Under the pieces are notes generated by a model. It did no database searches, was not told the origin of the DNA, and saw nothing but the letters and a program-made list of their open reading frames with translations. The position numbers were made by a program, and so were the translations under genes. A stretch of 64,000 nt of DNA, taken from assembly GCF_031624495.1 (NCBI RefSeq), contig NZ_JAMQOP010000002.1, positions 186,001 to 250,000 of the forward strand, in the 5' to 3' direction. Below are positions 1-64,000 of the stretch, piece by piece; position 1 is the stretch's first letter; every line of letters begins with the position of its first letter. Origin of the DNA: Halogeometricum sp. S1BR25-6. Its GTDB lineage: Archaea > Halobacteriota > Halobacteria > Halobacteriales > Haloferacaceae.

Positions 1-1623
1 CCACTCGGTGTCGGCGACGACGGCGCACGTCCCGCACTCCACGCAGGGCTGCGTGTCGAGACTCACGACGCGCTCCTCGCTCCCGTTGGTCCGGACGACC
101 TCCTCGCGGTAACAGCCGCCGCCGAAGTCCTCCGCGCTGACGGGACAGGCGGCGACGGCGGCGCCGCTGGCCGCGTAGGAGTCGTCGCGCAGCGTGATGT
201 GGGGGTTGCCCACGTCGGTGTCGTACGTCAGTTCGCCGATGCGCTCCTCCAGGCTCGGCGGTTCGACGCCGCTCTCGTCCGCGACGCGCGTCCCCAGTTC
301 CTCGGCGATGACCGTCGGGAGCGTCACGTACGGCGTTCGGGTGTCCGGCACGATGGCGGAGAGTCGGGGAGAGCCGTACAGCCCTTCGAGGCCGCCGCCC
401 AACGCGCGGATACCGAGGCGGCCGAGGCGGGAGGTGAGAAGCGAGTCGACGGCGTCGGTCACGTCGTCCCGCTCCGCGACGGTCCGCACGAGGTCGTACC
501 CCCGCGGTCTGAGTTTGTCCATCACGCCCTCGTCTCGGAGTTTCTCGGCGTACAGCCGACCGGCGTCCTCGGGCCGCCCGCGACCCCGCGCCTGCGCGAA
601 CGCCTCGCCGGCCAGCGCCCCCGCGGTGACGGCGTGGTTCATCCCCTTGATGATGGGACCCTGCGCCTGCATCTGCCCGGCGGCGTCGCCGACGACGAGC
701 AGTCGCCCGGCGTGAGGTTCGCGCAGCGCCACCTTTTTCGAGTCGGGGACGAGTTTCGCGGCGTACTCCCGCTCCCGGTAGTCGTCTCCGAGCCACTGCG
801 CGAGGAGCGGGTGCGTCAACAGCGCGTCGAGCAGTTCGTGTGGTTCCGCCTGCTCGGCGACGAGGCTGTCGAGGTGGAACACCGTCCCGATGGAGAGCGA
901 ATCCTCGTTCGTGTAGAGGAAGCCGCCGCCGCGCACGTCCGAGAACAGGTCGCCCGAGAACAGATGCGCCGCGCCCTCGTCCTCGTCGAGGGCGAACCGG
1001 TCGTTCACCGTCTCGGCCGGCATGTCGACGACCGCTTTCACCCCTTGGAACCACTCGCCGGGGTCCGCCCAGTCCATCAGACCGGCGTCGCGCGCCAACT
1101 CCGAGTTGACGCCGTCGGCGGCGATTATCACGTCCGCCTCGATGGGGTCGAGTTCGTCCGTCGTCACGCCGATGACCTCCCCCCTTTCGTCGCGGAGCAG
1201 GCCGTTCGCACGGACGCCCGTCAGCAGGCCGCCGCCCGTCTCGCGCGTCACCTCGTGGACGCGGTCCGCCAGCCACGAGTCCATCTTCCGCCGGAGGACG
1301 GCGTCGGCCCACTCGGTGTCGTGCTCGTGGAGCGGTCCCAAGTCGAACGTCTCCACCCGGTCGCCCGCGACGTTGTGGAGGTAGTAGCGCGTCACCGGAC
1401 GCTCCGCGGCCTCCGCGCGGAAGTCCGGGAACAGGTCGTCTATCGTCACCGGCGCGGACGATTCGGCGTAGATGAGACCGCCCGAGACGTTCTTCGATCC
1501 GGCCTCGACGCCGCGTTCTAAGACGAGCGTCTCGACGCCGTATCTGGCTAAGGTCGCCGCCGCCGCGGCCCCGCCGGGACCGGCGCCGACGACCACCGCC
1601 TCGTAGCGTTCGTGCTCGGTCAT
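1..1623 (-). CDS. fixC: FixC-type electron-transfer-flavoprotein:quinone oxidoreductase (partial, 3' end beyond window)
   Basis: FAD-dependent dehydrogenase that passes electrons from ETF to the membrane quinone pool. The reading frame is open from the ATG at 1623 to the window edge. The N-terminus has the Rossmann dinucleotide motif GAGPGG. A second FAD motif follows (LLVVGDAAGQMQ, near residue 300), typical of the geranylgeranyl-reductase/FixC family. Close to the visible end is a Cys-rich stretch (CVECGTC), which suggests the ferredoxin-like FixX domain is fused at the C-terminus. The start overlaps the ETF-alpha stop by 4 bases (ATGA), so the two are translationally coupled. The true C-terminus is not in the window. 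Confidence 0.9.
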   Translation of the reverse strand, partial: MTEHERYEAVVVGAGPGGAAAAATLARYGVETLVLERGVEAGSKNVSGGLIYAESSAPVTIDDLFPDFRAEAAERPVTRYYLHNVAGDRVETFDLGPLHEHDTEWADAVLRRKMDSWLADRVHEVTRETGGGLLTGVRANGLLRDERGEVIGVTTDELDPIEADVIIAADGVNSELARDAGLMDWADPGEWFQGVKAVVDMPAETVNDRFALDEDEGAAHLFSGDLFSDVRGGGFLYTNEDSLSIGTVFHLDSLVAEQAEPHELLDALLTHPLLAQWLGDDYREREYAAKLVPDSKKVALREPHAGRLLVVGDAAGQMQAQGPIIKGMNHAVTAGALAGEAFAQARGRGRPEDAGRLYAEKLRDEGVMDKLRPRGYDLVRTVAERDDVTDAVDSLLTSRLGRLGIRALGGGLEGLYGSPRLSAIVPDTRTPYVTLPTVIAEELGTRVADESGVEPPSLEERIGELTYDTDVGNPHITLRDDSYAASGAAVAACPVSAEDFGGGCYREEVVRTNGSEERVVSLDTQPCVECGTCAVVADTEW

Positions 1624-3398
1624 TCGCCCTCACCTCCCGTCGGCGCGTCGGTCCCGGGACGCTCGCTCGGCCGCCGCACCTCGCCCCCGTCCGTCGCCGC
1701 CGCGTCCTCCGCCGCGGCGCCGAACGCGAACGTTCCCCTGCGGACCGCCTCGGTCAGCGTCGGGAGCACCTCGAACAGGTCGCCCTCGACGAAGAAGTCC
1801 GAGAAGTCGCGGATTCGGGCCTCGGGGTCGGTGTTCACCGCGACGACGGTTTCGGACTCGTCCATGCCGACCTTGTGCTGGACCGCCCCGGAGATGCCCG
1901 CGGCGACGTACAGGTCCGGCGCGACGACCTGTCCCGTCTCGCCGATCTGTCGCTCCTCGCGGGCGTACTGTTCGACGTGGGGCTCGAAGGCGTACGACCC
2001 GGTGACGATGCCGCGGGAGACGCCGACGGCGGCGTCCTCGAACGCCTCCGCGAGGTCCAGCGCCAGTTCTATCCCGCGGGTCGGGTCGTCGCCGATGCCG
2101 CGTCCGACGGCGACGACGACGTCGTGCCCGGACAGGTCGACGCCCTCGTCCAACCGCTCGTGGTCGGTGACGGCCACGCGGAACCACGCCTCGTCGAGTT
2201 CGAGTTCGTGGTCGACGACGACGCCCGCCCGTTCGGGGTCCGGGTCCGGGACGTCGAAACTGCCGGGGATGACCGAAGCCCCCTGCGGGTGGAACTCCCG
2301 TCGCGGGTTGTCCAGACAGAGGATGGTCGAGTACTCGAAGCCGGAGAAGTCCGGGCGCTTCATGTGCAGGACGCGCTCGAACGTCCGCTTCGTGCCTGCG
2401 GCGCCGGTCTTCACCGGGTTCGAGATGACCTCCTCCTCGATGTAGAGCCCCGAGCAGTCGCTGGCGAGGCCGGAGTCGAGTTCGGCCTGCACCAGCGCCG
2501 AGAGGTCCCGCCCGTTGTTCGTCGCCGGGAAGAGGAAGTAGCGGGGCTTGTCGTAGTCGCGCCAGGCCTCCTCGCGGCCGCCGGCGACTTCGCCCTCTAC
2601 GTGTTCCGCCCCGGCGCGGGCCATGTCGGCGACGATTTCGGTGTACGGGTTGTGCTGGAAGCGTTCGAGGCGTTCGTCCTCGTGGACGACGACGACGTCC
2701 GCACCGAGGGCGATGCAGTCGTCGGCGTGCCCGCGCACGTCGTCGCCGACGAGAACCGCGACGACGCGTTCCTCGCCGCCGTCCTCGCCGTCTCCGTCGC
2801 CTCCGTCTCCGCCGCCCGCGTAGCGGTCGTTGTAGCCGTCCATCAACTCGCGCGCCTTCCCGAGCATCTCCCGCGACACGGAGGCGAGTTCGCCCGCCTG
2901 CGTCTCGCAGTACACCCACATGTCGCGGTAGCGGCCGTCCCGGAGCGACCGGACGTGCCGCTTGTCGCGCGTCGGGTGCGAGAGGTCCGGGTGTCGCTCT
3001 TCGGGCGGCCGGTCGTCCACCGCCGACTCCTCGCCCTCGCTCTCTTCGCTCCCCTGCACGGCGTCGAGTCGGCGCTGGACGAGGCGCTTCACCGCGCCGC
3101 GGTCCTCCCCTTCGGACTCCTCCTGCAGGAGGCGTTCGAGTTCGTCCGGGTCGTCGACGCGTTGGAGGGCGTTGCCGACTTCGGCGGCGGACATCGCCGA
3201 GAGGTCGATTCCCTCGACGTCCGCCTCGTCGTCCTCGGAGAACTTCTCGATGCGGCTCTCGACGAGGGCGATTGCGCCCGCGCGATTCTCGCCGGACTTC
3301 TCGGCCTCCAGAATCTCGCGGAGTTCGTCGACGTCCTCGACGTCTTTTATTTTAGGTCCGAGTTCGGAGATGTCGTACTCGCCGGGGTCGAGCGTCAC
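1620..3398 (-). CDS. etfA: Electron transfer flavoprotein alpha subunit with N-terminal repeat extension
   Basis: 592 residues, GTG start, 2 bases after the ETF-beta stop. The C-terminal half is the FAD-binding domain of ETF-alpha, with recognisable AVGRGIGD, GETGQVVAPDLYVAAGISGA and GDLFEVLP segments. Canonical ETF-alpha is about 320 residues. Here roughly 170 extra N-terminal residues carry two copies of a helical unit (about residues 16-52 and 75-112) of the form V-[ED]-D-x-DEL-x-x-[IL]-L, then an acidic linker. It forms the ETF heterodimer with the neighbouring beta subunit and donates electrons to FixC. The function of the extension is unknown. Confidence 0.93.
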   Translation of the reverse strand: MTLDPGEYDISELGPKIKDVEDVDELREILEAEKSGENRAGAIALVESRIEKFSEDDEADVEGIDLSAMSAAEVGNALQRVDDPDELERLLQEESEGEDRGAVKRLVQRRLDAVQGSEESEGEESAVDDRPPEERHPDLSHPTRDKRHVRSLRDGRYRDMWVYCETQAGELASVSREMLGKARELMDGYNDRYAGGGDGGDGDGEDGGEERVVAVLVGDDVRGHADDCIALGADVVVVHEDERLERFQHNPYTEIVADMARAGAEHVEGEVAGGREEAWRDYDKPRYFLFPATNNGRDLSALVQAELDSGLASDCSGLYIEEEVISNPVKTGAAGTKRTFERVLHMKRPDFSGFEYSTILCLDNPRREFHPQGASVIPGSFDVPDPDPERAGVVVDHELELDEAWFRVAVTDHERLDEGVDLSGHDVVVAVGRGIGDDPTRGIELALDLAEAFEDAAVGVSRGIVTGSYAFEPHVEQYAREERQIGETGQVVAPDLYVAAGISGAVQHKVGMDESETVVAVNTDPEARIRDFSDFFVEGDLFEVLPTLTEAVRRGTFAFGAAAEDAAATDGGEVRRPSERPGTDAPTGGEGE

Positions 3399-3400
3399 GG

Positions 3401-4282
3401 TCAGTCACCCCCCGCGGCCGCGGCGTCGTCGGAACCGTCGCCCGCGAGCGGACGCATCGCGTCGAGGACGGCGCGCATTCCCTCCGGGTCGCCCGGGTCG
3501 ACCATCGTCGCCTCCCGCTCCGCCGGCGGTTTCGGAATCGGGTCCACGGAGGAGACGATGGTGGGCGACCCGTCGAGGCCGATGTAGTCGGGGTCGACGT
3601 TGATGTCGGCGTGGTCCCACACCGTCAGCGCGTCCTCGTAGTCCGGGGCGCGTTCGCGCGCCGTCTCGCGCAGGTCCTTCAGCGTCAGGCGGTGTCCCGC
3701 GGTCCGATAGGACGGCTCGAACTCCGGGTCGACGACGACGAACGCCGGGAGGTCCGTCTCCACCGTCTCCGTCTCCGAGAGGTCGCCCTCCACGAGTCGC
3801 CGCGCGCGGAGTCGTCCCGCCTCCTCGTCGACGTCGAGGCCGGTGACGTGGGTCACGATGGGCATATCGAGACACCAGCACGTCTGCGGGCCGGTGTGGC
3901 CCGTCTCCCCGTCGGCCGTCTTGAACCCCGCGAACACGAGGTCGGGGACGCCCATCTTCTCGATGGCGGCGCTGAGCGTGATGGCCGTCGCCCACGTGTC
4001 GGCGGCGGCCATCTCGCGGTCGGATACCAAGTAGAGGTCGTCGGCGTACGTGGTCGCCATCGCCTCTCGGAGCACCTCCTTGTACCCCGGCGGACCCATG
4101 CTCATCACCGAGACGCGCCCGCCGTGCCTGACCCGCGTCTGCAACGCAGCGTTCAGCGCGTACGCGTCGTTCGGATTCATCACCGTCGGCGTCTTGCCGC
4201 GTTCGAGGTGCCCGTCCTCGTCGAACGACACCTTCCCCTCCCGGAAGTCGGGAACGCCCTTCGTCAACACGAGTGTGTGCAT
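3401..4282 (-). CDS. etfB: Electron transfer flavoprotein beta subunit
   Basis: 293 residues, ATG start, first gene of the etfB-etfA-fixC operon. The N-terminus (LVLTKGVPDF) and the segment MNPNDAYALNAAL are typical of ETF-beta/FixA. The middle carries the FAGFKTADGETGHTGPQ region, corresponding to the conserved nucleotide-binding loop. It acts as the AMP/FAD-holding partner of ETF-alpha, collecting electrons from acyl-CoA or related dehydrogenases; an acyl-CoA dehydrogenase gene lies at 19783. The upstream 75 bases contain an AT-rich stretch (4321-4340) likely to hold the operon promoter. Confidence 0.93.
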   Translation of the reverse strand: MHTLVLTKGVPDFREGKVSFDEDGHLERGKTPTVMNPNDAYALNAALQTRVRHGGRVSVMSMGPPGYKEVLREAMATTYADDLYLVSDREMAAADTWATAITLSAAIEKMGVPDLVFAGFKTADGETGHTGPQTCWCLDMPIVTHVTGLDVDEEAGRLRARRLVEGDLSETETVETDLPAFVVVDPEFEPSYRTAGHRLTLKDLRETARERAPDYEDALTVWDHADINVDPDYIGLDGSPTIVSSVDPIPKPPAEREATMVDPGDPEGMRAVLDAMRPLAGDGSDDAAAAGGD

Positions 4283-4357
4283 CGTTGACTCACCACTAGG
4301 TGACGATGGGCCACCGATTCCTTAACAATTATTCTTGAACAAATGAGCGTGCGGCGC

Positions 4358-4690
<333 letters not shown>

Positions 4691-4776
4691 CTAACGTCGC
4701 GCGGCGACGCGCATAAATCTACGTCGACGGTCGGAACGGGCACCGCCTATTTCCGTCGACCGGACGAACGGCCGGT

Positions 4777-5256
4777 ATGGACGCCATCGCGCTTCTCGCC
4801 ATCGCACTCGCCGCTCTCGGCGTCGTCGGCGTCGTCGTTCCCCTCCTCCCGGGCGGGTTGCTCTCCTTGGTCGGGGCCTACCTCTACTGGTGGTCGACGG
4901 GGTACGCCGACCCGTCGCTCCCGGTGTTGGTGACGCTCACCGCCGTCGGCCTCTTTACGGTGATAATCGACTACTTCGGCGGCGCCATCGCGGCGCGGGC
5001 GGGCGGCGCCTCCTCGCTCACAACCGCCGCCGCCGTCGTCGTCGGCCTCGTCCTCCTCGTCGTCACGGGGCCGGTGGGCTTCCTGCTCGGCATCGCCGCG
5101 ACGGTGTTCGTCGTCGAGTTCGTCCGCAACAACGACCCCGAACAGAGCGCGCGCGTCGCCCTCTACGCCACCGCGGGCGTCCTCGCCTCGACGGTGATGC
5201 AGGTGCTCCTCACGGGCGCCATGTTGGTCGTCCTCGTCCTCGCGGTGCTGTTCTGA
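4777..5256 (+). CDS. DUF456-family integral membrane protein
   Basis: 159 residues, nearly all hydrophobic, with about five to six predicted membrane segments and a short charged loop (VRNNDPEQSARVA) before the last helices. The glycine-rich PLLPGGLLSLVGA start and the DYFGG motif after the second helix are typical of DUF456 proteins, whose biochemical role is unknown. Divergent from the ferredoxin gene, with 89 bp between the starts. Followed by two very small membrane-protein genes on the same strand. Confidence 0.8.
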   Translation: MDAIALLAIALAALGVVGVVVPLLPGGLLSLVGAYLYWWSTGYADPSLPVLVTLTAVGLFTVIIDYFGGAIAARAGGASSLTTAAAVVVGLVLLVVTGPVGFLLGIAATVFVVEFVRNNDPEQSARVALYATAGVLASTVMQVLLTGAMLVVLVLAVLF

Positions 5257-5317
5257 GAGGGCGGGGAGTCGAGTCGAGTCCGACAGCGTTTACACGACGG
5301 GTCAGATACGCACCTCC

Positions 5318-5479
5318 GTGTCGCCTCGAACCGACTCGCTGCTGTCTACCGTGCTCCTGTTCGTCCTCGCGGAGTGGGTGACGACGGCCTACCGGTTCGC
5401 GGGCGTCTCGACGGCGTTCGGCGTCGCCGCGATGCTGCCGGTGTTCCTCTCGGCCGCCCTCGTCTCGGACTTCGGGTAG
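5318..5479 (+). CDS. Small 53-residue membrane protein (copy 1 of a tandem pair)
   Basis: GTG-started ORF of 53 codons with two hydrophobic segments (about residues 8-19 and 28-50) and the N-terminal sequence SPRTD. A TATA-like GTTTACACG lies about 28 bases before the GTG, the usual leaderless spacing here. It aligns without gaps over all 53 residues with the next small ORF at 5563; I count 18 identities, including RTD, LL, VLL, W20, F27, ST, F34 and P41. This supports both being real genes. Function unknown. Confidence 0.65.
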   Translation: MSPRTDSLLSTVLLFVLAEWVTTAYRFAGVSTAFGVAAMLPVFLSAALVSDFG

Positions 5480-5562
5480 TCGCGCCCGCGCGACGAGAGG
5501 GGGACGTCGCCTCGGAGGTGGGGCCCGTGTCAGTTAAGAGACAGTGCGCGGAACGGGCGCTC

Positions 5563-5724
5563 GTGTCAGACAGAACCGACTACCTCCTCTTGGCCGTCCT
5601 GCTCGTCGCCGTCGCGATATGGGCGAGCGTCTCCGGCGAGTTCCCCGCGCTCTCGACGCTGTTCGCCCTCGTCGGTCTCGTTCCGGGAGTCGCGGTCTTT
5701 CTCCCGGTATTCCCCGGCGAGTAG
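5563..5724 (+). CDS. Small 53-residue membrane protein (copy 2 of a tandem pair)
   Basis: GTG-started ORF of 53 codons (SDRTD N-terminus) with two hydrophobic segments. A TATA-like GTTAAGAG lies about 28 bases upstream of the GTG, separate from the one serving copy 1, so each gene may be transcribed on its own. Same length as the preceding ORF and about one-third identical to it without gaps, so most likely a diverged tandem duplicate. It ends 7 bases before the convergent cyclase gene. Function unknown. Confidence 0.65.
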   Translation: MSDRTDYLLLAVLLVAVAIWASVSGEFPALSTLFALVGLVPGVAVFLPVFPGE

Positions 5725-5731
5725 CGAGTCC

Positions 5732-6382
5732 TCACACCCACGCGACGGCCCGGACCGGCGCGCCGTCGGCGTCGACGCGGAGGGGAAGCGCCAGCAACTC
5801 GAAGCGTTCGGGCACCGCGTCGAGGTTCCGCAAGTTTTCGACTATCAGCCTTTCCGACCCGAGGAGCGCGCGGTGCGCGGGAACCGACTCCGCGCCCGTC
5901 GGGTCGGGACTCAACGCGTCGGTGCCGACGTGGTATCCCGCCTCGGCGCACCGCTCGGCCGTCTCCGGCGCGAGGTAGGGGTGGTCGGTCATCCGGTCGG
6001 TGCCCCACTCGTCGGCCCACCCGGTGCGGAAGACGAGCATCGCTTCCGTCCCGCCTCCGTCGCCTCGCTCCTCCTCGTCGTCGTCGCTCGCGGGCACCGC
6101 GTCCGGGGGTATCTCCCCGTTCGCGCCGACGTCGCGGCAGTCGACGACGCGCGCGTCGAATCGGAAGCGGTCGACGTCGAACGAGTCGAGCGTCCTCCCG
6201 TCCGCCTCGGTGTGCGAGGGGGCGTCGACGTGCGTTCCCGCGTGCGTGCCGAGTTCGAGGCGCGAGACGCGGTAACCGTCCGCCCCGTGCGTCGCGTGCG
6301 GCGTCACGTCGACGGCGGGGTCGCCGGGGTACGTCGGCATCCCCGACTCGACGCGCCGCGTGAGGTCGACGAGGCGGGTCAC
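5732..6382 (-). CDS. Cyclase / kynurenine formamidase-like metal-dependent hydrolase
   Basis: 216 residues. The start is the GTG at 6382, which overlaps the upstream dehydrogenase stop by 4 bases (GTGA). The family's metal-binding signature HAGTHVDAPSH is at residues 47-57 (ligands H47, H51, D53, with H57). The N-terminal segment MPTYPGDP is also typical of this putative cyclase fold. Members hydrolyse N-formylkynurenine or act on other amides and esters; the substrate cannot be told from sequence. Co-transcription with an aldehyde dehydrogenase suggests a small catabolic unit. Confidence 0.85.
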   Translation of the reverse strand: MTRLVDLTRRVESGMPTYPGDPAVDVTPHATHGADGYRVSRLELGTHAGTHVDAPSHTEADGRTLDSFDVDRFRFDARVVDCRDVGANGEIPPDAVPASDDDEEERGDGGGTEAMLVFRTGWADEWGTDRMTDHPYLAPETAERCAEAGYHVGTDALSPDPTGAESVPAHRALLGSERLIVENLRNLDAVPERFELLALPLRVDADGAPVRAVAWV

Positions 6383-7836
6383 GCGTCCGGCCACCGCTCG
6401 ATGTACACCGTCTCGTCGGTGTAGAACCGCACCGCGTCGTCTCCCTGCGCGTGCAAGTCGCCGAAGAACGACTCCTTCGCGCCGCCGAAGTGGAAGAACG
6501 CCATCGGCGCGGCGGTGCCGACGTTGACGCCGAGGTTGCCGGGTTCGGCTTCGTGGCGGAACCGCTCGGCCTCCGCGCCGGAGGCGGTGAACAGACTGGC
6601 CGCGTTGCCGTACCGCGAGTCGTTCACCACGTCGACGGCCGCCCCGAAGTCGGGCACGCGGACGAGGGCGAGTATCGGCCCGAATATCTCCTCGCCGACG
6701 AGCGCCGAGTCCCGCGGCGCGTCGCCGAACACCGTCGGCCCGAGAAAGTGCCCCTCGTCGGGCGTCTCGGCCGTCCGACCGTCCACGAGGAGTTCGGCCC
6801 CCTCCTCGACGCCCGTCTCGACGTACCCGGCGACGCTGTCGCGGTGGGCGGCGGAGACGAGCGGTCCCATCTCCGTCTCTTCGTCCAGTCCGTCGCCGAC
6901 GACCATCGACTCGACCCGCTCGACGAGTCGGGCCGCGAACTCGTCGTAGACGGCGTCCTCGACGACGGCGACGGGGTTGGCGAGACACCGCTGGCCGGCG
7001 TTGGCGAACGCCGACCCGACGGTCCCGTCGACGGCGGTTTCGAGGTCCGCCGTCGCGGAGACGACGACGTGGTTCTTCGCGCCGCCCTGCGCCTGCACCC
7101 GCTTGCCGTTCGCCGCCGCCGTCTCGTAGACGTGCCTCGCGACGGGCGTGCTGCCGACGAACGAGACGCCCGCCACCTCCGGATGTTCACAGAGCGCGTT
7201 CACGGCGTCGGCGTCGCCGTGGACGAGGTTCACGACGCCGTCCGGGAACCCGGCCTCCGCCGCGAGTTCGACGATTCTGGTCGGGGTGTGCGGGTCGCGT
7301 TCGCTCGGCTTCAGGACGAACGCGTTGCCCGTGGCGACGGCGTACGGGAGGAACCACAGCGGAATCATCGCCGGGAAGTTGAACGGCGTCACCGCGGCGA
7401 AGACGCCCACGGGCCTCCGCACCGCCGTCTCGTCGATTTCGGGGGCGGCGTTCGAGAGGTGTCCCGCCTGCATCGCCGTCGGCGCCCCGCAGGCGACTTC
7501 CACGTTCTCGATGCCGCGCCGAATCTCCCCGCGCGCCTCCGCCAGCGTCTTCCCGTGCTCGCAGACGAGGAGTTCCGCGAGTTCCTCCTGTTCGTCCTCC
7601 AGCAGCGACTTCAACCGAAACAGCGGCTGGATGCGCTCCTCGACGGGCGTCTCCCGCCACGACGCGAACGCCTCGGCGGCCGCGGTCACCGCCTCGCCCA
7701 CGTCCGTCTCGTCGCTGAATCCCACGCGACCGACCGTCTCGCCGGTCGCCGGGTTCTCCACGTCCGCGCCGTCGCGCGAGGGGTCCGTCCACGCCCCGCC
7801 GACGAAGTTCCGCGCCGTCCGCGTCTCCGAGTCCAT
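6379..7836 (-). CDS. mmsA: Aldehyde dehydrogenase, methylmalonate-semialdehyde dehydrogenase type
   Basis: 485 residues, full ALDH length. The catalytic Cys is C284 in FANAGQRCLA. The position that is a general-base Glu in most ALDHs (ELGGK) reads QGGAKNH, the hallmark of CoA-acylating methylmalonate-semialdehyde dehydrogenases. N-terminal PFNFPAMIPLW also matches that subfamily. Likely reaction: methylmalonate or malonate semialdehyde plus CoA and NAD to propionyl- or acetyl-CoA, in valine, inositol or beta-alanine catabolism. Which of these applies is inference. First gene of a two-gene operon with the cyclase. Confidence 0.85.
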   Translation of the reverse strand: MDSETRTARNFVGGAWTDPSRDGADVENPATGETVGRVGFSDETDVGEAVTAAAEAFASWRETPVEERIQPLFRLKSLLEDEQEELAELLVCEHGKTLAEARGEIRRGIENVEVACGAPTAMQAGHLSNAAPEIDETAVRRPVGVFAAVTPFNFPAMIPLWFLPYAVATGNAFVLKPSERDPHTPTRIVELAAEAGFPDGVVNLVHGDADAVNALCEHPEVAGVSFVGSTPVARHVYETAAANGKRVQAQGGAKNHVVVSATADLETAVDGTVGSAFANAGQRCLANPVAVVEDAVYDEFAARLVERVESMVVGDGLDEETEMGPLVSAAHRDSVAGYVETGVEEGAELLVDGRTAETPDEGHFLGPTVFGDAPRDSALVGEEIFGPILALVRVPDFGAAVDVVNDSRYGNAASLFTASGAEAERFRHEAEPGNLGVNVGTAAPMAFFHFGGAKESFFGDLHAQGDDAVRFYTDETVYIERWPDA

Positions 7837-7919
7837 GCCGTGTGGTGACGAGTCGCGGGTGAAAGAGCTGTCGCAGGCAGAGTTGTCGCTCGCTGAACGA
7901 GCGGCGCGCCGACGCCTCG

Positions 7920-9635
7920 CTACTCGTGCGCCCAGTAGACGACCGACTCGTCGTCCCCTTGGGAGTCCACTCTGACGAACCCGATACGCTCGAACTGCAC
8001 CACCTCGTCGACGTCGGCGTCGGCGAAGTCGGGTTCGGCCACGCCCGTCACGTCGCCCTCCATCGTCCGCATCCGGACGGACACGTTGTCCTCGGCGGGC
8101 GCCCAGTGAATCACGTCGACGTCGCCGGAACGGACCACTTCGATGGTGTCGTCGGTGTGGACGAGCGAGTCGCCCTCGCGGCGGACGCAGCCGAATCCTT
8201 TCAGCCAGACCCGCTCACCCTCGGCGGGCACGTCCGCGGATTCGACGACGACGCCGTCGGCGGCGGGGACGGTTCTGTCCCCCCGGTCCTCGTGGTCGGG
8301 GTGAATCGCGGGGTGGCCCGCCTCGGGGCCGCCCTCGACGGCGAATCGCTCCCCGTTCCGGACGAGGAAGTAGCGGGGCGCCTCGTCGTCGACGACGTCG
8401 CGGTTGTTCGCGTAGATGGCCGACATCGAGAGGTCGACGTCGGAGGTGGAGGTGCCGAGTTCGAGCATCGCGTCCACGATGGCTGACCCCCGAATCCCCC
8501 GGCGGCGGAGGCTCTTGATGGTCGGCGCGCGGGGGTCGTCCCAGCCGTCGAGTTCGCCCGCCTCGATTTTCGCCTTGATGGTGGAGGTGGACATCTTCAC
8601 GTCGTAGGCATCCACCTGCACGTGCCCCCAGTGGACGACTTCGGGGTACTCCCAGTCGAAGTAGTCGTAGAGGAACCGCTGGCGTTTGGCCGAATCCTGC
8701 AGGTCGATGCCGCGGATGATGTGCGTGACGCCCGTGAGGTGGTCGTCGACGCCGGACTGGAAATCAAGCATCGGCCAGCAGCGGTAGTCAGAGGCCTCCT
8801 CGCGTGGGTGCGGCGTGTCTATCATCCGGAACGCCACCCAGTCGCGCAGGGCGGGGTTCTTGTGCTCGATGTCCGTCTTGATTCGGAGCACCATCTCGCC
8901 GGAGGAGTACTCGCCGTCGACCATCGCCTCGAACTCCTCGCGGGTCGTCTCGACGTCCTTGTCGCGGTGCGGACACGGTTCGCCCGCGTTCTTCAACTCC
9001 GAGAACGCCTCGCCCGAACAGGAGCAGGTGTACGCCCCGCCCATCTCGATGACCTCGCGGGCGTGGTCGTAGTACGTCTCCATCCGGTCGGAGGCCCGGA
9101 TGACCTCGTCCGGTTCGAAGCCGAGGTAGTCGATGTCCTCCAAGATGGCGTCGTAGGCGTCCAAGTCGGGGCGCTTCGTCTCGGGGTCGGTGTCGTCGAA
9201 ACGGACGACGAACGACCCGTCGTATAGCTCCTTGTAGGTCCCGATGACGGCGGGCATCCGCGCGTGGCCGATGTGCCACGGGCCGTTCGGGTTCGGCGCG
9301 GCGCGCATCCTGACCTCGTCGTAGTCGTCCGCGTTCGGCAGGTCCGGCAGCGTCCGGTCGTCGGCCTCCTCCTCGGCTTCCATCTCCGCGAGTTCCTCGG
9401 GGGCCAACTCCTCCAGTCGGGCGCGCTTCTCCTCGGGCGGGAGGTCGTTCACGCGGCCGACGACGCCGCCGACGACGCCCGGAATCTCGTCGCCGTGGGG
9501 TCGAAAGTCGGGATTCTCCCCCATCAGCGGTCCCATGACCGCCCCCACGTCGGCGTCGCTGTCGTACTTGACCGCGTTCAGGAGGGCGTGCTTCTCCGCC
9601 TCTCGCTCCACGCGCTCTCGTAACTCGTCGTCCAT
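7920..9635 (-). CDS. gltX: Glutamyl-tRNA synthetase (archaeal type)
   Basis: 571 residues from the ATG at 9635 (MDDELRERVEREA). The class I signature appears as GPWHIGHARM and the KMSKS loop as VKMSTSTIK. A Cys cluster (CSCSGEAF, then CPHRD) sits in the insert. The archaeal/eukaryal-type C-terminal beta-barrel domain follows. An upstream in-frame extension to 9851 exists, but it is proline/arginine-rich and unlike GluRS, so I reject it. In archaea that lack GlnRS this enzyme normally also charges tRNA-Gln for the amidotransferase route. Same strand as idsA and rnj, after a 277-bp gap. Confidence 0.95.
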   Translation of the reverse strand: MDDELRERVEREAEKHALLNAVKYDSDADVGAVMGPLMGENPDFRPHGDEIPGVVGGVVGRVNDLPPEEKRARLEELAPEELAEMEAEEEADDRTLPDLPNADDYDEVRMRAAPNPNGPWHIGHARMPAVIGTYKELYDGSFVVRFDDTDPETKRPDLDAYDAILEDIDYLGFEPDEVIRASDRMETYYDHAREVIEMGGAYTCSCSGEAFSELKNAGEPCPHRDKDVETTREEFEAMVDGEYSSGEMVLRIKTDIEHKNPALRDWVAFRMIDTPHPREEASDYRCWPMLDFQSGVDDHLTGVTHIIRGIDLQDSAKRQRFLYDYFDWEYPEVVHWGHVQVDAYDVKMSTSTIKAKIEAGELDGWDDPRAPTIKSLRRRGIRGSAIVDAMLELGTSTSDVDLSMSAIYANNRDVVDDEAPRYFLVRNGERFAVEGGPEAGHPAIHPDHEDRGDRTVPAADGVVVESADVPAEGERVWLKGFGCVRREGDSLVHTDDTIEVVRSGDVDVIHWAPAEDNVSVRMRTMEGDVTGVAEPDFADADVDEVVQFERIGFVRVDSQGDDESVVYWAHE

Positions 9636-9912
9636 TACCGTCCGATTCCGCCCGCCGCCTAAAAACAAGCCCGGATTGGGGCACGCGCGCCCCGTCGTCG
9701 CCTCGCTTCCGGCCGGACGGCCTCGGTCGACCGGCGGCGACCCGACGACGGAGCGGTCCGCGCCCGCGCCGCGGGCACACGGGTAGGGGTGCGTTAACTC
9801 TTGGCACGGATAGCATATATCGCTTTCGCGCCCGTGCGGTGTGAGAGCCAAACTAGGAGTGTCGAACGAACGTCGAAGAACTCGGCGCGGCGTCCGCGCC
9901 GCGTCCGGGGCG

Positions 9913-10959
9913 TCAGTAGCCGCGGGTGATGAGGTAGTCGGCGGTGTCTTCGAGCAGCGACCGCGCCTCGTTGTCCGGGAGGACTTCGAGGTGGCGCTTC
10001 GCCCGGTCCGTGAGTTCCTGTGCGGTCTCGCGGGCGTAGTCGATGGAGCCGGCCGCCTCCAGTTCGGCGACGGCGGCGTCTATCTCCTCTTCGGTGACGC
10101 CGTCGACGGTGTCGGCGGCGACGAGGCCGTCCACGTCGACGCCCTGCTGACGCGCGTGGAGGGTGATGAGCGTCTCTTTGTCCTCGATGAGGTCCGACCC
10201 GCGCTGCTTGCCGAGTTTCTCCGAGGGGACCGTGAGGTCCAACACGTCGTCCTGAATCTGGAAGGCGCACCCGGAGTCGATGCCGTAGCGGTAGAGCGCC
10301 TCGACCGTCTCGTCGTCGGCGCCCATCAGCACCGCGGCCGTCGCGGTGGCGGCGCCGTACAGCACGGCCGTCTTCAGTTCGACCATATCGAGGTACTCCT
10401 CGGGGACGACCTCCGTCCGGCGCTCGAACTCCACGTCCAGCGCTTGCCCCTCGCAGATCTTCGTGCAGGTGGTGGCGAGCAGTCGGACGGCTTCGAGGCC
10501 GTTGGCCGGGTCCGCGCCGGTGTCGGTCATCAACTCGAACGCCTTGGCGTACAGCGTGTCGCCGGCGAGGATGGCCGTCTCGGTGTCGTACTCTTTGTGC
10601 ACCGCGGGGACGCCGCGACGGAGGTCGTCGTCGTCCATGATGTCGTCGTGGATGAGCGTGAACGACTGGATGACCTCGATGCTCACGGCGGCGGCCATCA
10701 CGTCGACCGTCGTGCCGTCGACGCCCGGGAACGACCGGTACTCCTCCGAGAGCGGTTCGACGTCGGCGAGCGCCTCGGCGGTGAGAAGCGTCACCGTCGG
10801 GCGGAGCCGCTTACCGCCGGCCTGTAGGAGGTACCGCGTGGCCTCGTACAGCCGTTCGGGCTCCGCCATCGGCACGTCCTCGTCGAGCGCGTCGTTGACG
10901 AGTTGCCGCCGCTGCCGGACGGCTTCGAGCACCCGCTCCTCCGTCGCTTCCGAGTTCAT
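9913..10959 (-). CDS. idsA: Polyprenyl diphosphate synthase (geranylgeranyl-PP synthase)
   Basis: 348 residues. Both aspartate-rich motifs are present: FARM DDIMD (LIHDDIMDDDDLRRG) and SARM DDVLD (FQIQDDVLDLTV). The GGKRLRP motif binds IPP. The enzyme condenses IPP with allylic diphosphates, making the C20 precursor for archaeal lipid side chains; some haloarchaeal paralogues make C25. Chain length cannot be settled from reading alone. It begins one base after the RNase J stop, so the two form an operon. Confidence 0.94.
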   Translation of the reverse strand: MNSEATEERVLEAVRQRRQLVNDALDEDVPMAEPERLYEATRYLLQAGGKRLRPTVTLLTAEALADVEPLSEEYRSFPGVDGTTVDVMAAAVSIEVIQSFTLIHDDIMDDDDLRRGVPAVHKEYDTETAILAGDTLYAKAFELMTDTGADPANGLEAVRLLATTCTKICEGQALDVEFERRTEVVPEEYLDMVELKTAVLYGAATATAAVLMGADDETVEALYRYGIDSGCAFQIQDDVLDLTVPSEKLGKQRGSDLIEDKETLITLHARQQGVDVDGLVAADTVDGVTEEEIDAAVAELEAAGSIDYARETAQELTDRAKRHLEVLPDNEARSLLEDTADYLITRGY

Positions 10960-10960
10960 C

Positions 10961-12313
10961 TCACTCCACCAGTTGGATCATGTTGCCGTTCCGCGTCACG
11001 TGGAGGTCCCGCCCCAGCGCGTACCCCTGCGACTCACAGAGGTCCACGTACGGCGCGAAGCCCTTGAGGTCCTGGTGAGCCGGGATGACGTGCTGCGGCT
11101 GGAGCGCGTCGAGCATCTGGTAGTGACCCTCCTCGCGGAGGTGGCCCGACACGTGAATCTCGTCGTAGATGCGCGCGCCCTGCATCTTCAGGAGGCGCTC
11201 GGACTGGTAGCGCTGGCCCTCGTTCGTCGGCTCCGGGATGACCCGCGCCGAGAAGATGACCTTGTCGCCGTTGTCGAGTTCGTACGGCGTCTCGCCGCGG
11301 CCCATGCGGGTGAGCATCGCGCGCGGTTCGCCCTGGTGACCCGTGACGATGGGGAGGTAGTTCTCCTTGCCCTCCTTCATGATGCGCTTGAACGTCCGGT
11401 CGACGGACTTGCGGTGGCCGTACATCCCCACGTCGTCGGGGATGTCGACGAAGCCGAGTCGCTCGGCGGTGCCGGAGTACTTCTCCATCGAACGGCCCAA
11501 GAGAACGGGCTGTCGGCCGATGTCCTTGGCGAACTCGACGAGCGAGGAGACGCGGGAGATGTGCGAGGAGAACGTCGTCGCCACGATGCCGCCGTCGTAG
11601 TCCTCGATGGACGTCATCACGTCCTGCAGGTGGCGCCGCGCGACGGACTCGGACGGGGTGCGTCCCTTCCGACCGGCGTTCGTGCAGTCCTCGATGTAAC
11701 AGAGGACGCCGTTGTCCTCGCGACCGATCTCTCGGAAGCGCTCCATGTCGATGGGGTCTTCGAGGACCGGCGAGTGGTCCATGCGCTTGTCGAGGCCGTA
11801 GACGATGGCGCCCTCGGGAGTGTGGAGGACGGGGTTGATGGCGTCAATGATGGAGTGTGTGACGTGGACGAACTCCATCTCGACGTTGCCCGAGTCCCCG
11901 ATGGACATCGTCTCGCCGGCGCTCATCTTCACCAGGTCGTTGTTGACGTTGAACTTGTTCTCGCCCTCGACCTGCTGTTTCACCAGTTCGATGGTGAACG
12001 GGGACGCCACGACGGGGGCGTCGTAGCGGTGGGCGAGTTTCGAGATGGCGCCGATGTGGTCGAGGTGGCCGTGCGTCGGCACGATGGCCTTCACGTCGCC
12101 CTCGAGTTCGGACATGACCCGGTCGTCCGGGATGGCGCCCATGTCGATCAGGTCGAGGCTGTGCATCTTTTCGGTCTCCACGTTGTCGTGGATGAGGACC
12201 TGACTCAGATTCAGGCCCATGTCGAAGACGACGACGTCGTCGCCTGCGCGTACCGCCGTCATCTGGCGACCGACTTCTTCGTATCCGCCTATGGTTGCGA
12301 TTTCGATTTCCAT
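10961..12313 (-). CDS. rnj: Archaeal RNase J (beta-CASP metallo-beta-lactamase ribonuclease)
   Basis: 450 residues from the ATG at 12313 ([18 protein letters not shown]). The metallo-beta-lactamase motif II reads [10 protein letters not shown], and HVTHSIIDA and the C-terminal SGHLREEGH and PAHQD motifs mark a beta-CASP 5'-3' exoribonuclease. It acts in RNA turnover and processing. An in-frame ATG at 12358 would add 15 residues; I prefer the inner start because RNase J proteins begin with the [12 protein letters not shown] strand. The only plausible TATA on this strand (12528-12538) implies a leader of nearly 190 bases with strong inverted repeats. Confidence 0.93.
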
Positions 12314-12653
12314 GGTTTTCCGAGCATTGAAAGCCACAACTGTGGCGAAGGTGCTCACTCAAACGCCCCGCCGATTCCCGGACGCGCCGCGAGTCGGCGC
12401 GTCCGCGTCACGGGACTGAACGGCCCCGGCATCTTACAGCACGTCGGTCGTCGGCCCCGCGTGTGACGACTTCGGACGCCGTCACACTTACCCGCGGGTG
12501 TAGCAGTGAGTGGGGCTACACACTGGGGTATTAAAAACTACGTGGGTTACGCCGCCTCCGTCCCGCGCGTTCGGCGGCCTCCGCGCCGACCCTTCGATAG
12601 AGGTCAGATATTAAGAAAGATTGAATATCGGAGGTGTCCTGGTCCGGACACGT
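12314..12653. other. Divergent intergenic region rnj / histidine kinase, with three inverted repeats
   Basis: No gene is visible in these 340 bases. They hold a 6-bp hairpin (GCCACA-AC-TGTGGC, 12333-12346) and a 22-base repeat shared with 17699-17720 (12368-12389). A perfect 10-bp hairpin with a 5-nt loop follows (12380-12404), then an inverted repeat GTGTAGC-N10-GCTACAC (12498-12521). The TATA-like TATTAAAAAC (12528-12537) reads TTTTTAATA on the other strand and probably serves rnj. A second TATA-like element (GATATTAAG, about 12607) fits the histidine kinase gene. Confidence 0.6.
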
Positions 12654-13703
12654 ATGGACCCGAGCAGACTCACGGAGGAGGTGGAGGCGGACCTCTTCGA
12701 GTATCTGCCGGTGATGCTGCTCGTGACGCGCCCCGACGACGCGGGTCACCCCGTCGTGGAGGACTGCAACGAACGGTTCCTCGACCGACTCGGTTACGTC
12801 CGCGAGGAGGTGGTCGGCCGCCGCGTCGCGGCGTTCTACACCGCCGACTCCGCGGAGCGACACCGGAGCGGCGGGTACGAACGCGCCCGCGGAGGGAGGT
12901 ACGGCCGCGAGGAGCGGGACTTTCTCACCGCCGGCGGCAACGTCGTCTCCACCGTCGTCCGCGCGACGCCGCGCCGCGTCGACGGCGAGGTGGTCGGCGT
13001 CGTCGCGGTGTACGTCGACGTGACGAGGCAGAAGTGGCGCGAACAGCAAGTGAAGGTGCTCAACCGCGTGCTGCGGCACAACATCCGCAACGACCTGAAC
13101 CTCCTGCACGGTCACGCGAGGACACTCGCCCGGCACGAGGACGAGGCGGTGGCGACGTCGGCGCGGGTGGTCGGCCGGACCGTCGAACACTGGTTGTCGC
13201 TGGCCGAGAAGGCCGCCGAGATAGAGCGCGTCTTCGAGGAGTTTCCGGATCGGTCGACGCCGCTGTCGGCGCTGCTCCGAGAGACGCAGACGGCCGTCGA
13301 ACTCGCGCGGCCGTCGACGACGGTGCGGGTCGAAGGTCCGGCCGACGGCGACGTGTCCGTCTCCTCGCGCCTCGGCGTCGCCCTCGAAGAACTGTGCGAG
13401 AACGGCGTCAAACACGCCGAACGGGAACGGCCGACGGTCGCCGTCGAGGCGACGCGGGAAGGGGAGCGGATCGAGTTGACCGTGACCGACCGGGGGCCGG
13501 GCATCCCCGACCACGAACGTGCGGTCCTGCGCGACGGCGAGGAGACGTCGCTCGTCCACGGGAGCGGACTGGGGCTCTGGTTGGTGCGTACCATCGTCCG
13601 GCGCCTCGGCGGCGAACTTAACGTCGGCGACGCCGACGGCGGGCCGGGCAGCGTCGTGACGGTGACGGTTCCCGTCGCCCCGGCCGGAGGTGTCAGCGAG
13701 TGA
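12654..13703 (+). CDS. PAS-domain sensor histidine kinase
   Basis: 349 residues from the ATG at 12654. A PAS-like sensor occupies about residues 15-125 (VEDCNERFLDRLGY). The haloarchaeal H-box follows (VLNRVLRHNIRNDLN) with the phosphorylatable His near 142. The ATP-binding domain has the N box (EELCENGVKH), G1 (DRGPGIP) and G2 (GSGLGLWLV). There is no transmembrane segment, so it should be a cytosolic sensor. No response regulator gene is adjacent. A TTG at 12621 would add 11 residues; the ATG is preferred. Confidence 0.88.
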   Translation: MDPSRLTEEVEADLFEYLPVMLLVTRPDDAGHPVVEDCNERFLDRLGYVREEVVGRRVAAFYTADSAERHRSGGYERARGGRYGREERDFLTAGGNVVSTVVRATPRRVDGEVVGVVAVYVDVTRQKWREQQVKVLNRVLRHNIRNDLNLLHGHARTLARHEDEAVATSARVVGRTVEHWLSLAEKAAEIERVFEEFPDRSTPLSALLRETQTAVELARPSTTVRVEGPADGDVSVSSRLGVALEELCENGVKHAERERPTVAVEATREGERIELTVTDRGPGIPDHERAVLRDGEETSLVHGSGLGLWLVRTIVRRLGGELNVGDADGGPGSVVTVTVPVAPAGGVSE

Positions 13704-13730
13704 CGACGAATCGGACGTGTGTTCGGCACC

Positions 13731-13737
13731 TTTAATA
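13731..13737 (+). promoter_or_regulatory. TATA element of the lsm-rpl37e operon
   Basis: TTTAATA, 23 bases before the Lsm ATG. With the usual TATA-to-start distance this predicts transcription beginning at or a base or two before the start codon, i.e. a leaderless mRNA. Confidence 0.55.
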
Positions 13738-13760
13738 CCGAAACCCGATGCGTTGTTGCC

Positions 13761-13994
13761 ATGAGCGGACGACCCCTCGACGTACTCGAGGCTTCGCTGG
13801 AAGAAACCGTAACCGTCAACCTGAAAGACGGTAGCTCTTACCACGGAACTCTGGCGGGCTACGACCAGCACATGAACGTTGTTCTCGAGGCGCCGGCCGA
13901 CGAGGAGGAGGCCATCCTCGGCGAGATAGAAGTGACACCGGTGGAAGACACAACCATTATACGCGGCGATAACGTCGTCACGATCAAAGCATGA
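13761..13994 (+). CDS. lsm: Sm-like (Lsm) RNA-binding protein
   Basis: 77 residues, a single Sm fold. Sm1 is recognisable in the strand [27 protein letters not shown]. Sm2 is the C-terminal [12 protein letters not shown], with the conserved RG-D motif that builds the uridine-binding pocket. Archaeal Lsm proteins form heptameric rings that bind small RNAs and U-rich tails. The stop overlaps the L37e start by 4 bases (ATGA), the usual archaeal lsm-rpl37e arrangement. Confidence 0.95.
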
Positions 13995-14173
13995 CGGGAG
14001 CAGGAACCCCGAGCCAAGGAAAGAAGAACAAGACGACGCACGTGAAGTGCCGCCGTTGCGGTGAGAAGTCTTACCACGTGAAGAAGAAGCAGTGCTCCTC
14101 GTGCGGGTTCGGCAAGTCCGCCAAACGACGCGGCTACGAGTGGCAGTCGAAGTCGGGCGACCACGGTAACTGA
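13991..14173 (+). CDS. rpl37e: 50S ribosomal protein L37e
   Basis: 60 residues, highly basic. A C4 zinc ribbon ([11 protein letters not shown], then CSSCGFG) and the [12 protein letters not shown]-terminus identify L37e. It is co-transcribed with lsm through a 4-base overlap. A pyrimidine-rich tract (about 14178-14213) directly after the stop may serve termination. Confidence 0.96.
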
Positions 14174-14423
14174 AGCGGCCTTCTTCCTCTCCTCTCGTCT
14201 CTTTTCCTTCCCCCGAGCGACGGCGCCGTCCCGAGTTCGACCGGTCGCCCGCAGACGACGCCGCTTCGAGTCTCGCGTTCGTCTCTCTCTCGCCCTCGCC
14301 GTCGGTCGCTCTCTACTCGTCCGCGGCGTCCGATAATGCATGAACGTGTACACAATCGCCGATAGAACCGGCGAAGAAGGCACAAGGACGGGTTTTTTAC
14401 GCTTCGACGCCGCAGTCTCGTGT

Positions 14424-15980
14424 ATGTCAGACGGGCGGGACGCTCAGACCCCCACACCCGGACGCGACGCGGGCCGACAGCAACCGACCGCCGCGGACCT
14501 CTCGGGGCCGACCGAGAAGTGCGGCGTCGTCGGCGTCGCCCTCTCGGACCGCGCGGCGGCGCGGCCCCTGTACTACTCCCTGTACGCGCTTCAGCACCGG
14601 GGACAGGAGTCGGCGGGCATCGTCACGCACGACGGGTTCCAACAGCACAGCCACGTCGAGACGGGCCTCGTCGGCGACGTGTTCGGTGAAGGGGACCTCG
14701 ACTCGCTGGCGGGGACCACGGGCATCGGGCACGTCCGCTACCCCACGTCCGGGGGGCTGGGGTCCTGTTGCGCCCAACCGTTCTCCGTCTCGTTCAAGTC
14801 GGGGTCGCTCGGCCTCGCGCACAACGGCAACCTCGTGAACGCCGACGAGATACGCGCGGAACTGGAGGACCTCGGCCACGCGTTCACCTCGACGGGCGAC
14901 ACGGAGGTCATCGCCCACGACCTCGCCCGCAATCTCTTAGAAGAGGACCTCGTCCGCGCCGTCAAGCACACGATGAAGCGCGTCCACGGTTCCTACTCGC
15001 TCACCATCATGCACGACGAGACGGTGCTCGGCGTCCGGGACCCCGAGGGCAACCGGCCGCTCTGCATCGGCGAACTCGAAGACGGCTACGTCCTCGCCAG
15101 CGAGTCGGCCGCCATCGACACCCTCGACGGCGAACTCGTCCGCGACGTCCGACCGGGCGAACTCGTCGTCCTCGACGCCGATGGCTCCGGCTACGACACC
15201 TACCAACTCGTCGAACGGGAGGACACCGCCCACTGCTTCTTCGAGCACGTCTACTTCGCCCGCCCGGACTCCGTCATCGACGACACCCTCGTCTACGAGG
15301 CCCGCCGCGGATTGGGGAGGAAACTCTGGGAGGAGTCCGGCGTCGAGTCCGACGTGGTGATGCCCGTGCCCGACTCCGGCCGCGCGTTCGCCTCGGGGTA
15401 CGCCGAGGCGGCCAACGAGACGACGCCCGACGGCGACCCCCGCGAGGGCGAGGACAGCGTCGAGTTCGCCGAGGGCCTGATGAAGAACCGCTACGTCGGC
15501 CGGACGTTCATCATGCCGACGCAGGACGAACGCGAACGCGCCGTCCGCCTGAAGCTCAATCCGATACGGAGCACCATCGAGGGGCGCTCCGTCACCATCA
15601 TCGACGACAGCATCGTCCGCGGCACCACCTCCCGGCAACTCGTCCAACTCGTCCGCGACGCCGGCGCCGAGGAGGTACACGTCCGCATCGGCGCGCCGCC
15701 CATCGTCGCCCCCTGCTACATGGGCATCGACATGGCGACGCGCGAGGAACTCATCGCCTCCGATAAGACGACCGAGGAGATACGCGACGACATCGGCGCC
15801 GACAGCCTCTCGTATCTCTCCATCGACGCCATCAGCGAGGTGCTCGGGGAGTCGCGGACGGACCTCTGTTTGGGCTGTGTCACCGGCGAGTACCCCTACG
15901 ACATCGACGGTGAAGCGACCGACCGCGACGTCTCCCGACCCGCCATCTCCGAGGGCGAACCGACGCCCGCGGACGACTGA
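14424..15980 (+). CDS. purF: Amidophosphoribosyltransferase
   Basis: 518 residues. It catalyses the first committed step of purine synthesis, PRPP plus glutamine to phosphoribosylamine. The Ntn-type glutaminase nucleophile is C33 in EKCGVVGVAL, followed by ALQHRGQESAGI. The PRPP loop is VTIIDDSIVRGTTS. C-terminal CLGC and other cysteines fit the Fe-S-bearing Bacillus-type enzyme. Residues 1-32 are a low-complexity leader that must be cleaved to free C33. A T-run at 14393-14398 sits about 27 bases before the ATG, consistent with a leaderless transcript. Confidence 0.96.
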   Translation: MSDGRDAQTPTPGRDAGRQQPTAADLSGPTEKCGVVGVALSDRAAARPLYYSLYALQHRGQESAGIVTHDGFQQHSHVETGLVGDVFGEGDLDSLAGTTGIGHVRYPTSGGLGSCCAQPFSVSFKSGSLGLAHNGNLVNADEIRAELEDLGHAFTSTGDTEVIAHDLARNLLEEDLVRAVKHTMKRVHGSYSLTIMHDETVLGVRDPEGNRPLCIGELEDGYVLASESAAIDTLDGELVRDVRPGELVVLDADGSGYDTYQLVEREDTAHCFFEHVYFARPDSVIDDTLVYEARRGLGRKLWEESGVESDVVMPVPDSGRAFASGYAEAANETTPDGDPREGEDSVEFAEGLMKNRYVGRTFIMPTQDERERAVRLKLNPIRSTIEGRSVTIIDDSIVRGTTSRQLVQLVRDAGAEEVHVRIGAPPIVAPCYMGIDMATREELIASDKTTEEIRDDIGADSLSYLSIDAISEVLGESRTDLCLGCVTGEYPYDIDGEATDRDVSRPAISEGEPTPADD

Positions 15981-16180
15981 CGCGGCCGAATCGGCTCTCG
16001 ATGCTCGCCCGTCCGCTCGGACGCCACCGCTCCGTTCCCGCCCGCACGGACCCGACTTCGTCTCCGCTCGAAGACATGTCGCGGCGCGACGACGGTTTCG
16101 TCCCGATACCAGACTCGACCCGACAGTCACCTTCGCGGCCGGGGCTGTTTATCCGCGTCGCGCGACACGTTCGAACCACG

Positions 16181-16684
16181 ATGACCCTCGAAACACCCCG
16201 CGACCTGTTCGTGCACGAACTGAAGCAGATGTACTACGTGGAGAACCGACTCGTCGACGTGCTGGAAGAACTCGCCACCGAGACGCCGGACGAGAAACTC
16301 GCGAAGGGCTTCTCGTCTCACCGCGACGAGACGCGGCAGCAGGTGGAACGCCTCGAGCGGGTATTCCGGGAGATCGGCGAGACGCCCGAGGAGGCGGAGA
16401 GCGGCGCCCTCGACGGTCTGCTGCGCGACCGCGAGGAGTTCGAACGACAGGTCGGGTCGGACGACCTCAAGACTCCGTTCAACCTCACGGCGGGTATCAA
16501 GACCGAACGCGTGGAGATAACGGCGTACCAGTCGCTCATCACGCTCGCCAACGAGATAGAGTTCGACGGCGACGTGAAAGACCCGCTCGAAGCGAACCTC
16601 GACGAGGAGAAGGACACGCTGCGGTCGCTCGAGAAGATACAGAAGGGTTCGAGCATCAAGAACGTCATCCAGAACCTGCTGTAA
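16181..16684 (+). CDS. DUF892 / YciE-YciF ferritin-like four-helix protein
   Basis: 167 residues, all helical and acidic. The start LFVHELKQMYYVENRLVDVLEELA and the later VEITAYQSLITLA helix, with spaced Glu and His, are typical of the YciE/DUF892 branch of ferritin-like proteins, linked to stress responses. The direct biochemical role is not established. TATA-like TTTATCC about 30 bases before the ATG. A second family member lies at 61222-61710 on the other strand, but the two are not closely similar. Confidence 0.85.
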   Translation: MTLETPRDLFVHELKQMYYVENRLVDVLEELATETPDEKLAKGFSSHRDETRQQVERLERVFREIGETPEEAESGALDGLLRDREEFERQVGSDDLKTPFNLTAGIKTERVEITAYQSLITLANEIEFDGDVKDPLEANLDEEKDTLRSLEKIQKGSSIKNVIQNLL

Positions 16685-16749
16685 GCGTTCGGAATCGGCG
16701 TTCTCCCTTTTCGTTCCGCGTGACCCCCCGGACCGCGTCGGGCCGCCGG

Positions 16750-17310
16750 TCAGTAGACGTGGTACAGCAGGAGGTACACCACGTCGCCGAGGAAGAAGGA
16801 GACGAGCCACAGCGACGCCGCCACCCGACCGACCCGCTTGTGCCGCGTGTCGTATATCTCCGCGACCGGTCGGGTCGCGGCGAGGAGGACGGCGTAGTAG
16901 ACCAGCGGAATGCAGGCGATGGCTAGGAGGATGTGAACCGCCAAGGTCGGGAGGTAGACGAATCGATACACCGCCGCGGGGCCGGGGAACTCAGCCGTCC
17001 CCACGAGGGCGATGCGGTAGAGATAGCAGGCGAGAAAGGCGGCGAACAGCGCCAGGGTGGTGAGCATTAGCGTCCGGTGTCGGCGCACGTCCCCGCGACG
17101 TATCGCGCGCACGCCGAGGAGGATGGTTCCGATGGCCGTCGTGCTGAGCACTGCGTTCAGGTGCGGGATGGCGGCCAGCGCGCCGTCGGAGACGCGGGGG
17201 AGCGACGACTCGGGGACGTAGCCGAGCACGGTGCCGAACACGAGCGCCAGCGAGACGACGCTCAGTGCCGCCGTCGCCGCGGGGACGTGGTCTCGAGCGC
17301 GGAGTTGCAT
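16750..17310 (-). CDS. DUF420-family membrane protein
   Basis: 186 residues with five predicted membrane helices. Histidines lie at helix ends (IPHLNAVLS, RHRTLMLTT, VHILLAIA, DTRHKRVGR), the pattern of DUF420 proteins, which resemble heme-copper-oxidase-associated membrane proteins. The start chosen is the ATG at 17310 (MQLRARDHV). In-frame codons upstream (17376 and beyond) run into a non-hydrophobic, poorly conserved stretch. It ends 66 bp after the convergent DUF892 gene stop. No oxidase genes are adjacent. Confidence 0.82.
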   Translation of the reverse strand: MQLRARDHVPAATAALSVVSLALVFGTVLGYVPESSLPRVSDGALAAIPHLNAVLSTTAIGTILLGVRAIRRGDVRRHRTLMLTTLALFAAFLACYLYRIALVGTAEFPGPAAVYRFVYLPTLAVHILLAIACIPLVYYAVLLAATRPVAEIYDTRHKRVGRVAASLWLVSFFLGDVVYLLLYHVY

Positions 17311-17443
17311 ATCCGAAGGGGGAGCCTCGGCGGGCAAAACCGTACCGACCGCGTGGCGCCTGCGAACGCCCGACATGTGGACGCCGAAAGGAAACTCATT
17401 TAAATTACCCCGGACAACGAAGGAGTGCAACACGATACAGCGA

Positions 17444-17528
17444 GCGTGGGTAGCCAAGCTAGGCCAACGGCGCAGCGTTGAGGGCGCTGTCTCGTAGGAG
17501 TCCGCCGGTTCAAATCCGGTCCCACGCA
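17444..17528 (+). tRNA. tRNA-Leu (anticodon GAG)
   Basis: 85 nt. Acceptor stem GCGTGGG / CCCACGC with discriminator A. The D-arm begins AGCCAAGCTAGGCC. The anticodon stem is CAGCG / CGCTG around loop TTGAGGG, giving anticodon GAG (Leu, CUC/CUU). A long variable arm and the T-arm GGTTCAAATCC follow. The long variable arm confirms the class II Leu type. CCA is not encoded. The AT-rich TTTAAATTA at about 17399-17407, some 40 bases upstream, is the likely TATA element. Confidence 0.95.
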
Positions 17529-17536
17529 TCGCATGA

Positions 17537-17555
17537 GGGGTTCCGAAAGAACCCC
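17537..17555 (+). terminator. Hairpin immediately 3' of tRNA-Leu
   Basis: Perfect 7-bp inverted repeat GGGGTTC - CGAAA - GAACCCC beginning 9 nt after the tRNA. It could be a termination or 3'-processing structure. There is no T-run directly after it, so a classical terminator is uncertain. Confidence 0.4.
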
Positions 17556-17761
17556 CGACCGAGGCGGCATCGCCGCCGAGGCAACACGATGCAGGTGATT
17601 CCCTTCCGGGACATCACCCACGCACAATCCTTCGGACGCTAACTTCGCAGAGACGCCTCCGTGCCGACCCCGATTCTCGCACCTCACGTGCGAACGCGCC
17701 GCCGATTCCCGGACGCGCCGTCGTCCACCATTTTAAAAGGATAGAGCGGGTACGTGGGGGT

Positions 17762-18286
17762 ATGCCGAAGTACTCCACCGGAGGCGGGGGAGGCGGGAAC
17801 GACGGCGATAGCTGCGAACTCTGCGGTCGTTCGACGTCGAAACTCCGCCGCGCCAACGTCGCCGGTGCCGACCTGCTGGTCTGCCCGGACTGCGCGCCGC
17901 ACGACGACTCCCAGCACAAGGGCGGCCAGTCGTCGTCCGGCGGTTCGTCCTCCTCGTCGTCCGACGGAAAGCCGAACAGGAAGAAGCGCGCCGCCCAGCG
18001 ACAGGCGAAGATGTACGACCAGGCGAAGGGCGACTCCAAGCACTGGGAGAAGGGGACGAACTACGAGAAGGACCGACTCCCCTACCTCGTCTCCGACTAC
18101 GGCGACGTGGTGGCGGACGCCCGGCAGGAGGCGGGTCTGACCGTCGAGGAACTCGCGGCGGAACTCGACGCCGAGGAGTCCGACGTCGACGCCGTCGAAC
18201 AGGGACGGGCCACCCGCGCGGACGTCGGCGGGTCGCTCATCCGCTCCCTCGAAGAGCGACTGGGCGTGACGCTCGTCGACGAGTAG
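17762..18286 (+). CDS. mbf1: Archaeal multiprotein bridging factor 1 (zinc ribbon + HTH)
   Basis: 174 residues. The N-terminal zinc ribbon has CELCG, then CPDC (residues 20-42). A low-complexity Gly/Ser linker follows (about 52-68). The C-terminal Xre-type HTH is VVADARQEAGLTVEELAAEL. This is the archaeal MBF1 layout. MBF1 bridges regulators and the TBP machinery in eukaryotes; its archaeal role is less clear and may be on the ribosome. TATA-like TTTTAAAAGG lies about 27 bases before the ATG. Its promoter region holds the second copy of a 22-base repeat (17699-17720). Confidence 0.92.
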   Translation: MPKYSTGGGGGGNDGDSCELCGRSTSKLRRANVAGADLLVCPDCAPHDDSQHKGGQSSSGGSSSSSSDGKPNRKKRAAQRQAKMYDQAKGDSKHWEKGTNYEKDRLPYLVSDYGDVVADARQEAGLTVEELAAELDAEESDVDAVEQGRATRADVGGSLIRSLEERLGVTLVDE

Positions 18287-18348
18287 GTTCGACCCCTCGA
18301 TTGACGCGACGACACCACTTTTGTCGACCGGCGGCGCACGGGTGAATC

Positions 18349-19557
18349 ATGTTGACGCGTGCTCCCGCAGAGCCGACGATTCGCGAGTTCGAAGCCGAGG
18401 TGACGGGCGTCGACGGCCGCGAGGTGACGCTCGACCGGACGTACTTCTACGCCGAGAGCGGCGGCCAACCCGCCGACAAAGGGACACTCGGCGACGTCCC
18501 GGTCGAAGACGTGCAGACGGACGCGGAGACGGAGTCGGTGGTCCACACGCTCGAATCCGAACCCGACCTCTCCGAGGGCGACCGGGTGACCGGCGTCGTC
18601 GACGACGAGTTCCGGACCTACTGCATGCGCGCGCACACCGCCAGTCACGTCCTCTACGGCGCCGGTCGGGAGGTGCTCTCGGACCTCGGCTACGGCGGGT
18701 TCGACATCTCCCCCGAGAAGGTGCGCGTCGACTTCGCCACCTCCACAGATATCGACGACGAGACGCTGGTCGAACTCGAACGCCTCGTCAACCGCACCGT
18801 CTGGGACTCCCGCGGCGTCTCCTGGGAGGAGGTGCCGACCGAGGAGGCCCTCGACAGGGCGGAGGTGGCGTTCAACACGAAGACCGAGGAGGGCGTGATG
18901 GACGACGCCGACACGGTTCGTCTCGTCACCGTCGACGGCTGGGACGTGGCCGCCTGCGGCGGCACCCACGTCTCGAACACCGCGGAAATAGGACCGGTCA
19001 CCGTCCTCGGCCGCTCGAACCCCGGCGAGGGCCTCACCCGCGTGGAGTTCGCCGTCGGCGAGGCGGGCGTCGACCGGCGGGCGACGGTCCACCGCGCGGC
19101 CCTCGACGCCGCCCGCGAACTCGAAACCGGCGTCGAGAACGTCGGCGAGGCGGCGGCGTCGCTCCGGGGCGACAACGAGCGGTTGGAAGGAAAGGTCCGC
19201 GAACTCGAATCCGAACTGCTCGGAAACCGCATCGCGGGGTTCGAGACGGTGACGAAGGAGGAGGCGACGTGGCGCGTCGGCGTGCTCGACGGCTTCGACG
19301 CCAACCGCGCGGGCGAGGCGGCGAAGTCGGCCGCGGGGGAAGCGGACGGCGCGGACGTGGTGGCCGTCGTCGGCGCGGGTGAGAGCCCGTACGTCGTCGT
19401 CGCCGCCGACGGGGACAGCGGCGTCCACGCCGGCGACGTGGTCGAGAGCGTCACCGACGAGTTCGGCGGCGGCGGGGGCGGCGGTCCGCCGTTCGCGCAG
19501 GGCGGCGGCCTCGACGCCGACCCGGTGGACGTGACGGCGTTTCTACGGGCGGTCTGA
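18349..19557 (+). CDS. alaX: AlaX-type alanyl-tRNA editing protein with DHHA1 domain
   Basis: 402 residues. The N-terminal strand FYAESGGQPADKG and the zinc motif HTASH (near residue 95) with CGGTH (near 203) define the AlaRS/ThrRS second additional domain, which hydrolyses Ser- or Gly-mischarged tRNA-Ala. A short coiled coil (LRGDNERLEGKVRELESEL) and a C-terminal DHHA1 domain with GGGGGGGPPFAQGGG follow, so this is the long AlaX-L form. No aminoacylation domain is present. Confidence 0.92.
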   Translation: MLTRAPAEPTIREFEAEVTGVDGREVTLDRTYFYAESGGQPADKGTLGDVPVEDVQTDAETESVVHTLESEPDLSEGDRVTGVVDDEFRTYCMRAHTASHVLYGAGREVLSDLGYGGFDISPEKVRVDFATSTDIDDETLVELERLVNRTVWDSRGVSWEEVPTEEALDRAEVAFNTKTEEGVMDDADTVRLVTVDGWDVAACGGTHVSNTAEIGPVTVLGRSNPGEGLTRVEFAVGEAGVDRRATVHRAALDAARELETGVENVGEAAASLRGDNERLEGKVRELESELLGNRIAGFETVTKEEATWRVGVLDGFDANRAGEAAKSAAGEADGADVVAVVGAGESPYVVVAADGDSGVHAGDVVESVTDEFGGGGGGGPPFAQGGGLDADPVDVTAFLRAV

Positions 19558-19782
19558 AGTCCACCCGGTCGCCGGAGGGACGACCCTCACTTCGGTCAGG
19601 TCCAGAGCAGACAGAGCAGACACCAGAGTTCGGAGGCGTAGGCGGCGGCCCAGACGGAGACGGTTGCGAGCATCGGCCGTTGTTTGCTGTCATCGGTCTA
19701 ACCAGTTTCGACGCGCGAACCGAGTCGCTCCCGCCGCCGCGGATTCGCTCACCTTTTTCCATCACAGACCGAAGCGGAGGGT

Positions 19783-20928
19783 ATGACACTCGCAGGCGCG
19801 GATTCGGCCCTCACCGACGAGCAGCGAGCGATTCGGGAGGTGGTCCGGGAGTTCGCCGCCGAGGAGATTCGACCGACGGCGCGGGAGGCGGACGAGACCG
19901 AAGAGTTCCCCGAGGCGGTGTGGGACGGCCTCGCGGACCTCGACCTGACGGGTCTGACCGTCCCCGAGGAGTACGGCGGGTTCGACGCCGACCGGGCGAC
20001 GTACGCCCTCGTCAACGAGGAGGTGGCCTACGGGCAACTCGCGGTGGCGACGGCGCTGTCGGTCCACTGTCTCGCCACCTCCTGCATCGCAGAGTTCGGG
20101 AGCGACGAGCAGAAGGAGGCGTGGTTGCCGGAGATGGTCGACGGCCGCCCCGTCGGGATGTTCGCGCTGTCGGAACCCGACGCCGGGTCGAACCCCGCGG
20201 AGATGTCCACCGTCGCGCGCCGCGAGGGCGACGAGTACGTGATAAACGGGAAGAAGCAGTGGATAACGAACGGCGAACGGGGAGAGGTGTGCATCCTCTT
20301 CGCCAAGACGGACCGCGAGGACCCCGGGTCGGTCACGCAGTTCCTCGTCCCGAAGAGCGCCGAGTTCGAGGTGGGGAAGAAGGAGCACAAACTCGGCCTC
20401 CGCGCGTCGGACACGACGGCGTTGCTGTTCGACGACGTGCGAATCCCCGCGGAGAACCGACTCACCGAGGAGGGGGAGGGGCTCTCGGCGGCGTTCCACA
20501 TTCTCACCGGCGGGCGCGTCGGCATCGCCGCGCAGGCAGTCGGCCTCGCGCAGTCGGCGTTCGACGAGGCGAAGACGTACGCGGGCGACCGCGAGCAGTT
20601 CGGCGGCCCCATCTCGGACATCCAGGCCGTCCGCCACAAGTTCTCCGAGATGGCGACGCAGATACACGCCGCGCGCCTGATGGTGCGCGAGGCGGCCCGG
20701 CAGGACGACGCGGGGGAGGACCCGCGCACCGCGGCCGCGATGGCGAAGTACTTCGCCAGCGAGGCGGCCGTCGACGTGACGAACGAGGCGGTCCAGATTC
20801 ACGGCGGCTACGGCTACACGACGGACTTCGACGTCGAACGGATGTACCGCGACTCGAAGATAACGACCATCTACGAGGGGACCAGCGAGATACAGAAAAA
20901 TATCATCGCGCGCGGCGTCCTCGATTGA
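19783..20928 (+). CDS. Acyl-CoA dehydrogenase
   Basis: 381 residues. N-terminal helical domain, then beta-domain signatures (FALSEPDAGSNPAEM and INGKKQWITNG). The C-terminal domain ends QIHGGYGYTTDFDVERMYRDSK and IYEGTSEIQKNIIARG, the standard acyl-CoA dehydrogenase fingerprint. It oxidises an acyl-CoA at the alpha-beta bond using FAD and passes electrons to ETF, plausibly the ETF encoded at 1620-4282. Chain-length preference cannot be judged. It stands alone, without thiolase or hydratase genes nearby. Confidence 0.93.
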   Translation: MTLAGADSALTDEQRAIREVVREFAAEEIRPTAREADETEEFPEAVWDGLADLDLTGLTVPEEYGGFDADRATYALVNEEVAYGQLAVATALSVHCLATSCIAEFGSDEQKEAWLPEMVDGRPVGMFALSEPDAGSNPAEMSTVARREGDEYVINGKKQWITNGERGEVCILFAKTDREDPGSVTQFLVPKSAEFEVGKKEHKLGLRASDTTALLFDDVRIPAENRLTEEGEGLSAAFHILTGGRVGIAAQAVGLAQSAFDEAKTYAGDREQFGGPISDIQAVRHKFSEMATQIHAARLMVREAARQDDAGEDPRTAAAMAKYFASEAAVDVTNEAVQIHGGYGYTTDFDVERMYRDSKITTIYEGTSEIQKNIIARGVLD

Positions 20929-20948
20929 ACTGACTCGTCTCCGCCCGC

Positions 20949-21689
20949 TCAGCAGGGCTGTCGGGAGTGGGCCGTCTCCGCGTCCGCCTCGGAGTCGTCG
21001 CCGCAGTCGGTCTCGCTCGCACCGACGTCGTCTTCCTCCCCGCTTCCGTCCGCGTGGCCTTCGCTCACCGCCTCGTCGGCGCACTCGCCGTTCTCCAGCG
21101 GTCCGTCCGCCTCCTCGGTTTCGTCCGCCTCGTCGACGCGCCGCGCGGGGTTGCCGACCATCGTCGCGCCCGGCGGCACGTCTTTGCTGACGACGGCGCT
21201 GGCGCCGATAGAGGCACCCTCACCGACGGTGATAGCGCCGACGAGCGTCGCGCCCGCGCCGAGGACGACGTCCGACTCGACGGTCGGATGCCGCTTCCCG
21301 GCGTGCGGTTGGTTCGCGCCGAGCGTCACGCCGTGGTAGAAGTGCACGTCGTCGCCGACGTCGGCCGTCTCCCCGACGACGACGCCCGCGCCGTGGTCGA
21401 TGGTGACGCGGCGGCCGAGTTCCGCGCCGGGGTGAATCTCGACGGCCGTGAGCAGGCGGGCCGAGTGCGACAGCAGGCGGGCGGCGAAGCGGCGGTCCCG
21501 CTTCCAGAGGGCGTGGGCGACCCGGTGGGTCCACACCGCCGTCATGCCGGGGTAAAAGAGGAGTACGTCGAGCGTCCCCCCCGCGGCGGGGTCGCGTTCC
21601 TGAATCGCGGCCACGTCCTCGCGGACCCGGGCGACGGCGTCGCGGAGGCGGCCGAACAGTCCGCGTTCGCGTCCGCTACGCCGAGCCAT
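20949..21689 (-). CDS. cysE: Serine O-acetyltransferase with acidic C-terminal tail
   Basis: 246 residues. The N-terminal helices are those of the SAT family (DPAAGGTLDVLLFYPGM). The left-handed beta-helix of hexapeptide repeats includes IHPGAELGRRVTIDHGAGVVVGE with the catalytic DHG and the HPTVESDVVLGAGATLVG run. It acetylates L-serine for cysteine synthesis. About 60 residues after the fold (from about 186) are a disordered Asp/Glu/Ser-rich tail ending in RQPC, longer than in bacterial enzymes. It converges on the acyl-CoA dehydrogenase gene with a 20-bp gap. Confidence 0.9.
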   Translation of the reverse strand: MARRSGRERGLFGRLRDAVARVREDVAAIQERDPAAGGTLDVLLFYPGMTAVWTHRVAHALWKRDRRFAARLLSHSARLLTAVEIHPGAELGRRVTIDHGAGVVVGETADVGDDVHFYHGVTLGANQPHAGKRHPTVESDVVLGAGATLVGAITVGEGASIGASAVVSKDVPPGATMVGNPARRVDEADETEEADGPLENGECADEAVSEGHADGSGEEDDVGASETDCGDDSEADAETAHSRQPC

Positions 21690-21918
21690 GGTTCCCCGCT
21701 CGTCGGTCGGTCGGCGCCGTCGAACCGTGCTGTCGCGCTCGTGGGTCGAAGCTCGCCGGACGGCGTCCGACTCGGCAACAACGCGGCCGCTGAGCGTCGA
21801 GGCGGTCGGGCGCGGTTCGTTCGTGCTGACCGGCGAGTTCGGTCATATCCTATATCGGAGTCCCACACTGAAAAGTCCGACCGAAGCGGTCTTTCGCGCG
21901 GGGGCCGACACTCCGTGC

Positions 21919-22485
21919 ATGCCGACCGACACGGGACCGCGCGGACTCCGGAAGGAGTACGACGCGGTCGTCTGGGACCTCGACGGAACGCTCGTCAACC
22001 TCGCCGTGGACTGGGACGCCGTCGCCTCGGAGACGGCCGAGACGTTCCGCGCGGCGGGAATCGACGCCGGCGGGATGGACCTGTGGGCGATGCTGGACCT
22101 CGCGGACGAACGCGGGATGCGGGACGACGTCGAGGCCGTCATCGCCGGCCACGAACGCGAGGGGGCGCGACGCTCGACGCGCCTCGCATCCGCCGACCGG
22201 GTCGGGACGTTCGACCGCGAGGGCGTCTGCTCGCTCAACTGCGAGGGCGCCTGCCGCCTCGCCCTCGACGCGCACGACCTGACGGCGGGCGTCGACGCCG
22301 TCGTCGGCCGCGACACCGTGGCGACGCGGAAACCCGACCCCGAACCCCTCCTGGAGACGCTCCGCCGGATGGAGGTGTCCCCCGAAGACGCCGTCTTCGT
22401 CGGCGACTCGCGGCGCGACGAAGTGACCGCCGAGCGAGCGAACGTCGCGTTCCGCTACGTCGGCGACGGGTCGTCGGAGGTCTGA
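21919..22485 (+). CDS. HAD-superfamily phosphatase
   Basis: 188 residues. Motif I is WDLDGTLVN (nucleophile and acid-base Asp), motif III the Lys in TRKPDPEP and motif IV VFVGDSRRDE, all intact. The helical cap lies between about residues 30 and 90. It resembles phosphoglycolate-phosphatase-like family members. The cap contains an unusual Cys pair (VCSLNCEGACRLA). The substrate cannot be predicted. It is separated from cysE by a 229-bp divergent region. Confidence 0.87.
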   Translation: MPTDTGPRGLRKEYDAVVWDLDGTLVNLAVDWDAVASETAETFRAAGIDAGGMDLWAMLDLADERGMRDDVEAVIAGHEREGARRSTRLASADRVGTFDREGVCSLNCEGACRLALDAHDLTAGVDAVVGRDTVATRKPDPEPLLETLRRMEVSPEDAVFVGDSRRDEVTAERANVAFRYVGDGSSEV

Positions 22486-22572
22486 ACGCCGAACTCCGGG
22501 TGCTGACCCTCCTCCCCCGCCCCGTCCCCCGCCGACGAGGGCGTTAAGTCGCCGACGCGCCAACGTCCGTCG

Positions 22573-22962
22573 ATGAGCTATCCGGTCAGGTACTACTGCC
22601 CGCACTGCGGGGCCGTCGTCGAACTCGAACGCGACGGCTACCTCTCCGATAAGTCGGTCACGCCGTACCCGCTGGTCGGGTGGGAGTACGCCGACCCCGC
22701 CGAGTCGTTCGAGAACGACGACGCCGACGGCGTCCACTTCGTCTGCGGCGAGAGCGACGCCGAGGGCCTGCGCTGGACGGGGGAGGTGAGCGAGGCGGAC
22801 GACGTGGAGCACCCGGGACTGGAGTCGCCCTGCGGGAACGACGTCTACCTCTCGTTCGTCCGCTTCGAGGACGGCCGCGAGGTCGACCCCGTTCCCGAGT
22901 CCGAGTACGTCGACATCGGGTCCGGCCCCCGGTCGGGGCCCAGAGGGCCGAACGGACCGTAG
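22573..22962 (+). CDS. Conserved-looking hypothetical protein with N-terminal CxxC
   Basis: 129 residues, acidic and soluble. It begins YYCPHCGAVVELERDGYL, one half of a possible zinc ribbon. Further cysteines occur at VCGE and SPCGND, so a four-Cys site is plausible. I do not recognise the family. It is the first of two small plus-strand genes, followed 58 bp later by a membrane protein. Codon usage matches its neighbours. Confidence 0.7.
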   Translation: MSYPVRYYCPHCGAVVELERDGYLSDKSVTPYPLVGWEYADPAESFENDDADGVHFVCGESDAEGLRWTGEVSEADDVEHPGLESPCGNDVYLSFVRFEDGREVDPVPESEYVDIGSGPRSGPRGPNGP

Positions 22963-23020
22963 AGGAGCCAGCACCCCTCACGCGGGGTATATCTCTTCGG
23001 CGCGCGTCCGAGAGTGCGAT

Positions 23021-23380
23021 ATGACGCTCCCCATCCAGTCGATACTCGGTGACGCCGCGTTCTTCGTTCCGTTCGCCGTCTTCGGTCTCGGCGCCCTCGG
23101 TCTCGCCTTCTACCTCTCGCGTCTCGAACACGAAAAGGAGATGGCGCTCATCGAGGCCGGCGAGTACCGACAGCTCAGAACCGACGGTCGCGCGTGGATC
23201 CTCGGCGGCCTCCTCCTCGGCGCTCTCGGCCTCGCCGACGTGACGACGACGTTCCTCGCGGGCGGCGTCCCGCAGGAGGGTGTCGCCGCCGCGTTCGTCG
23301 GTCTCGCAGCCCTCGCGTACTACTTCTACAAACGCCGCGAGGACCGGGTCGACGCCCCGGAGAGCGCGACTCGCGCGTGA
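23021..23380 (+). CDS. Small membrane protein with three hydrophobic segments
   Basis: 119 residues. The first hydrophobic segment is about residues 12-31, then a charged stretch (LEHEKEMALIEAGEYRQL). Two further segments (about 56-76 and 84-101) and a basic/acidic tail follow. The EKEMALIEAG motif after the first helix is seen in several small prokaryotic membrane proteins of unknown function. Convergent with rtcB, 21 bp from its stop. Confidence 0.72.
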   Translation: MTLPIQSILGDAAFFVPFAVFGLGALGLAFYLSRLEHEKEMALIEAGEYRQLRTDGRAWILGGLLLGALGLADVTTTFLAGGVPQEGVAAAFVGLAALAYYFYKRREDRVDAPESATRA

Positions 23381-23401
23381 GTCGCGTTCCCGCGACCGAC
23401 C

Positions 23402-24871
23402 TCATCCTTTGATGTTACAGACCGGGAACGTCCGGGCCACCTTGTCGCCGATACCGAGTTCGTCGGAGACGCGCACCACCTCGTCGACGTCCTTGTAGAC
23501 GCCCGGCGCCTCCTCCGCGACGGTGGCGCCCGACTGCGCCTTCACGTATATCTTCTGCTGGTCGCGCAGTTCGTCTTGGACGGTCTCGCCCCAGTACTCC
23601 TGTTTGGCCTGCGTCCGACTCATCGTCCGGCCCGCGCCGTGCGCCGTCGACCCGAACGTGAGGTCCAAGGAGCGCTCGCCGCCGCGGAGGACGTAACTGC
23701 CCGCGCCCATGCTTCCCGGGATGATGACGGGTTGGCCCACGTCGCGGTACGCCGACGGGAGTTCCGGCCGCCCCGCGGGGAACGCGCGCGTCGCTCCCTT
23801 CCGGTGGACGTACAGTTCGCGGTCCTCGCCGTCGACCTCGTGAACTTCCTTCTTCGCGATGTTGTGCGCCACGTCGTACAGCAGGTCCATCTCCATCGCC
23901 TCCCAGTCGCGGCCGAACACGCGCTCGAACACCCGCCGCGTCCGGTGCATGATGAGTTGGCGGTTCACCCACGCGAAGTTGATGGCGGCGCACATCGCGC
24001 CGTAGTACTCCTCCGCTAGTTCGGACCCCGCGGGCGCGGCGGCCAGTTCCTTGTCCGGGAGCGAGTCGAGCAGGTCGCCGTGTTCCTTCTCTATCTTCCG
24101 GAGGTAGTCCGAGCAGACTTGGTGGCCCAGTCCCCGCGACCCGCAGTGGATGAGCACGACTATCTGGTCTTCCTCCAACCCGAACTCGCTCGCCACGTCT
24201 TCCCGAAAGACGTCGGTCACGCGCTGGACTTCGAGGAAGTGGTTGCCCGAGCCGAGACTGCCGAGTTGGTTCTTCCCCCTGTCCTTGGCCTTCTGCGAGA
24301 CGGCGTCGGGGTCGGCGTCCGGCCGCCGGCCCTCGTCCTCGCAGTGCGCCAAGTCGTCCTCGACGGCGTGGCCGTGCTCTAACGCCCAGTCCACGCCGCG
24401 GTCGAGTACTCCCTCGACGGCGTCCACGTCGCCCTGCACGATGCCGCCGCCACCGAGGCCCGAGGGGACGTTGGCGAACAGGGCGTCGACAAGTTCCTCC
24501 TCTTTCCCTTCTAACTCGGCGTACGTGAGGTTTGTTTTCATCATTCTCACGCCGCAATTTATGTCGTAGCCGACGCTTCCGGGCGAGATACATCCCTCTT
24601 CGGCGTCCGTCGCGCCGACGCCGCCGACGGGGAAGCCGTACCCTTGGTGTCCGTCGGGCATGCAGATGGCGTGCTTCGTCATCCCCGGCAGGTGCGTGGC
24701 GTTTCGAAGCTGTTCGAGCGTCTTGTCCTGTCGGATCTGTTCGAGCAGTTGCTCGCTGGCGAGGACGCGCGCGGGAACCCGCATCTCCCCCTCGCGCGGC
24801 ATCTCCCAGACGTGCTCGCGGACGCGTTCGAGGCGGATGTCGCCGAACTGTTTCACGTCGTCGTCGGTCAT
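23402..24871 (-). CDS. rtcB: RNA-splicing ligase RtcB
   Basis: 489 residues, full length. Metal-binding and catalytic motifs are present: MPDGHQGYGFPVGG, GYDINCGVR, GSGNHFLEV, IHCGSRGLGHQ and the guanylated His in GSTAHGAGR. It joins 2',3'-cyclic phosphate and 5'-OH RNA ends with GTP and Mn(II), finishing tRNA splicing after the endonuclease. There is no intein, which some archaeal rtcB genes carry. Archease, its activator, is encoded 85 bp upstream on the same strand. Confidence 0.97.
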   Translation of the reverse strand: MTDDDVKQFGDIRLERVREHVWEMPREGEMRVPARVLASEQLLEQIRQDKTLEQLRNATHLPGMTKHAICMPDGHQGYGFPVGGVGATDAEEGCISPGSVGYDINCGVRMMKTNLTYAELEGKEEELVDALFANVPSGLGGGGIVQGDVDAVEGVLDRGVDWALEHGHAVEDDLAHCEDEGRRPDADPDAVSQKAKDRGKNQLGSLGSGNHFLEVQRVTDVFREDVASEFGLEEDQIVVLIHCGSRGLGHQVCSDYLRKIEKEHGDLLDSLPDKELAAAPAGSELAEEYYGAMCAAINFAWVNRQLIMHRTRRVFERVFGRDWEAMEMDLLYDVAHNIAKKEVHEVDGEDRELYVHRKGATRAFPAGRPELPSAYRDVGQPVIIPGSMGAGSYVLRGGERSLDLTFGSTAHGAGRTMSRTQAKQEYWGETVQDELRDQQKIYVKAQSGATVAEEAPGVYKDVDEVVRVSDELGIGDKVARTFPVCNIKG

Positions 24872-24956
24872 GGACGTGAGTTCGGCGGGACGAGTGAATA
24901 GGATTCCGTCCGCGGGTTGCGCGGCTCACGGGCGACCGACCCGATAGCCGCGGGCA

Positions 24957-25370
24957 CTACACGTCGAAGACGACGTACGCCTCCCAGCCGTCGGCCGTCT
25001 CCGCGACGCACATCTCCGAGTAGGTCACGGCCTTCACCTCCCGGGCGTCCACGTCCGCGAGGGGGACGCCGCGCGCGGACCCCGAGAGCGTCCACTCCGC
25101 GCCCTCCTCTCTCACTTCGGCCTCGTTGTCGACGGGGAGGACGGCCCGCACGTCTCGTTCGTACACCAGTTGGTCGAGGTAGTCGAACAGGAGGGCCTCG
25201 ACGCCCTCGGCGCGCACCTCAACAGGGAAGCGCTCCCCGCCGGCGTCCGGAATCTCCTCGCACCCGGCGGCGGCGAGGCCGTCGGCGACGGCGGCGAACA
25301 GACCCGACAGCGACGGCGCGGACGCGGCGACGGCCACGTCGGCGGTGTGGTCGCGGAGTTCGAAGCTCAT
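24957..25370 (-). CDS. Archease (RtcB-activating protein)
   Basis: 137 residues. The N-terminal FELRDHTADVAVAASAPS and the C-terminal VKAVTYSEMCV...VFDV are diagnostic of archease. They supply the metal-binding Asp residues, including the C-terminal Asp. It accelerates guanylation and turnover of RtcB. The gene directly precedes rtcB on the same strand, which supports a functional ligase operon. Confidence 0.95.
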   Translation of the reverse strand: MSFELRDHTADVAVAASAPSLSGLFAAVADGLAAAGCEEIPDAGGERFPVEVRAEGVEALLFDYLDQLVYERDVRAVLPVDNEAEVREEGAEWTLSGSARGVPLADVDAREVKAVTYSEMCVAETADGWEAYVVFDV

Positions 25371-25595
25371 GTGCTCGACTCCTCGCCCCCGTCCCGTCTC
25401 GCTTTCGGTCGGCGGCGTCGCGTCCGTCGGTGGTCGGTCCGTCCGCTCGACTCCGATGGGGACCGACCCGCCGTCTCCGCGGGCGTTCCCGCTGTCGCCG
25501 CTCCGCCCTCTAGAAGGTCGCTCGAGGGCGGACCGTTCGCGGCCAGACGCAGAAGCGACGGAGGAGTTATATTCAAGACGATTCTATCGGTTGGC

Positions 25596-26072
25596 GTGAG
25601 CGTCAACGTGGAGAAACGGGTAGACCAACCGGGGTCCGCGGAACACGCCGAACAGGCGTGGGAGCTGAAAGAGCGCATCCGGCGGTCCGAAGGCGTGCTG
25701 AAGCAGCGGCGCGGCTTCTTCATCGACGCCTACCGCCGCGCGACGACGCACCTGTACTTCGAGGACGAGACGCTCATCGGCTTCGCCTCGACGCGCCGCG
25801 ACGGCTACATCCTCTTTCTCGCCGTCGCGCCCGAGGCGCGCGGGCAGAGCTACGGCGAACGACTCGTCGCCGAGGTGGCCCGCGACCACCGCTCGGTCTC
25901 CTGTCACGCCCGGACGACGAACGAGGGCGCGTTGGCGTTCTATCAGAACATCGGGTTCGAGGTCAAACGGGAGATTACGAGCTACTACGAGGACGGCGGC
26001 GACGCCTACTACCTCCGACTCGGGGAGAAAGCGAGCATCCGCGAGAAGTTCTCCGACCTGTTCCGACGGTAG
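25596..26072 (+). CDS. GNAT-family N-acetyltransferase
   Basis: 158 residues from the GTG at 25596 (SVNVEKRVDQPGS). GNAT core: strand GYILFLAVAPEARGQSYGERLVAEVA, giving the acetyl-CoA loop R-G-x-x-Y-G, then SVSCHARTTNEGALAFYQNIGFEV. A TTATATT element sits 23-29 bases before the GTG, so the mRNA should be leaderless. Longer in-frame extensions upstream cross that promoter and are rejected. The substrate is unknown; the fold is that of RimI-like and small-molecule acetyltransferases. Confidence 0.85.
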   Translation: MSVNVEKRVDQPGSAEHAEQAWELKERIRRSEGVLKQRRGFFIDAYRRATTHLYFEDETLIGFASTRRDGYILFLAVAPEARGQSYGERLVAEVARDHRSVSCHARTTNEGALAFYQNIGFEVKREITSYYEDGGDAYYLRLGEKASIREKFSDLFRR

Positions 26073-26073
26073 T

Positions 26074-26361
26074 CTACACGTCTTCGACGATTTCGCCGAG
26101 ACGGTCGACCGGGAGCGCCTGGTACGTCTCGGTGTCGAGGCCGTGTCGCTCGATGAGTTGCGTCACCTCGAACGCCTCGTCGTCGCCGTCGACGCGGAAG
26201 CGAACGTCGAAGTCGTAGGGGCCGAGGACGGCGTACGTGTCGAGGAGTTCGCCGCCGGCCTGCTGGACGTCTTCGCGGATCGAGCCCCAGATGGACACGA
26301 ACTCCTGCGGGTTCTGGTACTCCATCTCGTTGACGTCGACGTGCGCGATATACGTCGGCAT
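26074..26361 (-). CDS. GYD-domain / Lrp-effector-like small protein
   Basis: 95 residues from the ATG at 26361 (PTYIAHVDVNEMEYQNPQEF). A ferredoxin-like alpha-beta fold with the central motif GPYDFDVRF, the G-Y-D signature of the GYD family, related in shape to the Lrp/AsnC effector domain. There is no DNA-binding domain. TATA-like CTTTTATTCC is about 26 bases upstream on this strand. Divergent from the sugar isomerase gene (26468). Function unknown. Confidence 0.75.
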   Translation of the reverse strand: MPTYIAHVDVNEMEYQNPQEFVSIWGSIREDVQQAGGELLDTYAVLGPYDFDVRFRVDGDDEAFEVTQLIERHGLDTETYQALPVDRLGEIVEDV

Positions 26362-26467
26362 AATTCCCACTCGACGCCGAAGGAATAAAAGACTGTGTGT
26401 GACGGCGGCGCTCCCTCCACCCCGTTCATCCTCAACCTTTAATCGAACGCCGCATGTTGGTCCGCGT

Positions 26468-27436
26468 ATGTACATCGGCGTACTCACGGTTCCGCTCGGC
26501 GGCGAATCGCTCCCCGACGCGCTCTCGTACCTCGACGACATCGGCGTCGACGGTGTCGAACTCGGCGTCGGCGGCTTCCCCGGCGACGACCACGTCGACC
26601 GGCGGGCGACCCTCGACGACGAGGAGAAACAGGAGGAACTGCTCGACCTGGTGGACGAACACGATATGCAGATAAGCGCGCTGGCGACGCACAACAACCC
26701 GCTGCACCCCGACGAGGAGAGGGCCGAGGAGGCCGACACGGAACTCCGCGAGGCCATCGAACTCGCCGACGCCCTCGACGTGGACGCCGTCACCGGCTTC
26801 TCCGGCCTCCCCGCGGGCGGACCGAACGACGAGGTGCCCAACTGGATTACGGCGCCGTGGCCGACGGAGCACGCCGACGCGCACGACTACCAGTGGGAGG
26901 TTGCCGTCGACTACTGGTCGGACCTCGCGGAGTTCGCCGACGACCACGGCGTGAACGTCGCCATCGAGATGCACCCGAACATGCTCGTCTACGAGCCCTC
27001 GGGCATGATGCGCCTGCGCGAGGCGACGAACGAGCGCATCGGCGCGAACTTCGACCCCTCGCACCTCTACTGGCAGGATATCGACGTCTGCCACGCCATC
27101 CGCTTCCTCGGCGAGAAGGACGCCATCCACCACTTCCACGCGAAGGACACGAAGGTGTACTCGTGGAACTCCCGGCTCAAGGGCGTCCTCGACACCACCG
27201 ACTACACCGACGAATCGAACCGCTCGTGGCTGTTCCGCTCCATCGGCTACGGCCACGGCGAGAGCCACTGGAAGGACGTCGTGTCGACGCTTCGCATGGT
27301 CGGCTACGAAGGGGCGCTCTCCATCGAACACGAGGACTCGCTCACCTCCTCGAACGAGGGGCTAGAGAAGGCCGTCGACATCCTCGACCGCGCCGTCTTC
27401 GACACGCAACCGGGCGACGCCTACTGGGCGGAGTGA
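26468..27436 (+). CDS. Sugar phosphate isomerase/epimerase (xylose-isomerase-like TIM barrel)
   Basis: 322 residues. TIM-barrel metal-site residues of the AP-endonuclease-2/IolE superfamily are visible: DGVELGVGGF, AIEMHPNMLVYEP, NFDPSHLYWQ, HFHAKDTKV and SIEHEDSL. These enzymes isomerise or epimerise keto sugars and inositol derivatives. It is followed 68 bp later on the same strand by a Gfo/Idh/MocA dehydrogenase, the usual pairing for oxidised-sugar catabolism. TATA-like CTTTAATCG about 26-31 bases before the ATG suggests a leaderless mRNA. Confidence 0.88.
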   Translation: MYIGVLTVPLGGESLPDALSYLDDIGVDGVELGVGGFPGDDHVDRRATLDDEEKQEELLDLVDEHDMQISALATHNNPLHPDEERAEEADTELREAIELADALDVDAVTGFSGLPAGGPNDEVPNWITAPWPTEHADAHDYQWEVAVDYWSDLAEFADDHGVNVAIEMHPNMLVYEPSGMMRLREATNERIGANFDPSHLYWQDIDVCHAIRFLGEKDAIHHFHAKDTKVYSWNSRLKGVLDTTDYTDESNRSWLFRSIGYGHGESHWKDVVSTLRMVGYEGALSIEHEDSLTSSNEGLEKAVDILDRAVFDTQPGDAYWAE

Positions 27437-27504
27437 GGGGTCCGGGAAGCGTCGGGGACCCGACGGATATGAAACGCTAAACCGCCGCCGCGTGAAGCGC
27501 CGGC

Positions 27505-28614
27505 ATGGCGCTCGATATCGGAATCCTCGGCTACCGGTTCATGGGCAAAGCCCACTCGAACGCATTGGCGCGACTGCCGATGTTCTTCCCGGACGCTCCC
27601 GACATCAATCGGCACACGCTCGTCGGCCGCGACGAGGAGGCTCTCGCCGACGCCGCCGACGAACTCGGCTTCGAGCACACCTCGACCGACTGGGAGTCGG
27701 TGATAGACGAGGTGGACGCCTTCTACAATCTCGGTCCCAACCACGTCCACGCCGAACCCTCCATCGCCGCCCTCGAAGCCGGCACACCCGTCTTCTGCGA
27801 GAAACCGCTCGCGCCCACCCTCGACACCGCCGAGGAGATGCGCGACGCCGCCGCCGACGCCGGCGTCCCCGCGGGCAACGCGTTCAACTACCGCTTCGTC
27901 CCCGCGATTCGGTACGCGAAGGGACTCATCGACGACGGCGAGCTCGGCGAGATTCGGGAGATAAACGGACGCTACCTGCAGGATTGGCTCGTCGACCCCG
28001 AGGCGCCGTGGTCGTGGCGCAACTCGAAGGAACTGGCCGGAAGCGGCGCGCTGGGCGACTTGGGCGCGCACACCGTCGACCTCGCGCGCTTCCTCGTCGG
28101 CGAACAGGCGGGCGAGATAGACCGCGTCTCCGGACACCTCCGGACGTTCGTCGACGAACGGCCCGTCCCCGGCGAGGACGAGACGCGCGAGGTGACCGTC
28201 GACGACGCCTACACGGCGCAGGTGGAGTACGAGAACGGCGCGATGGGGACGTTCGAGGCGTCCCGCGTCGCCGACGGGCACAAGAACGACCACACGATTC
28301 GGGTTCACGGCACCGAGGGGAGCCTGAAGTTCTCCTTAGAGCGGCTGAACGAACTGGAGTACAAGCGCAGCGACGGGAGAGGCTACGAGACGATTCTCGT
28401 CACGGACGGCGACGACCCGTACCTCGAGCACTGGTGGCCGCCGGGGCACGTCCTCGGCTGGGAGCACACGTTCGTCCACGAGAACTACGAATTCCTCTCG
28501 GCCGTGCGCGACGGCGAGGAGTTCCACCCCTCCTTCGAGGACGGCTACGAGGTCCAGCGGATTCTCGATGCCGTCGAGCGCTCCGACGACGGCGGCGAGT
28601 GGGTCGAGCCCTGA
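27505..28614 (+). CDS. Gfo/Idh/MocA-family NAD(P)-dependent sugar dehydrogenase
   Basis: 369 residues. The Rossmann start reads IGILGYRFMGKAHSNAL. The family signature is CEKPLAPT, with the catalytic Lys, near residue 98. The C-terminal domain contains SGALGDLGAHTVDLARFL with the conserved Asp and His. It oxidises a sugar or cyclitol hydroxyl. Operonic with the TIM-barrel isomerase upstream. It is not closely similar to the Gfo/Idh/MocA protein at 43142, so the two probably act on different substrates. Confidence 0.9.
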   Translation: MALDIGILGYRFMGKAHSNALARLPMFFPDAPDINRHTLVGRDEEALADAADELGFEHTSTDWESVIDEVDAFYNLGPNHVHAEPSIAALEAGTPVFCEKPLAPTLDTAEEMRDAAADAGVPAGNAFNYRFVPAIRYAKGLIDDGELGEIREINGRYLQDWLVDPEAPWSWRNSKELAGSGALGDLGAHTVDLARFLVGEQAGEIDRVSGHLRTFVDERPVPGEDETREVTVDDAYTAQVEYENGAMGTFEASRVADGHKNDHTIRVHGTEGSLKFSLERLNELEYKRSDGRGYETILVTDGDDPYLEHWWPPGHVLGWEHTFVHENYEFLSAVRDGEEFHPSFEDGYEVQRILDAVERSDDGGEWVEP

Positions 28615-28698
28615 ACGCCGGAGCGCCCGGCGGACCTCACCGGTCGTCGCCGCGGACTGCTCGCTCGACACCGCCTCCTCCGGAAAACCGGGACGCCG

Positions 28699-29553
28699 TC
28701 AGACCTCGAAGTGGAGGACGCCGTCGTCGGTGATGACCTGGTCGACGAGCGTCATCGGCGTGGCGTCGTAGGCGGGGTTCTCGATGTACACGTTCTCGAC
28801 GGGTTCCAGCGACACTTCCGCGGGAGAGCGAATCTCGTTCTCGAAGACGAAACCGCTCTCGACCACCTTCGCACCTGACCCGACGACGGTGACGGGCACG
28901 TCGAGTTCGTTGGCGGTGGCGGCGATGGGGAACGTGCCGACGCGGTTGTACAGGGTGTTGCCGACGATGCAGTCCATCCCGACGACGACCCGGTCGCACT
29001 CTTCGAGGAAGATACCCGCCGCGCCGTCGACGAGGAGGTGCGGTTCGACCCGGTCGATGTCCGCAAGCGTCCGCGCCGACTTCCGGCCGAGGTAGCGCGG
29101 ACGGGCCTCCGTCACGTAGGCGGTGAGGTGGGTCCCGGCCGACGCGGCGCCCTTGACGGCGTCCAGCACCGTCGAGGAGTAGTCGTGCGTGAGGAACGTC
29201 TCGCCGTCCTCGAACGTGTCTGCGGCGTGGGCGGCCGCGCGCGACTTCCCCTGCTCTACGTCGTCGACGACCCGTTCGATGGACTCCTCGGTGAGTTTCT
29301 TCGCCTCCTCGACCGACGACGCCTCCCCCTTGACGCGGTCGATTATCTCCTGCATCGCGTTGTACAGCGACGCGTGCGAGGGGTTCGCACGCTTCAGCGC
29401 GCCCACGTTGCGTTCGAGGTCGCGTTCGAACTCCTCGACCGTCGCGTGGTCGCGGTCGAGGAGGTCCGTCAGCGCGCGCGCGGCCTTGATGGCGACGACC
29501 GAGGAACTGTGCGTCTGCATCTCCCGAATTTCCTCTATCGTGTCGTCAATCAT
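28699..29553 (-). CDS. eIF2B alpha/beta/delta-like protein (R15P-isomerase superfamily)
   Basis: 284 residues. N-terminal helical bundle, then the C-terminal alpha-beta domain of the eIF2B/MtnA/ribose-1,5-bisphosphate isomerase superfamily. The conserved Asp is in VVVGMDCIVGN. The position that carries the catalytic Cys in MtnA and archaeal R15P isomerases (TH-C-x-S) reads LTHDYSSTV, like the eIF2B regulatory subunits. I therefore call it eIF2B-like and not an isomerase; that is inference. It converges on the Gfo dehydrogenase gene. Confidence 0.8.
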   Translation of the reverse strand: MIDDTIEEIREMQTHSSSVVAIKAARALTDLLDRDHATVEEFERDLERNVGALKRANPSHASLYNAMQEIIDRVKGEASSVEEAKKLTEESIERVVDDVEQGKSRAAAHAADTFEDGETFLTHDYSSTVLDAVKGAASAGTHLTAYVTEARPRYLGRKSARTLADIDRVEPHLLVDGAAGIFLEECDRVVVGMDCIVGNTLYNRVGTFPIAATANELDVPVTVVGSGAKVVESGFVFENEIRSPAEVSLEPVENVYIENPAYDATPMTLVDQVITDDGVLHFEV

Positions 29554-29635
29554 ACCCGCAGGTCACGGAGTCGGGACAAAGACCTTCCGGGCGCGTCGTC
29601 GCCCGCCGGCGATTAGTGGCGTCGGGTGGGCCGAC

Positions 29636-29911
29636 TCAGTCGTCCGCGTCGACCGCCGCCTCGGGCGGGGTGCCGCCGTCCCCGGCGTCGGTCCGCTTCG
29701 CGTAGAGGAAGACGGCGACGGCGGTGAGAATCCAGATGACCGCGCCGACCCGGACGGCGAAGGAGACGCGCGCGGCCCACGTCGGGAGGTCGTAGGCGAC
29801 CGAGAGGGCGGCGACGGTGGGCGACCCGGTGAGGATGGTGACGACGAACGTCGTCTGCATCACCCACCCGTAGTCGACTCCGTCGGGGTTCGTCCGTTCG
29901 ACGCGTGACAC
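29636..29911 (-). CDS. Small two-helix membrane protein
   Basis: 91 residues. A conserved-looking N-terminal region (RTNPDGVDYGWVMQTTFVV) leads into the first hydrophobic segment (about 17-36). A second hydrophobic segment (about 53-71) and an acidic C-terminal tail follow. It looks like a haloarchaeal family of unknown function. It starts 163 bp from the divergent panB gene and ends 83 bp before the eIF2B-like gene on the same strand. Confidence 0.7.
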   Translation of the reverse strand: MSRVERTNPDGVDYGWVMQTTFVVTILTGSPTVAALSVAYDLPTWAARVSFAVRVGAVIWILTAVAVFLYAKRTDAGDGGTPPEAAVDADD

Positions 29912-30073
29912 GGTGTATCCGTACGGGGCGAGCGAGTAATGCGTGCCGGTTTTCTCGCCTCAGCAGTCGGCGGACTTCGAGGTGGGTTCGCGCGGAATCT
30001 CAAGATACATAACAATTATCCTGAAGAATCCGGCAGCGGGACGCTTAACACGCGAAGCGGAGTCCGATAGGGC

Positions 30074-30883
30074 ATGACGACGGTACGCGACGTGCGAGAG
30101 ATGGCGGGTTCGACGCCGATAACGATGCTGACCGCCTACGACGCGACGACCGCCCGAGTGGCGAACGACGCGGGCATCGACGTGCTCCTCGTCGGCGACA
30201 GCGTGGGGAACACCGACCTCGGCTACGACTCCACGCTCCCGGTCACGGCCGACGACATCGCGTCGCGGACGGCGGCCGTCGCCCGCGGCGCGGAGGACGC
30301 TCTCGTCGTCGCCGACATGCCCTTCCTCTCCGTCGGCGTCGACGACGCCGAGAGCGTCCGCAACTGCGGGCGGATGGTGAAAGAGGCCGACGCCGACGCG
30401 GTGAAGTTGGAATCCGGCCCGCACACGGTCGAACTCACCGAACGACTCGTCGAACTCGGCGTCCCCGTGATGGCCCACCTCGGTCTCACCCCCCAACGAA
30501 TGAAGGAGACGGGGTACGGCCGGCAGGGGACGACGCGAGACGAGGCCCATGAGATACTCGATTTGGCCCGCAAACACGAGGACGCCGGTGCGTTCGCCCT
30601 CGTCCTCGAACACGTCCCCGCCAACCTCGCCGCGCAGGTGACCGACGCGCTCTCGATTCCCACCATCGGCATCGGCGCGGGCGGCGACTGCGACGGACAG
30701 GTGCTCGTCGTCGACGACGTCCTCGGCCTCTCCGAGCGGTCGCCGCCGTTCGCGGCGCGGTTCGGCGACCTCAGAAGCGAGATGCTCGACGCCGTCTCCG
30801 ACTACCGCGAAGCGGTCGAATCCGGCGACTTCCCGGCCGAGGAGCACGGTCACACCGCCGACGAACTGGACGAGTTGTACTGA
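30074..30883 (+). CDS. panB: 3-methyl-2-oxobutanoate hydroxymethyltransferase
   Basis: 269 residues, full length. Signatures: MLTAYDATTARVANDAGID, the metal-binding LLVGDSVGNTDLGYDSTLPVT, DMPFLSVG, VKLESG, HLGLTPQ and IPTIGIGAGGDCDGQVLV. It transfers a hydroxymethyl group from methylene-THF (or the methanopterin equivalent) to 2-oxoisovalerate, giving ketopantoate for CoA synthesis. Stand-alone gene with AT-rich upstream sequence (30008-30020). Confidence 0.95.
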   Translation: MTTVRDVREMAGSTPITMLTAYDATTARVANDAGIDVLLVGDSVGNTDLGYDSTLPVTADDIASRTAAVARGAEDALVVADMPFLSVGVDDAESVRNCGRMVKEADADAVKLESGPHTVELTERLVELGVPVMAHLGLTPQRMKETGYGRQGTTRDEAHEILDLARKHEDAGAFALVLEHVPANLAAQVTDALSIPTIGIGAGGDCDGQVLVVDDVLGLSERSPPFAARFGDLRSEMLDAVSDYREAVESGDFPAEEHGHTADELDELY

Positions 30884-31230
30884 CCGGTTCGCGCCGTCGC
30901 TCGCGACTCGCGCGGGAAGCGATAGCCGTTCGAGCGAGGCGCCGACGGACCGTTCACTCGTCGAATCACGCGCGGAGGTGCCCGAAGGAAGCAAAACTGG
31001 CAGACCGATTATCGAAAGGTAGGAGACGAGGGGGCCGAGAGTTCGGTAACGTTCCACCGAGGCACAGGTGGGTTCCGTCTCCTGCCCGAGTATCACTTCG
31101 CACAGAGATTAAACCGCACGTTCACCCAGTTACTCATCCGTGAGGATTAGAGTGACAGTTACCCATCGGTAATCTCAGATACGCGGGACACACGCGGCAG
31201 AAAGGCGCAGATGACGAGAAATAGTGCGTC
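30884..31230. other. 347-bp convergent intergenic region, no gene recognised
   Basis: It lies between the 3' ends of panB and the hydrolase. I find no ORF longer than about 15 codons with a credible start. The second half is less GC-rich and holds promoter-like AGATTAAACC (about 31107) and an inverted repeat TTACC-CATC-GGTAA (31159-31172). That repeat is preceded by GTGACAG, a context partly shared with the inverted repeat at 43078. A small RNA is possible but unproven. Confidence 0.5.
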
Positions 31231-32010
31231 CTACTCGCCGAGTCGTCGCTCGACGAAGTCCCGCACGGCGACGTTGAACGCCTCGGGTCGCTCCAGCATC
31301 GCGAGGTGTGCGGCGTCCTCGACGACGCCGAGTTCGCAGTCCGGCATCTCCTCGGCGAGGTACTCGTGGTACCGCCGCGGCGTGAGTTGGTCGTGCTCGC
31401 CGACCAGCGCCAGCGCCGGCGTCGAAATCCGCCCGACGTCGTCGCGCACGTCGAACTCGTGACAGGTGCGGAAGTCGCGTTCGGTGACGGCGCGACCGAC
31501 AGACTGCATCGCCTCCCGGGAGAACTCGGTGTACTCGCTCTCGGAGTCGGCGAACAGCAGTTCCGGCTGGTGGAGGAACTCCACGGCGCGCTCGAAATCC
31601 TCCGAGAGCCATCGCAGGAGGTCCTCGAGCACCCTGAGCCTCGCGCCCGTACCCGTGAGAACGAGGCCGTCGAGGGGAACCTCGCGTTCGAGAGCGACCG
31701 TGAGCGCCACGGCGCCGCCGAGCGAGTTGCCGACCAGCACCGACGCCCCCGTCTCCTCGGCGACGGCGACGACGTCGTCCACGTACGCCGACAGCGCCTC
31801 GTACCCCGAGTCAGCGTTCACGTCCTCGCTCTCGCCGTGTCCGCTCAGGTCGAGTGCGGCGACGGGCGTCTCGTCGGCGAGGCGGAACTGGGACTTCCAG
31901 ACGGCGTGCGTCCCCCCGCTGCCGTGGACGAACAGGAGCGTCGGTCCGGCCCCGCCGCGGTCGGTGAACCGGTACGCCGTCTCCCGGCCGTGGTGCGTGA
32001 CGGTTTCCAT
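31231..32010 (-). CDS. Alpha/beta-hydrolase fold protein
   Basis: 259 residues from the ATG at 32010 (METVTHHGRET); a GTG two codons earlier is possible. The oxyanion strand is FVHGSGGTHAVW. The nucleophile elbow GNSLGG (Ser near 97), acid EHDQLT (Asp) and His in DAAHLAMLE complete the triad. It resembles small esterase, haloperoxidase or lipase-like hydrolases. The substrate is not inferable, and it has no operon partners. Confidence 0.86.
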   Translation of the reverse strand: METVTHHGRETAYRFTDRGGAGPTLLFVHGSGGTHAVWKSQFRLADETPVAALDLSGHGESEDVNADSGYEALSAYVDDVVAVAEETGASVLVGNSLGGAVALTVALEREVPLDGLVLTGTGARLRVLEDLLRWLSEDFERAVEFLHQPELLFADSESEYTEFSREAMQSVGRAVTERDFRTCHEFDVRDDVGRISTPALALVGEHDQLTPRRYHEYLAEEMPDCELGVVEDAAHLAMLERPEAFNVAVRDFVERRLGE

Positions 32011-32130
32011 AGCCACCGTTGACGCCGGCCGCTGATAAAGCCCACACGCGGCTCCGGACGTCCGAAACTGTGAACCGCAATACGACCGTGAAATAAGAAA
32101 ACGGCTCCCGTACCCCGATTCGTCGGAGAA

Positions 32131-32166
32131 AGATTTATATCCTAAGACGGATTACCTATGGTTAGG
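32131..32166 (+). promoter_or_regulatory. Promoter of the cdc48 operon with CCTAA/TTAGG inverted repeat
   Basis: TATA-like TTTATAT (32134-32140), about 34 bases before the ATG at 32174. It is followed by CCTAA (32141-32145) and TTAGG (32162-32166), inverted around 16 bases that cover the expected transcription start. This placement would suit a repressor, but no regulator is known. Confidence 0.45.
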
Positions 32167-32173
32167 TCCCAAC

Positions 32174-32422
32174 ATGAGTACGCAACAGTTCGCCGGCGGA
32201 GACGAACGGTTCCTCCGCCGCTACGAGTACGAAAACGAGTGGGTCGTCGCCGTCGACACGGGCGCGTTCGGCGACGATGTCAGCGTCGACGTGGTCGGAA
32301 CGACCGCCATCGTTGTCGCCGAATCGGGCGATACAATTACCGAGACGGAATTCGAACTCCCCGGTGAGGACGTAGCGGTCGCGACGAACAACGGCGTACT
32401 CACCATCACCATTCAAAAATGA
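32174..32422 (+). CDS. 82-residue Hsp20-like beta-strand protein upstream of Cdc48
   Basis: Small acidic protein with alternating beta-strand pattern ([33 protein letters not shown]) ending [11 protein letters not shown]. That ending resembles the last strand of the alpha-crystallin/Hsp20 fold, where G-V-L-T-I is characteristic. It is shorter than Hsp20 proteins. The stop overlaps the Cdc48 start by 4 bases (ATGA), so the two are translationally coupled. A role as adaptor or partner of the ATPase is a reasonable inference. Confidence 0.8.
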
Positions 32423-34683
32423 AACTCATCGTCAAGCCACTGAAGCAGAAGGACGCCGGTCGCGGACTCGCGGCCATCGACCGCGAGGCCGCCGAAGAAC
32501 TCGGTCTCGAGGGCGGAGACTACATTCGAATCGACGGCGACGGCGGCACCGCCATCGCGCGCGTGTGGCCGGGCTACCCCGAGGACCGCGATTCGGGCGT
32601 CATCCGCATCGACGGCCGACTCCGCCAGCAGGCGAACGTCGGCATCGACGACCGCGTGCAGGTCGAGCGCGCGGACGTCAAGCCAGCCAAGACGGTCTCC
32701 ATCGCGCTCCCCCAGAACCTCCGCATCGGCGGGAACGTCGGGACGTACATCCGCGATAAGCTCTCGGGTCAGCCCGTCACGAAGGGCCAGAGCATCCAGC
32801 TCCCCCTCGGATTCGGCTTCATGACCTCCTCGAACCAGTCGGTTCCGGTGAAGGTCGCCTCCACGCAGCCGCAGGGGACGGTCGTCATCACCGACTCCAC
32901 CGAGGTCCAGATCAGCCAGAAGCCCGCAGAGGAGATTCACGGCTCCGGCGAGGACGGCAGCGGCGAGGGTCCGTCGGTGACCTACGAGGACATCGGCGGC
33001 CTCGACCGCGAGCTAGAGCAGGTCCGGGAGATGATCGAACTCCCGATGCGCCACCCGCAGATATTCAAGCGCCTCGGCATCGAACCGCCGAAGGGCGTGC
33101 TCCTGCACGGCCCGCCGGGCACCGGGAAGACGCTCATCGCCAAGGCGGTCGCCAACGAGATAGACGCCAGCTTCCACACCATCTCCGGCCCGGAGATCAT
33201 GTCGAAGTACTACGGCGAGTCCGAAGAGCAGCTCCGCGAGATATTCGAGGAGGCCGAGGAGAGCGCCCCCGCCATCGTCTTCATCGACGAGATAGACTCC
33301 ATCGCCCCGAAACGCGGCGAGGCCGGCGGCGACGTGGAGCGACGCGTGGTCGCGCAACTGCTCAGCCTGATGGACGGACTGGACGAACGCGGCGAAGTCG
33401 TCGTCATCGGCGCGACCAACCGCGTCGACGCAATCGACCCCGCGCTCCGCCGCGGCGGCCGATTCGACCGCGAGATCGAAATCGGCGTGCCGGACCGCGA
33501 GGGCCGCAAGGAGATCCTGCAGGTCCACACCCGCAGCATGCCGACCGCCGAGGACGTCGACCTCGATGAGTACGCCGACATCACCCACGGGTTCGTCGGC
33601 GCCGACGTCGAGAGCCTCGCGAAGGAGGCCGCGATGAACGCCCTGCGGCGCATCCGCCCGCAGTTGGACCTCGACTCCGACGAGATAGACACCGAAGTGT
33701 TGGAGTCACTTGAGGTCCGCGACGACGACTTCAAGGACGCGAAGAAGGGCATCGAACCCTCCGCGCTCCGCGAGGTGTTCGTCGAGGTCCCCGACGTGAC
33801 GTGGGAGGACGTGGGCGGTCTCGAAGGCACCAAAGAGCGCCTCCGCGAGACCATCCAGTGGCCGCTCGAGTACCCCGAGGTGTTCGAGCAGATGGACATG
33901 CAGTCCGCCAAGGGCGTGATGCTGTACGGTCCGCCGGGCACGGGGAAGACCCTGCTCGCGAAGGCCGTCGCCAACGAGTCCGAGTCCAACTTCATCTCGG
34001 TGAAGGGGCCGGAACTGCTCAACAAGTACGTCGGCGAGTCCGAGAAGGGCGTCCGCGAGATATTCAAGAAGGCGCGCGAGAACGCCCCGACGGTGGTGTT
34101 CTTCGACGAGATAGACTCCATCGCGACCGAGCGCGGTCGTAACTCGGGCGACTCGGGCGTCTCCGAGCGCGTCGTCTCGCAACTCCTGACCGAACTGGAC
34201 GGCCTCGAATCGCTCGAGGACGTGGTCGTCATCGCCACGTCGAACCGCCCGGACCTCATCGACTCGGCCCTGCTCCGCCCCGGTCGACTCGACCGGCACG
34301 TCCACGTGCCGGTGCCCGACGAGGAGGCGCGCCGCGCCATCTTCAACGTGCACACCGAGCACAAACCGCTCGCGGACGACGTCGACCTCGACAAACTCGC
34401 GCGGAAGACGGAGGGCTACGTCGGCGCGGACATCGAGGCGGTCTGCCGCGAGGCGTCGATGGCCGCCAGCCGCGAGTTCATCCGCAGCGTGAGTCGCGAG
34501 GAGGTCACGGAGTCCATCGGCAACGTCCGCGTCACGATGGACCACTTCGAGACGGCTCTCGACGAGGTTCCCCCGAGCGTCACGGAGGAGACGCGCCGCC
34601 GCTACGAGGAGATCGAAGAGCGGTTCCAGAAGAGCGACGTGGAGCGCGAACCCGAGGGCGAGGTCAGCCGGACGTTCCAGTAA
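32419..34683 (+). CDS. cdc48: Cdc48/VAT-type AAA+ ATPase
   Basis: 754 residues. An N-domain (about 1-185, double-psi barrel plus second subdomain) precedes two AAA modules. D1: Walker A GPPGTGKT near residue 231, Walker [16 protein letters not shown]2: Walker A GPPGTGKT near 507, Walker [18 protein letters not shown] arginines are in both. It is a hexameric unfoldase that delivers proteins to the proteasome. The C-terminus (EVSRTFQ) has no HbYX tail. The second gene of a two-gene operon. A T-rich run at 34743-34747 may end transcription. Confidence 0.96.
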
Positions 34684-34957
34684 GGGACGCCTCGACGCCT
34701 CGTACCCCGTATCGCACGTCTCGACGCCCACCCGACCGAGCGTTTTTCTCCGGCGGTTCGACCGGTCGACCGACGACCTTTTAGCGCACCCTACCGCTAC
34801 GTAGAGATACGTTCTCTCGGGAAGAGACGAAATCCACTAGTTGAGAGTTTATTTTACCGGAAATACGGTGTGTTCGGCGAGCGATTCGACGAACCGGCCG
34901 GTGGTGTCGACCGAATCCCTCGAATTCGCACGTCGAACGAAAACCCGTGTCCGCGCC

Positions 34958-35425
34958 TTACGCGCCCGCTTCGTCGAGGTCCGACAGAATCTGTTCGGCG
35001 TGTCCCTCGGGGGAGACGCCCTCGTAGGCGAACGCTATCTTCCCGTCCGGTGCGACGACGTAGGTGTTGCGGAACACGCCGTCGAAGGTGTCGCCGAACA
35101 TGTTCTTCTCGCCGTAGGAGTCGTAGGCCGAAGCGACCGACCCGTCCTCGTCGGAGAGGAGTGGGAACGGCAGGTCGTGGTCGTTCTCGAACGCCTTGAG
35201 GTCCGAGACGGGGTCGTCGCTGATTCCGAGGACGGCGACGCCGCGGTCTTCGAACTCGTCGTAGGCGTCGCGGAACTCGCACGCCTCGGTGGTGCATCCC
35301 GGCGTGTTCGCGCGGGGGTAGAAGTAGACGACGACGTACTCGTCCTCGAACTGCGAGAGCGACACGGTCTCGCCGTCCTGATTCTCCAACTCGAAATCCG
35401 GCGCCTCGTCACCGACGCTGAGCAT
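34958..35425 (-). CDS. bcp: Thioredoxin-dependent peroxiredoxin, BCP type
   Basis: 155 residues from the ATG at 35425 (MLSVGDEAPDFELEN). Peroxidatic C44 in the PxxxTPGCT motif and a candidate resolving C49 five residues later, the atypical two-Cys arrangement of BCP/PrxQ. It reduces hydrogen peroxide and alkyl hydroperoxides with thioredoxin. It converges on cdc48 across a 274-bp region with no recognisable gene. A longer in-frame start (35452) adds nine unconserved residues. Confidence 0.92.
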   Translation of the reverse strand: MLSVGDEAPDFELENQDGETVSLSQFEDEYVVVYFYPRANTPGCTTEACEFRDAYDEFEDRGVAVLGISDDPVSDLKAFENDHDLPFPLLSDEDGSVASAYDSYGEKNMFGDTFDGVFRNTYVVAPDGKIAFAYEGVSPEGHAEQILSDLDEAGA

Positions 35426-35497
35426 GTCTCCTCGGTCGGCCGGGAGCGTCAAAACGGCGCCGGTCGCGGCGAGTCGGTCGGTCCCGTCGACCGAGCG

Positions 35498-36547
35498 TCA
35501 GTCGAGGCGTTCGGCCGCGCCGCGTTCGACGAGGGGGCCGGCGTTCGTCGCCGGCAGGGTGACAACGTCCTCGGTGGCGAGGTCGTACTCGCGTTCGTCG
35601 ACGCCGAGAATCTGCCCCACGTCGCGGGTGATACGGAGGGTGACGCGGTCGGTGTCGGTGTCGGTATCCGCGTCCGCCGCCGCACCGCCGGCCTCGGAGT
35701 CTGTCCCCGTCTCCGACGCGCCGCCGGGTCCACCGGCGTCCGCTCTCGGCGCGTCGTCGACCGGGGGTTCGTCCTCCGCGCCGTCCTCGGCGACAGCCGA
35801 CCCCTCCGTCGCGGGGCGGTCGGCCTCCGTCTGCCGAGATTCGGCGGGCGCTTCCGCGGCGTCGGCGGACGCCTCGCTCCCGGCGTCTGTCGCCCCTTCG
35901 GCGTCCTCTCCGTCCGCCCCGCCGCCCATCGCGTCCGCGAGCACGTCGCCCGACCCGCCCGTCGGCGCGTCGGGGTCCACATCCGGCGGGGCCGGGGGGG
36001 CGTCGTCGGTCGGGTCCGCGGCCGTCCCCTCGTCCGTCCCGCGGGTCGCGGAGGAGTCGTCGGCCGGGTCAGTCAGGTCGGCGTCCGGACTCGGTCCCTC
36101 GTCGGCCGGCCCGACGGGGTCGGAGGGAACGGAATCGGAGGACGATGCCGCGCCGGAACGCTTGCCCGCGAGGACGTCGAGGACCGTCTCGCGGTTCCCC
36201 TTGATGCGGTCGACCAGGTCGTCGAACAGGTTCCGCTCCTCGGCGGTGAGACCGTTGGTATCGGCGCTCATGTCCGCCGCGGCGAAGGAGGCGAGTTTGA
36301 CCACCTTGCCGACGCGGCGTTCGTAGACGGCCTCGACCACGTCCTCCGCGGTCTCTATCTCGTCCGTGAGGCGACCCACGTCGGGGTCGGAGAACGGGTC
36401 GTCCGCGCGGTCCGCCACGCGCTTTCGCTCGGCCTTCTGCCGGGCGATGTAATCGGCCACGTCCTCGTAGAACGAGTCCCGGAGGTGCTGGAGGCTGTCC
36501 TTCTGTCGTTCCGTCCGTCGGACGCTCCGTAACTCGTCTAAATCCAT
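35498..36547 (-). CDS. Archaeal GINS complex subunit (Gins51-like) with long acidic linker
   Basis: 349 residues from the ATG at 36547. The N-terminal A domain is helical (LDELRSVRRTERQKDSLQHL, FYEDVADYIARQKAERK, LTAEERNLFDDLVDRIKGNR). The small C-terminal B domain is beta-rich (VTLRITRDVGQILGVDEREYDL). They are joined by roughly 140 residues rich in Asp, Glu, Ala, Ser and Gly. The start overlaps the priS stop by one base (TAATG), and priS-gins adjacency is common in archaea. GINS works with MCM and the Cdc45/RecJ-like protein in the replicative helicase. Confidence 0.87.
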   Translation of the reverse strand: MDLDELRSVRRTERQKDSLQHLRDSFYEDVADYIARQKAERKRVADRADDPFSDPDVGRLTDEIETAEDVVEAVYERRVGKVVKLASFAAADMSADTNGLTAEERNLFDDLVDRIKGNRETVLDVLAGKRSGAASSSDSVPSDPVGPADEGPSPDADLTDPADDSSATRGTDEGTAADPTDDAPPAPPDVDPDAPTGGSGDVLADAMGGGADGEDAEGATDAGSEASADAAEAPAESRQTEADRPATEGSAVAEDGAEDEPPVDDAPRADAGGPGGASETGTDSEAGGAAADADTDTDTDRVTLRITRDVGQILGVDEREYDLATEDVVTLPATNAGPLVERGAAERLD

Positions 36548-37701
36548 TATCTGATCTTCTCCGCGCGACCCCGGGCCATGAGAAAGACCCCGAGGCACTC
36601 TTCCACAGACTGGTCACCTTCGCTGAGTGTAAAACTATCGCCGTCGAACTCGACCGGTCCCGGGTCCGTCACGCGGACGTCGATGTCGTTCCCGCGGAAG
36701 CGGTCGACGACGGCGTCTTCGAGCGGTTCGAAGCCGTCGATTTCGTCGCGGTCGAGCGCTTTCACCCGCAGCGACGACCCGCCGTGGAGGCTCCCCGGCA
36801 GGCGGATGAGTCGCTTCGTGTCCGTCGTCACCGGTTCGTCGATGGGCGCCGTCTCCGCCTCGACGGCCTCGCGCGCCAGGGCGTCCACGAGGATGCGCGT
36901 CCCCGGACCGCCGGCCTCGACGTTGCCCTCGCGGATGGCGTCGAAGTTGCCGTGTATCTGCCCGAGGATGGTCTGTGCGCGTCCCTCGCCGATACCCTGC
37001 AGTTCCTGCAGTCGCTCCAGCGCCGACGCCTCGTCCATCTCGCGGAGGTCGGCGGCGAGCGTTAGAAGTCTGTCGTGCACGCGCGCGCCCCACCCGCCGC
37101 GACGTCGGAGGACGCGCCGGGTCGTTCCCCGGTTCGACTCGGTGCCGATCAATCCCTCTACGTCGAGGTCGATGGCGCGGACGTAGTCGACGATTTCGCG
37201 GCGCGCCTCGCTGTCGAGTCCGCGCACCGACTCGTCGCGCACGTGGACGTGGTAGCCGCGACCGCCGGAGAAGACGACCTGCGTCTCGCGGAACTCGAAA
37301 TCGTCCTCCAGGAAGTCGAGAAGCTTCAACAGGTCCTCCTTACAGGCCGCGAGCATGTCCGCGTACGGGGTCGTCTCGGGGTCGACGCCCGGCAGGTGGT
37401 CGGCGTCCAGGTCGAACACGAGGTCGGCCGACCGCCACCCCTTCTCCTCCATCGTCCCCGCGCCGGGGTCGTCGAACCGCGCCGAGGAGAAGTAGACGTG
37501 CCGGGGCGCCGTCCGCGCGAGGAAGTCGCTCACGTCTCCGAGGTCGAGGATGGACTGGTGGCGGACCATCGTCGTCCCGCCGGCGCTCCACGGGATGTAC
37601 CCCCACTCGCGCCGCTCCGAGGCGGGCGGCAGGGAGACCCGCGCGCGGCGGTAGTAGTCGCCGAACCGCCCTTCCAGGTACTCCCGAGTTCGCGCCTCCA
37701 T
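36547..37701 (-). CDS. priS: DNA primase small (catalytic) subunit
   Basis: 384 residues. Catalytic aspartates in [10 protein letters not shown] (D97, D99), the nucleotide-binding [10 protein letters not shown] (about 145-154), and RLPGSLHG near the C-terminus. These are the hallmark motifs of archaeo-eukaryotic primase PriS. It makes RNA or mixed primers together with PriL, which is not encoded here. It is directly upstream of, and overlapping, the GINS gene. Confidence 0.95.
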
Positions 37702-37954
37702 AGCTCTGCGGTGATAACGAAGGCGGGAGTAAAGCGGTTGCGTCTTCGGCGGGGCGCCGTCGCGGCCGCCGCCCCGGCGACGACTTCCAACCGGGTCGAA
37801 CCGCTCGAACGTGTGACGAAGCGAGTCAGCAACTATTGGTAAGCGTTATGGCCGCGAACTCCTTACGTCGTACCATCTCGACGGGCGGTTTCGAGATCGA
37901 CCGCTCCGGGCCGTCTCCGCCACGTTCTACCGTCCGGTCGTAGTGTAATCCAGA

Positions 37955-37975
37955 TAACTACAACTCCCGTAGTTA
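37955..37975 (+). promoter_or_regulatory. Inverted repeat operator candidate upstream of the sugar ABC operon
   Basis: Perfect TAACTAC-N7-GTAGTTA, ending 13 bases before the TATA element (TATAAATAAT, 37989-37998) of the operon. The position just upstream of BRE/TATA fits an activator site. It is not the TrmB consensus, so a different regulator may bind. Confidence 0.55.
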
Positions 37976-38022
37976 CTGCTACCAAAACTATAAATAATCC
38001 TGATTCAAAAATACAGACTGTA

Positions 38023-39564
38023 ATGGTCGATACTGACTCACGTGAGGGTAGGCGGAAGCTCGGTGGCGTCTCGCGACGGCGCTTCGTGAAGGCGGCAGGT
38101 GGCTCCGGTGTTGCTGTCGGTCTGGCGGGCTGTATCAGCAGCACGAACGGAGGCGGCGAGGGCAACGGCGGCGGTTCCACCGACTCCGGAACCGAAACCG
38201 CCATCGACACCGGCGAGGTGACCGAGGACATCACCGTCCAGATTGCGGGCGACTCGCGCATGTCCGACAACATCCAGGGCATCCGCGAGATTCTCCACAA
38301 TCAGGGCGGTCTGGCTGACAACATCACGGTCGAGGTTATCGCCGGGTCGCAGGTGACGAACAACCGGCAGAACCAGTACCAGCAGTGGCTGGGTTCGGGC
38401 CGCGAGGAGCCGACGCTCCTGCTCATGGACTCGGGGTGGACCATCCCGTTCATCGCCCGAAACCAGATACAGAACCTCTCTGAGGCGCTGCCGGACGATA
38501 TGGTCTCGACGGTCGAAAACGAGTACTTCCAGGCCAGCGTCAACACGGCGCAGGGCGAGAACGGGGACTTGTACGGCATCCCGATGTTCCCTGACTTCCC
38601 GACGATGCAGTACCGGAAGGACCTGCTCCGGAACGCGGGCTACGGCGACTCGGACTTCGAGACGTGGGCGACGGAGTCGATGTCGTGGGAGCAGTTCTCC
38701 AAGGTCACGAAGGAGGCGATGAACGCCAACTCCGACACCCAGTACGGGTACACCTTCCAGGCGTCGGTGTACGAGGGGCTCTCCTGCTGTGACTTCAACG
38801 AGTTCATGACCTCCTACGGCGGCGCGTACTTCGGTAACCCCGAGGAGAACCTGTTCGGACCCATCGGCGACCGACCCGTCACCGTCGACGAGCAACCGGT
38901 CATCGACTCCATCAAGATGGTCCGGACGTTCATCAACGGCGAGGACGACGAGCACGCCCTCGACGGTATCACCGGCAACATCGCCCCCGAGGCGGTGCTC
39001 CAGTGGACCGAGGAGCCGTCGCGCAAGCCGTTCACGGGCGGCGACGCCATCATGCACCGAAACTGGCCGTACTCCATCACCATCAACGGCGCCGAGGACG
39101 TCTTCGGCGAGGACCTCGGCGTCATGCCCATCCCGTACGGCGTCACCGCCGACGAGGCCCAGTACCCGATGACGGGCGGCCCCGTGGCCGCCCTCGGCGG
39201 CTGGCACATGGCGATGAACCCGAACGCCCCCTCGAAGAAGAAGCAGGCCGGGGTGCAGGTGCTCCGCGCGCTGATGCAACCGGACGCGGCGCTCGCGAAC
39301 TTCGGTCTGCAGGGGTGGATTCCGCCGCGACCGTCGCTGCTCGACTCCCAGGAGGCGTCCGAAGTCGACGTCATCGGCCGCTACACGCAGCAGCTGAAGG
39401 TGGCCGGCGAGAACGCCATCCCCCGACCGGTCACGGTCGTCTGGCCGCAGCAGTCCAGCCAGATAGCGACCGAGGTCAACGCGGCGTACGCACAGGAGAA
39501 GGCGCCCGAGAAGGCGATGTCCGATCTGAAGTCGACGCTTCAGCAGATCGAAAACAGCCAGTAA
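38023..39564 (+). CDS. Sugar ABC transporter substrate-binding Tat lipoprotein
   Basis: 513 residues. The N-terminus has a twin-arginine motif (SRRRFVK) followed by a hydrophobic stretch and lipobox LAGC with Cys37. A Gly/Ser/Thr linker of about 25 residues then leads to a family-1 extracellular solute-binding domain (GIPMFPDFPTMQYRKDLL, DAIMHRNWPYS). It should be secreted folded and lipid-anchored, as usual in haloarchaea. First gene of the operon. TATAAATAAT lies about 25-34 bases before the ATG, consistent with little or no leader. The ligand is probably a sugar or oligosaccharide. Confidence 0.93.
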   Translation: MVDTDSREGRRKLGGVSRRRFVKAAGGSGVAVGLAGCISSTNGGGEGNGGGSTDSGTETAIDTGEVTEDITVQIAGDSRMSDNIQGIREILHNQGGLADNITVEVIAGSQVTNNRQNQYQQWLGSGREEPTLLLMDSGWTIPFIARNQIQNLSEALPDDMVSTVENEYFQASVNTAQGENGDLYGIPMFPDFPTMQYRKDLLRNAGYGDSDFETWATESMSWEQFSKVTKEAMNANSDTQYGYTFQASVYEGLSCCDFNEFMTSYGGAYFGNPEENLFGPIGDRPVTVDEQPVIDSIKMVRTFINGEDDEHALDGITGNIAPEAVLQWTEEPSRKPFTGGDAIMHRNWPYSITINGAEDVFGEDLGVMPIPYGVTADEAQYPMTGGPVAALGGWHMAMNPNAPSKKKQAGVQVLRALMQPDAALANFGLQGWIPPRPSLLDSQEASEVDVIGRYTQQLKVAGENAIPRPVTVVWPQQSSQIATEVNAAYAQEKAPEKAMSDLKSTLQQIENSQ

Positions 39565-39609
39565 AGCATCGGATAGAGATAAGTCACCCGCGAAACGTTA
39601 TCATTTATC

Positions 39610-40638
39610 ATGGCAACAGAACAAGACTCAGGAGACACGCTTCGGGATAGCTCCAGAAGCGGTCCGTACGTCTCCGCCGTTCGGTGGATGGAGTCGTTAT
39701 CCGAGACACAGTTCGCCTATTTCCTGCTCTCGCCGGCGCTGCTCATACTGCTGCTCATCGCGCTGTACCCCCTCATACAGACGTTCAGCTACTCGCTGTT
39801 CGCCGACCAGTTGACGGGGTCGTCGCGGTTGGGTCAGTTCGTGGGCCTCCAGAACTACGTGGCGCTGTTCACGGGCGCGCGCGACTTCGCGCTCCCGTCG
39901 GCGTTCCTGCCGGAGTTCTCCTCGTCGTTCCCGTTCGTGACGGGCATCTACTCCAGCGCGCTGATGGTGACGCTCATCTTCACCGCGGTGAGCGTCCTGT
40001 TCGAGACGATTCTCGGCTTCGTGCAGGCGCTCGTCCTCGACCAGGACTTCCGCGGCCGACGGTGGGTCCGCGTGGCCATCATCATCCCGTGGGCCGTGCC
40101 CATCGTCATCCAGGGGATGATCTGGTACCTGATGTTCCAGCCGAACATCGGCTTTCTCATCGGAACGCAGCAGAACCCGACGTTCCTGAACACGCTGGGG
40201 CTCAGCTTCACGCCGCTCCGTAACACGGCGGACTCGCTGTTCCTCATCATCGTGGCCGACGTCTGGAAGACGACGGCGTTCATGGCGCTGCTCATCCTCG
40301 CCGGCCTGCAGAGTATCGACCGTTCGCTGTACGACGTGGCGCGCGTCTCCGGCGCGACCAACTGGCAGCAGTTCAAGATGATTACCTTCCCGCTCATCCT
40401 CCCGACGGTGCTGGTCGCGATGCTGTTCCGCACCATCGGCGCGATGCGCGTGTACGGCATCATCGAGACGATGGGCGGATGTACGACCGTCCCGTCGCTG
40501 TCGTGTCTGGTCGTGACGACGTTCAACAACTCGATGTACGCCACGTCCGCGACGGTGGCGTTCGTGACGGCGGCGCTCATCGGCATCGTCGTCTCGGTGT
40601 ACCTCGTGAAGTTCGCCGATGCGGAGGAGGGATTCTAA
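39610..40638 (+). CDS. Sugar ABC transporter permease (MalF-like)
   Basis: 342 residues with about six to seven membrane helices. The cytoplasmic EAA loop is LYDVARVSGATNWQQFKMITFPLILP, which contacts the ATPase. It starts 45 bp after the binding-protein stop. The N-terminus is hydrophilic (about 30 residues). It forms a heteromeric channel with the next gene product. Confidence 0.93.
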   Translation: MATEQDSGDTLRDSSRSGPYVSAVRWMESLSETQFAYFLLSPALLILLLIALYPLIQTFSYSLFADQLTGSSRLGQFVGLQNYVALFTGARDFALPSAFLPEFSSSFPFVTGIYSSALMVTLIFTAVSVLFETILGFVQALVLDQDFRGRRWVRVAIIIPWAVPIVIQGMIWYLMFQPNIGFLIGTQQNPTFLNTLGLSFTPLRNTADSLFLIIVADVWKTTAFMALLILAGLQSIDRSLYDVARVSGATNWQQFKMITFPLILPTVLVAMLFRTIGAMRVYGIIETMGGCTTVPSLSCLVVTTFNNSMYATSATVAFVTAALIGIVVSVYLVKFADAEEGF

Positions 40639-40639
40639 G

Positions 40640-41602
40640 ATGGCGACCGACAATCAACAGGACCCGTTCGAGACGAACCGAGACGCGGAGATAAAGCGAG
40701 GACCGCTCGAAACGTGGGTGGGCAAGGTCATCAAGAACCCCAAGCGCGCCTACAGAGCGATGTTCTACGTGGCGACGGTGTTCTTCCTCGTCACCACGCT
40801 GTTCCCGTTCTACTGGTTGTTAGTGCTCGCGCTGACGCCGAACAACCTCATCTCGAACATGGGGCTGCTGCCGAAGGGGTTCAACCCGGAGGTGTTCGTC
40901 ACCATGTTCGAACGGGTGCCGTTCCACCTGTACATGTTCAACAGCTTCGTCCTCGGCCTCACGACGACCATCGTCGTGCTCCTGTTGGCGAGTCTGGCGG
41001 GCTACGTCTTCGGCCGTCTGCGGTTCCCCGGCCGGAGCTTCCTCATGTTGGCCATCCTGGCCATCTCGTACTTCCCGCCGGCGGCGTTCTTCCTGCCGCT
41101 GTTCCAACTGTTCACGGGCGGGACGACCCTCGTGCTCGGCCCCATCACCGTCTCGTCGCCGGACCTGTTCAACACGCCGGCACCGATGGTGTTGCCGTTC
41201 AGCGCGCTGTTCATGCCGCTGTCCATCTTCATCCTCACGACGTTCTACGGGCAGATTCCGGACGGCCTGGAGGACGCCGCGCGCGTCGAGGGGACGACCC
41301 GACTCGGCGCGTTGTTCCGCGTCATCATCCCGCTGTCGGCGCCCGGCGTCGCCACGGCGGGCGTCCTGACGTTCATCAGCGTCTACAACGAGTTCTTCTT
41401 CTCGTTCCTGATGAACAACGGCGAGGCGTCCTCGTGGGCGCCCATCGTCGCGGGCATCCTCAAATACCAGGGGCAGTTCGACACCCCCTACAACCTGATG
41501 GCGGCGGCGAGCATCGTTGGGGTTCTCCCCGTCGCGATTCTCGTCATCGTCGCACAGGAACGCATCGTGAGCGGACTGACTGCGGGCGCACTCAAGGAGT
41601 AA
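40640..41602 (+). CDS. Sugar ABC transporter permease (MalG-like)
   Basis: 320 residues from the ATG at 40640, which lies one base after the stop of the first permease. Six hydrophobic segments. The EAA loop is LEDAARVEGTTRLGALFRVIIPLSAPG. A hydrophilic N-terminal region of about 45 residues precedes the first helix. It pairs with the MalF-like permease. Confidence 0.93.
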   Translation: MATDNQQDPFETNRDAEIKRGPLETWVGKVIKNPKRAYRAMFYVATVFFLVTTLFPFYWLLVLALTPNNLISNMGLLPKGFNPEVFVTMFERVPFHLYMFNSFVLGLTTTIVVLLLASLAGYVFGRLRFPGRSFLMLAILAISYFPPAAFFLPLFQLFTGGTTLVLGPITVSSPDLFNTPAPMVLPFSALFMPLSIFILTTFYGQIPDGLEDAARVEGTTRLGALFRVIIPLSAPGVATAGVLTFISVYNEFFFSFLMNNGEASSWAPIVAGILKYQGQFDTPYNLMAAASIVGVLPVAILVIVAQERIVSGLTAGALKE

Positions 41603-41606
41603 TTCA

Positions 41607-42797
41607 ATGGGAGAAGTAAACCTCGAAGACGTGACGAAACGGTACGAAGACGTAACGGCCGTCGACAACATGAACCTCGAAATCAGGGACAGCGAGTTCG
41701 TCTGTCTCGTCGGTCCGTCGGGGTGCGGCAAGTCGACGACGATGGAGATGATCGCCGGTCTGACCATCCCCACGGAGGGGACCATCTCCATCGGCGGCCA
41801 CGAGGTAACGAACCTCCCGCCGAAGGACCGGGGCGTGGCGATGGTGTTCCAGAACATCGCGCTGTTCCCCCACATGGACGTGTACGATAACATCTCGTTC
41901 GGCCTCCGCCTCCGGAAGTACGACAAGGAGGAGATCGACCGACGCGTCGAACGCGCCTCCGACATCGTCCAGTTGGAGGGCATGCTCGACCGGATGCCCG
42001 ACGAGATGTCCGGCGGGCAGCGACAACGCGTCGCCATCGCCCGCGCCATCGTCCGGAACCCCGAAGTGTTCCTGATGGACGAACCGCTGGCGAACCTCGA
42101 CGCGAAACTCCGCGTCCACATGCGGACGGAACTCCAGCGCCTGCACAAGGAACTGGACACGACCATCATCTACGTGACGCACGACCAGGCCGAAGCGATG
42201 ACGATGAGCGACCGAATCGCAGTCATCGACTCCGGTCAACTCCAGCAGATAGACCCGCCGCTGGTTTGCTACAACGAGCCGTCGAACCTGTTCGTCGCGG
42301 GCTTCATCGGGAGTCCGGCGATGAACTTCGTCGACGGGGAGGTAACCGAGGGCGGGTTCAGAAGCGAGAAAGTCAAAGTGGACTTCGACCCCGCCGACGT
42401 GGGGGCTACTGCGGGCGACGACGTGACGCTCGGTATCCGCCCCGAGGACGTCTACACACTCAACGACGCGGGGTCGCTGGCTAACCCGACGAAGGAGATA
42501 GAGGCCATCACGGACGTGCTCGAACCGATGGGTGACGAGATATTCGTCTACCTGTTGCTCAGCGAGGACGCGACGGTGGACCTCGACGAGGAATCCCGCG
42601 GGGGGATGACCGACCAACTGCTGATGAGCGTCGACCCCGACTCGGACATCTCGGAGGAGCAGGATGTCAACGTGGTCTTGGACCGGACCAAAGTACACCT
42701 CTTCGATACGGAGACGGGCGACGCCATCTCGCACGGCCTCGCGGCGACGGCGCCCACCGGTACGGACAGCGGTACGGCCGCCGAGAGCGACGACTAG
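41607..42797 (+). CDS. Sugar ABC transporter ATP-binding protein (MalK/MsmX/UgpC type)
   Basis: 396 residues, 4 bp after the permease stop. Walker A GPSGCGKST (about 37-45), Q-loop VFQNIALFPHM, signature MSGGQRQRVAI, Walker B VFLMDEPLANLD and H-loop THDQAEAM. The C-terminal regulatory/TOBE domain (about 240-385) is typical of carbohydrate importers and has an acidic tail. It energises the adjacent permeases. Confidence 0.95.
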   Translation: MGEVNLEDVTKRYEDVTAVDNMNLEIRDSEFVCLVGPSGCGKSTTMEMIAGLTIPTEGTISIGGHEVTNLPPKDRGVAMVFQNIALFPHMDVYDNISFGLRLRKYDKEEIDRRVERASDIVQLEGMLDRMPDEMSGGQRQRVAIARAIVRNPEVFLMDEPLANLDAKLRVHMRTELQRLHKELDTTIIYVTHDQAEAMTMSDRIAVIDSGQLQQIDPPLVCYNEPSNLFVAGFIGSPAMNFVDGEVTEGGFRSEKVKVDFDPADVGATAGDDVTLGIRPEDVYTLNDAGSLANPTKEIEAITDVLEPMGDEIFVYLLLSEDATVDLDEESRGGMTDQLLMSVDPDSDISEEQDVNVVLDRTKVHLFDTETGDAISHGLAATAPTGTDSGTAAESDD

Positions 42798-42865
42798 TCG
42801 ACCGTCGGCGGTCGCTTTTCCCGCCGCGGCACCGGACCTAAGTGCCGCCGCGCCGTTGTACGGGT

Positions 42866-43069
42866 ATGGTTACCGAACTCGGGTGGCTCTACATCGGAGG
42901 GATGACGTTCCTGTTTTTCTTCTGGGCGTACGGTATCGTCTCCTTCGCCCTCGACCTGAAGAACGTCATCATCCCGAAAACCAGACAGTACCTCCGGGGG
43001 CGTCGCCGACTGAAACAACAGGAAGAAGAGGAGAACGAACGTGAGGAGCGCGAACGACAGTTGTACTGA
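42866..43069 (+). CDS. 67-residue single-pass membrane protein in the sugar operon
   Basis: Start at the ATG 42866 (VTELGWLYIGG). One hydrophobic segment (about residues 5-26, with FLFFFWAYG), then a basic stretch (KTRQYLRGRRRLKQ) and an alternating acidic/basic helical tail ending ERERQLY. It lies 68 bp after the ATPase and 72 bp before the dehydrogenase on the same strand. I do not recognise the family. A stabilising or regulatory subunit of the transporter is only a guess. Confidence 0.7.
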   Translation: MVTELGWLYIGGMTFLFFFWAYGIVSFALDLKNVIIPKTRQYLRGRRRLKQQEEEENEREERERQLY

Positions 43070-43077
43070 AGGTGACA

Positions 43078-43094
43078 GTTCCCACCGTGGGAAC
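43078..43094 (+). promoter_or_regulatory. Inverted repeat between small membrane protein and Gfo/Idh/MocA gene
   Basis: Perfect GTTCCCA-CCG-TGGGAAC, 8 bases after the upstream stop codon and 47 bases before the next ATG. It could be an operator for the dehydrogenase gene or the stem of a terminator for the upstream genes. TATA-like ACTTAACAA (about 43110) follows it, favouring an operator. Confidence 0.45.
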
Positions 43095-43141
43095 GATGCC
43101 GCAACGAGAAACTTAACAACCCAGATAGTAATTTAAAAGAT

Positions 43142-44245
43142 ATGACCTCCGGGACTCCAACGCGCGTCGGCATCGTCGGCCTCGGCAACATCGGACACTA
43201 CCACGCGGACCGTCTGATAGAAATCGGTGCGAACCTCGGCGGCGGCCTCGACATCCAACCCGACGCCCGAAACCGGTTCTCCGAGAAGTACGGCGTCCCC
43301 ACCCACGAGGAGAAGGAGGGACTGTTCGAGGAAGTCGACGCCGTCATCATCACGACGCCGAACCGCTTCCACGAGGAGTACGCCGTCGCCGCCCTCGAAG
43401 CGGGTCTGCACGTCCTCCTGGAGAAACCGCTGGCGCACTCGCTCGAGTCCGCGGAGCGAATCGCCGCGGCCGCCGAGGACGCCGAAGGTGTCTGCATGGT
43501 CGGCTTCAACAACCGCTTCGGTAACCCCGTCCGCATCCTGAAGAGCTACCAGGCCGAGGGCCGCTTCGGCGAGGTGCAACACATCGAGGCGAACTACGTC
43601 CGCCGCCGCGGTATCCCGGGCCGCGGGTCGTGGTTCACCTCGAAGGACGTCGCCGGCGGCGGGTCCGTCATCGACATCGGCGTCCACGCCATCGACCTCT
43701 CGCTGTACTTCCTCGACTACCCGGAAGTCGAGGAGGTGTCGGCCGTCACCCGCGCCGACTTCGGCAACCGCGACGACTACGCCTTCGTCGAGATGTGGGG
43801 CGAGGACATCGGCCCGGAGGGCTTCGACGTCGACGACTCCGCGACGGCGTTCATCCGCTGTGCGGACGGGCGGACCGTCTCCTTGGAAGTCGCGTGGGCG
43901 TCGAACCGTCCGACGAACGACGAGTTCTACGTCCTCGGAACCGAGGCGGGCGCCCGCTACGACCGCGCGAGCCACGACCTGACGTTCTACGAGTCGGGCG
44001 TCGGCGGCAACAACCACCTCACCGACACGGACGTGGAGACGGAGGCCAACGACACCCACAAATCCGAGCAGAAACTGTTCTTGGAGGCCGTTCGCACCGA
44101 GGAGCACCCCGGCATGAACACCGTCGCGGAGGGCCTGCAGGTCCAACGCGTCATCGACGCCATCTACCGTTCCTCGGAGACGGGCCGGGCCGTCCAGTTG
44201 GCCGACGTCGACTCCCCCGTCGAGAACTCCTCGCCGGAGAACTGA
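43142..44245 (+). CDS. Gfo/Idh/MocA-family sugar dehydrogenase linked to the ABC transporter
   Basis: 367 residues. Rossmann start RVGIVGLGNIGHYHADRL, catalytic motif LEKPLAHS, then SVIDIGVHAIDLSLYFL with the active-site Asp and His. It likely performs the first oxidation of the imported sugar or a derivative. It has an inverted repeat in its upstream region, so it may be controlled separately from the transporter genes. Confidence 0.9.
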   Translation: MTSGTPTRVGIVGLGNIGHYHADRLIEIGANLGGGLDIQPDARNRFSEKYGVPTHEEKEGLFEEVDAVIITTPNRFHEEYAVAALEAGLHVLLEKPLAHSLESAERIAAAAEDAEGVCMVGFNNRFGNPVRILKSYQAEGRFGEVQHIEANYVRRRGIPGRGSWFTSKDVAGGGSVIDIGVHAIDLSLYFLDYPEVEEVSAVTRADFGNRDDYAFVEMWGEDIGPEGFDVDDSATAFIRCADGRTVSLEVAWASNRPTNDEFYVLGTEAGARYDRASHDLTFYESGVGGNNHLTDTDVETEANDTHKSEQKLFLEAVRTEEHPGMNTVAEGLQVQRVIDAIYRSSETGRAVQLADVDSPVENSSPEN

Positions 44246-44316
44246 GCCCCCCCGACTCCGAGTTCGGTCCGACCCGTCGGGAAAGTCATAAGTCGGTCTC
44301 GCCGCCAGGGTACCCT

Positions 44317-45183
44317 ATGTCGCTTCTCGACTCGATTCGTCGCCCCGATTACACGGGCGAGCGACGCTGTTGGCCCTGCACGGCCGTCAACGTCGCCGTC
44401 CTCCTCGCCGCGGCCGTCGTCCTCTGGCCGCTCTCGACGACCGTCGCCCTCCTCGCCGCCGTCGGCGGCGGGGCGCTGGTCTACCTGCGCGGCTACGTCG
44501 TCCCCGGCACGCCCGAGTTCGCCCCGCGACTCGTCGCCCGACTCGGCCTCTCGCACCTCTTCGAGCACGCCCCGGACGGCGGCGAGACTCGTCAGTCCGA
44601 CGAGTTAGGCGGCGAAGACGGCGAGCAGGTGCTGTTCGCGCTGTTCGAGGCGGGCGTCCTCCGCGAGGACGAGGACGGCGCGCTGTATCTCTCCGGGGAG
44701 TTCTGGTCGGCGTGGGAGGCGGAGATGGCGTCGCTGCGCGACCGCGGCGACGAGGCGGTGGCGGCCGCCGTCGCCGAGGCCGCCCCGTTCGACGCCGAGG
44801 GCGGCGTCGACTACGGCGGCATCACCGTCGACGGCGAACGGGACTCCATCTGGCTCTCGCGGGCGCACGCCGTCGGCGACGCCGCCGCGGTGCGGACGAT
44901 GGCGGCGTTCGACGTGCCTGAGTCGGTCCGCGCGCCGGCGACGGCGCCGCTCCGGATGTTCCTCGAATCCTGCCCGCTCTGCGGCGGTCCCGTCGAGGAG
45001 CGGACGACGGCGTTGGACTGCTGCGGCGGGACGATGGGCGTGTACGACGACCCCGAAGACGAGATACTGGCCTGCGCGGACTGCGGAGAGACGCTGTACG
45101 TCTTCGAAGAGGAGAAAGCGGGTGAGGAAGACGCGGACGCCGAGTCGGACACCGGCCCCGACACCGACGCCGACGCCGCGTAG
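44317..45183 (+). CDS. Membrane-anchored protein with C-terminal zinc ribbons
   Basis: 288 residues. The N-terminal CWPC precedes two hydrophobic segments (about 25-60). A soluble acidic middle domain (about 80-205) follows, then a C-terminal Cys-rich region with CPLCGG, LDCCGG and CADCGE that probably binds one or two zinc ions. It ends with an acidic tail. Function unknown. It faces trmB tail to tail, 15 bp apart. Confidence 0.72.
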   Translation: MSLLDSIRRPDYTGERRCWPCTAVNVAVLLAAAVVLWPLSTTVALLAAVGGGALVYLRGYVVPGTPEFAPRLVARLGLSHLFEHAPDGGETRQSDELGGEDGEQVLFALFEAGVLREDEDGALYLSGEFWSAWEAEMASLRDRGDEAVAAAVAEAAPFDAEGGVDYGGITVDGERDSIWLSRAHAVGDAAAVRTMAAFDVPESVRAPATAPLRMFLESCPLCGGPVEERTTALDCCGGTMGVYDDPEDEILACADCGETLYVFEEEKAGEEDADAESDTGPDTDADAA

Positions 45184-45198
45184 CGCGGGTCGGGCGGT

Positions 45199-46260
45199 TC
45201 AGACGAACTGTTTTCGGTCCGGGACCTCGTCGCGGCCGAGGATTATCTCCTGGGCCTCCACGTCTTCGAGCGCAGAGACGAGACCGCCGATTTCGAGGAC
45301 GCCGTCCTCGGTCTCCATCTCGAAGGAGGCGACCTCTTCGGATTCCTCGAAGGTGGTCCTGCTGACGCGTCCCTCGACGACGATGGAGTCGCCGGACTCG
45401 ACGTGTCGGCCGGAGACGGAGGCGTAGAACTCCCCGCCGAGTTCGCGCACGTCCTTCACGGCGCGACGGATGGAGGCGTAGCGGCGGGGGAACGGGCGGC
45501 GCTTGCCGTTGGCCGCCAGCGTCTCGGCCGTCGTCCAGAGGACGGTGCCGAAGAAGCCGCTGACGAGGAAGCCCAGCGCCGAGCGGTTGAAGATGACGCC
45601 GTAGCGGTCCTTGTCGTCGCGGAGGGCGTCCTGCGTCGCGTACACCGAGTACTCGCCGTCGGCGACGGCGAGGACGGGCGTGGTGATGCCCCGTCGGCCG
45701 CGCGCGATGGTGGCGACTTCGAGGTAGTCGAACTCCGCCGGGTCGGGGGCGCGAGAGAGCGGCGTGATGAGGAGGTCGACGCTCACCCCGTCGTCGATGG
45801 CCGAGGCGAGTTCGTCGTGGAAGCGGCGCAGGAGGTCCGGCGTCAACGACAGGATGAGTTCGTACTCGGCGTTCTCGATGATCTCCTCGATGTAGCGAAG
45901 GATGGTCGACCGCGACTTCACGAGCGAGACGGCCTCGGTGTCGCGGGCGGGTGCGGTGTAGCGGGCTTCCAGTTCGGAGATGAGGTCGTCCAACGAGGTC
46001 TTCACGTTCGCGAACGCGTCGTCGGGGTCGACGGCGACAATCTTCATCGGGCGCGACTCGCGGAGCTCGACGAGGCCGCGGTCCGAGAGGCTTCGGACGG
46101 TGTCGTACACGCGGGGTTGCGGGATGTCGGTCCGGTCGGCGATCTCCGAGGCGGTGAGTTCCCCGTGTTCGAGGACGGCGAGGTACGCCTCTATCTCGTA
46201 CTCGCCGAGGTTGAACCGCTCGCCGACGCTTTCCATCGTCGTCCGCAGTTCGTCTGCCAT
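45199..46260 (-). CDS. trmB: TrmB-family sugar-responsive transcriptional regulator
   Basis: 353 residues. The N-terminal winged helix (about 10-85) includes [20 protein letters not shown] and [21 protein letters not shown]. The middle is phospholipase-D-like (about 115-240: [22 protein letters not shown]). The C-terminal TrmB effector domain is beta-rich. In Halobacterium TrmB controls sugar and central metabolism through TACT-N7/8-GAGTA sites; such a site lies in this gene's own promoter. It is adjacent to the sugar transporter region, so it is a candidate regulator of it. Confidence 0.92.
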
Positions 46261-46293
46261 ATCTCACCCCTCTCTGTGGACCCCCTTGATGTT

Positions 46294-46309
46294 TACTATT
46301 AATTGAGTA
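46294..46309 (-). promoter_or_regulatory. TrmB box in the trmB promoter
   Basis: On the plus strand the site reads TACT-ATTAATT-GAGTA, an exact match to the Halobacterium TrmB consensus TACT-N7/8-GAGTA. It ends 33 bases before the trmB start. Its AT-rich spacer overlaps the only TATA-like sequence (AATTAATAG), so binding should block transcription: probable autorepression. GGGGTGA just before the ATG may be a Shine-Dalgarno site. Confidence 0.75.
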
Positions 46310-46333
46310 GCACTGTCCTTCGGAACACGATGG

Positions 46334-46350
46334 TATATAACGTTCGAACG
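46334..46350 (+). promoter_or_regulatory. TATATAA promoter element followed by perfect palindrome CGTTCGAACG
   Basis: TATATAA at 46334-46340 with the self-complementary 10-mer CGTTCGAACG at 46341-46350 directly after it. It points towards the hairpin array, with a predicted start near 46364. The palindrome between TATA and start is in a repressor-type position. Confidence 0.5.
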
Positions 46351-46363
46351 GTCTGGACGGGGT

Positions 46364-46450
46364 ATGGGTCGGCGGAGCGGAGACGGACGCATCGAGTGCG
46401 TCGACTGGGGAAGCCGTTTCGGACGGTTACACTGTGGCCGTCTCTTCTAG
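46364..46450 (+). CDS. Possible 28-residue leaderless microprotein upstream of the hairpin array
   Basis: ATG at 46364 lies 27 bases from the centre of a TATATAA element, exactly the leaderless spacing. 28 codons ending TAG at 46448-46450. The peptide is basic, with CVDW and LHC segments. Conservation cannot be judged here, and the ORF may be fortuitous. Confidence 0.3.
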   Translation: MGRRSGDGRIECVDWGSRFGRLHCGRLF

Positions 46451-46546
46451 AGGACCGCCCTTCGCCGTCGAATCGGTGTTCCGAGGTCGTTCTCAGCGAT
46501 TGCACCGCGAGGCGAGCGAACGCGAGTCTCGCGGCATCTTTTTGTC

Positions 46547-46771
46547 GCCAGAACGCGGCGCGTTCTGGCTGAACAGCCAGAAATCTCCGATTTCTGGCGG
46601 TGCCGTCAGACGGCACAGCCGTCTGACTGCTAACCGGAAAGCTCTGCTTTCCGGTGATGGTCCAGATTTTTGCAAGGAGGGCTCTCCACAGCGAGCCGAA
46701 GGCCCGCGAGGAAGCCCGACGTCTCCGAAAATCGAAGATTTTCGGGATGCACGGACAGCTTCGCTGTCCGT
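46547..46771. repeat. Array of six covarying 9-10 bp hairpins with 3-nt loops
   Basis: Perfect stem-loops at 46547-46569, 46576-46598, 46605-46627, 46633-46655, 46725-46745 and 46751-46771, with loops GGC, TCC, ACA, TCT, GAA and TTC. The first four are spaced every 28-29 nt. The 5' arms follow one pattern: N-[CTA]-C-[AG]-[GA]-A-[AC]-N-[GT]-C. Every substitution is matched in the 3' arm. A decayed copy (GGCTC...GAGCC, 46680-46697) lies in the gap. No protein-coding explanation is convincing. It sits between the 3' end of the PAC2 gene and trmB. Confidence 0.85.
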
Positions 46772-46792
46772 TAACACAGCAAAACGGTGGTG

Positions 46793-47533
46793 TTACATGT
46801 ACATCCGGTCCTCGGGCATCTCCTCCTCGCGCGCTTCGAGGCGTTCGGCGAGTTCGGCGTAGTGCTGTCGCACTTCGCCGGCGAACGCCTCCAGGGGGTC
46901 GGCGTCGAGTCCCAGTCCGTACACCGACTCCGCGGCCTCCACGAGGCGGACGGCGGCGTCCACGTCGGGCACCTGCGCGTGGACGGGCGTGATGTAGACG
47001 CAGACGCCGAGCGGGGAGTCGATGCCGCGTTCGACGAGAGCGGCGTTCGTCCCGTCGAAGAACCCGCGACCCATCGGCGGAATCTCCGTGTCGGCCAACC
47101 GGCGCTCCCGGTAGTCGTCGGTGGCCACGAAGTACGTCTCGTGCTCGGCGTGGCTGTGCGGAATGGGAACGCCCGAGAGGACGGCTATCTCGTCGACGCC
47201 CTTCTGTTCGGTCCACTCCAAGACGGCGTCGGAGAACGCCCCGCCCGCGGCCGCCGGCACGAACAGTTCGCCGACGAGGACGGTCACGTCGAGGTCCGGC
47301 CGCGAGAACAGTCGGGTGTGGTGTCGCGGACGCCCCTCCTCGAACGGGGTCACCGCGGGCAGGCCCTCGACGGTGAGGTGACCGATTTCTTCGAGTTCGA
47401 GTTGGTCGACGACGAAATCCGCGGCCGTGAGTCCGGCGAGGCCGAACGTCGAGAAGCCGGCGAGCAGCGTTTCTCCGGGCGACTGGTCGGAGGAGATGGC
47501 GAAATCTGGTGTCTGTCTGAAGCGACCGAGCAT
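46793..47533 (-). CDS. PAC2-family protein (proteasome-assembly-chaperone-like)
   Basis: 246 residues. The PAC2 fold shows in LLAGFSTFGLAGLTAADFVVDQL, the segment ending TRLFSRPDLDVTVLVGELFVP, IAVLSGVPIPHS and PLGVCVYITPVHAQVPD. It ends with a helical acidic tail (HYAELAERLEAREEEMPEDR). Archaeal PAC2/PbaB-like proteins are homologues of eukaryotic proteasome assembly chaperones, but their role in haloarchaea is not settled. The hairpin array begins about 20 bases after its stop codon. Confidence 0.85.
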   Translation of the reverse strand: MLGRFRQTPDFAISSDQSPGETLLAGFSTFGLAGLTAADFVVDQLELEEIGHLTVEGLPAVTPFEEGRPRHHTRLFSRPDLDVTVLVGELFVPAAAGGAFSDAVLEWTEQKGVDEIAVLSGVPIPHSHAEHETYFVATDDYRERRLADTEIPPMGRGFFDGTNAALVERGIDSPLGVCVYITPVHAQVPDVDAAVRLVEAAESVYGLGLDADPLEAFAGEVRQHYAELAERLEAREEEMPEDRMYM

Positions 47534-47634
47534 GTTCGGGGCGAAGACCGGCGGGGACTTAGCGCTTCACCCTGCTGCCGACGTCCGGTCCGGAGTGGTG
47601 GCCCTTTTTCTCGGACCCCGCCGTGGTCCGGCGT

Positions 47635-48624
47635 ATGCAGGGGACCCCGGCGCCGACGCCGACAGAGGGCGAGGAGTTCGTTCGACAGTTGCTCCCGGAC
47701 TTCCTGTTCTTCCCCGGCGCGCACTACGTCGCTGCCGTCCTCGTCTTTCTCGTCGGCTACGCCCTCTCGGGCTACGTCGTCCGACTTATCGGTCGGCCCG
47801 TGGCGAGACGGTTCCGCCGGCAGAGCGTCGCACAGGTCGTCCTCCGCCTCGTCCGTTCGGTGACCGTCTTCGCCTCGCTCGTGGCGGCGGGCGTCGTCGC
47901 CGGCCTCGAATTCGGCAACATCGCCATCTCCGTCGGGGTGTTCTCCGCCGTGGTCGGTATCGTCCTCGCGCCCATCGTCGGGAGCGCTATCAACGGCCTG
48001 TTCGTCCTCGCGGACCAACCGTACGAGGTCGGCGACATGATCGAACTCGAAGACGGCCGGAAGGGGTTCGTCGACGAGATAACCATCCGCTACACGAAGA
48101 TGTTCACCCTCGACAATACTTTTCTCGTCATCCCCAACTCCTCCATCCGCGACCGGTTGGTGACGAACTACTCAGCGGAGGACGAACGCGTCCGCCTCCG
48201 TCTCGGCTTTCTGGCGACGTACGAATCGGACATCCCGCGGACGCGGGAACTGCTCGAACGGGCCGCCAGCGACGTCGACATGGTGGTCGAGGGGGGTCCG
48301 GACATCCGAGTGGGAAGCGCCCGCTACCCCGCCAAGCCGACGGCGTACATCGACGAGTACGGCGACAGCGGCATTTTGGTGACGCTGCGCTACTGGGCGA
48401 AGAAACCGTACAAACTCCTCACCGTTCGCTCGCGCGTGCAGTCGCGGCTGTACCGACTGCTCGAAGACGAAACCGACGTCGAGGCGGCGTACCCGCACAG
48501 ACACCACGTCTTCGACGACACCAGCGGGTCGCTCCGCGCGGAGGTGGGCGAGCGACCCGACGAGTCGTGGTCCGACGCCGGCGGGCGGATAGACCGGCGC
48601 GGCCGCGACGGCGAGCGGAACTGA
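47635..48624 (+). CDS. mscS: MscS-family mechanosensitive ion channel
   Basis: 329 residues from the ATG at 47635 (MQGTPAPTPTEG); a GTG four codons earlier is possible. Three predicted membrane helices (about 25-150), the third being the pore helix region SVGVFSAVVGIVLAPIVGSAINGL. The MscS beta domain follows (YEVGDMIELEDGRKGFVDEI, then FLVIPNSSIRDRLVTNYS) and an alpha-beta C-terminal domain with a disordered tail. It releases solutes on hypo-osmotic shock, important for a salt-loving cell. Confidence 0.93.
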   Translation: MQGTPAPTPTEGEEFVRQLLPDFLFFPGAHYVAAVLVFLVGYALSGYVVRLIGRPVARRFRRQSVAQVVLRLVRSVTVFASLVAAGVVAGLEFGNIAISVGVFSAVVGIVLAPIVGSAINGLFVLADQPYEVGDMIELEDGRKGFVDEITIRYTKMFTLDNTFLVIPNSSIRDRLVTNYSAEDERVRLRLGFLATYESDIPRTRELLERAASDVDMVVEGGPDIRVGSARYPAKPTAYIDEYGDSGILVTLRYWAKKPYKLLTVRSRVQSRLYRLLEDETDVEAAYPHRHHVFDDTSGSLRAEVGERPDESWSDAGGRIDRRGRDGERN

Positions 48625-48682
48625 GCGGCCGTCGGCCCCGTCGTCCGACCGTTTCTGACGGTTCCGACGGTTCCGAGGGGAT

Positions 48683-49102
48683 TCAGGCCTCGCTCTTCTG
48701 GTCCGGTCGAACCGTGATGACCGTACAGTCGAGTTTCTGTCTGAGGTACGTCTCGATGTCGGGGTCGTCGAGGAAGCGCCGCAGCATCCGCCGCCAGCGA
48801 CTCGCCTGCTTCGACCCGATGACGACGATGTCCGCCTCTTCGGCCGCCGCCTCTTCGAGGATGGTCTCCTCGACGAGGAAGCCGCGTCGGATGACGTACC
48901 GCGTTCGTTCGAGTCGGCCGAACTCCCGCTCTATCGCGCGTTTCAACTCGGCCCTCGTCACCCCGCGGTTCTCCTGGTACAGGTCGACGTGGAGAATCGT
49001 GAGTTCGGCCTCGCGTTCCTCGGAGATGCGGACCGCTTCCGAGAGCGTTGCTTTCGAGTGCTTCGTCAGCGGGTACCTGACGGGGACCACCACTCGCGTC
49101 AT
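48683..49102 (-). CDS. Universal stress protein (UspA family)
   Basis: 139 residues from the ATG at 49102 (TRVVVPVRYPLTKHSKATLSEAV). Rossmann-like alpha-beta fold with ADIVVIGSKQASRWRRMLRRFL, where many ATP-binding Usps have G-x2-G-x9-G-S/T. Here the glycine-rich ATP loop is degenerate (GSKQASRWRR), so nucleotide binding is doubtful. Ends TVITVRPDQKSEA. Convergent with mscS. Confidence 0.85.
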   Translation of the reverse strand: MTRVVVPVRYPLTKHSKATLSEAVRISEEREAELTILHVDLYQENRGVTRAELKRAIEREFGRLERTRYVIRRGFLVEETILEEAAAEEADIVVIGSKQASRWRRMLRRFLDDPDIETYLRQKLDCTVITVRPDQKSEA

Positions 49103-49202
49103 CGTCGGAGGAGACGGCGCCCGCCCGCCTGAACGTTTCCCCTTCGGCACGGACCGCCGCGCGGGGGCGAACTCCGCCTATCGCCGGCAGCCGACTCTCC
49201 GC

Positions 49203-50591
49203 TCAGTCGTCCGCGGCGGACCCCGAGACGCGTCTGATTCGCCCGTCGATTCCGGCGTCGAGACCGAACTCGCGGGCGTAGTCGGCGAGCACCTCGTGCT
49301 GAATCCGTCCCTCGGCGGCCCGGTGGCGCGGTCCGATAGTCGGGAACTCGTGGTCGCTGTGGAGCAGGTAATCGGCCGTCGCCACCTCGTACGTCGCCTC
49401 GGAGTCGATTGGTTCGCCGCCGACGCGCGCGGAGACGACGGCCTCCCGGTCGTCGTCCCAGACGAGTTCGACGCCGCTCAGATGGCCCTGCCACCAGTTG
49501 GGTTCGCCGAAGTCGACCGTCGCGGCGGCGCACTCGCGCAGGACGGCGCTGAGTTCGGCGCCGGTCAGTTCCGCGAGGACGACGCGCTCTTCGAACGGGA
49601 TGACGCTCACGAGGTCCGCGATGGTCACCTCGCCGTCGAGGGGCGGGCCGTTCCGGATGCCGCCGCTGTTCTGCAGGCCCACGTCGGCGTCCATCGACCA
49701 CCGGTAGGCGTCGGCGACGAAGTTGCCGACGGCGCACTCGCCGCCGAACACCGTCTCCTCCGAGCGGTCCATCGGCTCATCGACGACGGCGACCACCTCG
49801 TCCAACCCCGCCGCGTCGACGCGCCCGCGAAGTCGTTCCGTGAGGGCCTCGTGGACGGGCGCGTCGGCCGTCTCGTGACGCGTCGCCGTCGCGCGTGCGT
49901 CGCCTCCCTCGCGGCCCGCGCCCAGTTCCACCTCGAAGACGACGTGCCCGTTCGCGCCGGGTCGGAGGAGCAGCGTTCCGTCGACGTACTCGCGTCGCTC
50001 CGCGTGGACGTGTCCGCCGAGAACCGCGTCGACGTCGACGCGCCGGGCGAGTTCGTCGTCGCCGCCGCCGAGATGTGAGAGCACGACGACGCGGTCGACG
50101 CCGGCGTCGCGGAGCGCCTCCACCTCGCGCTCTACGGCCTCGTAGGGGTCCTCGAACGTCAGGTCGGCCGCCATCGGATTTAACGACGGCGTCGCGGGGT
50201 CGGTGACGCCGACGAACCCGACGCGCGCGCCGTCCACCTCGCGGACCGCGTGCGGCACCGTCTCGTCGAACCGCTCGCCGTTCTCGTCGCGGACGTTCGC
50301 CGACACCCACGTCTGCGGGGAGTCGGCGACGATACCGCGCGTCGCGTCGGGGCCGTAGTCGAAGTCGTGGTTCCCGAAGGTGTCGAAGTCCGCTCCGACC
50401 GCATCGAAGAACTCCAGCGACTGCCGGCCGCGTTCGATGAGCGAGAGGACGCCCGGTGCGGTGGTGTCGCCCGTGCCGCAGACGAGGGCGTCGTCGCCGT
50501 CGAGGGCGCGGACGAGACCCGCCAGGCGCCCGGCGCGGACCGGGTCGTCGTAGACGTTCTCGATGTCGGAGTAGTGGAGGAGACGCGGCAT
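49203..50591 (-). CDS. 5'-nucleotidase / 2',3'-cyclic phosphodiesterase family metallophosphatase
   Basis: 462 residues. The metallophosphatase core has YSDIEN, GTGDTT, the GNHDFDYG motif, VVLSHLGGGDDE and GGHVHAE. The C-terminal 5'-nucleotidase domain has GNFVADAYRWSMDADVGLQNSGGIR and the substrate-stacking region. No signal peptide or lipobox is visible, so it is predicted cytoplasmic, unlike the periplasmic UshA. The first metal motif reads HYSDIEN where secreted homologues have D-x-H, a notable variation. Confidence 0.87.
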   Translation of the reverse strand: MPRLLHYSDIENVYDDPVRAGRLAGLVRALDGDDALVCGTGDTTAPGVLSLIERGRQSLEFFDAVGADFDTFGNHDFDYGPDATRGIVADSPQTWVSANVRDENGERFDETVPHAVREVDGARVGFVGVTDPATPSLNPMAADLTFEDPYEAVEREVEALRDAGVDRVVVLSHLGGGDDELARRVDVDAVLGGHVHAERREYVDGTLLLRPGANGHVVFEVELGAGREGGDARATATRHETADAPVHEALTERLRGRVDAAGLDEVVAVVDEPMDRSEETVFGGECAVGNFVADAYRWSMDADVGLQNSGGIRNGPPLDGEVTIADLVSVIPFEERVVLAELTGAELSAVLRECAAATVDFGEPNWWQGHLSGVELVWDDDREAVVSARVGGEPIDSEATYEVATADYLLHSDHEFPTIGPRHRAAEGRIQHEVLADYAREFGLDAGIDGRIRRVSGSAADD

Positions 50592-50643
50592 ACACCGGTC
50601 GTGACGCCGCGGAGAAGATGAAGCCGTCGGTCGAGCGGTTCGG

Positions 50644-50853
50644 TTACTCGCCGTCGCCTTCGAGTTGGAAGGCGACTTCGACCTCGGCCTGGTACTGGCG
50701 TCCCTCGACGCTGGCTATCTCCACGCCCATGCTCTCGACTTCGATCCAGTGGACGTTGTCGAGCGTCTCCTCGGCGCGGTCTGCGGCGTTGTCGACGGCC
50801 GCGTCGAAGCTCTCGTCGCTGTGCCCGATGAGTGTGATCTTCTTGTATACCAT
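50644..50853 (-). CDS. Dodecin (riboflavin-binding dodecamer)
   Basis: 69 residues. [43 protein letters not shown] is the archaeal dodecin fold (quote split here into its parts: start [15 protein letters not shown], middle [10 protein letters not shown]). The tryptophan in VHW corresponds to Trp36 that stacks flavins in Halobacterium dodecin. It buffers riboflavin and lumichrome. Monocistronic by layout. Confidence 0.94.
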
Positions 50854-50968
50854 TATGTTAGTCCGCTGTTGCGGGCAGGCGCCGTCCGCGAATTGCCCGT
50901 ACGGAGACGAGGGTCTGAATTATCATGTAGTTGGCGGCGTCGTCGGTGACGGAGGAAGCGAGGCCGAC

Positions 50969-51625
50969 TCACGCCCGCGACCGGTCGAACCGCGCCGTCA
51001 GCGCCGTCACCACGCCGCCCAACTGCCCGCTCCCCCACACCGCGACGGCGACGGCGCCGAGGGTGTTGAACAGGAGGTCCATCATCGTATCGGCGAGGCC
51101 GTACTGGGTGAGGACGGTGCCGACGCCGAACGCCGCGGCCGCCAGCGAGATGAGGAACTCGATGACCTCCCAGAACACGCCGAACGCGACGGTGAACGTG
51201 AGAATGAACACGAACATGAATCTGGGAGGGAGCGAGACGGCCTCGCTGTGTAAGTCGAACGCGCGGGCCGTCGCGTAGCCGACGGCGGCGACGATGCTCG
51301 CCGAGAGGGCGTGCGTGAGGTGGTCCCACCACCAAACGTCGGCGTAAGGGGTGCCGACGAACGGGAGGGCGACGGTACCGAGGCCGTGCAGGAAGACGGC
51401 CAGCGTCAGCCACAGCGTCAACCCGGCGTCCATCGGGATGTCGTAGTCGTGCTCCAAGACGCCGGGGAGGAAGGTGACGCCGAAGGCGACGAGGGCGTTG
51501 ACGACGACGCCTCCGTTCCGCGAGACCAGACCGACGACGACCATCAGACCCAACAGCGCCTGCATGACTCGGCTCGCCTGTCGCTGTCGTCTCTCGGAGA
51601 TGTGGAGGGCGTCTCTGACCTTCAC
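50969..51625 (-). CDS. YjdF/DUF2238-like membrane protein
   Basis: 218 residues from the GTG at 51625, overlapping the upstream gene's stop by 4 bases (GTGA). Six hydrophobic segments. The motif WWWDHLTHALSASIVAA and FWEVIEFLISL match the YjdF/DUF2238 membrane family, whose conserved His and Glu suggest metal or lipid binding. Its role is unknown. Translationally coupled to the membrane protein encoded upstream. Confidence 0.8.
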   Translation of the reverse strand: MKVRDALHISERRQRQASRVMQALLGLMVVVGLVSRNGGVVVNALVAFGVTFLPGVLEHDYDIPMDAGLTLWLTLAVFLHGLGTVALPFVGTPYADVWWWDHLTHALSASIVAAVGYATARAFDLHSEAVSLPPRFMFVFILTFTVAFGVFWEVIEFLISLAAAAFGVGTVLTQYGLADTMMDLLFNTLGAVAVAVWGSGQLGGVVTALTARFDRSRA

Positions 51626-52308
51626 CGCCGGGCCTCCGTCTCGTCCCCGTTCGACGCTCCCGCGGCGGGCCGCGCCCCCGCGTCCCCCTCGGGGAGGCGA
51701 CTGTGCAGGCGGGCGAGGCGGCGGAAGTAGTACTCGAAGAGGACGCCCGCGAAGACGCCGGCGACGGTGGCGGCGACGAAGTCCCACATCAGCGCCTCCT
51801 CGATGACCTCCTCCGCCCGGCCGTCGTAGAGGAACGCGGTGCCGACCAGCACGTCGGAGGCCCAGCGAACGACGGCCCAGACGCCCGCGGCGGCCATCGT
51901 CGTGACGACGACGAACGCGACGGCGAACGAGTGGTTCATCCGAATCGAGGTGAACACGTCCAGTTCGACGGCGACGATGAGGGCGACGGCGGCGACGGCG
52001 AGGTAGGTGGCGACGCGCCCGGTGAACGTCATCCCGCCCACCGTCTCGCCGGTGACGAGGGCGCGGGCGATGATGGGGAGGGCGGCGAGGAACAGTACCT
52101 CCCACGGCAGCATCGACGTGGGGTCTCTGAGCGCTATCGCCGGGACGAGGGCGACGGCGGCGACGGCGAGCGTAAACCCCGCCCACTGGAGTTCGCCGTC
52201 GACGAACTGACCCGCGGCGGCGACGAGCAGGAACCCGACGAGGAGCCACGAGAGACCCGTGTTGACCCGTCGACTCTCGACGACGCTACGCAAGCCAGTC
52301 TGCGACAT
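51622..52308 (-). CDS. Integral membrane protein coupled to the YjdF-like protein
   Basis: 228 residues with about six membrane helices. A charged loop (SDVLVGTAFLYDGRAEEVIEEALMWDF) precedes the last helix and is followed by YYFRRLARLH and a disordered tail. I do not recognise a catalytic motif; the EEALMWDF segment resembles those of small membrane families paired with YjdF-like proteins. First gene of a two-gene unit. Confidence 0.78.
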   Translation of the reverse strand: MSQTGLRSVVESRRVNTGLSWLLVGFLLVAAAGQFVDGELQWAGFTLAVAAVALVPAIALRDPTSMLPWEVLFLAALPIIARALVTGETVGGMTFTGRVATYLAVAAVALIVAVELDVFTSIRMNHSFAVAFVVVTTMAAAGVWAVVRWASDVLVGTAFLYDGRAEEVIEEALMWDFVAATVAGVFAGVLFEYYFRRLARLHSRLPEGDAGARPAAGASNGDETEARR

Positions 52309-52396
52309 GGGGAAACGTAGGATGGCCGGGACAAAAACGGTTCGCGATGGTCACGACGTGGACACGCGATTCGGGGGTCGTTCGGAGACTCCGGTC

Positions 52397-52413
52397 GGCG
52401 CGCTCAGCGCGCC
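52397..52413 (-). terminator. Hairpin with the stop codon as its loop
   Basis: Perfect GGCGCGC-TCA-GCGCGCC. The three loop bases are the TGA stop (minus strand) of the gene ending at 52404. Outer CCGG blocks on both sides can extend the stem past a small internal loop. It may act in termination. Confidence 0.4.
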
Positions 52414-52748
52414 TCCGGGTGCACCACGTCGTACTCCTCGGAGTCTCCGCCGTCGACGCCGATGACCGCCCACTCGTAGGCCGGGTCGGCCTCGCTCAAC
52501 TGCCCTCGTAAGTCCCCTGCGGCCTCCTTCCAGGTGACGAAACACCGGAGCGGATGCCCCCGTGTCTCGCCGCCGTCGGCGACGGCGCGTCGTCCCCGCA
52601 CGTTCGAGTCGGCGTCGAGGACGGTTACCTGCACGGTCCGCCACTTGCGCTCTGCGACGAACTCCGGCCCGTCGCCCGAGACGGTGTATCCGAGTCGACT
52701 GAATATCGACCGAGCTTCCTCCGACGGAGGCATGCTGACAGGGGGCAT
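52404..52748 (-). CDS. Small acidic haloarchaeal hypothetical protein
   Basis: 114 residues from the ATG at 52748 (PPVSMPPSEEARSIFSRLGYT). TATA-like CTTTATCTG (about 52776-52784) predicts a start near 52752, which makes this ATG better than the in-frame ATG at 52772; a third ATG is at 52733. Alternating strands (VQVTVLDAD, FVTWKEAAGDL, YEWAVIGVDG) suggest a small alpha-beta domain. No motif is recognised. Confidence 0.72.
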   Translation of the reverse strand: MPPVSMPPSEEARSIFSRLGYTVSGDGPEFVAERKWRTVQVTVLDADSNVRGRRAVADGGETRGHPLRCFVTWKEAAGDLRGQLSEADPAYEWAVIGVDGGDSEEYDVVHPEAR

Positions 52749-52858
52749 GTACCGAACGATACCACGGCTCATCAGATAAAGCTTGGCACAGTTTGTCACA
52801 CGCGAGAACGTCCGCAGAACGACGTCGCCGCGGGTCGCCCTCGGCGGTGGCGCGACGT

Positions 52859-53110
52859 TTACTCGTGGGCGGCGTCCCACTCGTCGGGTTTGCGGATGTT
52901 GCCGCAGACGTTGCACTGGATGCGGCCCATCGTGTCCATCGCGGTGTCGAGGGTGTCGCAGTTGCCGCAGAAGTAGCCCCACCGCGTCTCGCGGTCCTCG
53001 GTGACGAAGACGGCGAAGAACGGACCCTGCGCGCCGCGCTCGGCCTCCTCGCGGTCGACGTACACGGTCCGTCCGTCCTCGGTTTCCCGGTCTTCGAGTT
53101 CGGCAGCCAT
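52859..53110 (-). CDS. Small zinc-ribbon protein
   Basis: 83 residues from the ATG at 53110 (AAELEDRETEDGRTV). A C4 zinc ribbon: YFCGNCDTLDTAMD then IQCNVCGNIRKPDEW. The N-terminal half is a short beta region (FFAVFVTEDRETRWG). It looks like a conserved haloarchaeal family of unknown function, possibly nucleic-acid or protein binding. It is upstream of the hypothetical gene at 52404 on the same strand. Confidence 0.78.
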   Translation of the reverse strand: MAAELEDRETEDGRTVYVDREEAERGAQGPFFAVFVTEDRETRWGYFCGNCDTLDTAMDTMGRIQCNVCGNIRKPDEWDAAHE

Positions 53111-53154
53111 GGGCCGTCGTTCGACCTCCGGGCGGTTTACCCTGTCGTTCCGCC

Positions 53155-53520
53155 CTACGTCCGGAACGACTCGCCGCACCCGCACTCGCTGACGACGTTG
53201 GGGTTCTCGACGTGGAAGCCCGCGCCCTGCAGGCCGCCCTCGAACTGGAGGGTCGACCCGCCGATGTAGTTCTGACTCGCCGGGTCGACAAACACCCGGA
53301 GGCCGTTCTGTTCGATGATGGCGTCGTCCTCTTCGGGTTCGTGGTCGAAGCGCATCCCGTAGGAGAGACCCGCACAGCCGCCCTGCTGGACGAACAGGCG
53401 AAGTCCTGACACGTCGGTGTCCATCCCTTCGGACTCCATCAGTTGGAGGGCCTCCGAGGCCGCCGATTCCGTCACCGTCACGGCCGCGTCGGTCCCGCCG
53501 TCGACCGTCTCGGTACTCAT
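53155..53520 (-). CDS. A-type iron-sulfur carrier protein (IscA/ErpA/HesB family)
   Basis: 121 residues from the ATG at 53520. The three conserved cysteines are in GGCAGLSYGM and ECGCGESF, the fingerprint of A-type carriers that hand Fe-S clusters to apoproteins. An N-terminal disordered segment of about 13 residues precedes VTVTESAASEAL. It could serve Fe-S proteins such as the ferredoxin and FixC in this window. Confidence 0.92.
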   Translation of the reverse strand: MSTETVDGGTDAAVTVTESAASEALQLMESEGMDTDVSGLRLFVQQGGCAGLSYGMRFDHEPEEDDAIIEQNGLRVFVDPASQNYIGGSTLQFEGGLQGAGFHVENPNVVSECGCGESFRT

Positions 53521-53585
53521 GGGAGAACGTACCCGGTACACCCTGTTAACGTTGACGCCGACCGCGACCCGGTCCGAACCTCCGT

Positions 53586-54368
53586 TCACCCCTCCGTCTC
53601 GACGGGCCGCACCGCCGTGGCGACGAGTTCGCCTTCGACGCCGACGTCCGCCGTGACGCTCGCGTCCGCGAACCCGGCGTCATCGAGGGCCGCGCGAACC
53701 TCGCTCGCGTCGACGACGCGGAACGGCGTTCGCTCGGACGCGACGCCCACCGCGCCCGTCCGGCGGTCGGTGACCCGATAGTCCGCGCGAATCGCCGATT
53801 CCCCGAGTGCGACGTCGACGGCGCGTTCGAGCACGTAGCGCGCGCCGCGGTACGTCTCCACGCCCGACTCGGCGACCGCCCGCGCGTCGGAGAACGCGCC
53901 GGCGACGAGGATACCGCCCGGTCTGAGGGTCGCGTACGCGCCCGCGAAGAGCGCCGAGAGCGGGGCCGGTGGGGACACGCCGGTCGCGTCGAAGGCGCAG
54001 ACGGCGTCGAACGCGGCGCGCAGGGGCGGGTTCGCCGGGTCGCCGCGGACGACGGGCGCGCCGCGCGCGGCGGCGAACGCGAGCAGTTCCGGGGAACGGT
54101 CGACGCCGACGGCGTCGTAGTCCTCGCACAGGCGGTCCAACAGCGTTCCCGTGCCGCATCCGAGTTCGGCAACCCGGTCGACGTCGGCGGGGAGGCGCGC
54201 CGCGAGGAGTTCTCGACGGACGTCCGTTCGGGCGGACGCCGCCTCGGAGACGTCCATTCGCGCGCGGACGGGCGCGAGCGTCGTCGTCAGCGAGTGGTCG
54301 GCGTCGGGGGCCTCAACCACGCGGGCGCAGGCGTCCGCGAACGACGGGGGGCGCGGGCGCGACGGCAT
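53586..54368 (-). CDS. SAM-dependent methyltransferase
   Basis: 260 residues. Class I methyltransferase motif I is VAELGCGTGTLLDRL (about residues 58-72). The acidic residue after strand 2 is in AVGVDRSPELL, motif II is FDAVCAFDATG and post-I LRPGGILVAGAFSD. It lies 11 bp after hisD on the same strand, so co-transcribed. The substrate is unknown, and a link to histidine metabolism is not supported beyond position. Confidence 0.85.
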   Translation of the reverse strand: MPSRPRPPSFADACARVVEAPDADHSLTTTLAPVRARMDVSEAASARTDVRRELLAARLPADVDRVAELGCGTGTLLDRLCEDYDAVGVDRSPELLAFAAARGAPVVRGDPANPPLRAAFDAVCAFDATGVSPPAPLSALFAGAYATLRPGGILVAGAFSDARAVAESGVETYRGARYVLERAVDVALGESAIRADYRVTDRRTGAVGVASERTPFRVVDASEVRAALDDAGFADASVTADVGVEGELVATAVRPVETEG

Positions 54369-54379
54369 CTTAGGTCACG

Positions 54380-55735
54380 TCACTTGCCGCCTGCGTCTCC
54401 GTCTTCGCCCTCGAACCGCGCGCGAACGCTCTCGGCGTGCGCCTCCAACCCCTCGGCCTCGGCCAGTGTCTCAACGGTCGAGGAGAGGTCCGACAGCGCC
54501 CCCTCGTCGAGTCGCTGGACCGTCGTCGACCGGAGGAACGTCTCCACCGAGAGGCCGCCGTAGCGCTTCGCGCCGCCGGAGGTGGGGAGGACGTGGTTCG
54601 TCCCGGAGGCGTAGTCGCCGGCCGCCACGGGCGTGTGCGGCCCGAGGAAGACGCTCCCGGCGTTCGAGATTCTATCCAGGAGCGCCTCGTCGTCGTCCGC
54701 CTGAATCGACAGGTGCTCGGCGGCGTACTCCTCGGCGAACAGCACCGCCTCGGACATTGACCGCGCGAGGAGGACGCCCGAAGCGTCGTTCTCCAGCGCG
54801 CCGCGAATCGTCTCGGCTCGCTCCCGACCGTCGACCCGCCGTTCGACGGCCTCAGCGATTGCCTCGGCCGTCTCGGCGTCGTCGGTGACGGCGACGACGG
54901 AGGCGTTCTCGTCGTGTTCGGCCTGCGCCACCACGTCGGCGGCGACGTACTCCGGTTCGCAGGTGTCGTCGGCCAACACGAGCACCTCCGACGGCCCGGC
55001 GAGGAAGTCGATGTCGACGTCGCCGCGCACCTCGGCCTTCGCCGCCGTCACCCACTTATTACCCGGTCCGACCACCTTCTGCACCGCTTTGACCGTCTCG
55101 GTGCCGTAGGCGAGGGCGGCGATGCCCTGCGCGCCGCCGACGCTGTAGATTCGGTCGGCGCCCGCGATGTGCGCCGCCGCGAGGGTGATGGGGTTCACCG
55201 GGTCGCCCGGCGGCGTGGCGACGGCGACGTGTTCGACACCGGCCACCTTCGCGGGGACGACGCCCATCAGGACGCTGGAGGGGTAGGCGGCCGTCCCGCC
55301 GGGGGCGTAGACGCCCACCCTGTCGAGGGGTCGGAACCGGCGGCCGAGTTCCCGCCTTCCGGGAGAGCGTCGCTCCCCCGACGTCGCGTTCGCCTCGCTC
55401 ACGCGACCCTCCCCGAACGACTCGCGCCAATCCTCGGGCATCTGCCGCTCGTGGAACTCGCGGATGTTCTCGGCGGCCGCCTCGATGGCCTCGCGCACGT
55501 CGTCGTCTATCTCCTCAAAGGCGCGTTCGGCGTCGTCGGTCACGTCCAGGTTCCCCACTTCGACGCCGTCGAACTCGCGGCAGAAGTTCCGCACCGCCAC
55601 GTCGCCCTCCTCGCGGACGCGAGAGACGATGTCCCGCGCGTCCGACCGTGCCTCCGCGACGCCGGCGTCCCGTTCGAAGAACGCGGCGCGTTCGGCCGGC
55701 GCGAGTTCGGCCACCTCCCGAACGTCGAGTTGCAT
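54380..55735 (-). CDS. hisD: Histidinol dehydrogenase with a short palindromic in-frame insert
   Basis: 451 residues from the ATG at 55735 (MQLDVREVAELAPAE). It oxidises histidinol to histidine in two NAD-dependent steps. Signatures: RVGVYAPGGTAAYPSSVLMG, PGNKWVTAAKAEVRG, AEHDENASV, AEHLSIQ and GSVFLGPHTPVAAGDYASG (zinc and catalytic Glu/His). Between GEGRV and GRRFRP there are about 17 extra residues rich in Arg, Ser and Gly (about 113-130), encoded by DNA that can fold into a hairpin. Everything else is standard. Confidence 0.95.
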   Translation of the reverse strand: MQLDVREVAELAPAERAAFFERDAGVAEARSDARDIVSRVREEGDVAVRNFCREFDGVEVGNLDVTDDAERAFEEIDDDVREAIEAAAENIREFHERQMPEDWRESFGEGRVSEANATSGERRSPGRRELGRRFRPLDRVGVYAPGGTAAYPSSVLMGVVPAKVAGVEHVAVATPPGDPVNPITLAAAHIAGADRIYSVGGAQGIAALAYGTETVKAVQKVVGPGNKWVTAAKAEVRGDVDIDFLAGPSEVLVLADDTCEPEYVAADVVAQAEHDENASVVAVTDDAETAEAIAEAVERRVDGRERAETIRGALENDASGVLLARSMSEAVLFAEEYAAEHLSIQADDDEALLDRISNAGSVFLGPHTPVAAGDYASGTNHVLPTSGGAKRYGGLSVETFLRSTTVQRLDEGALSDLSSTVETLAEAEGLEAHAESVRARFEGEDGDAGGK

Positions 55736-55884
55736 GCTCCGCGATTCGGTAGCGTCGGGTAAGGACGTTCCGGAACCGCGGCCGTGGTTCCCGCCCCGTT
55801 CCGCCGGCGCTCCGGCCGTTCCGCTTTGTCCGCCCGCGCTCACCGCCGCCGCCCTCTTGTGTCCCGCGCGAGACACCACGGTCG

Positions 55885-56667
55885 ATGACCACCGACCCGG
55901 TTCGCGTGCTCAGCTTCAACGTCCGGTACGACACCGACCACGACGGCCCCGACGCGTGGCCGAACCGCCGCGAGGACGCCATCCGCCTCGTGCGCTATCA
56001 CCGTCCCGACGTGGTCTGTCTGCAGGAACCGCTCGAACACCAACTGGACGCCTTCCGCGAGGGACTTGAGGGGTACGAGTGGGTGGACGTCCCACGCACG
56101 GGCGAGAAGGACATCGACGGCGTGACGGACGAACACGTCCCCGTCGGCTACGACGCCGACCGGTTCTCCCTGGTCGACGACGAGACGTTCTGGCTGTCGG
56201 AGACGCCGGAGGAAGTCGGGAGCGTCGGTTGGGACGCCGACCTGCCGCGCGTGCTCACGCGCGCGACGCTCGAAGACGAGTCGGGCGACCGCTTCCACGT
56301 CGCCAGCGTCCACCTCGACAACAAGGGGCCGGAGGCGCGCCTCGAAGGCGCGAAACTCGCCCGCGACCGCCTGCGCGAACTCGACGCCCCCGTGATTCTG
56401 GCGGGCGACTGCAACGACACCCCGGACTCCGACCCCATCGCGGCGTTCACGGAGTACTTCGACGACGCGAAGGAGGCCGCCGAACACGGCCACCACGGCC
56501 CGGACAAGACGATGCACCGCTTCACCGGCGAACCGAAGGAGCGCATCGACTACGTGTTCGTCCGCGACTGCGACGTGAAACTGAGCGCGACGCTCGCCGA
56601 CCGCATCGACGACGACTCCTACCCCTCGGATCACTTCCCCATCGCGGCGGACGTGGTGCCGCGGTAG
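55885..56667 (+). CDS. Endonuclease/exonuclease/phosphatase-family protein
   Basis: 260 residues. EEP fold motifs are complete: LSFNVRYD, VVCLQEPL (catalytic Glu), the His/Asn pair in LAGDCNDTPDS, and YPSDHFPIAADV. No signal peptide. Family members cleave DNA, sphingomyelin or phosphoesters; closest in style to the bacterial and archaeal hydrolases with FNVRYD starts. The specific substrate is not predictable. Divergent from hisD. Confidence 0.88.
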   Translation: MTTDPVRVLSFNVRYDTDHDGPDAWPNRREDAIRLVRYHRPDVVCLQEPLEHQLDAFREGLEGYEWVDVPRTGEKDIDGVTDEHVPVGYDADRFSLVDDETFWLSETPEEVGSVGWDADLPRVLTRATLEDESGDRFHVASVHLDNKGPEARLEGAKLARDRLRELDAPVILAGDCNDTPDSDPIAAFTEYFDDAKEAAEHGHHGPDKTMHRFTGEPKERIDYVFVRDCDVKLSATLADRIDDDSYPSDHFPIAADVVPR

Positions 56668-56687
56668 CGGAACGGAACGGAGGCGAG

Positions 56688-56707
56688 GAGAAGAGAAGAG
56701 AAGAGAG
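56688..56707. repeat. Short tandem repeat (GAGAA)3-GAGAG
   Basis: Four 5-nt purine units directly after the EEP gene. On the minus strand this is a pyrimidine tract about 105 bases past the stop of the membrane gene at 56813, and might aid termination there. Confidence 0.7.
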
Positions 56708-56812
56708 GTTCATGTCCGAACGTGCTCCGGCGGCGAAAAAACACACTGAGCCGGCGACCCCGTCGGAGTCCCCCGATTCGGTGACGGCCGACGGCGCCGT
56801 ACGCGGTCGGTC

Positions 56813-57241
56813 TCAGAGACGGACCGTGCCGACGACGAACGCCACCACCGGGACGGCGACGAGGATGTGGAAGGCTGCGAGGACGACCTGTCCGGCGGCG
56901 GTGACGCCCATCGAGGGGGCGACGGTCAGCACCGGGACGAGCATCACCGCGAAGACGGCGGCCGCGAGGGCGACGAAGTTTCGCGTCGGACGCGCGGTGA
57001 AGCGGTCGAGGGCCGCGTACGCGACGGCGGCGAACACGCCGGCGACGACGGCGCTTCCGAGCAACGGGCCGGCGGCGAAGGGGTCCATCGCACCCCCCGC
57101 GCCGACGTCCACGCCGAGGAGTTCGACGGCGAGTCGGGCGGCGAACACGAGGACGACGGCCGTCAGGACACCGAACGCGGTTCGGCGGGCGAGGTCACCC
57201 GCGGTCGTCGGCGCAACCGCTCCAGACGTTGTGAATTGCAT
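56813..57241 (-). CDS. DUF6069-like four-helix membrane protein
   Basis: 142 residues with four hydrophobic segments. The order LLGVDVGAGG, then AALDRFTARPTRNFVALAAAVF and the HILVAVPVVAFVVGTVRL end resembles DUF6069 proteins of actinobacteria and haloarchaea, where LDRFTARPRR is typical. Function unknown. It sits on the same strand as, and 110 bp from, the cold-shock gene. Confidence 0.7.
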   Translation of the reverse strand: MQFTTSGAVAPTTAGDLARRTAFGVLTAVVLVFAARLAVELLGVDVGAGGAMDPFAAGPLLGSAVVAGVFAAVAYAALDRFTARPTRNFVALAAAVFAVMLVPVLTVAPSMGVTAAGQVVLAAFHILVAVPVVAFVVGTVRL

Positions 57242-57351
57242 ACCCCCTCGTACGCGCGCCGAGGAGATAATCTAGCCAGTCGTGCTCGGTCGTAAAATCG
57301 GAGAGAAGATTCGCGTTCGTCCGGCCGCCGGATGCGGCGTTGAGAACCGAA

Positions 57352-57546
57352 TTACTGCCGCGTCAGGTTCGCCGCGCGCGGACCCTTGGGGGCGTCTTCG
57401 ATGGTAAACTCTACGTCTGTTCCCTCTTCGAGGTCCGGGCCGCCGATGTCTTCCATGTGGAAGAACACGTCGTCGTCAGCGTCGTCCGTCGAGATGAAAC
57501 CGTAACCGCCAGTGTCGTTGAAGAAATCAACGTTTCCTTTCGCCAT
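57352..57546 (-). CDS. cspA: Cold-shock-domain protein
   Basis: 64 residues. RNP1-like GGYGFISTDD and RNP2-like DVFFHMEDI are intact, with the ending GPRAANLTR of CspA proteins. It binds single-stranded nucleic acid and acts as an RNA chaperone. It is more acidic than bacterial CspA, as expected in a salt-in organism. TATA-like CCTTATGCG on the minus strand is about 27 bases before the ATG, so the mRNA should be leaderless. Confidence 0.95.
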   Translation of the reverse strand: MAKGNVDFFNDTGGYGFISTDDADDDVFFHMEDIGGPDLEEGTDVEFTIEDAPKGPRAANLTRQ

Positions 57547-57910
57547 TGCGTTTCAACACAGCGGAGGTGTACGCATAAGGCTTCCGAGATATCAGCTACC
57601 ACGCGATATTCGTAGACAATCGTCCTCTAAATCAGCGAAAACGAATACGAATATTCTGATTCGGTAGTTCCGAGAGGCGCGGTCGTCGGTATCCAGTTCT
57701 CCGAGGGTCAGTTCTGTCGAATCGGCGATTCGGGCGCCGGGTCGCGACGCCGCGTTGAGCGTTCACTCGGGTGTCACGGAGTTCTCGGCGGGGTCCGTGA
57801 ACGGGCACATCAGATAGCCGCCGAACCCGAGACCCGAGTCAAGGGGAGGGGCGGGAGAGGCGGCGGAGCGTTCGGAAGCGATTCGGGACCGGTTCGTCCG
57901 CCCGAGTCGA
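57547..57910. other. 364-bp region upstream of cspA with AT-rich inverted repeat
   Basis: No convincing gene. The cspA-proximal part holds the TATA element and an AT-rich island (57600-57665). That island has a perfect 9-bp inverted repeat ATATTCGTA (57606-57614) / TACGAATAT (57646-57654) and two tandem CGAATA units (57642-57653). The rest is GC-rich and featureless apart from short open frames. Confidence 0.5.
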
Positions 57911-58627
57911 CTACTCCTCGGCCGCGTCGGACTCCCAGCCCTCGGTGAAGATGCGGTCCTCGTCGGCGCCCGCCTCGACCAGCAGGTCCTCCGTCTCGAC
58001 GACCATCTCGGGGACGCCGCAGACGTAGAAGTCCGTCTCCTCGACGTCCAGACCGTCCAGCGCGTCCGGGAGGTGGTCCTGCACGTGCCCCGTCCGACCG
58101 TTCCACGCCTCGCTCTCGGCGTCCGAGAGGACGTAGTCGACGTCGAGGGTCGCCTCCTCGGCGCGGAGTTGGTCGAGGCTCTCGCGGAAGATGAGGTGCT
58201 CCTGGTCGCGTTCGCCGAACACGAGGCGCGCGTCGCCCTCGCCCTCGCGGGCGTACTGTTTGACCATCGGGTAGAGGGGGGTGATGCCCGTCCCGGTGGC
58301 GAGGAAGACGGCGTCGCGGTCGAAGTCGCGCACGTGGAGGTTACCGTCGACCTCCTCGACCTCTATCTCGTCGCCCGGCGTCCGTTCGTGCATGAAGACG
58401 GAACCGGTGCCGTCGTCGTAGCGCTTGATGGCGAGAATCAGCTGATTCGTCCCCGGCAGGTTCGCCGCCGTGTAGGGTCGCGCCTCCTCCTCGCCGTCGG
58501 ATTCGAAGTGGACCATCGTGTGCTGGCCCGGGTCGTACTCGAAGGTGTGCTCGTCGGCGACGAGGCGGAACTGCTTGACGTCCGGCGTCATCCGGTGTAC
58601 GTCCGCGACGGTGACGGTGAGCGTCAT
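57911..58627 (-). CDS. FAD/NAD(P)-dependent oxidoreductase (ferredoxin-NADP reductase family)
   Basis: 238 residues. The FAD domain has YDPGQHTMVHF and RPYTAANLPG (R-x-Y-T/S). The NAD(P) domain has ATGTGITPLYPM, RLVFGERDQEHLIF, and DFYVCGVPEMV (C-G-x-P). This is the flavohemoglobin/phenol-hydroxylase reductase-like arrangement without a fused Fe-S domain. It probably transfers electrons between NAD(P)H and a separate carrier such as a ferredoxin. The partner is unknown. Confidence 0.9.
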   Translation of the reverse strand: MTLTVTVADVHRMTPDVKQFRLVADEHTFEYDPGQHTMVHFESDGEEEARPYTAANLPGTNQLILAIKRYDDGTGSVFMHERTPGDEIEVEEVDGNLHVRDFDRDAVFLATGTGITPLYPMVKQYAREGEGDARLVFGERDQEHLIFRESLDQLRAEEATLDVDYVLSDAESEAWNGRTGHVQDHLPDALDGLDVEETDFYVCGVPEMVVETEDLLVEAGADEDRIFTEGWESDAAEE

Positions 58628-58725
58628 ATTCCCGGCTTAGGAGTGAACGCGCAAAGGCGTGCTGGCGGGTCGGTCGGCGGGCCGAACACAGAACTATCCG
58701 TCTCGTCTCCCACTATCCGGTATCC

Positions 58726-59430
58726 ATGTCGCGCCACTTCCTCACCGCCCGTTGGCGCAACCTCCTCAACCTCACCTACGCCGTCCCGCCGGAGACGTTG
58801 GAACCACACTGTCCGGACGGCGTCGAACTGGAGGTGCAGGACGGCGAGAGTTTCGTCAGCCTGGTCGGCTTCGACTTCGAGGACACCCGCGTCTTCGGCG
58901 TCCCGTGGCCCGGCTACCGCGACTTCCCCGAACTGAACCTCCGCTTCTACGTGCGCTACGAGGGCGAACGCGGCGTCGTCTTTATCGGGGAGTACGTCCC
59001 GAAGCGCCTCGTGGCGTGGATGGCCCGCGGCATCTACAACGAACCGTACACGTACGCGCCGATGAAACGCGCCGAACGGATCGGCGAGGGCCGCCGGTCG
59101 TACTGGCTCGGCGTCCGGCGCGGCGGCGAGACGCACTCGTTCACTGTCGAGACGACCGACGCCTCGCCGTCGGTCCCGCCTGAGGACACGCCCGCGTACT
59201 TCTTCAAAGAACACGAGTGGGGGTTCGGCGAGGGACACCGCGGAGCGACGAAACGCTACCGCGTCGACCACCCGCAGTGGGCGGTCTACGACCCGGTGGA
59301 CGTCTCTTTGGACCTCGATTACGGCGTCCTGTACGGCGAGAAGTGGTCGTTCCTGAACGACGCGGAGCCGAGACACACCGTCTTCGCGGAGGGGTCCGAC
59401 GTGGTCGTCTACCCGTCCGAGGTGCTCTGA
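58726..59430 (+). CDS. DUF2071 (YqjF-like) protein
   Basis: 234 residues. LTARWRNLLNLTYAVPPETLEPHCPDGVEL, read in two parts (LTARWRNLLNLTY and VPPETLEPHCP), and the FPELNLRFYVRYEGERGVVFI region identify DUF2071, a family related to acetoacetate decarboxylase. Later TPAYFFKEHEWGFG is also typical. Catalytic activity is unproven for the family. Divergent from the flavin reductase (98 bp). Confidence 0.88.
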   Translation: MSRHFLTARWRNLLNLTYAVPPETLEPHCPDGVELEVQDGESFVSLVGFDFEDTRVFGVPWPGYRDFPELNLRFYVRYEGERGVVFIGEYVPKRLVAWMARGIYNEPYTYAPMKRAERIGEGRRSYWLGVRRGGETHSFTVETTDASPSVPPEDTPAYFFKEHEWGFGEGHRGATKRYRVDHPQWAVYDPVDVSLDLDYGVLYGEKWSFLNDAEPRHTVFAEGSDVVVYPSEVL

Positions 59431-59471
59431 GGCGGCGGGTACGGCGCGACACGGCGCAACCGGGCCCGCGC

Positions 59472-60428
59472 TCATCCGTCCGTCGCGTGCCGTTCGAGAA
59501 CGGGAACGCGACTCCGGAGCAGCGAGCGCAGGTGGTCGGCGCCGTCGAGGACGGTCAGGTCCGCCTCCGGAAGCCACGCCGCGAGGCGGCGTGCGCCTTC
59601 GACGGGAACGTTCGCGTCCTCGTCCCCGTGCCACAGACCGACCGGCGCGGCGACGTCTTCCAGCGAGAACTCCCACGGGTGAGCGAGCAGACGCGTCTCC
59701 GTGACGAACCCGCGCCGGTGACGGGCGAACGCCGCCGCGAAGTCGCGCGCGACCAGGTCGGCGACGCCGTCCGGGAGGGCCCCGTCGACGGAAGTGTACT
59801 GAGAGGTGACGAGCGACGGCGGGGCGCGCCGCGCGAGTCGGGCCTGCGCGCCGACCAGTCGCGCCGCCAGCGACGGCATCCGCTCGCAGAGTATCTCGAG
59901 GAGGCGAAGCGTCGGCGGGGGCGACGAACGGAGGGATGGGGGGACGGCGCCGGCGACGACGTCGACGCGGCGGACGCGGTCGCCACGCGTCGCCGCCGCG
60001 GCGAGGGCGTGCGGGCCGCCGCCGGAGAAGCCGACGAGGCCGACGCGCGAGGCGTCCGCCTCGTCCGCCACCGCGGCGACGACCCGTCCGGCGTCCGCCG
60101 GCGTCCGAACCGGTTCGGCGTCCGAACGTCCGTACCCCGGTCTGTCGGGGGCGAAGACGCGGACGCCCGCCTCGAACGCCCGGTCCGCGAACAGGCCGCC
60201 GAGGAGGCGCGACCCGGGGGTCCCGTGGAGGAAACAGACCGGGACGCCCTCGGGGTTGCCGTACTCGGCGTACGCGACCCGACGACCGTCGGGCAGGCGG
60301 ACCGACCGGAGGGTCGACCCGTCGACCGCCGGCGCTCCGTCGGCGACCAAACGGTTCGTCTCCGCCCGCCCCGTCGCCGTCCGAGACGCCGCTCCTCCGT
60401 CCGTCGAGTCGGCGCATCTCTCGTTCAT
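59472..60428 (-). CDS. Alpha/beta hydrolase
   Basis: 318 residues from the ATG at 60428. The oxyanion loop is FLHGTPGSRLL, nucleophile elbow GFSGGG, acid in HGDEDANVP and His in DGADHLRSL, so a complete triad. The HGTPGSR and PDRPGYGRSD segments are typical of proline-iminopeptidase/epoxide-hydrolase-like members. The N-terminal 40 residues are poorly ordered. Divergent from a Bat-type regulator gene with only 58 bp between the starts, so the two promoters overlap. Confidence 0.85.
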   Translation of the reverse strand: MNERCADSTDGGAASRTATGRAETNRLVADGAPAVDGSTLRSVRLPDGRRVAYAEYGNPEGVPVCFLHGTPGSRLLGGLFADRAFEAGVRVFAPDRPGYGRSDAEPVRTPADAGRVVAAVADEADASRVGLVGFSGGGPHALAAAATRGDRVRRVDVVAGAVPPSLRSSPPPTLRLLEILCERMPSLAARLVGAQARLARRAPPSLVTSQYTSVDGALPDGVADLVARDFAAAFARHRRGFVTETRLLAHPWEFSLEDVAAPVGLWHGDEDANVPVEGARRLAAWLPEADLTVLDGADHLRSLLRSRVPVLERHATDG

Positions 60429-60486
60429 CGCTCGGAGGTTCGGCCGCGAGGAGGGAATCGATACTCCCGGACGAGTGCGGTGCTTT

Positions 60487-61191
60487 ATGTCGCTCCTCCG
60501 TCGCCTTCGCGACGTGAACCGAGTCGCGTTCGGCGTCACGTACCCGCCGGAACGGATTCACCCGCTCCACCGCCGACTGACGCGGACCGACGGCGCCTCG
60601 CGGATGGAACTGCTCGCGTGGGGGCCGACGGACGAGGTGACGACGCTGTCGTGGTTCGACGCGACGCCCGAGACGGCGCGCGGACTGCTCGCGGCGGTGG
60701 AGTCGACGGCGACGACCGACCTCGTCGCGGGCGACGGCGGCACCTACGCCTTCGTCCGCCAGACGCGCTTCGAGTTCGACGACGCCCTGCTGGCCGCCGT
60801 CGCGGAGGCCCGGGCGGCGTTCCTGCCGCCGGTGACGTTCCGCGAGGACGGGACGGCGACGGTCGAAGCGGTCGGCGAGCGCGCGGCACTGAGCGAGTTC
60901 TACGAGGCGCTCGACGAGTTGGTCGACGTGCGGGTCGAACGCGTCCGCGACTTCCGGCGGGGCGGGTCGCCGCCGACGCTCACCGACCGGCGGCGCGAGG
61001 CGGTGGCGGCGGCGTCGGCGGTCGGGTACTACGACGTTCCCCGGACGGGCACCGTCGCGGACGTCGCCGCCGAACTCGACTGCGCGAAGAGCACCGCGGG
61101 CGAACTGCTCCGCCGCGCGGAGGCGGCGCTGGTCGACGAGTTCACTTCGCGAGGGTCGCTCGGCGGGGACGAAAACGGGTGCGTTCGATAG
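60487..61191 (+). CDS. Bat-type HTH_10 transcriptional regulator
   Basis: 234 residues. The C-terminal HTH of the haloarchaeal Bat family is clear: LTDRRREAVAAASAVGYYDVPRTGTVADVAAELDCAKSTAGELLRRAE, i.e. LTDRRREA, GYYDVPR and the recognition helix region CAKSTAGELLRRAE. The N-terminal domain (about 1-155) resembles Bat-associated sensor modules but has no PAS or GAF motif I can name. It may control the divergent hydrolase gene. Confidence 0.87.
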   Translation: MSLLRRLRDVNRVAFGVTYPPERIHPLHRRLTRTDGASRMELLAWGPTDEVTTLSWFDATPETARGLLAAVESTATTDLVAGDGGTYAFVRQTRFEFDDALLAAVAEARAAFLPPVTFREDGTATVEAVGERAALSEFYEALDELVDVRVERVRDFRRGGSPPTLTDRRREAVAAASAVGYYDVPRTGTVADVAAELDCAKSTAGELLRRAEAALVDEFTSRGSLGGDENGCVR

Positions 61192-61221
61192 CGCGGGGGG
61201 TCGCCCACTCGGAACGGAGTT

Positions 61222-61710
61222 TTAGGACAGCGAGTCGTAGTCGTAGTTCGACGTCGCCTCGGAGAGTTCCTCCAGCGCCGCCTCGTCCTCGTCGAGGTTC
61301 TGCTGCAGCAGTTCCGCCGCGTCCTCGCGGCCACTCTCGCGGGCGAGGGCGACGAGGCTCTCGTAGGCCGATTGCTCGTACCGTTCGGTCTTCGTCGCGG
61401 TGACGAGGTTGTAGTAGTCCAGAACGGGACCGGACTCGCCCTCCTCGAGGAACTCCTCCCACTCGGTCAGGAGACCCTCGATTCCCTCGCACTCCTCGGT
61501 CTGCGGCGGTTCGCCGGACTCCTCGAACACCTCGACCAGTCGGTCGATGTGCGTCGCCGTCTCGTCGAGGTGCGAGCGGAACAGTTCTTCGACTTCCTCG
61601 TCCTCGCTCAACTCCGCCATCCGCTCGTACGCGGTGGTGAGTTCGTGGGCGGCGAAGTAGATGTCTTGCAGTTCGTGCTCGAACAGTTCGTCCATACTCG
61701 CGACAGACAT
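61222..61710 (-). CDS. DUF892 / YciE-like ferritin-like protein (second copy)
   Basis: 162 residues. MDELFEHELQDIYFAAHELTTAYERMAEL and ETATHIDRLVEVFEESGEPP follow the same helical plan as the protein at 16181, with Glu and His at equivalent spacings (EHEL-x-DIY and DETATHI). It then has TERYEQSAYESLVALA. It has the family's normal length. Two very divergent copies in one window suggest separate roles in stress response. Confidence 0.85.
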   Translation of the reverse strand: MSVASMDELFEHELQDIYFAAHELTTAYERMAELSEDEEVEELFRSHLDETATHIDRLVEVFEESGEPPQTEECEGIEGLLTEWEEFLEEGESGPVLDYYNLVTATKTERYEQSAYESLVALARESGREDAAELLQQNLDEDEAALEELSEATSNYDYDSLS

Positions 61711-61786
61711 GACAGATACGTACAGTGGCGTGCGTCGGAATACGCTTGTGGCCCGAGCGGCTCCGAAAATGCCGAGAGTCTCCCGC

Positions 61787-61991
61787 TCAGAGCGTGCCTC
61801 CGAGGCGTTCGGTCGCTGTCTCGTTGACGAAGTAGGTCGCCTCGTACGGGCCGACCGTTTCGGCGTCCACCGTCGGAGGACGGTCGGGGTGCTCGCGCGG
61901 TTCGACGGCGTTGCCGCCGGTCAGGCACCCAGACAGCCGGCGAACAGCACGACAGGGCGACCCTCAGGAGGACGAGAGCGCGCTGGTTCAC
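61787..61991 (-). pseudogene. Frameshifted small lipoprotein gene
   Basis: From the GTG at 61991 one frame encodes a signal-like NQRALVLLRVALS. The next frame encodes a lipobox LSGCLTGG followed by a protein-like acidic tail (TVDAETVGPYEATYFVNETA) ending at TGA 61787. The span of 205 bases is one more than a multiple of three, so a single-base frameshift separates start from body; a third frame also reads VVLFAGCLGA at the same place. It is either a decayed gene, a programmed shift or a sequence error. Confidence 0.5.
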
Positions 61992-62078
61992 GTCGGTACT
62001 GTAGGGCCGCTGAAAAGATACCCCTTCCCGCCCGCGCGGGTCCGTGGTTTCAACCCGCCGGGGGGCGACATTCCGCGT

Positions 62079-63158
62079 ATGCCGCGCACCACCGTCGCCG
62101 AGTTCTCCGTGGAATCACTGGAAATCCTCGCCCCCGACGGGAGCGTCGACGAGGAGTTGGAACCGTCGCTCTCGGAGGAGACGCTGTTCGACATCTACCG
62201 GACGATGCGCCGCGCGCGCCGCCTCGACGAACGCGCCGTCGCCCTCCAGCGACGGGGGGAGTTGGGAACGTACGCGCCCGGAACCGGCCAGGAAGCGGCG
62301 CAGGTGGCGAGCGCCGCCGCCCTCGCCGAGGACGACTGGGTCGTCCCGGCGTTCAGAGAGCAGGCGGCCCTGCTGACGCGCGGGGCGTCGATGGAGAACA
62401 TACTCGCCTACGCGATGGGACTCGAAGAGGGGGCCGAGAGTTCGGCCGAGGACCGGGCGCTGCCGCCGGCGATTCCCGTCGGGTCGCAGGCGCTCCACGC
62501 CGTCGGCATCGGGTGGGCGCAGGCGATACGCGGCGATGACACCGCCGCCATCGCGTACTTCGGCGACGGCGCCACGTCGACGGGCGACGTGTACGAGGCG
62601 CTGAACTCCGCCGGCGCCTACGGCGCGCACACCGTCTTCCTCTGTCAGAACAACCAGTACGCCATCTCGACGCCCCGCGAGAACCAGACGCGCGCGGAGA
62701 CGCTGGCGCAGAAGGCCGTCGCCGCCGGTATCGACGGGATTCAGGTCGACGGCAACGACGCGCTGGCGGTGTACGAGGCGACGCGGTTGGCGCTCGAACG
62801 CGCGCGCGAGGGCGACCCCGTGCTGGTCGAGGCGCTGACGTACCGCCGGTCGATGCACACCACCTCCGACGACCCGCGAAAGTACCGCGAGGAGGAAGAG
62901 GAGGTCGACTGGGACCGCAAGGACCCCATCGCGCGGTTCGAGGCGTACCTCCGCGGACGCGGAATACTCACCGACGAGCGAGTCGAGGAACTCGCGGCGG
63001 AGATAGAGGCCGAACTCGAAGACGCCGTCGCGGGTGCGAGGGAGACGGCCGCCGAGGCCGACCCCGCCGACATGTTCGAGCACGCGTACGCGGAGACGCC
63101 GCCGTGGCTGGAACGTCAGGCGGCCGCGTTCGAGGGAGGTGACGCCGATGGCGAGTGA
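62079..63158 (+). CDS. pdhA: 2-oxoacid dehydrogenase E1 component, alpha subunit
   Basis: 359 residues. The thiamine diphosphate motif is YFGDGATSTGDVYEALN ending CQNNQYAIS (G-D-G ... N-N). TYAPGTGQEAAQVASA and the phosphorylation-loop-like MHTTSDDPRKYR are typical of pyruvate/branched-chain E1-alpha. It decarboxylates a 2-oxoacid together with E1-beta, whose start lies 11 bases before this stop. In haloarchaea such complexes are present although pyruvate oxidation mainly uses a ferredoxin oxidoreductase, so the substrate is uncertain. Confidence 0.92.
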   Translation: MPRTTVAEFSVESLEILAPDGSVDEELEPSLSEETLFDIYRTMRRARRLDERAVALQRRGELGTYAPGTGQEAAQVASAAALAEDDWVVPAFREQAALLTRGASMENILAYAMGLEEGAESSAEDRALPPAIPVGSQALHAVGIGWAQAIRGDDTAAIAYFGDGATSTGDVYEALNSAGAYGAHTVFLCQNNQYAISTPRENQTRAETLAQKAVAAGIDGIQVDGNDALAVYEATRLALERAREGDPVLVEALTYRRSMHTTSDDPRKYREEEEEVDWDRKDPIARFEAYLRGRGILTDERVEELAAEIEAELEDAVAGARETAAEADPADMFEHAYAETPPWLERQAAAFEGGDADGE

Positions 63159-64000
63159 CCTGCGACTGGTCGAGGCGGTGAAGGCGACGCTCGGCGAGGA
63201 GATGGCGCGCGACGAGTCGGTCGTCCTCTACGGCGAGGACGTCGGCGTCGCGGGCGGCGTGTTCCGCGCGACGGACGGCCTGCTGGACGAGTTCCCGAAC
63301 CGCGTGTACGACTCCCCCCTCGGCGAGTCGGGCATCGTCGGCACCGGCGTCGGACTCGCCGCCGCCGGGATGCGGCCCGTCGCGGAGATACAGTTCCAGT
63401 CGTTCCTCTATCAAGGGTTCGCGCAACTGCAACAGCACGCCTCCCGCCTCCGGAGTCGGTCGCGCGGCGGGTTCTCCTGTCCGATGACGATTCGGACCCC
63501 GTACGGCGGCGGCATCCACGCGCTCGAACACCACTCCGAGAGCTTCGAGGCCGGATTCGCCCACGTGCCGGGGCTCAAGGTGGTGATTCCCTCCTCGCCC
63601 GCCGACGGCAAGGGGCTGCTCGCGGCATCGATTCGGGACCCCGACCCGGTCGTCTTCATGGAACCGACGCGGCTGTACCGCTCGCTCCGCGAGTCCGTCC
63701 CCGACGACGACCACGTGGTACCGCTGGGCGAGGCGGCGGTGGCCGAGGAGGGCGCGGACGTGACCGTCGTCGCGTGGGGGTCGATGCTCCAGCGGACGCT
63801 GAGCGCCGTCGACGACGTCGACGCGGACGTGGAAGTCGTCGACCCGCGGACCGTCTACCCCCTCGACACCGACACCATCACCGAGTCGGTGAAGAAGACG
63901 GGACGGTGCGTCGTGGTCCACGAGGCTCCCGGGACGGCCGGCTTCGGCGCCGAAATCGTCTCCCGACTCACCGAGACGGCGTTCTACCACCTCGAAGCGC
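63148..64000 (+). CDS. pdhB: 2-oxoacid dehydrogenase E1 component, beta subunit (partial, 3' end beyond window)
   Basis: 284 codons visible from the ATG at 63148, overlapping the alpha gene by 11 bases. VVLYGEDVGVAGGVFRAT, FQSFLYQGFAQLQQHASRLRSRS, TPYGGGIHALEHHSESFEA and VVDPRTVYPLDTDTI are E1-beta signatures. It completes the heterotetrameric E1. E2 and E3 genes would be expected just past the window edge. Confidence 0.93.
   Translation, partial: MASDLRLVEAVKATLGEEMARDESVVLYGEDVGVAGGVFRATDGLLDEFPNRVYDSPLGESGIVGTGVGLAAAGMRPVAEIQFQSFLYQGFAQLQQHASRLRSRSRGGFSCPMTIRTPYGGGIHALEHHSESFEAGFAHVPGLKVVIPSSPADGKGLLAASIRDPDPVVFMEPTRLYRSLRESVPDDDHVVPLGEAAVAEEGADVTVVAWGSMLQRTLSAVDDVDADVEVVDPRTVYPLDTDTITESVKKTGRCVVVHEAPGTAGFGAEIVSRLTETAFYHLEA

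Follow-up and report, generated by a model that had tools for sequence, protein, structure and literature searches.

A dispersed double-hairpin unit of Halobacteria, present as an array between PAC2 and trmB genes, is probably a non-autonomous mobile DNA element

An array of six hairpins between a PAC2 family gene and a TrmB family regulator gene of Halogeometricum sp. S1BR25-6 probably consists of a non-autonomous mobile DNA element, ~54-58 nt long and devoid of coding capacity, in three copies. Dispersal of the unit, its presence or absence at orthologous places, insertion without target duplication, constraint on its structure and survival in frame within genes were each observed, and its mobility is inferred from the presence/absence comparisons. 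An earlier sequence-only reading of the locus had offered three explanations, among which a palindromic mobile element family was best supported, whereas an RNA specific to pac2 was not supported and an operator array was disfavoured.

The array and the PAC2-trmB locus

All six stem-loops that had been claimed, with stems of 9-10 bp and loops of 3 nt, were found on the minus strand of the window (the whole stretch of 64,000 nt that was analysed). Hairpins 1 (46547..46569, GCCAGAACGC-loop-GCGTTCTGGC), 2 (46576..46598, GCCAGAAATC-loop-GATTTCTGGC), 3 (46605..46627, GTCAGACGGC-loop-GCCGTCTGAC) and 4 (46633..46655, ACCGGAAAGC-loop-GCTTTCCGGT) have 10 bp each and start 29, 29 and 28 nt apart, in agreement with the periodicity of 28-29 nt noticed before, and hairpins 5 (46725..46745, CCGAAAATC-loop-GATTTTCGG) and 6 (46751..46771, ACGGACAGC-loop-GCTGTCCGT) have 9 bp. 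The column pattern described earlier (C in column 3, purines in columns 4-5, A in column 6 and C in column 10) was true of 6/6 hairpins. Compensated changes were likewise borne out, as 98.3% of the cells in the six-unit alignment were paired with 14 double changes, a result that 0/500 shuffles equalled. Both sides had changed at seven of the ten pairs, and slid versions of the alignment, used as a register control, paired at 29-42%. In random order-2 sequence of 64 kb with the same composition ~1.3 hairpins of this kind occurred, at most one of them in any 225 nt, as against seven in the window, six of which were the array. Folding of the array gave z = -10.2 as DNA and z = -9.0 as RNA, and the preferred reading of the array is that of three hairpin pairs on the minus strand.

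The PAC2 gene (46793..47533) lies upstream of the array and the trmB gene (45199..46260) downstream, both on the minus strand. The modules are carried by a dispersed 3'-of-gene repeat on the same strand (46505..46790, GTTTTGC...GCAAAAATCTGGACC / AAAAAGATGCCGCGAG...CTCGCGG), which begins directly past the PAC2 stop codon, recurs after many genes of this genome and has the minus-strand layout CCCACCTTTTTGC-[hairpin]-GCAAAAAGCTGGACC-AAAAAG-CCGCGAGG...CCTCGCGG. A four-hairpin insertion of 115 nt (46544..46658, minus strand), composed of two tandem double-hairpin modules reading ATC...GAC, is placed between GGACC and AAAAAG of this repeat and was matched by covariance model R1 at 46544-46601 (72.6 bits) and 46602-46658 (71.9 bits). 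The third module (46721..46775, minus strand), which contains hairpins 6 and 5, occupies the 5' half of the repeat and was matched at 58.3 bits.

A comparison of the PAC2-trmB locus in five Halogeometricum species found nothing in two, the 3' repeat only in two and the three modules in one. The orthologous locus of H. limi (G001) and of G004 consisted of 137-146 nt only, with neither repeat nor modules, while the repeat of G002 and G003 was uninterrupted at GGACC^AAAAAG and read GGACCAAAAAG. It is exactly at this junction that ATC-[four hairpins]-GAC sits in the window genome, whose PAC2 protein has 94% identity to that of H. pallidum and 83% to that of H. limi, and the third module was also missing from the orthologous loci of the relatives. 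The window copies would be ones that landed in a 3' repeat behind PAC2, where their effect would probably be small. The 3' repeat (loci L032-L046, L295 and L296 besides the window copy) forms one stem from TTTTTGC...GCAAAAA, with covariation of the outer pairs (CGAGCTTTTTGC/GCAAAAAGCTCG), and another from CCGCGAGG...CCTCGCGG, and appears to be itself a 3'-end element that is mobile or has been duplicated.

Dispersal of the unit and its insertion in protein genes

BLAST with the array already matched other places as hairpin pairs. The covariance-model search that the sequence-only reading had called for used model R1, built from ten hairpin pairs with 57 positions and 20 base pairs, and recovered a two-hairpin unit of ~57 nt dispersed in the genome, genus and class; the seed held structured copies only, which bears on the recall of unpaired copies. 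Twenty-one distinct places of this genome matched at an E value of 1.2e-5 or better, and the unit was present in 5/5 Halogeometricum genomes and in at least 334 of 391 genomes and 82 of 86 genera of Halobacteria (E <= 1e-7, with 14 candidates scored per genome). Outside Halobacteria, four of ~101 genomes in a phylum-wide draw had it, three of the four from one genus. Among 72,556 plasmid records 33 carried the unit, all 33 of them haloarchaeal going by organism name, and a scan of viruses with one exact hairpin returned a single match, a solitary terminator-like hairpin. The unit is 48-72 nt long, mostly 57, with two hairpins of 8-10 bp and a linker of 5-6 nt, and occurs on either strand in 3' repeats, the ends of IS605-type elements and protein genes. 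Some genomes contained several identical copies.

No target duplication was needed to account for the insertions, as the net insertion equalled the element length at L069, L070 and L077. The GAC found at both ends was considered as a duplication and rejected, the left flanks being variable (GGC, GAG, ATC) and the right end always GAC. Insertion sites were often GRY|G, and also included GGACC^AAAAA of the 3' repeat and, in IS605-type elements, positions next to the RE palindrome. In a genome that we take to be H. walsbyi C23, a double hairpin of 46 nt, present or absent at one point, distinguished paralogous copies of an IS605-type repeat.

Many copies were located inside open reading frames, to which they add a hydrophilic peptide of 16-19 residues that in coding orientation reads V-[DHA]-E-[TSN]-R-x-x-S-[SA]-A-N-Q-N-A-x-R-S-G-D and, in the insert of NrdJ or Dph5, includes VHGSEAPVSQPEADASGD. 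Of the 30 copies in coding-like frames, 23 agreed in orientation, were in phase 0 and had a length that is a multiple of three. Those in CobW (L056) and Dph5 (L143) were misplaced by the automatic rule, yet are in frame as judged by Pfam/NCBIfam domain or orthologues, and L130, L135 and L141 are coding copies off the canonical frame. The hosts include the AdoCbl-dependent (B12) ribonucleotide reductase NrdJ at two separate sites (L070/L120 and L131), diphthine synthase (Dph5), histidine ammonia-lyase (HutH), an ornithine cyclodeaminase (TIGR00300), a GH13 enzyme, CobW, AstE/AspA, HerA helicase and TnpB. A conserved reading frame, which the sequence-only reading had named as a finding that would speak against it, was common in other copies of the unit and not present in the window array.

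Orthologues in other species run through without the insert. NrdJ contained a clean insertion of 18 residues in two species and none in three (alignment at 92-95% identity), and Dph5 one of 17 residues in one of five species (90-92% identity). At the DNA level the extra length was 54 nt in NrdJ and 57 nt in GH13, and the AstE/AspA gene was longer by exactly 54 nt than four empty orthologues. The hosts still passed their family cut-offs (HutH 658 vs 539, Dph5 239 vs 114 and ornithine cyclodeaminase 537 vs 411). AlphaFold prediction of Dph5 with five sequences gave a mean pLDDT of 37, too low to draw on. A tandem pair of modules adds 38 residues to a single coding gene at L200 (G244:C4), and at L135 (G002:C9) a TnpB gene carries a module inside its conserved HADYNAAKNIG motif and is probably inactive as a result.

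Stems, loops and folding as DNA

The claim that structure and not sequence is kept was supported by the covariation in the window and by a homologous hairpin outside the search model. The latter, part of a homologous multi-copy element in one related genus, presumably Halorubrum, was tested to escape the circularity of a structure-based search. Its arms vary (CGAGACGCC, CGAGAGAGC, CGAAACGGC, CGAGAGACC) with a matching 3' arm each time, 97.4% of its cells were paired, 16 cells were double changes vs 6.2 in shuffles (0/500), and its covariation score was 0.377 vs 0.149. A relative of the four-hairpin array at a different locus in G003 had changed at 0/80 stem, 0/23 linker and 7/12 loop positions (Fisher p = 9e-8 for loops vs stems), and the stems are therefore conserved and the loops fast. 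Linkers were also fixed among type I modules. In coding copies common by descent (L067/L110 and L145/L239) the stems decay through unpaired changes, so that pairing is not maintained there after insertion; this suggests that pairing counts more for spreading than after insertion in a gene.

The closing pair was C-G in 279 of the 293 hairpins of the module regions, which had 89 different inner arms, and most of the loops had the form C(GNA)G on one of the strands. Of the 293 loops, 174 were GNA (89) or the complementary TNC (85) vs ~100 expected from single-position frequencies, counts that come from related and hence not independent copies. Type I modules favoured GNA in their first hairpin (16:5) and TNC in their second (3:14), which indicates that the pair is inverted, each hairpin folding best on its own strand. 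The modules are not alone in this loop preference, since GNA or TNC loops were also present in 57 of 124 other haloarchaeal hairpins in these genomes. C(GNA)G is, as summarised in PMC4686876, the exceptionally stable DNA mini-hairpin of Hirao, Yoshizawa and colleagues, and the loops lend support, short of proof, to folding of the modules as single-stranded DNA.

A fuller and more tentative proposal, which we regard as possible and somewhat less than an even bet, is that of a class-wide element recognised by the shape of two GNA-triloop DNA hairpins and not by sequence, with stems rewritten pairwise, that donates in-frame loops to proteins such as ribonucleotide reductase. Such an element would move while its DNA is single-stranded and each hairpin folds with an ultra-stable C(GNA)G triloop, and an enzyme acting in trans would recognise the hairpins by shape. 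The arms would stay complementary either through movement of folding copies only or through templating of one arm by the other, the fast change of the loops may come from their being opened then resealed, and insertions in genes would persist only in the frame and orientation that yield a harmless loop. If true, the element would be among the shortest prokaryotic mobile elements and nearly universal in Halobacteria. It raises the questions of what allows recognition of an element whose sequence is hardly fixed at all, whether paired changes, usually taken to prove a functional RNA, can arise from DNA hairpins, and how frequently selfish DNA supplies loops to archaeal proteins. Caution is advised in haloarchaeal RNA annotation where covarying triloop hairpins are concerned.

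Alternative explanations and related elements

The most probable alternative is a narrower form of the mobile element, in which the units derive from IS200/IS605 elements as PATE-like remnants, being palindromes from their interior or ends, and Y1 TnpA mobilises them as RAYTs do the REPINs of bacteria. The hairpins, the lack of target duplication and the insertions in or near IS605-type elements and TnpB genes all fit it, and REPINs and PATEs are themselves IS605-related (PMC3116915, PMC3119063). We consider it unlikely, however, as stem sequences differ among the copies whereas TnpA and RAYTs match conserved palindromes, and no IS605 terminal sequences were apparent at the gene insertions. 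Y1_Tnp was present in 22 of 33 genomes, yet three module-bearing genomes (G290, G204 and G004) had no Y1 TnpA genes, and Y1 TnpA was not supported as a necessary partner. No mobilising enzyme was found.

Less probable still, though not negligible, is a structured RNA or an element at the mRNA 3' end of genes such as PAC2, serving there as stabiliser, terminator or processing site and selected on the transcript, the array having grown by local duplication. In keeping with it are stems that pair and co-vary, the fixed linkers of type I modules, the RNA z-score of -9.0 and the position of the array directly past the PAC2 stop, in a 3' repeat whose copies begin behind the stop codons of many genes. 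The unit was nevertheless found on either strand, inside open reading frames and in IS605-type ends, no Rfam family matched above the gathering threshold, and the loop preference suits DNA triloops better than RNA. A pac2 3' UTR or locus-specific RNA, as had been suggested, is unsupported because the array is missing at orthologous loci, some PAC2 orthologues being without the entire 3' repeat, and because the unit is dispersed class-wide in varied contexts and on both strands. The TATATAA at 46334, taken by the sequence-only reading as a candidate promoter for an array RNA, belongs to a box (46331..46340, minus strand) whose counterparts stand at a constant position in front of trmB in relatives that have no array, and was therefore assigned to trmB. 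A protein-binding operator array, for instance for TrmB or a nucleoid protein, is very improbable despite the perfect palindromes and the intergenic position upstream of trmB, as the stems are too variable for a sequence-specific protein, four relatives lack the array before trmB and copies occur inside genes.

The unit was compared with described families, and searches of the literature on haloarchaeal and palindromic elements, which covered a minority of the subscription papers, yielded no account of it in haloarchaea. In form the unit comes closest to the double-hairpin elements (DHE) known from fungal mitochondria, and in its invasion of genes it most resembles Rickettsia palindromic elements (RPE), with REPINs, PATEs and SMRs as neighbours. 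DHE, known from Allomyces and Schizosaccharomyces (Paquin et al. 2000, cited in PMC10085805), are according to that summary two adjacent hairpins of tens of nt, variable in sequence, present or absent among species and inserted in genes, with interspecies copies that may differ in the loop only. The unit too has two adjacent hairpins below ~80 nt and is present or absent at orthologous sites; it differs from the mitochondrial DHE summarised there in its location on archaeal chromosomes and plasmids, its 3-nt GNA loops and its in-frame copies in cellular protein genes, and there is no shared sequence to compare, the likeness being one of form alone. RPE of Rickettsia (PMC10969869) are likewise palindromic and in frame in unrelated protein genes with a related peptide, the unit having one preferred frame. 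They are bacterial sequence families of ~150 bp, whereas the unit is class-wide, archaeal and ~57 nt with two freely varying stems; membership was rejected on the size of the units (48-72 nt) and their haloarchaeal, not Rickettsia, sequences.

REPINs (REP-RAYT, PMC3116915) are also short, dispersed, non-coding inverted hairpin pairs, but REPs have a conserved sequence, lie outside genes and go with RAYT genes, whereas the stems of the unit vary, many copies are intragenic and no RAYT link was found. The two conserved inverse REP sequences of a REPIN are not seen among the 89 inner arms of the 293 hairpins. Palindrome-associated transposable elements (PATE) and IS605-type elements of Haloquadratum (PMC3119063) share with the unit palindromes, a haloarchaeal host, an IS605 neighbourhood and insertion without target duplication, and modules also sit inside such elements. 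PATE differ in having near-terminal palindromes of IS605 type and no terminal inverted repeats, whereas the unit has inverted ends and hairpins throughout. MITEs have transposon-matching terminal repeats and usually a target duplication, and the unit was without the latter. SMR-A (HqIRS42/43/55 of Haloquadratum, ~110 bp with conserved terminal inverted repeats, PMC3119063) also lacks target duplication and prefers the near-terminal palindromes of IS605/PATE. Repeats of 110-117 bp in 400 kb of C23, called SMR-A by length and terminal repeats alone, were of a different, hairpin-free type whose terminal repeats (ATAGTGATT...AATCACTAT) are rich in A+T. Memberships of the unit in SMR-A, PATE and REPIN were thus rejected or are unproven.

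Other hairpin elements were also noted. A multi-copy element of ~220 nt in related genomes (L175-L184 in G201 and G230) contained four hairpins between the complementary ends CAAAGGGGCAGCCG / CGGCTGGGGCTTTG and had no Rfam match. Near 473300 of G000:C2 (L072/L008) a 14-bp hairpin has the gene end as its 5' arm and the TAG stop as its loop and is followed by a module, and a relative (L146) is similarly arranged with another stem sequence. Partial tRNA-like (att-like) duplications adjoin hairpin elements at L003 and L078 of G000:C1, the latter with two near-identical copies 1.8 kb apart. In one genus outside Halobacteria (L263-L269 in G416, G425 and G432) analogous double-hairpin arrays of the form xxAAATC-NNN-GATTTxx were observed, one of them apparently in an open reading frame.
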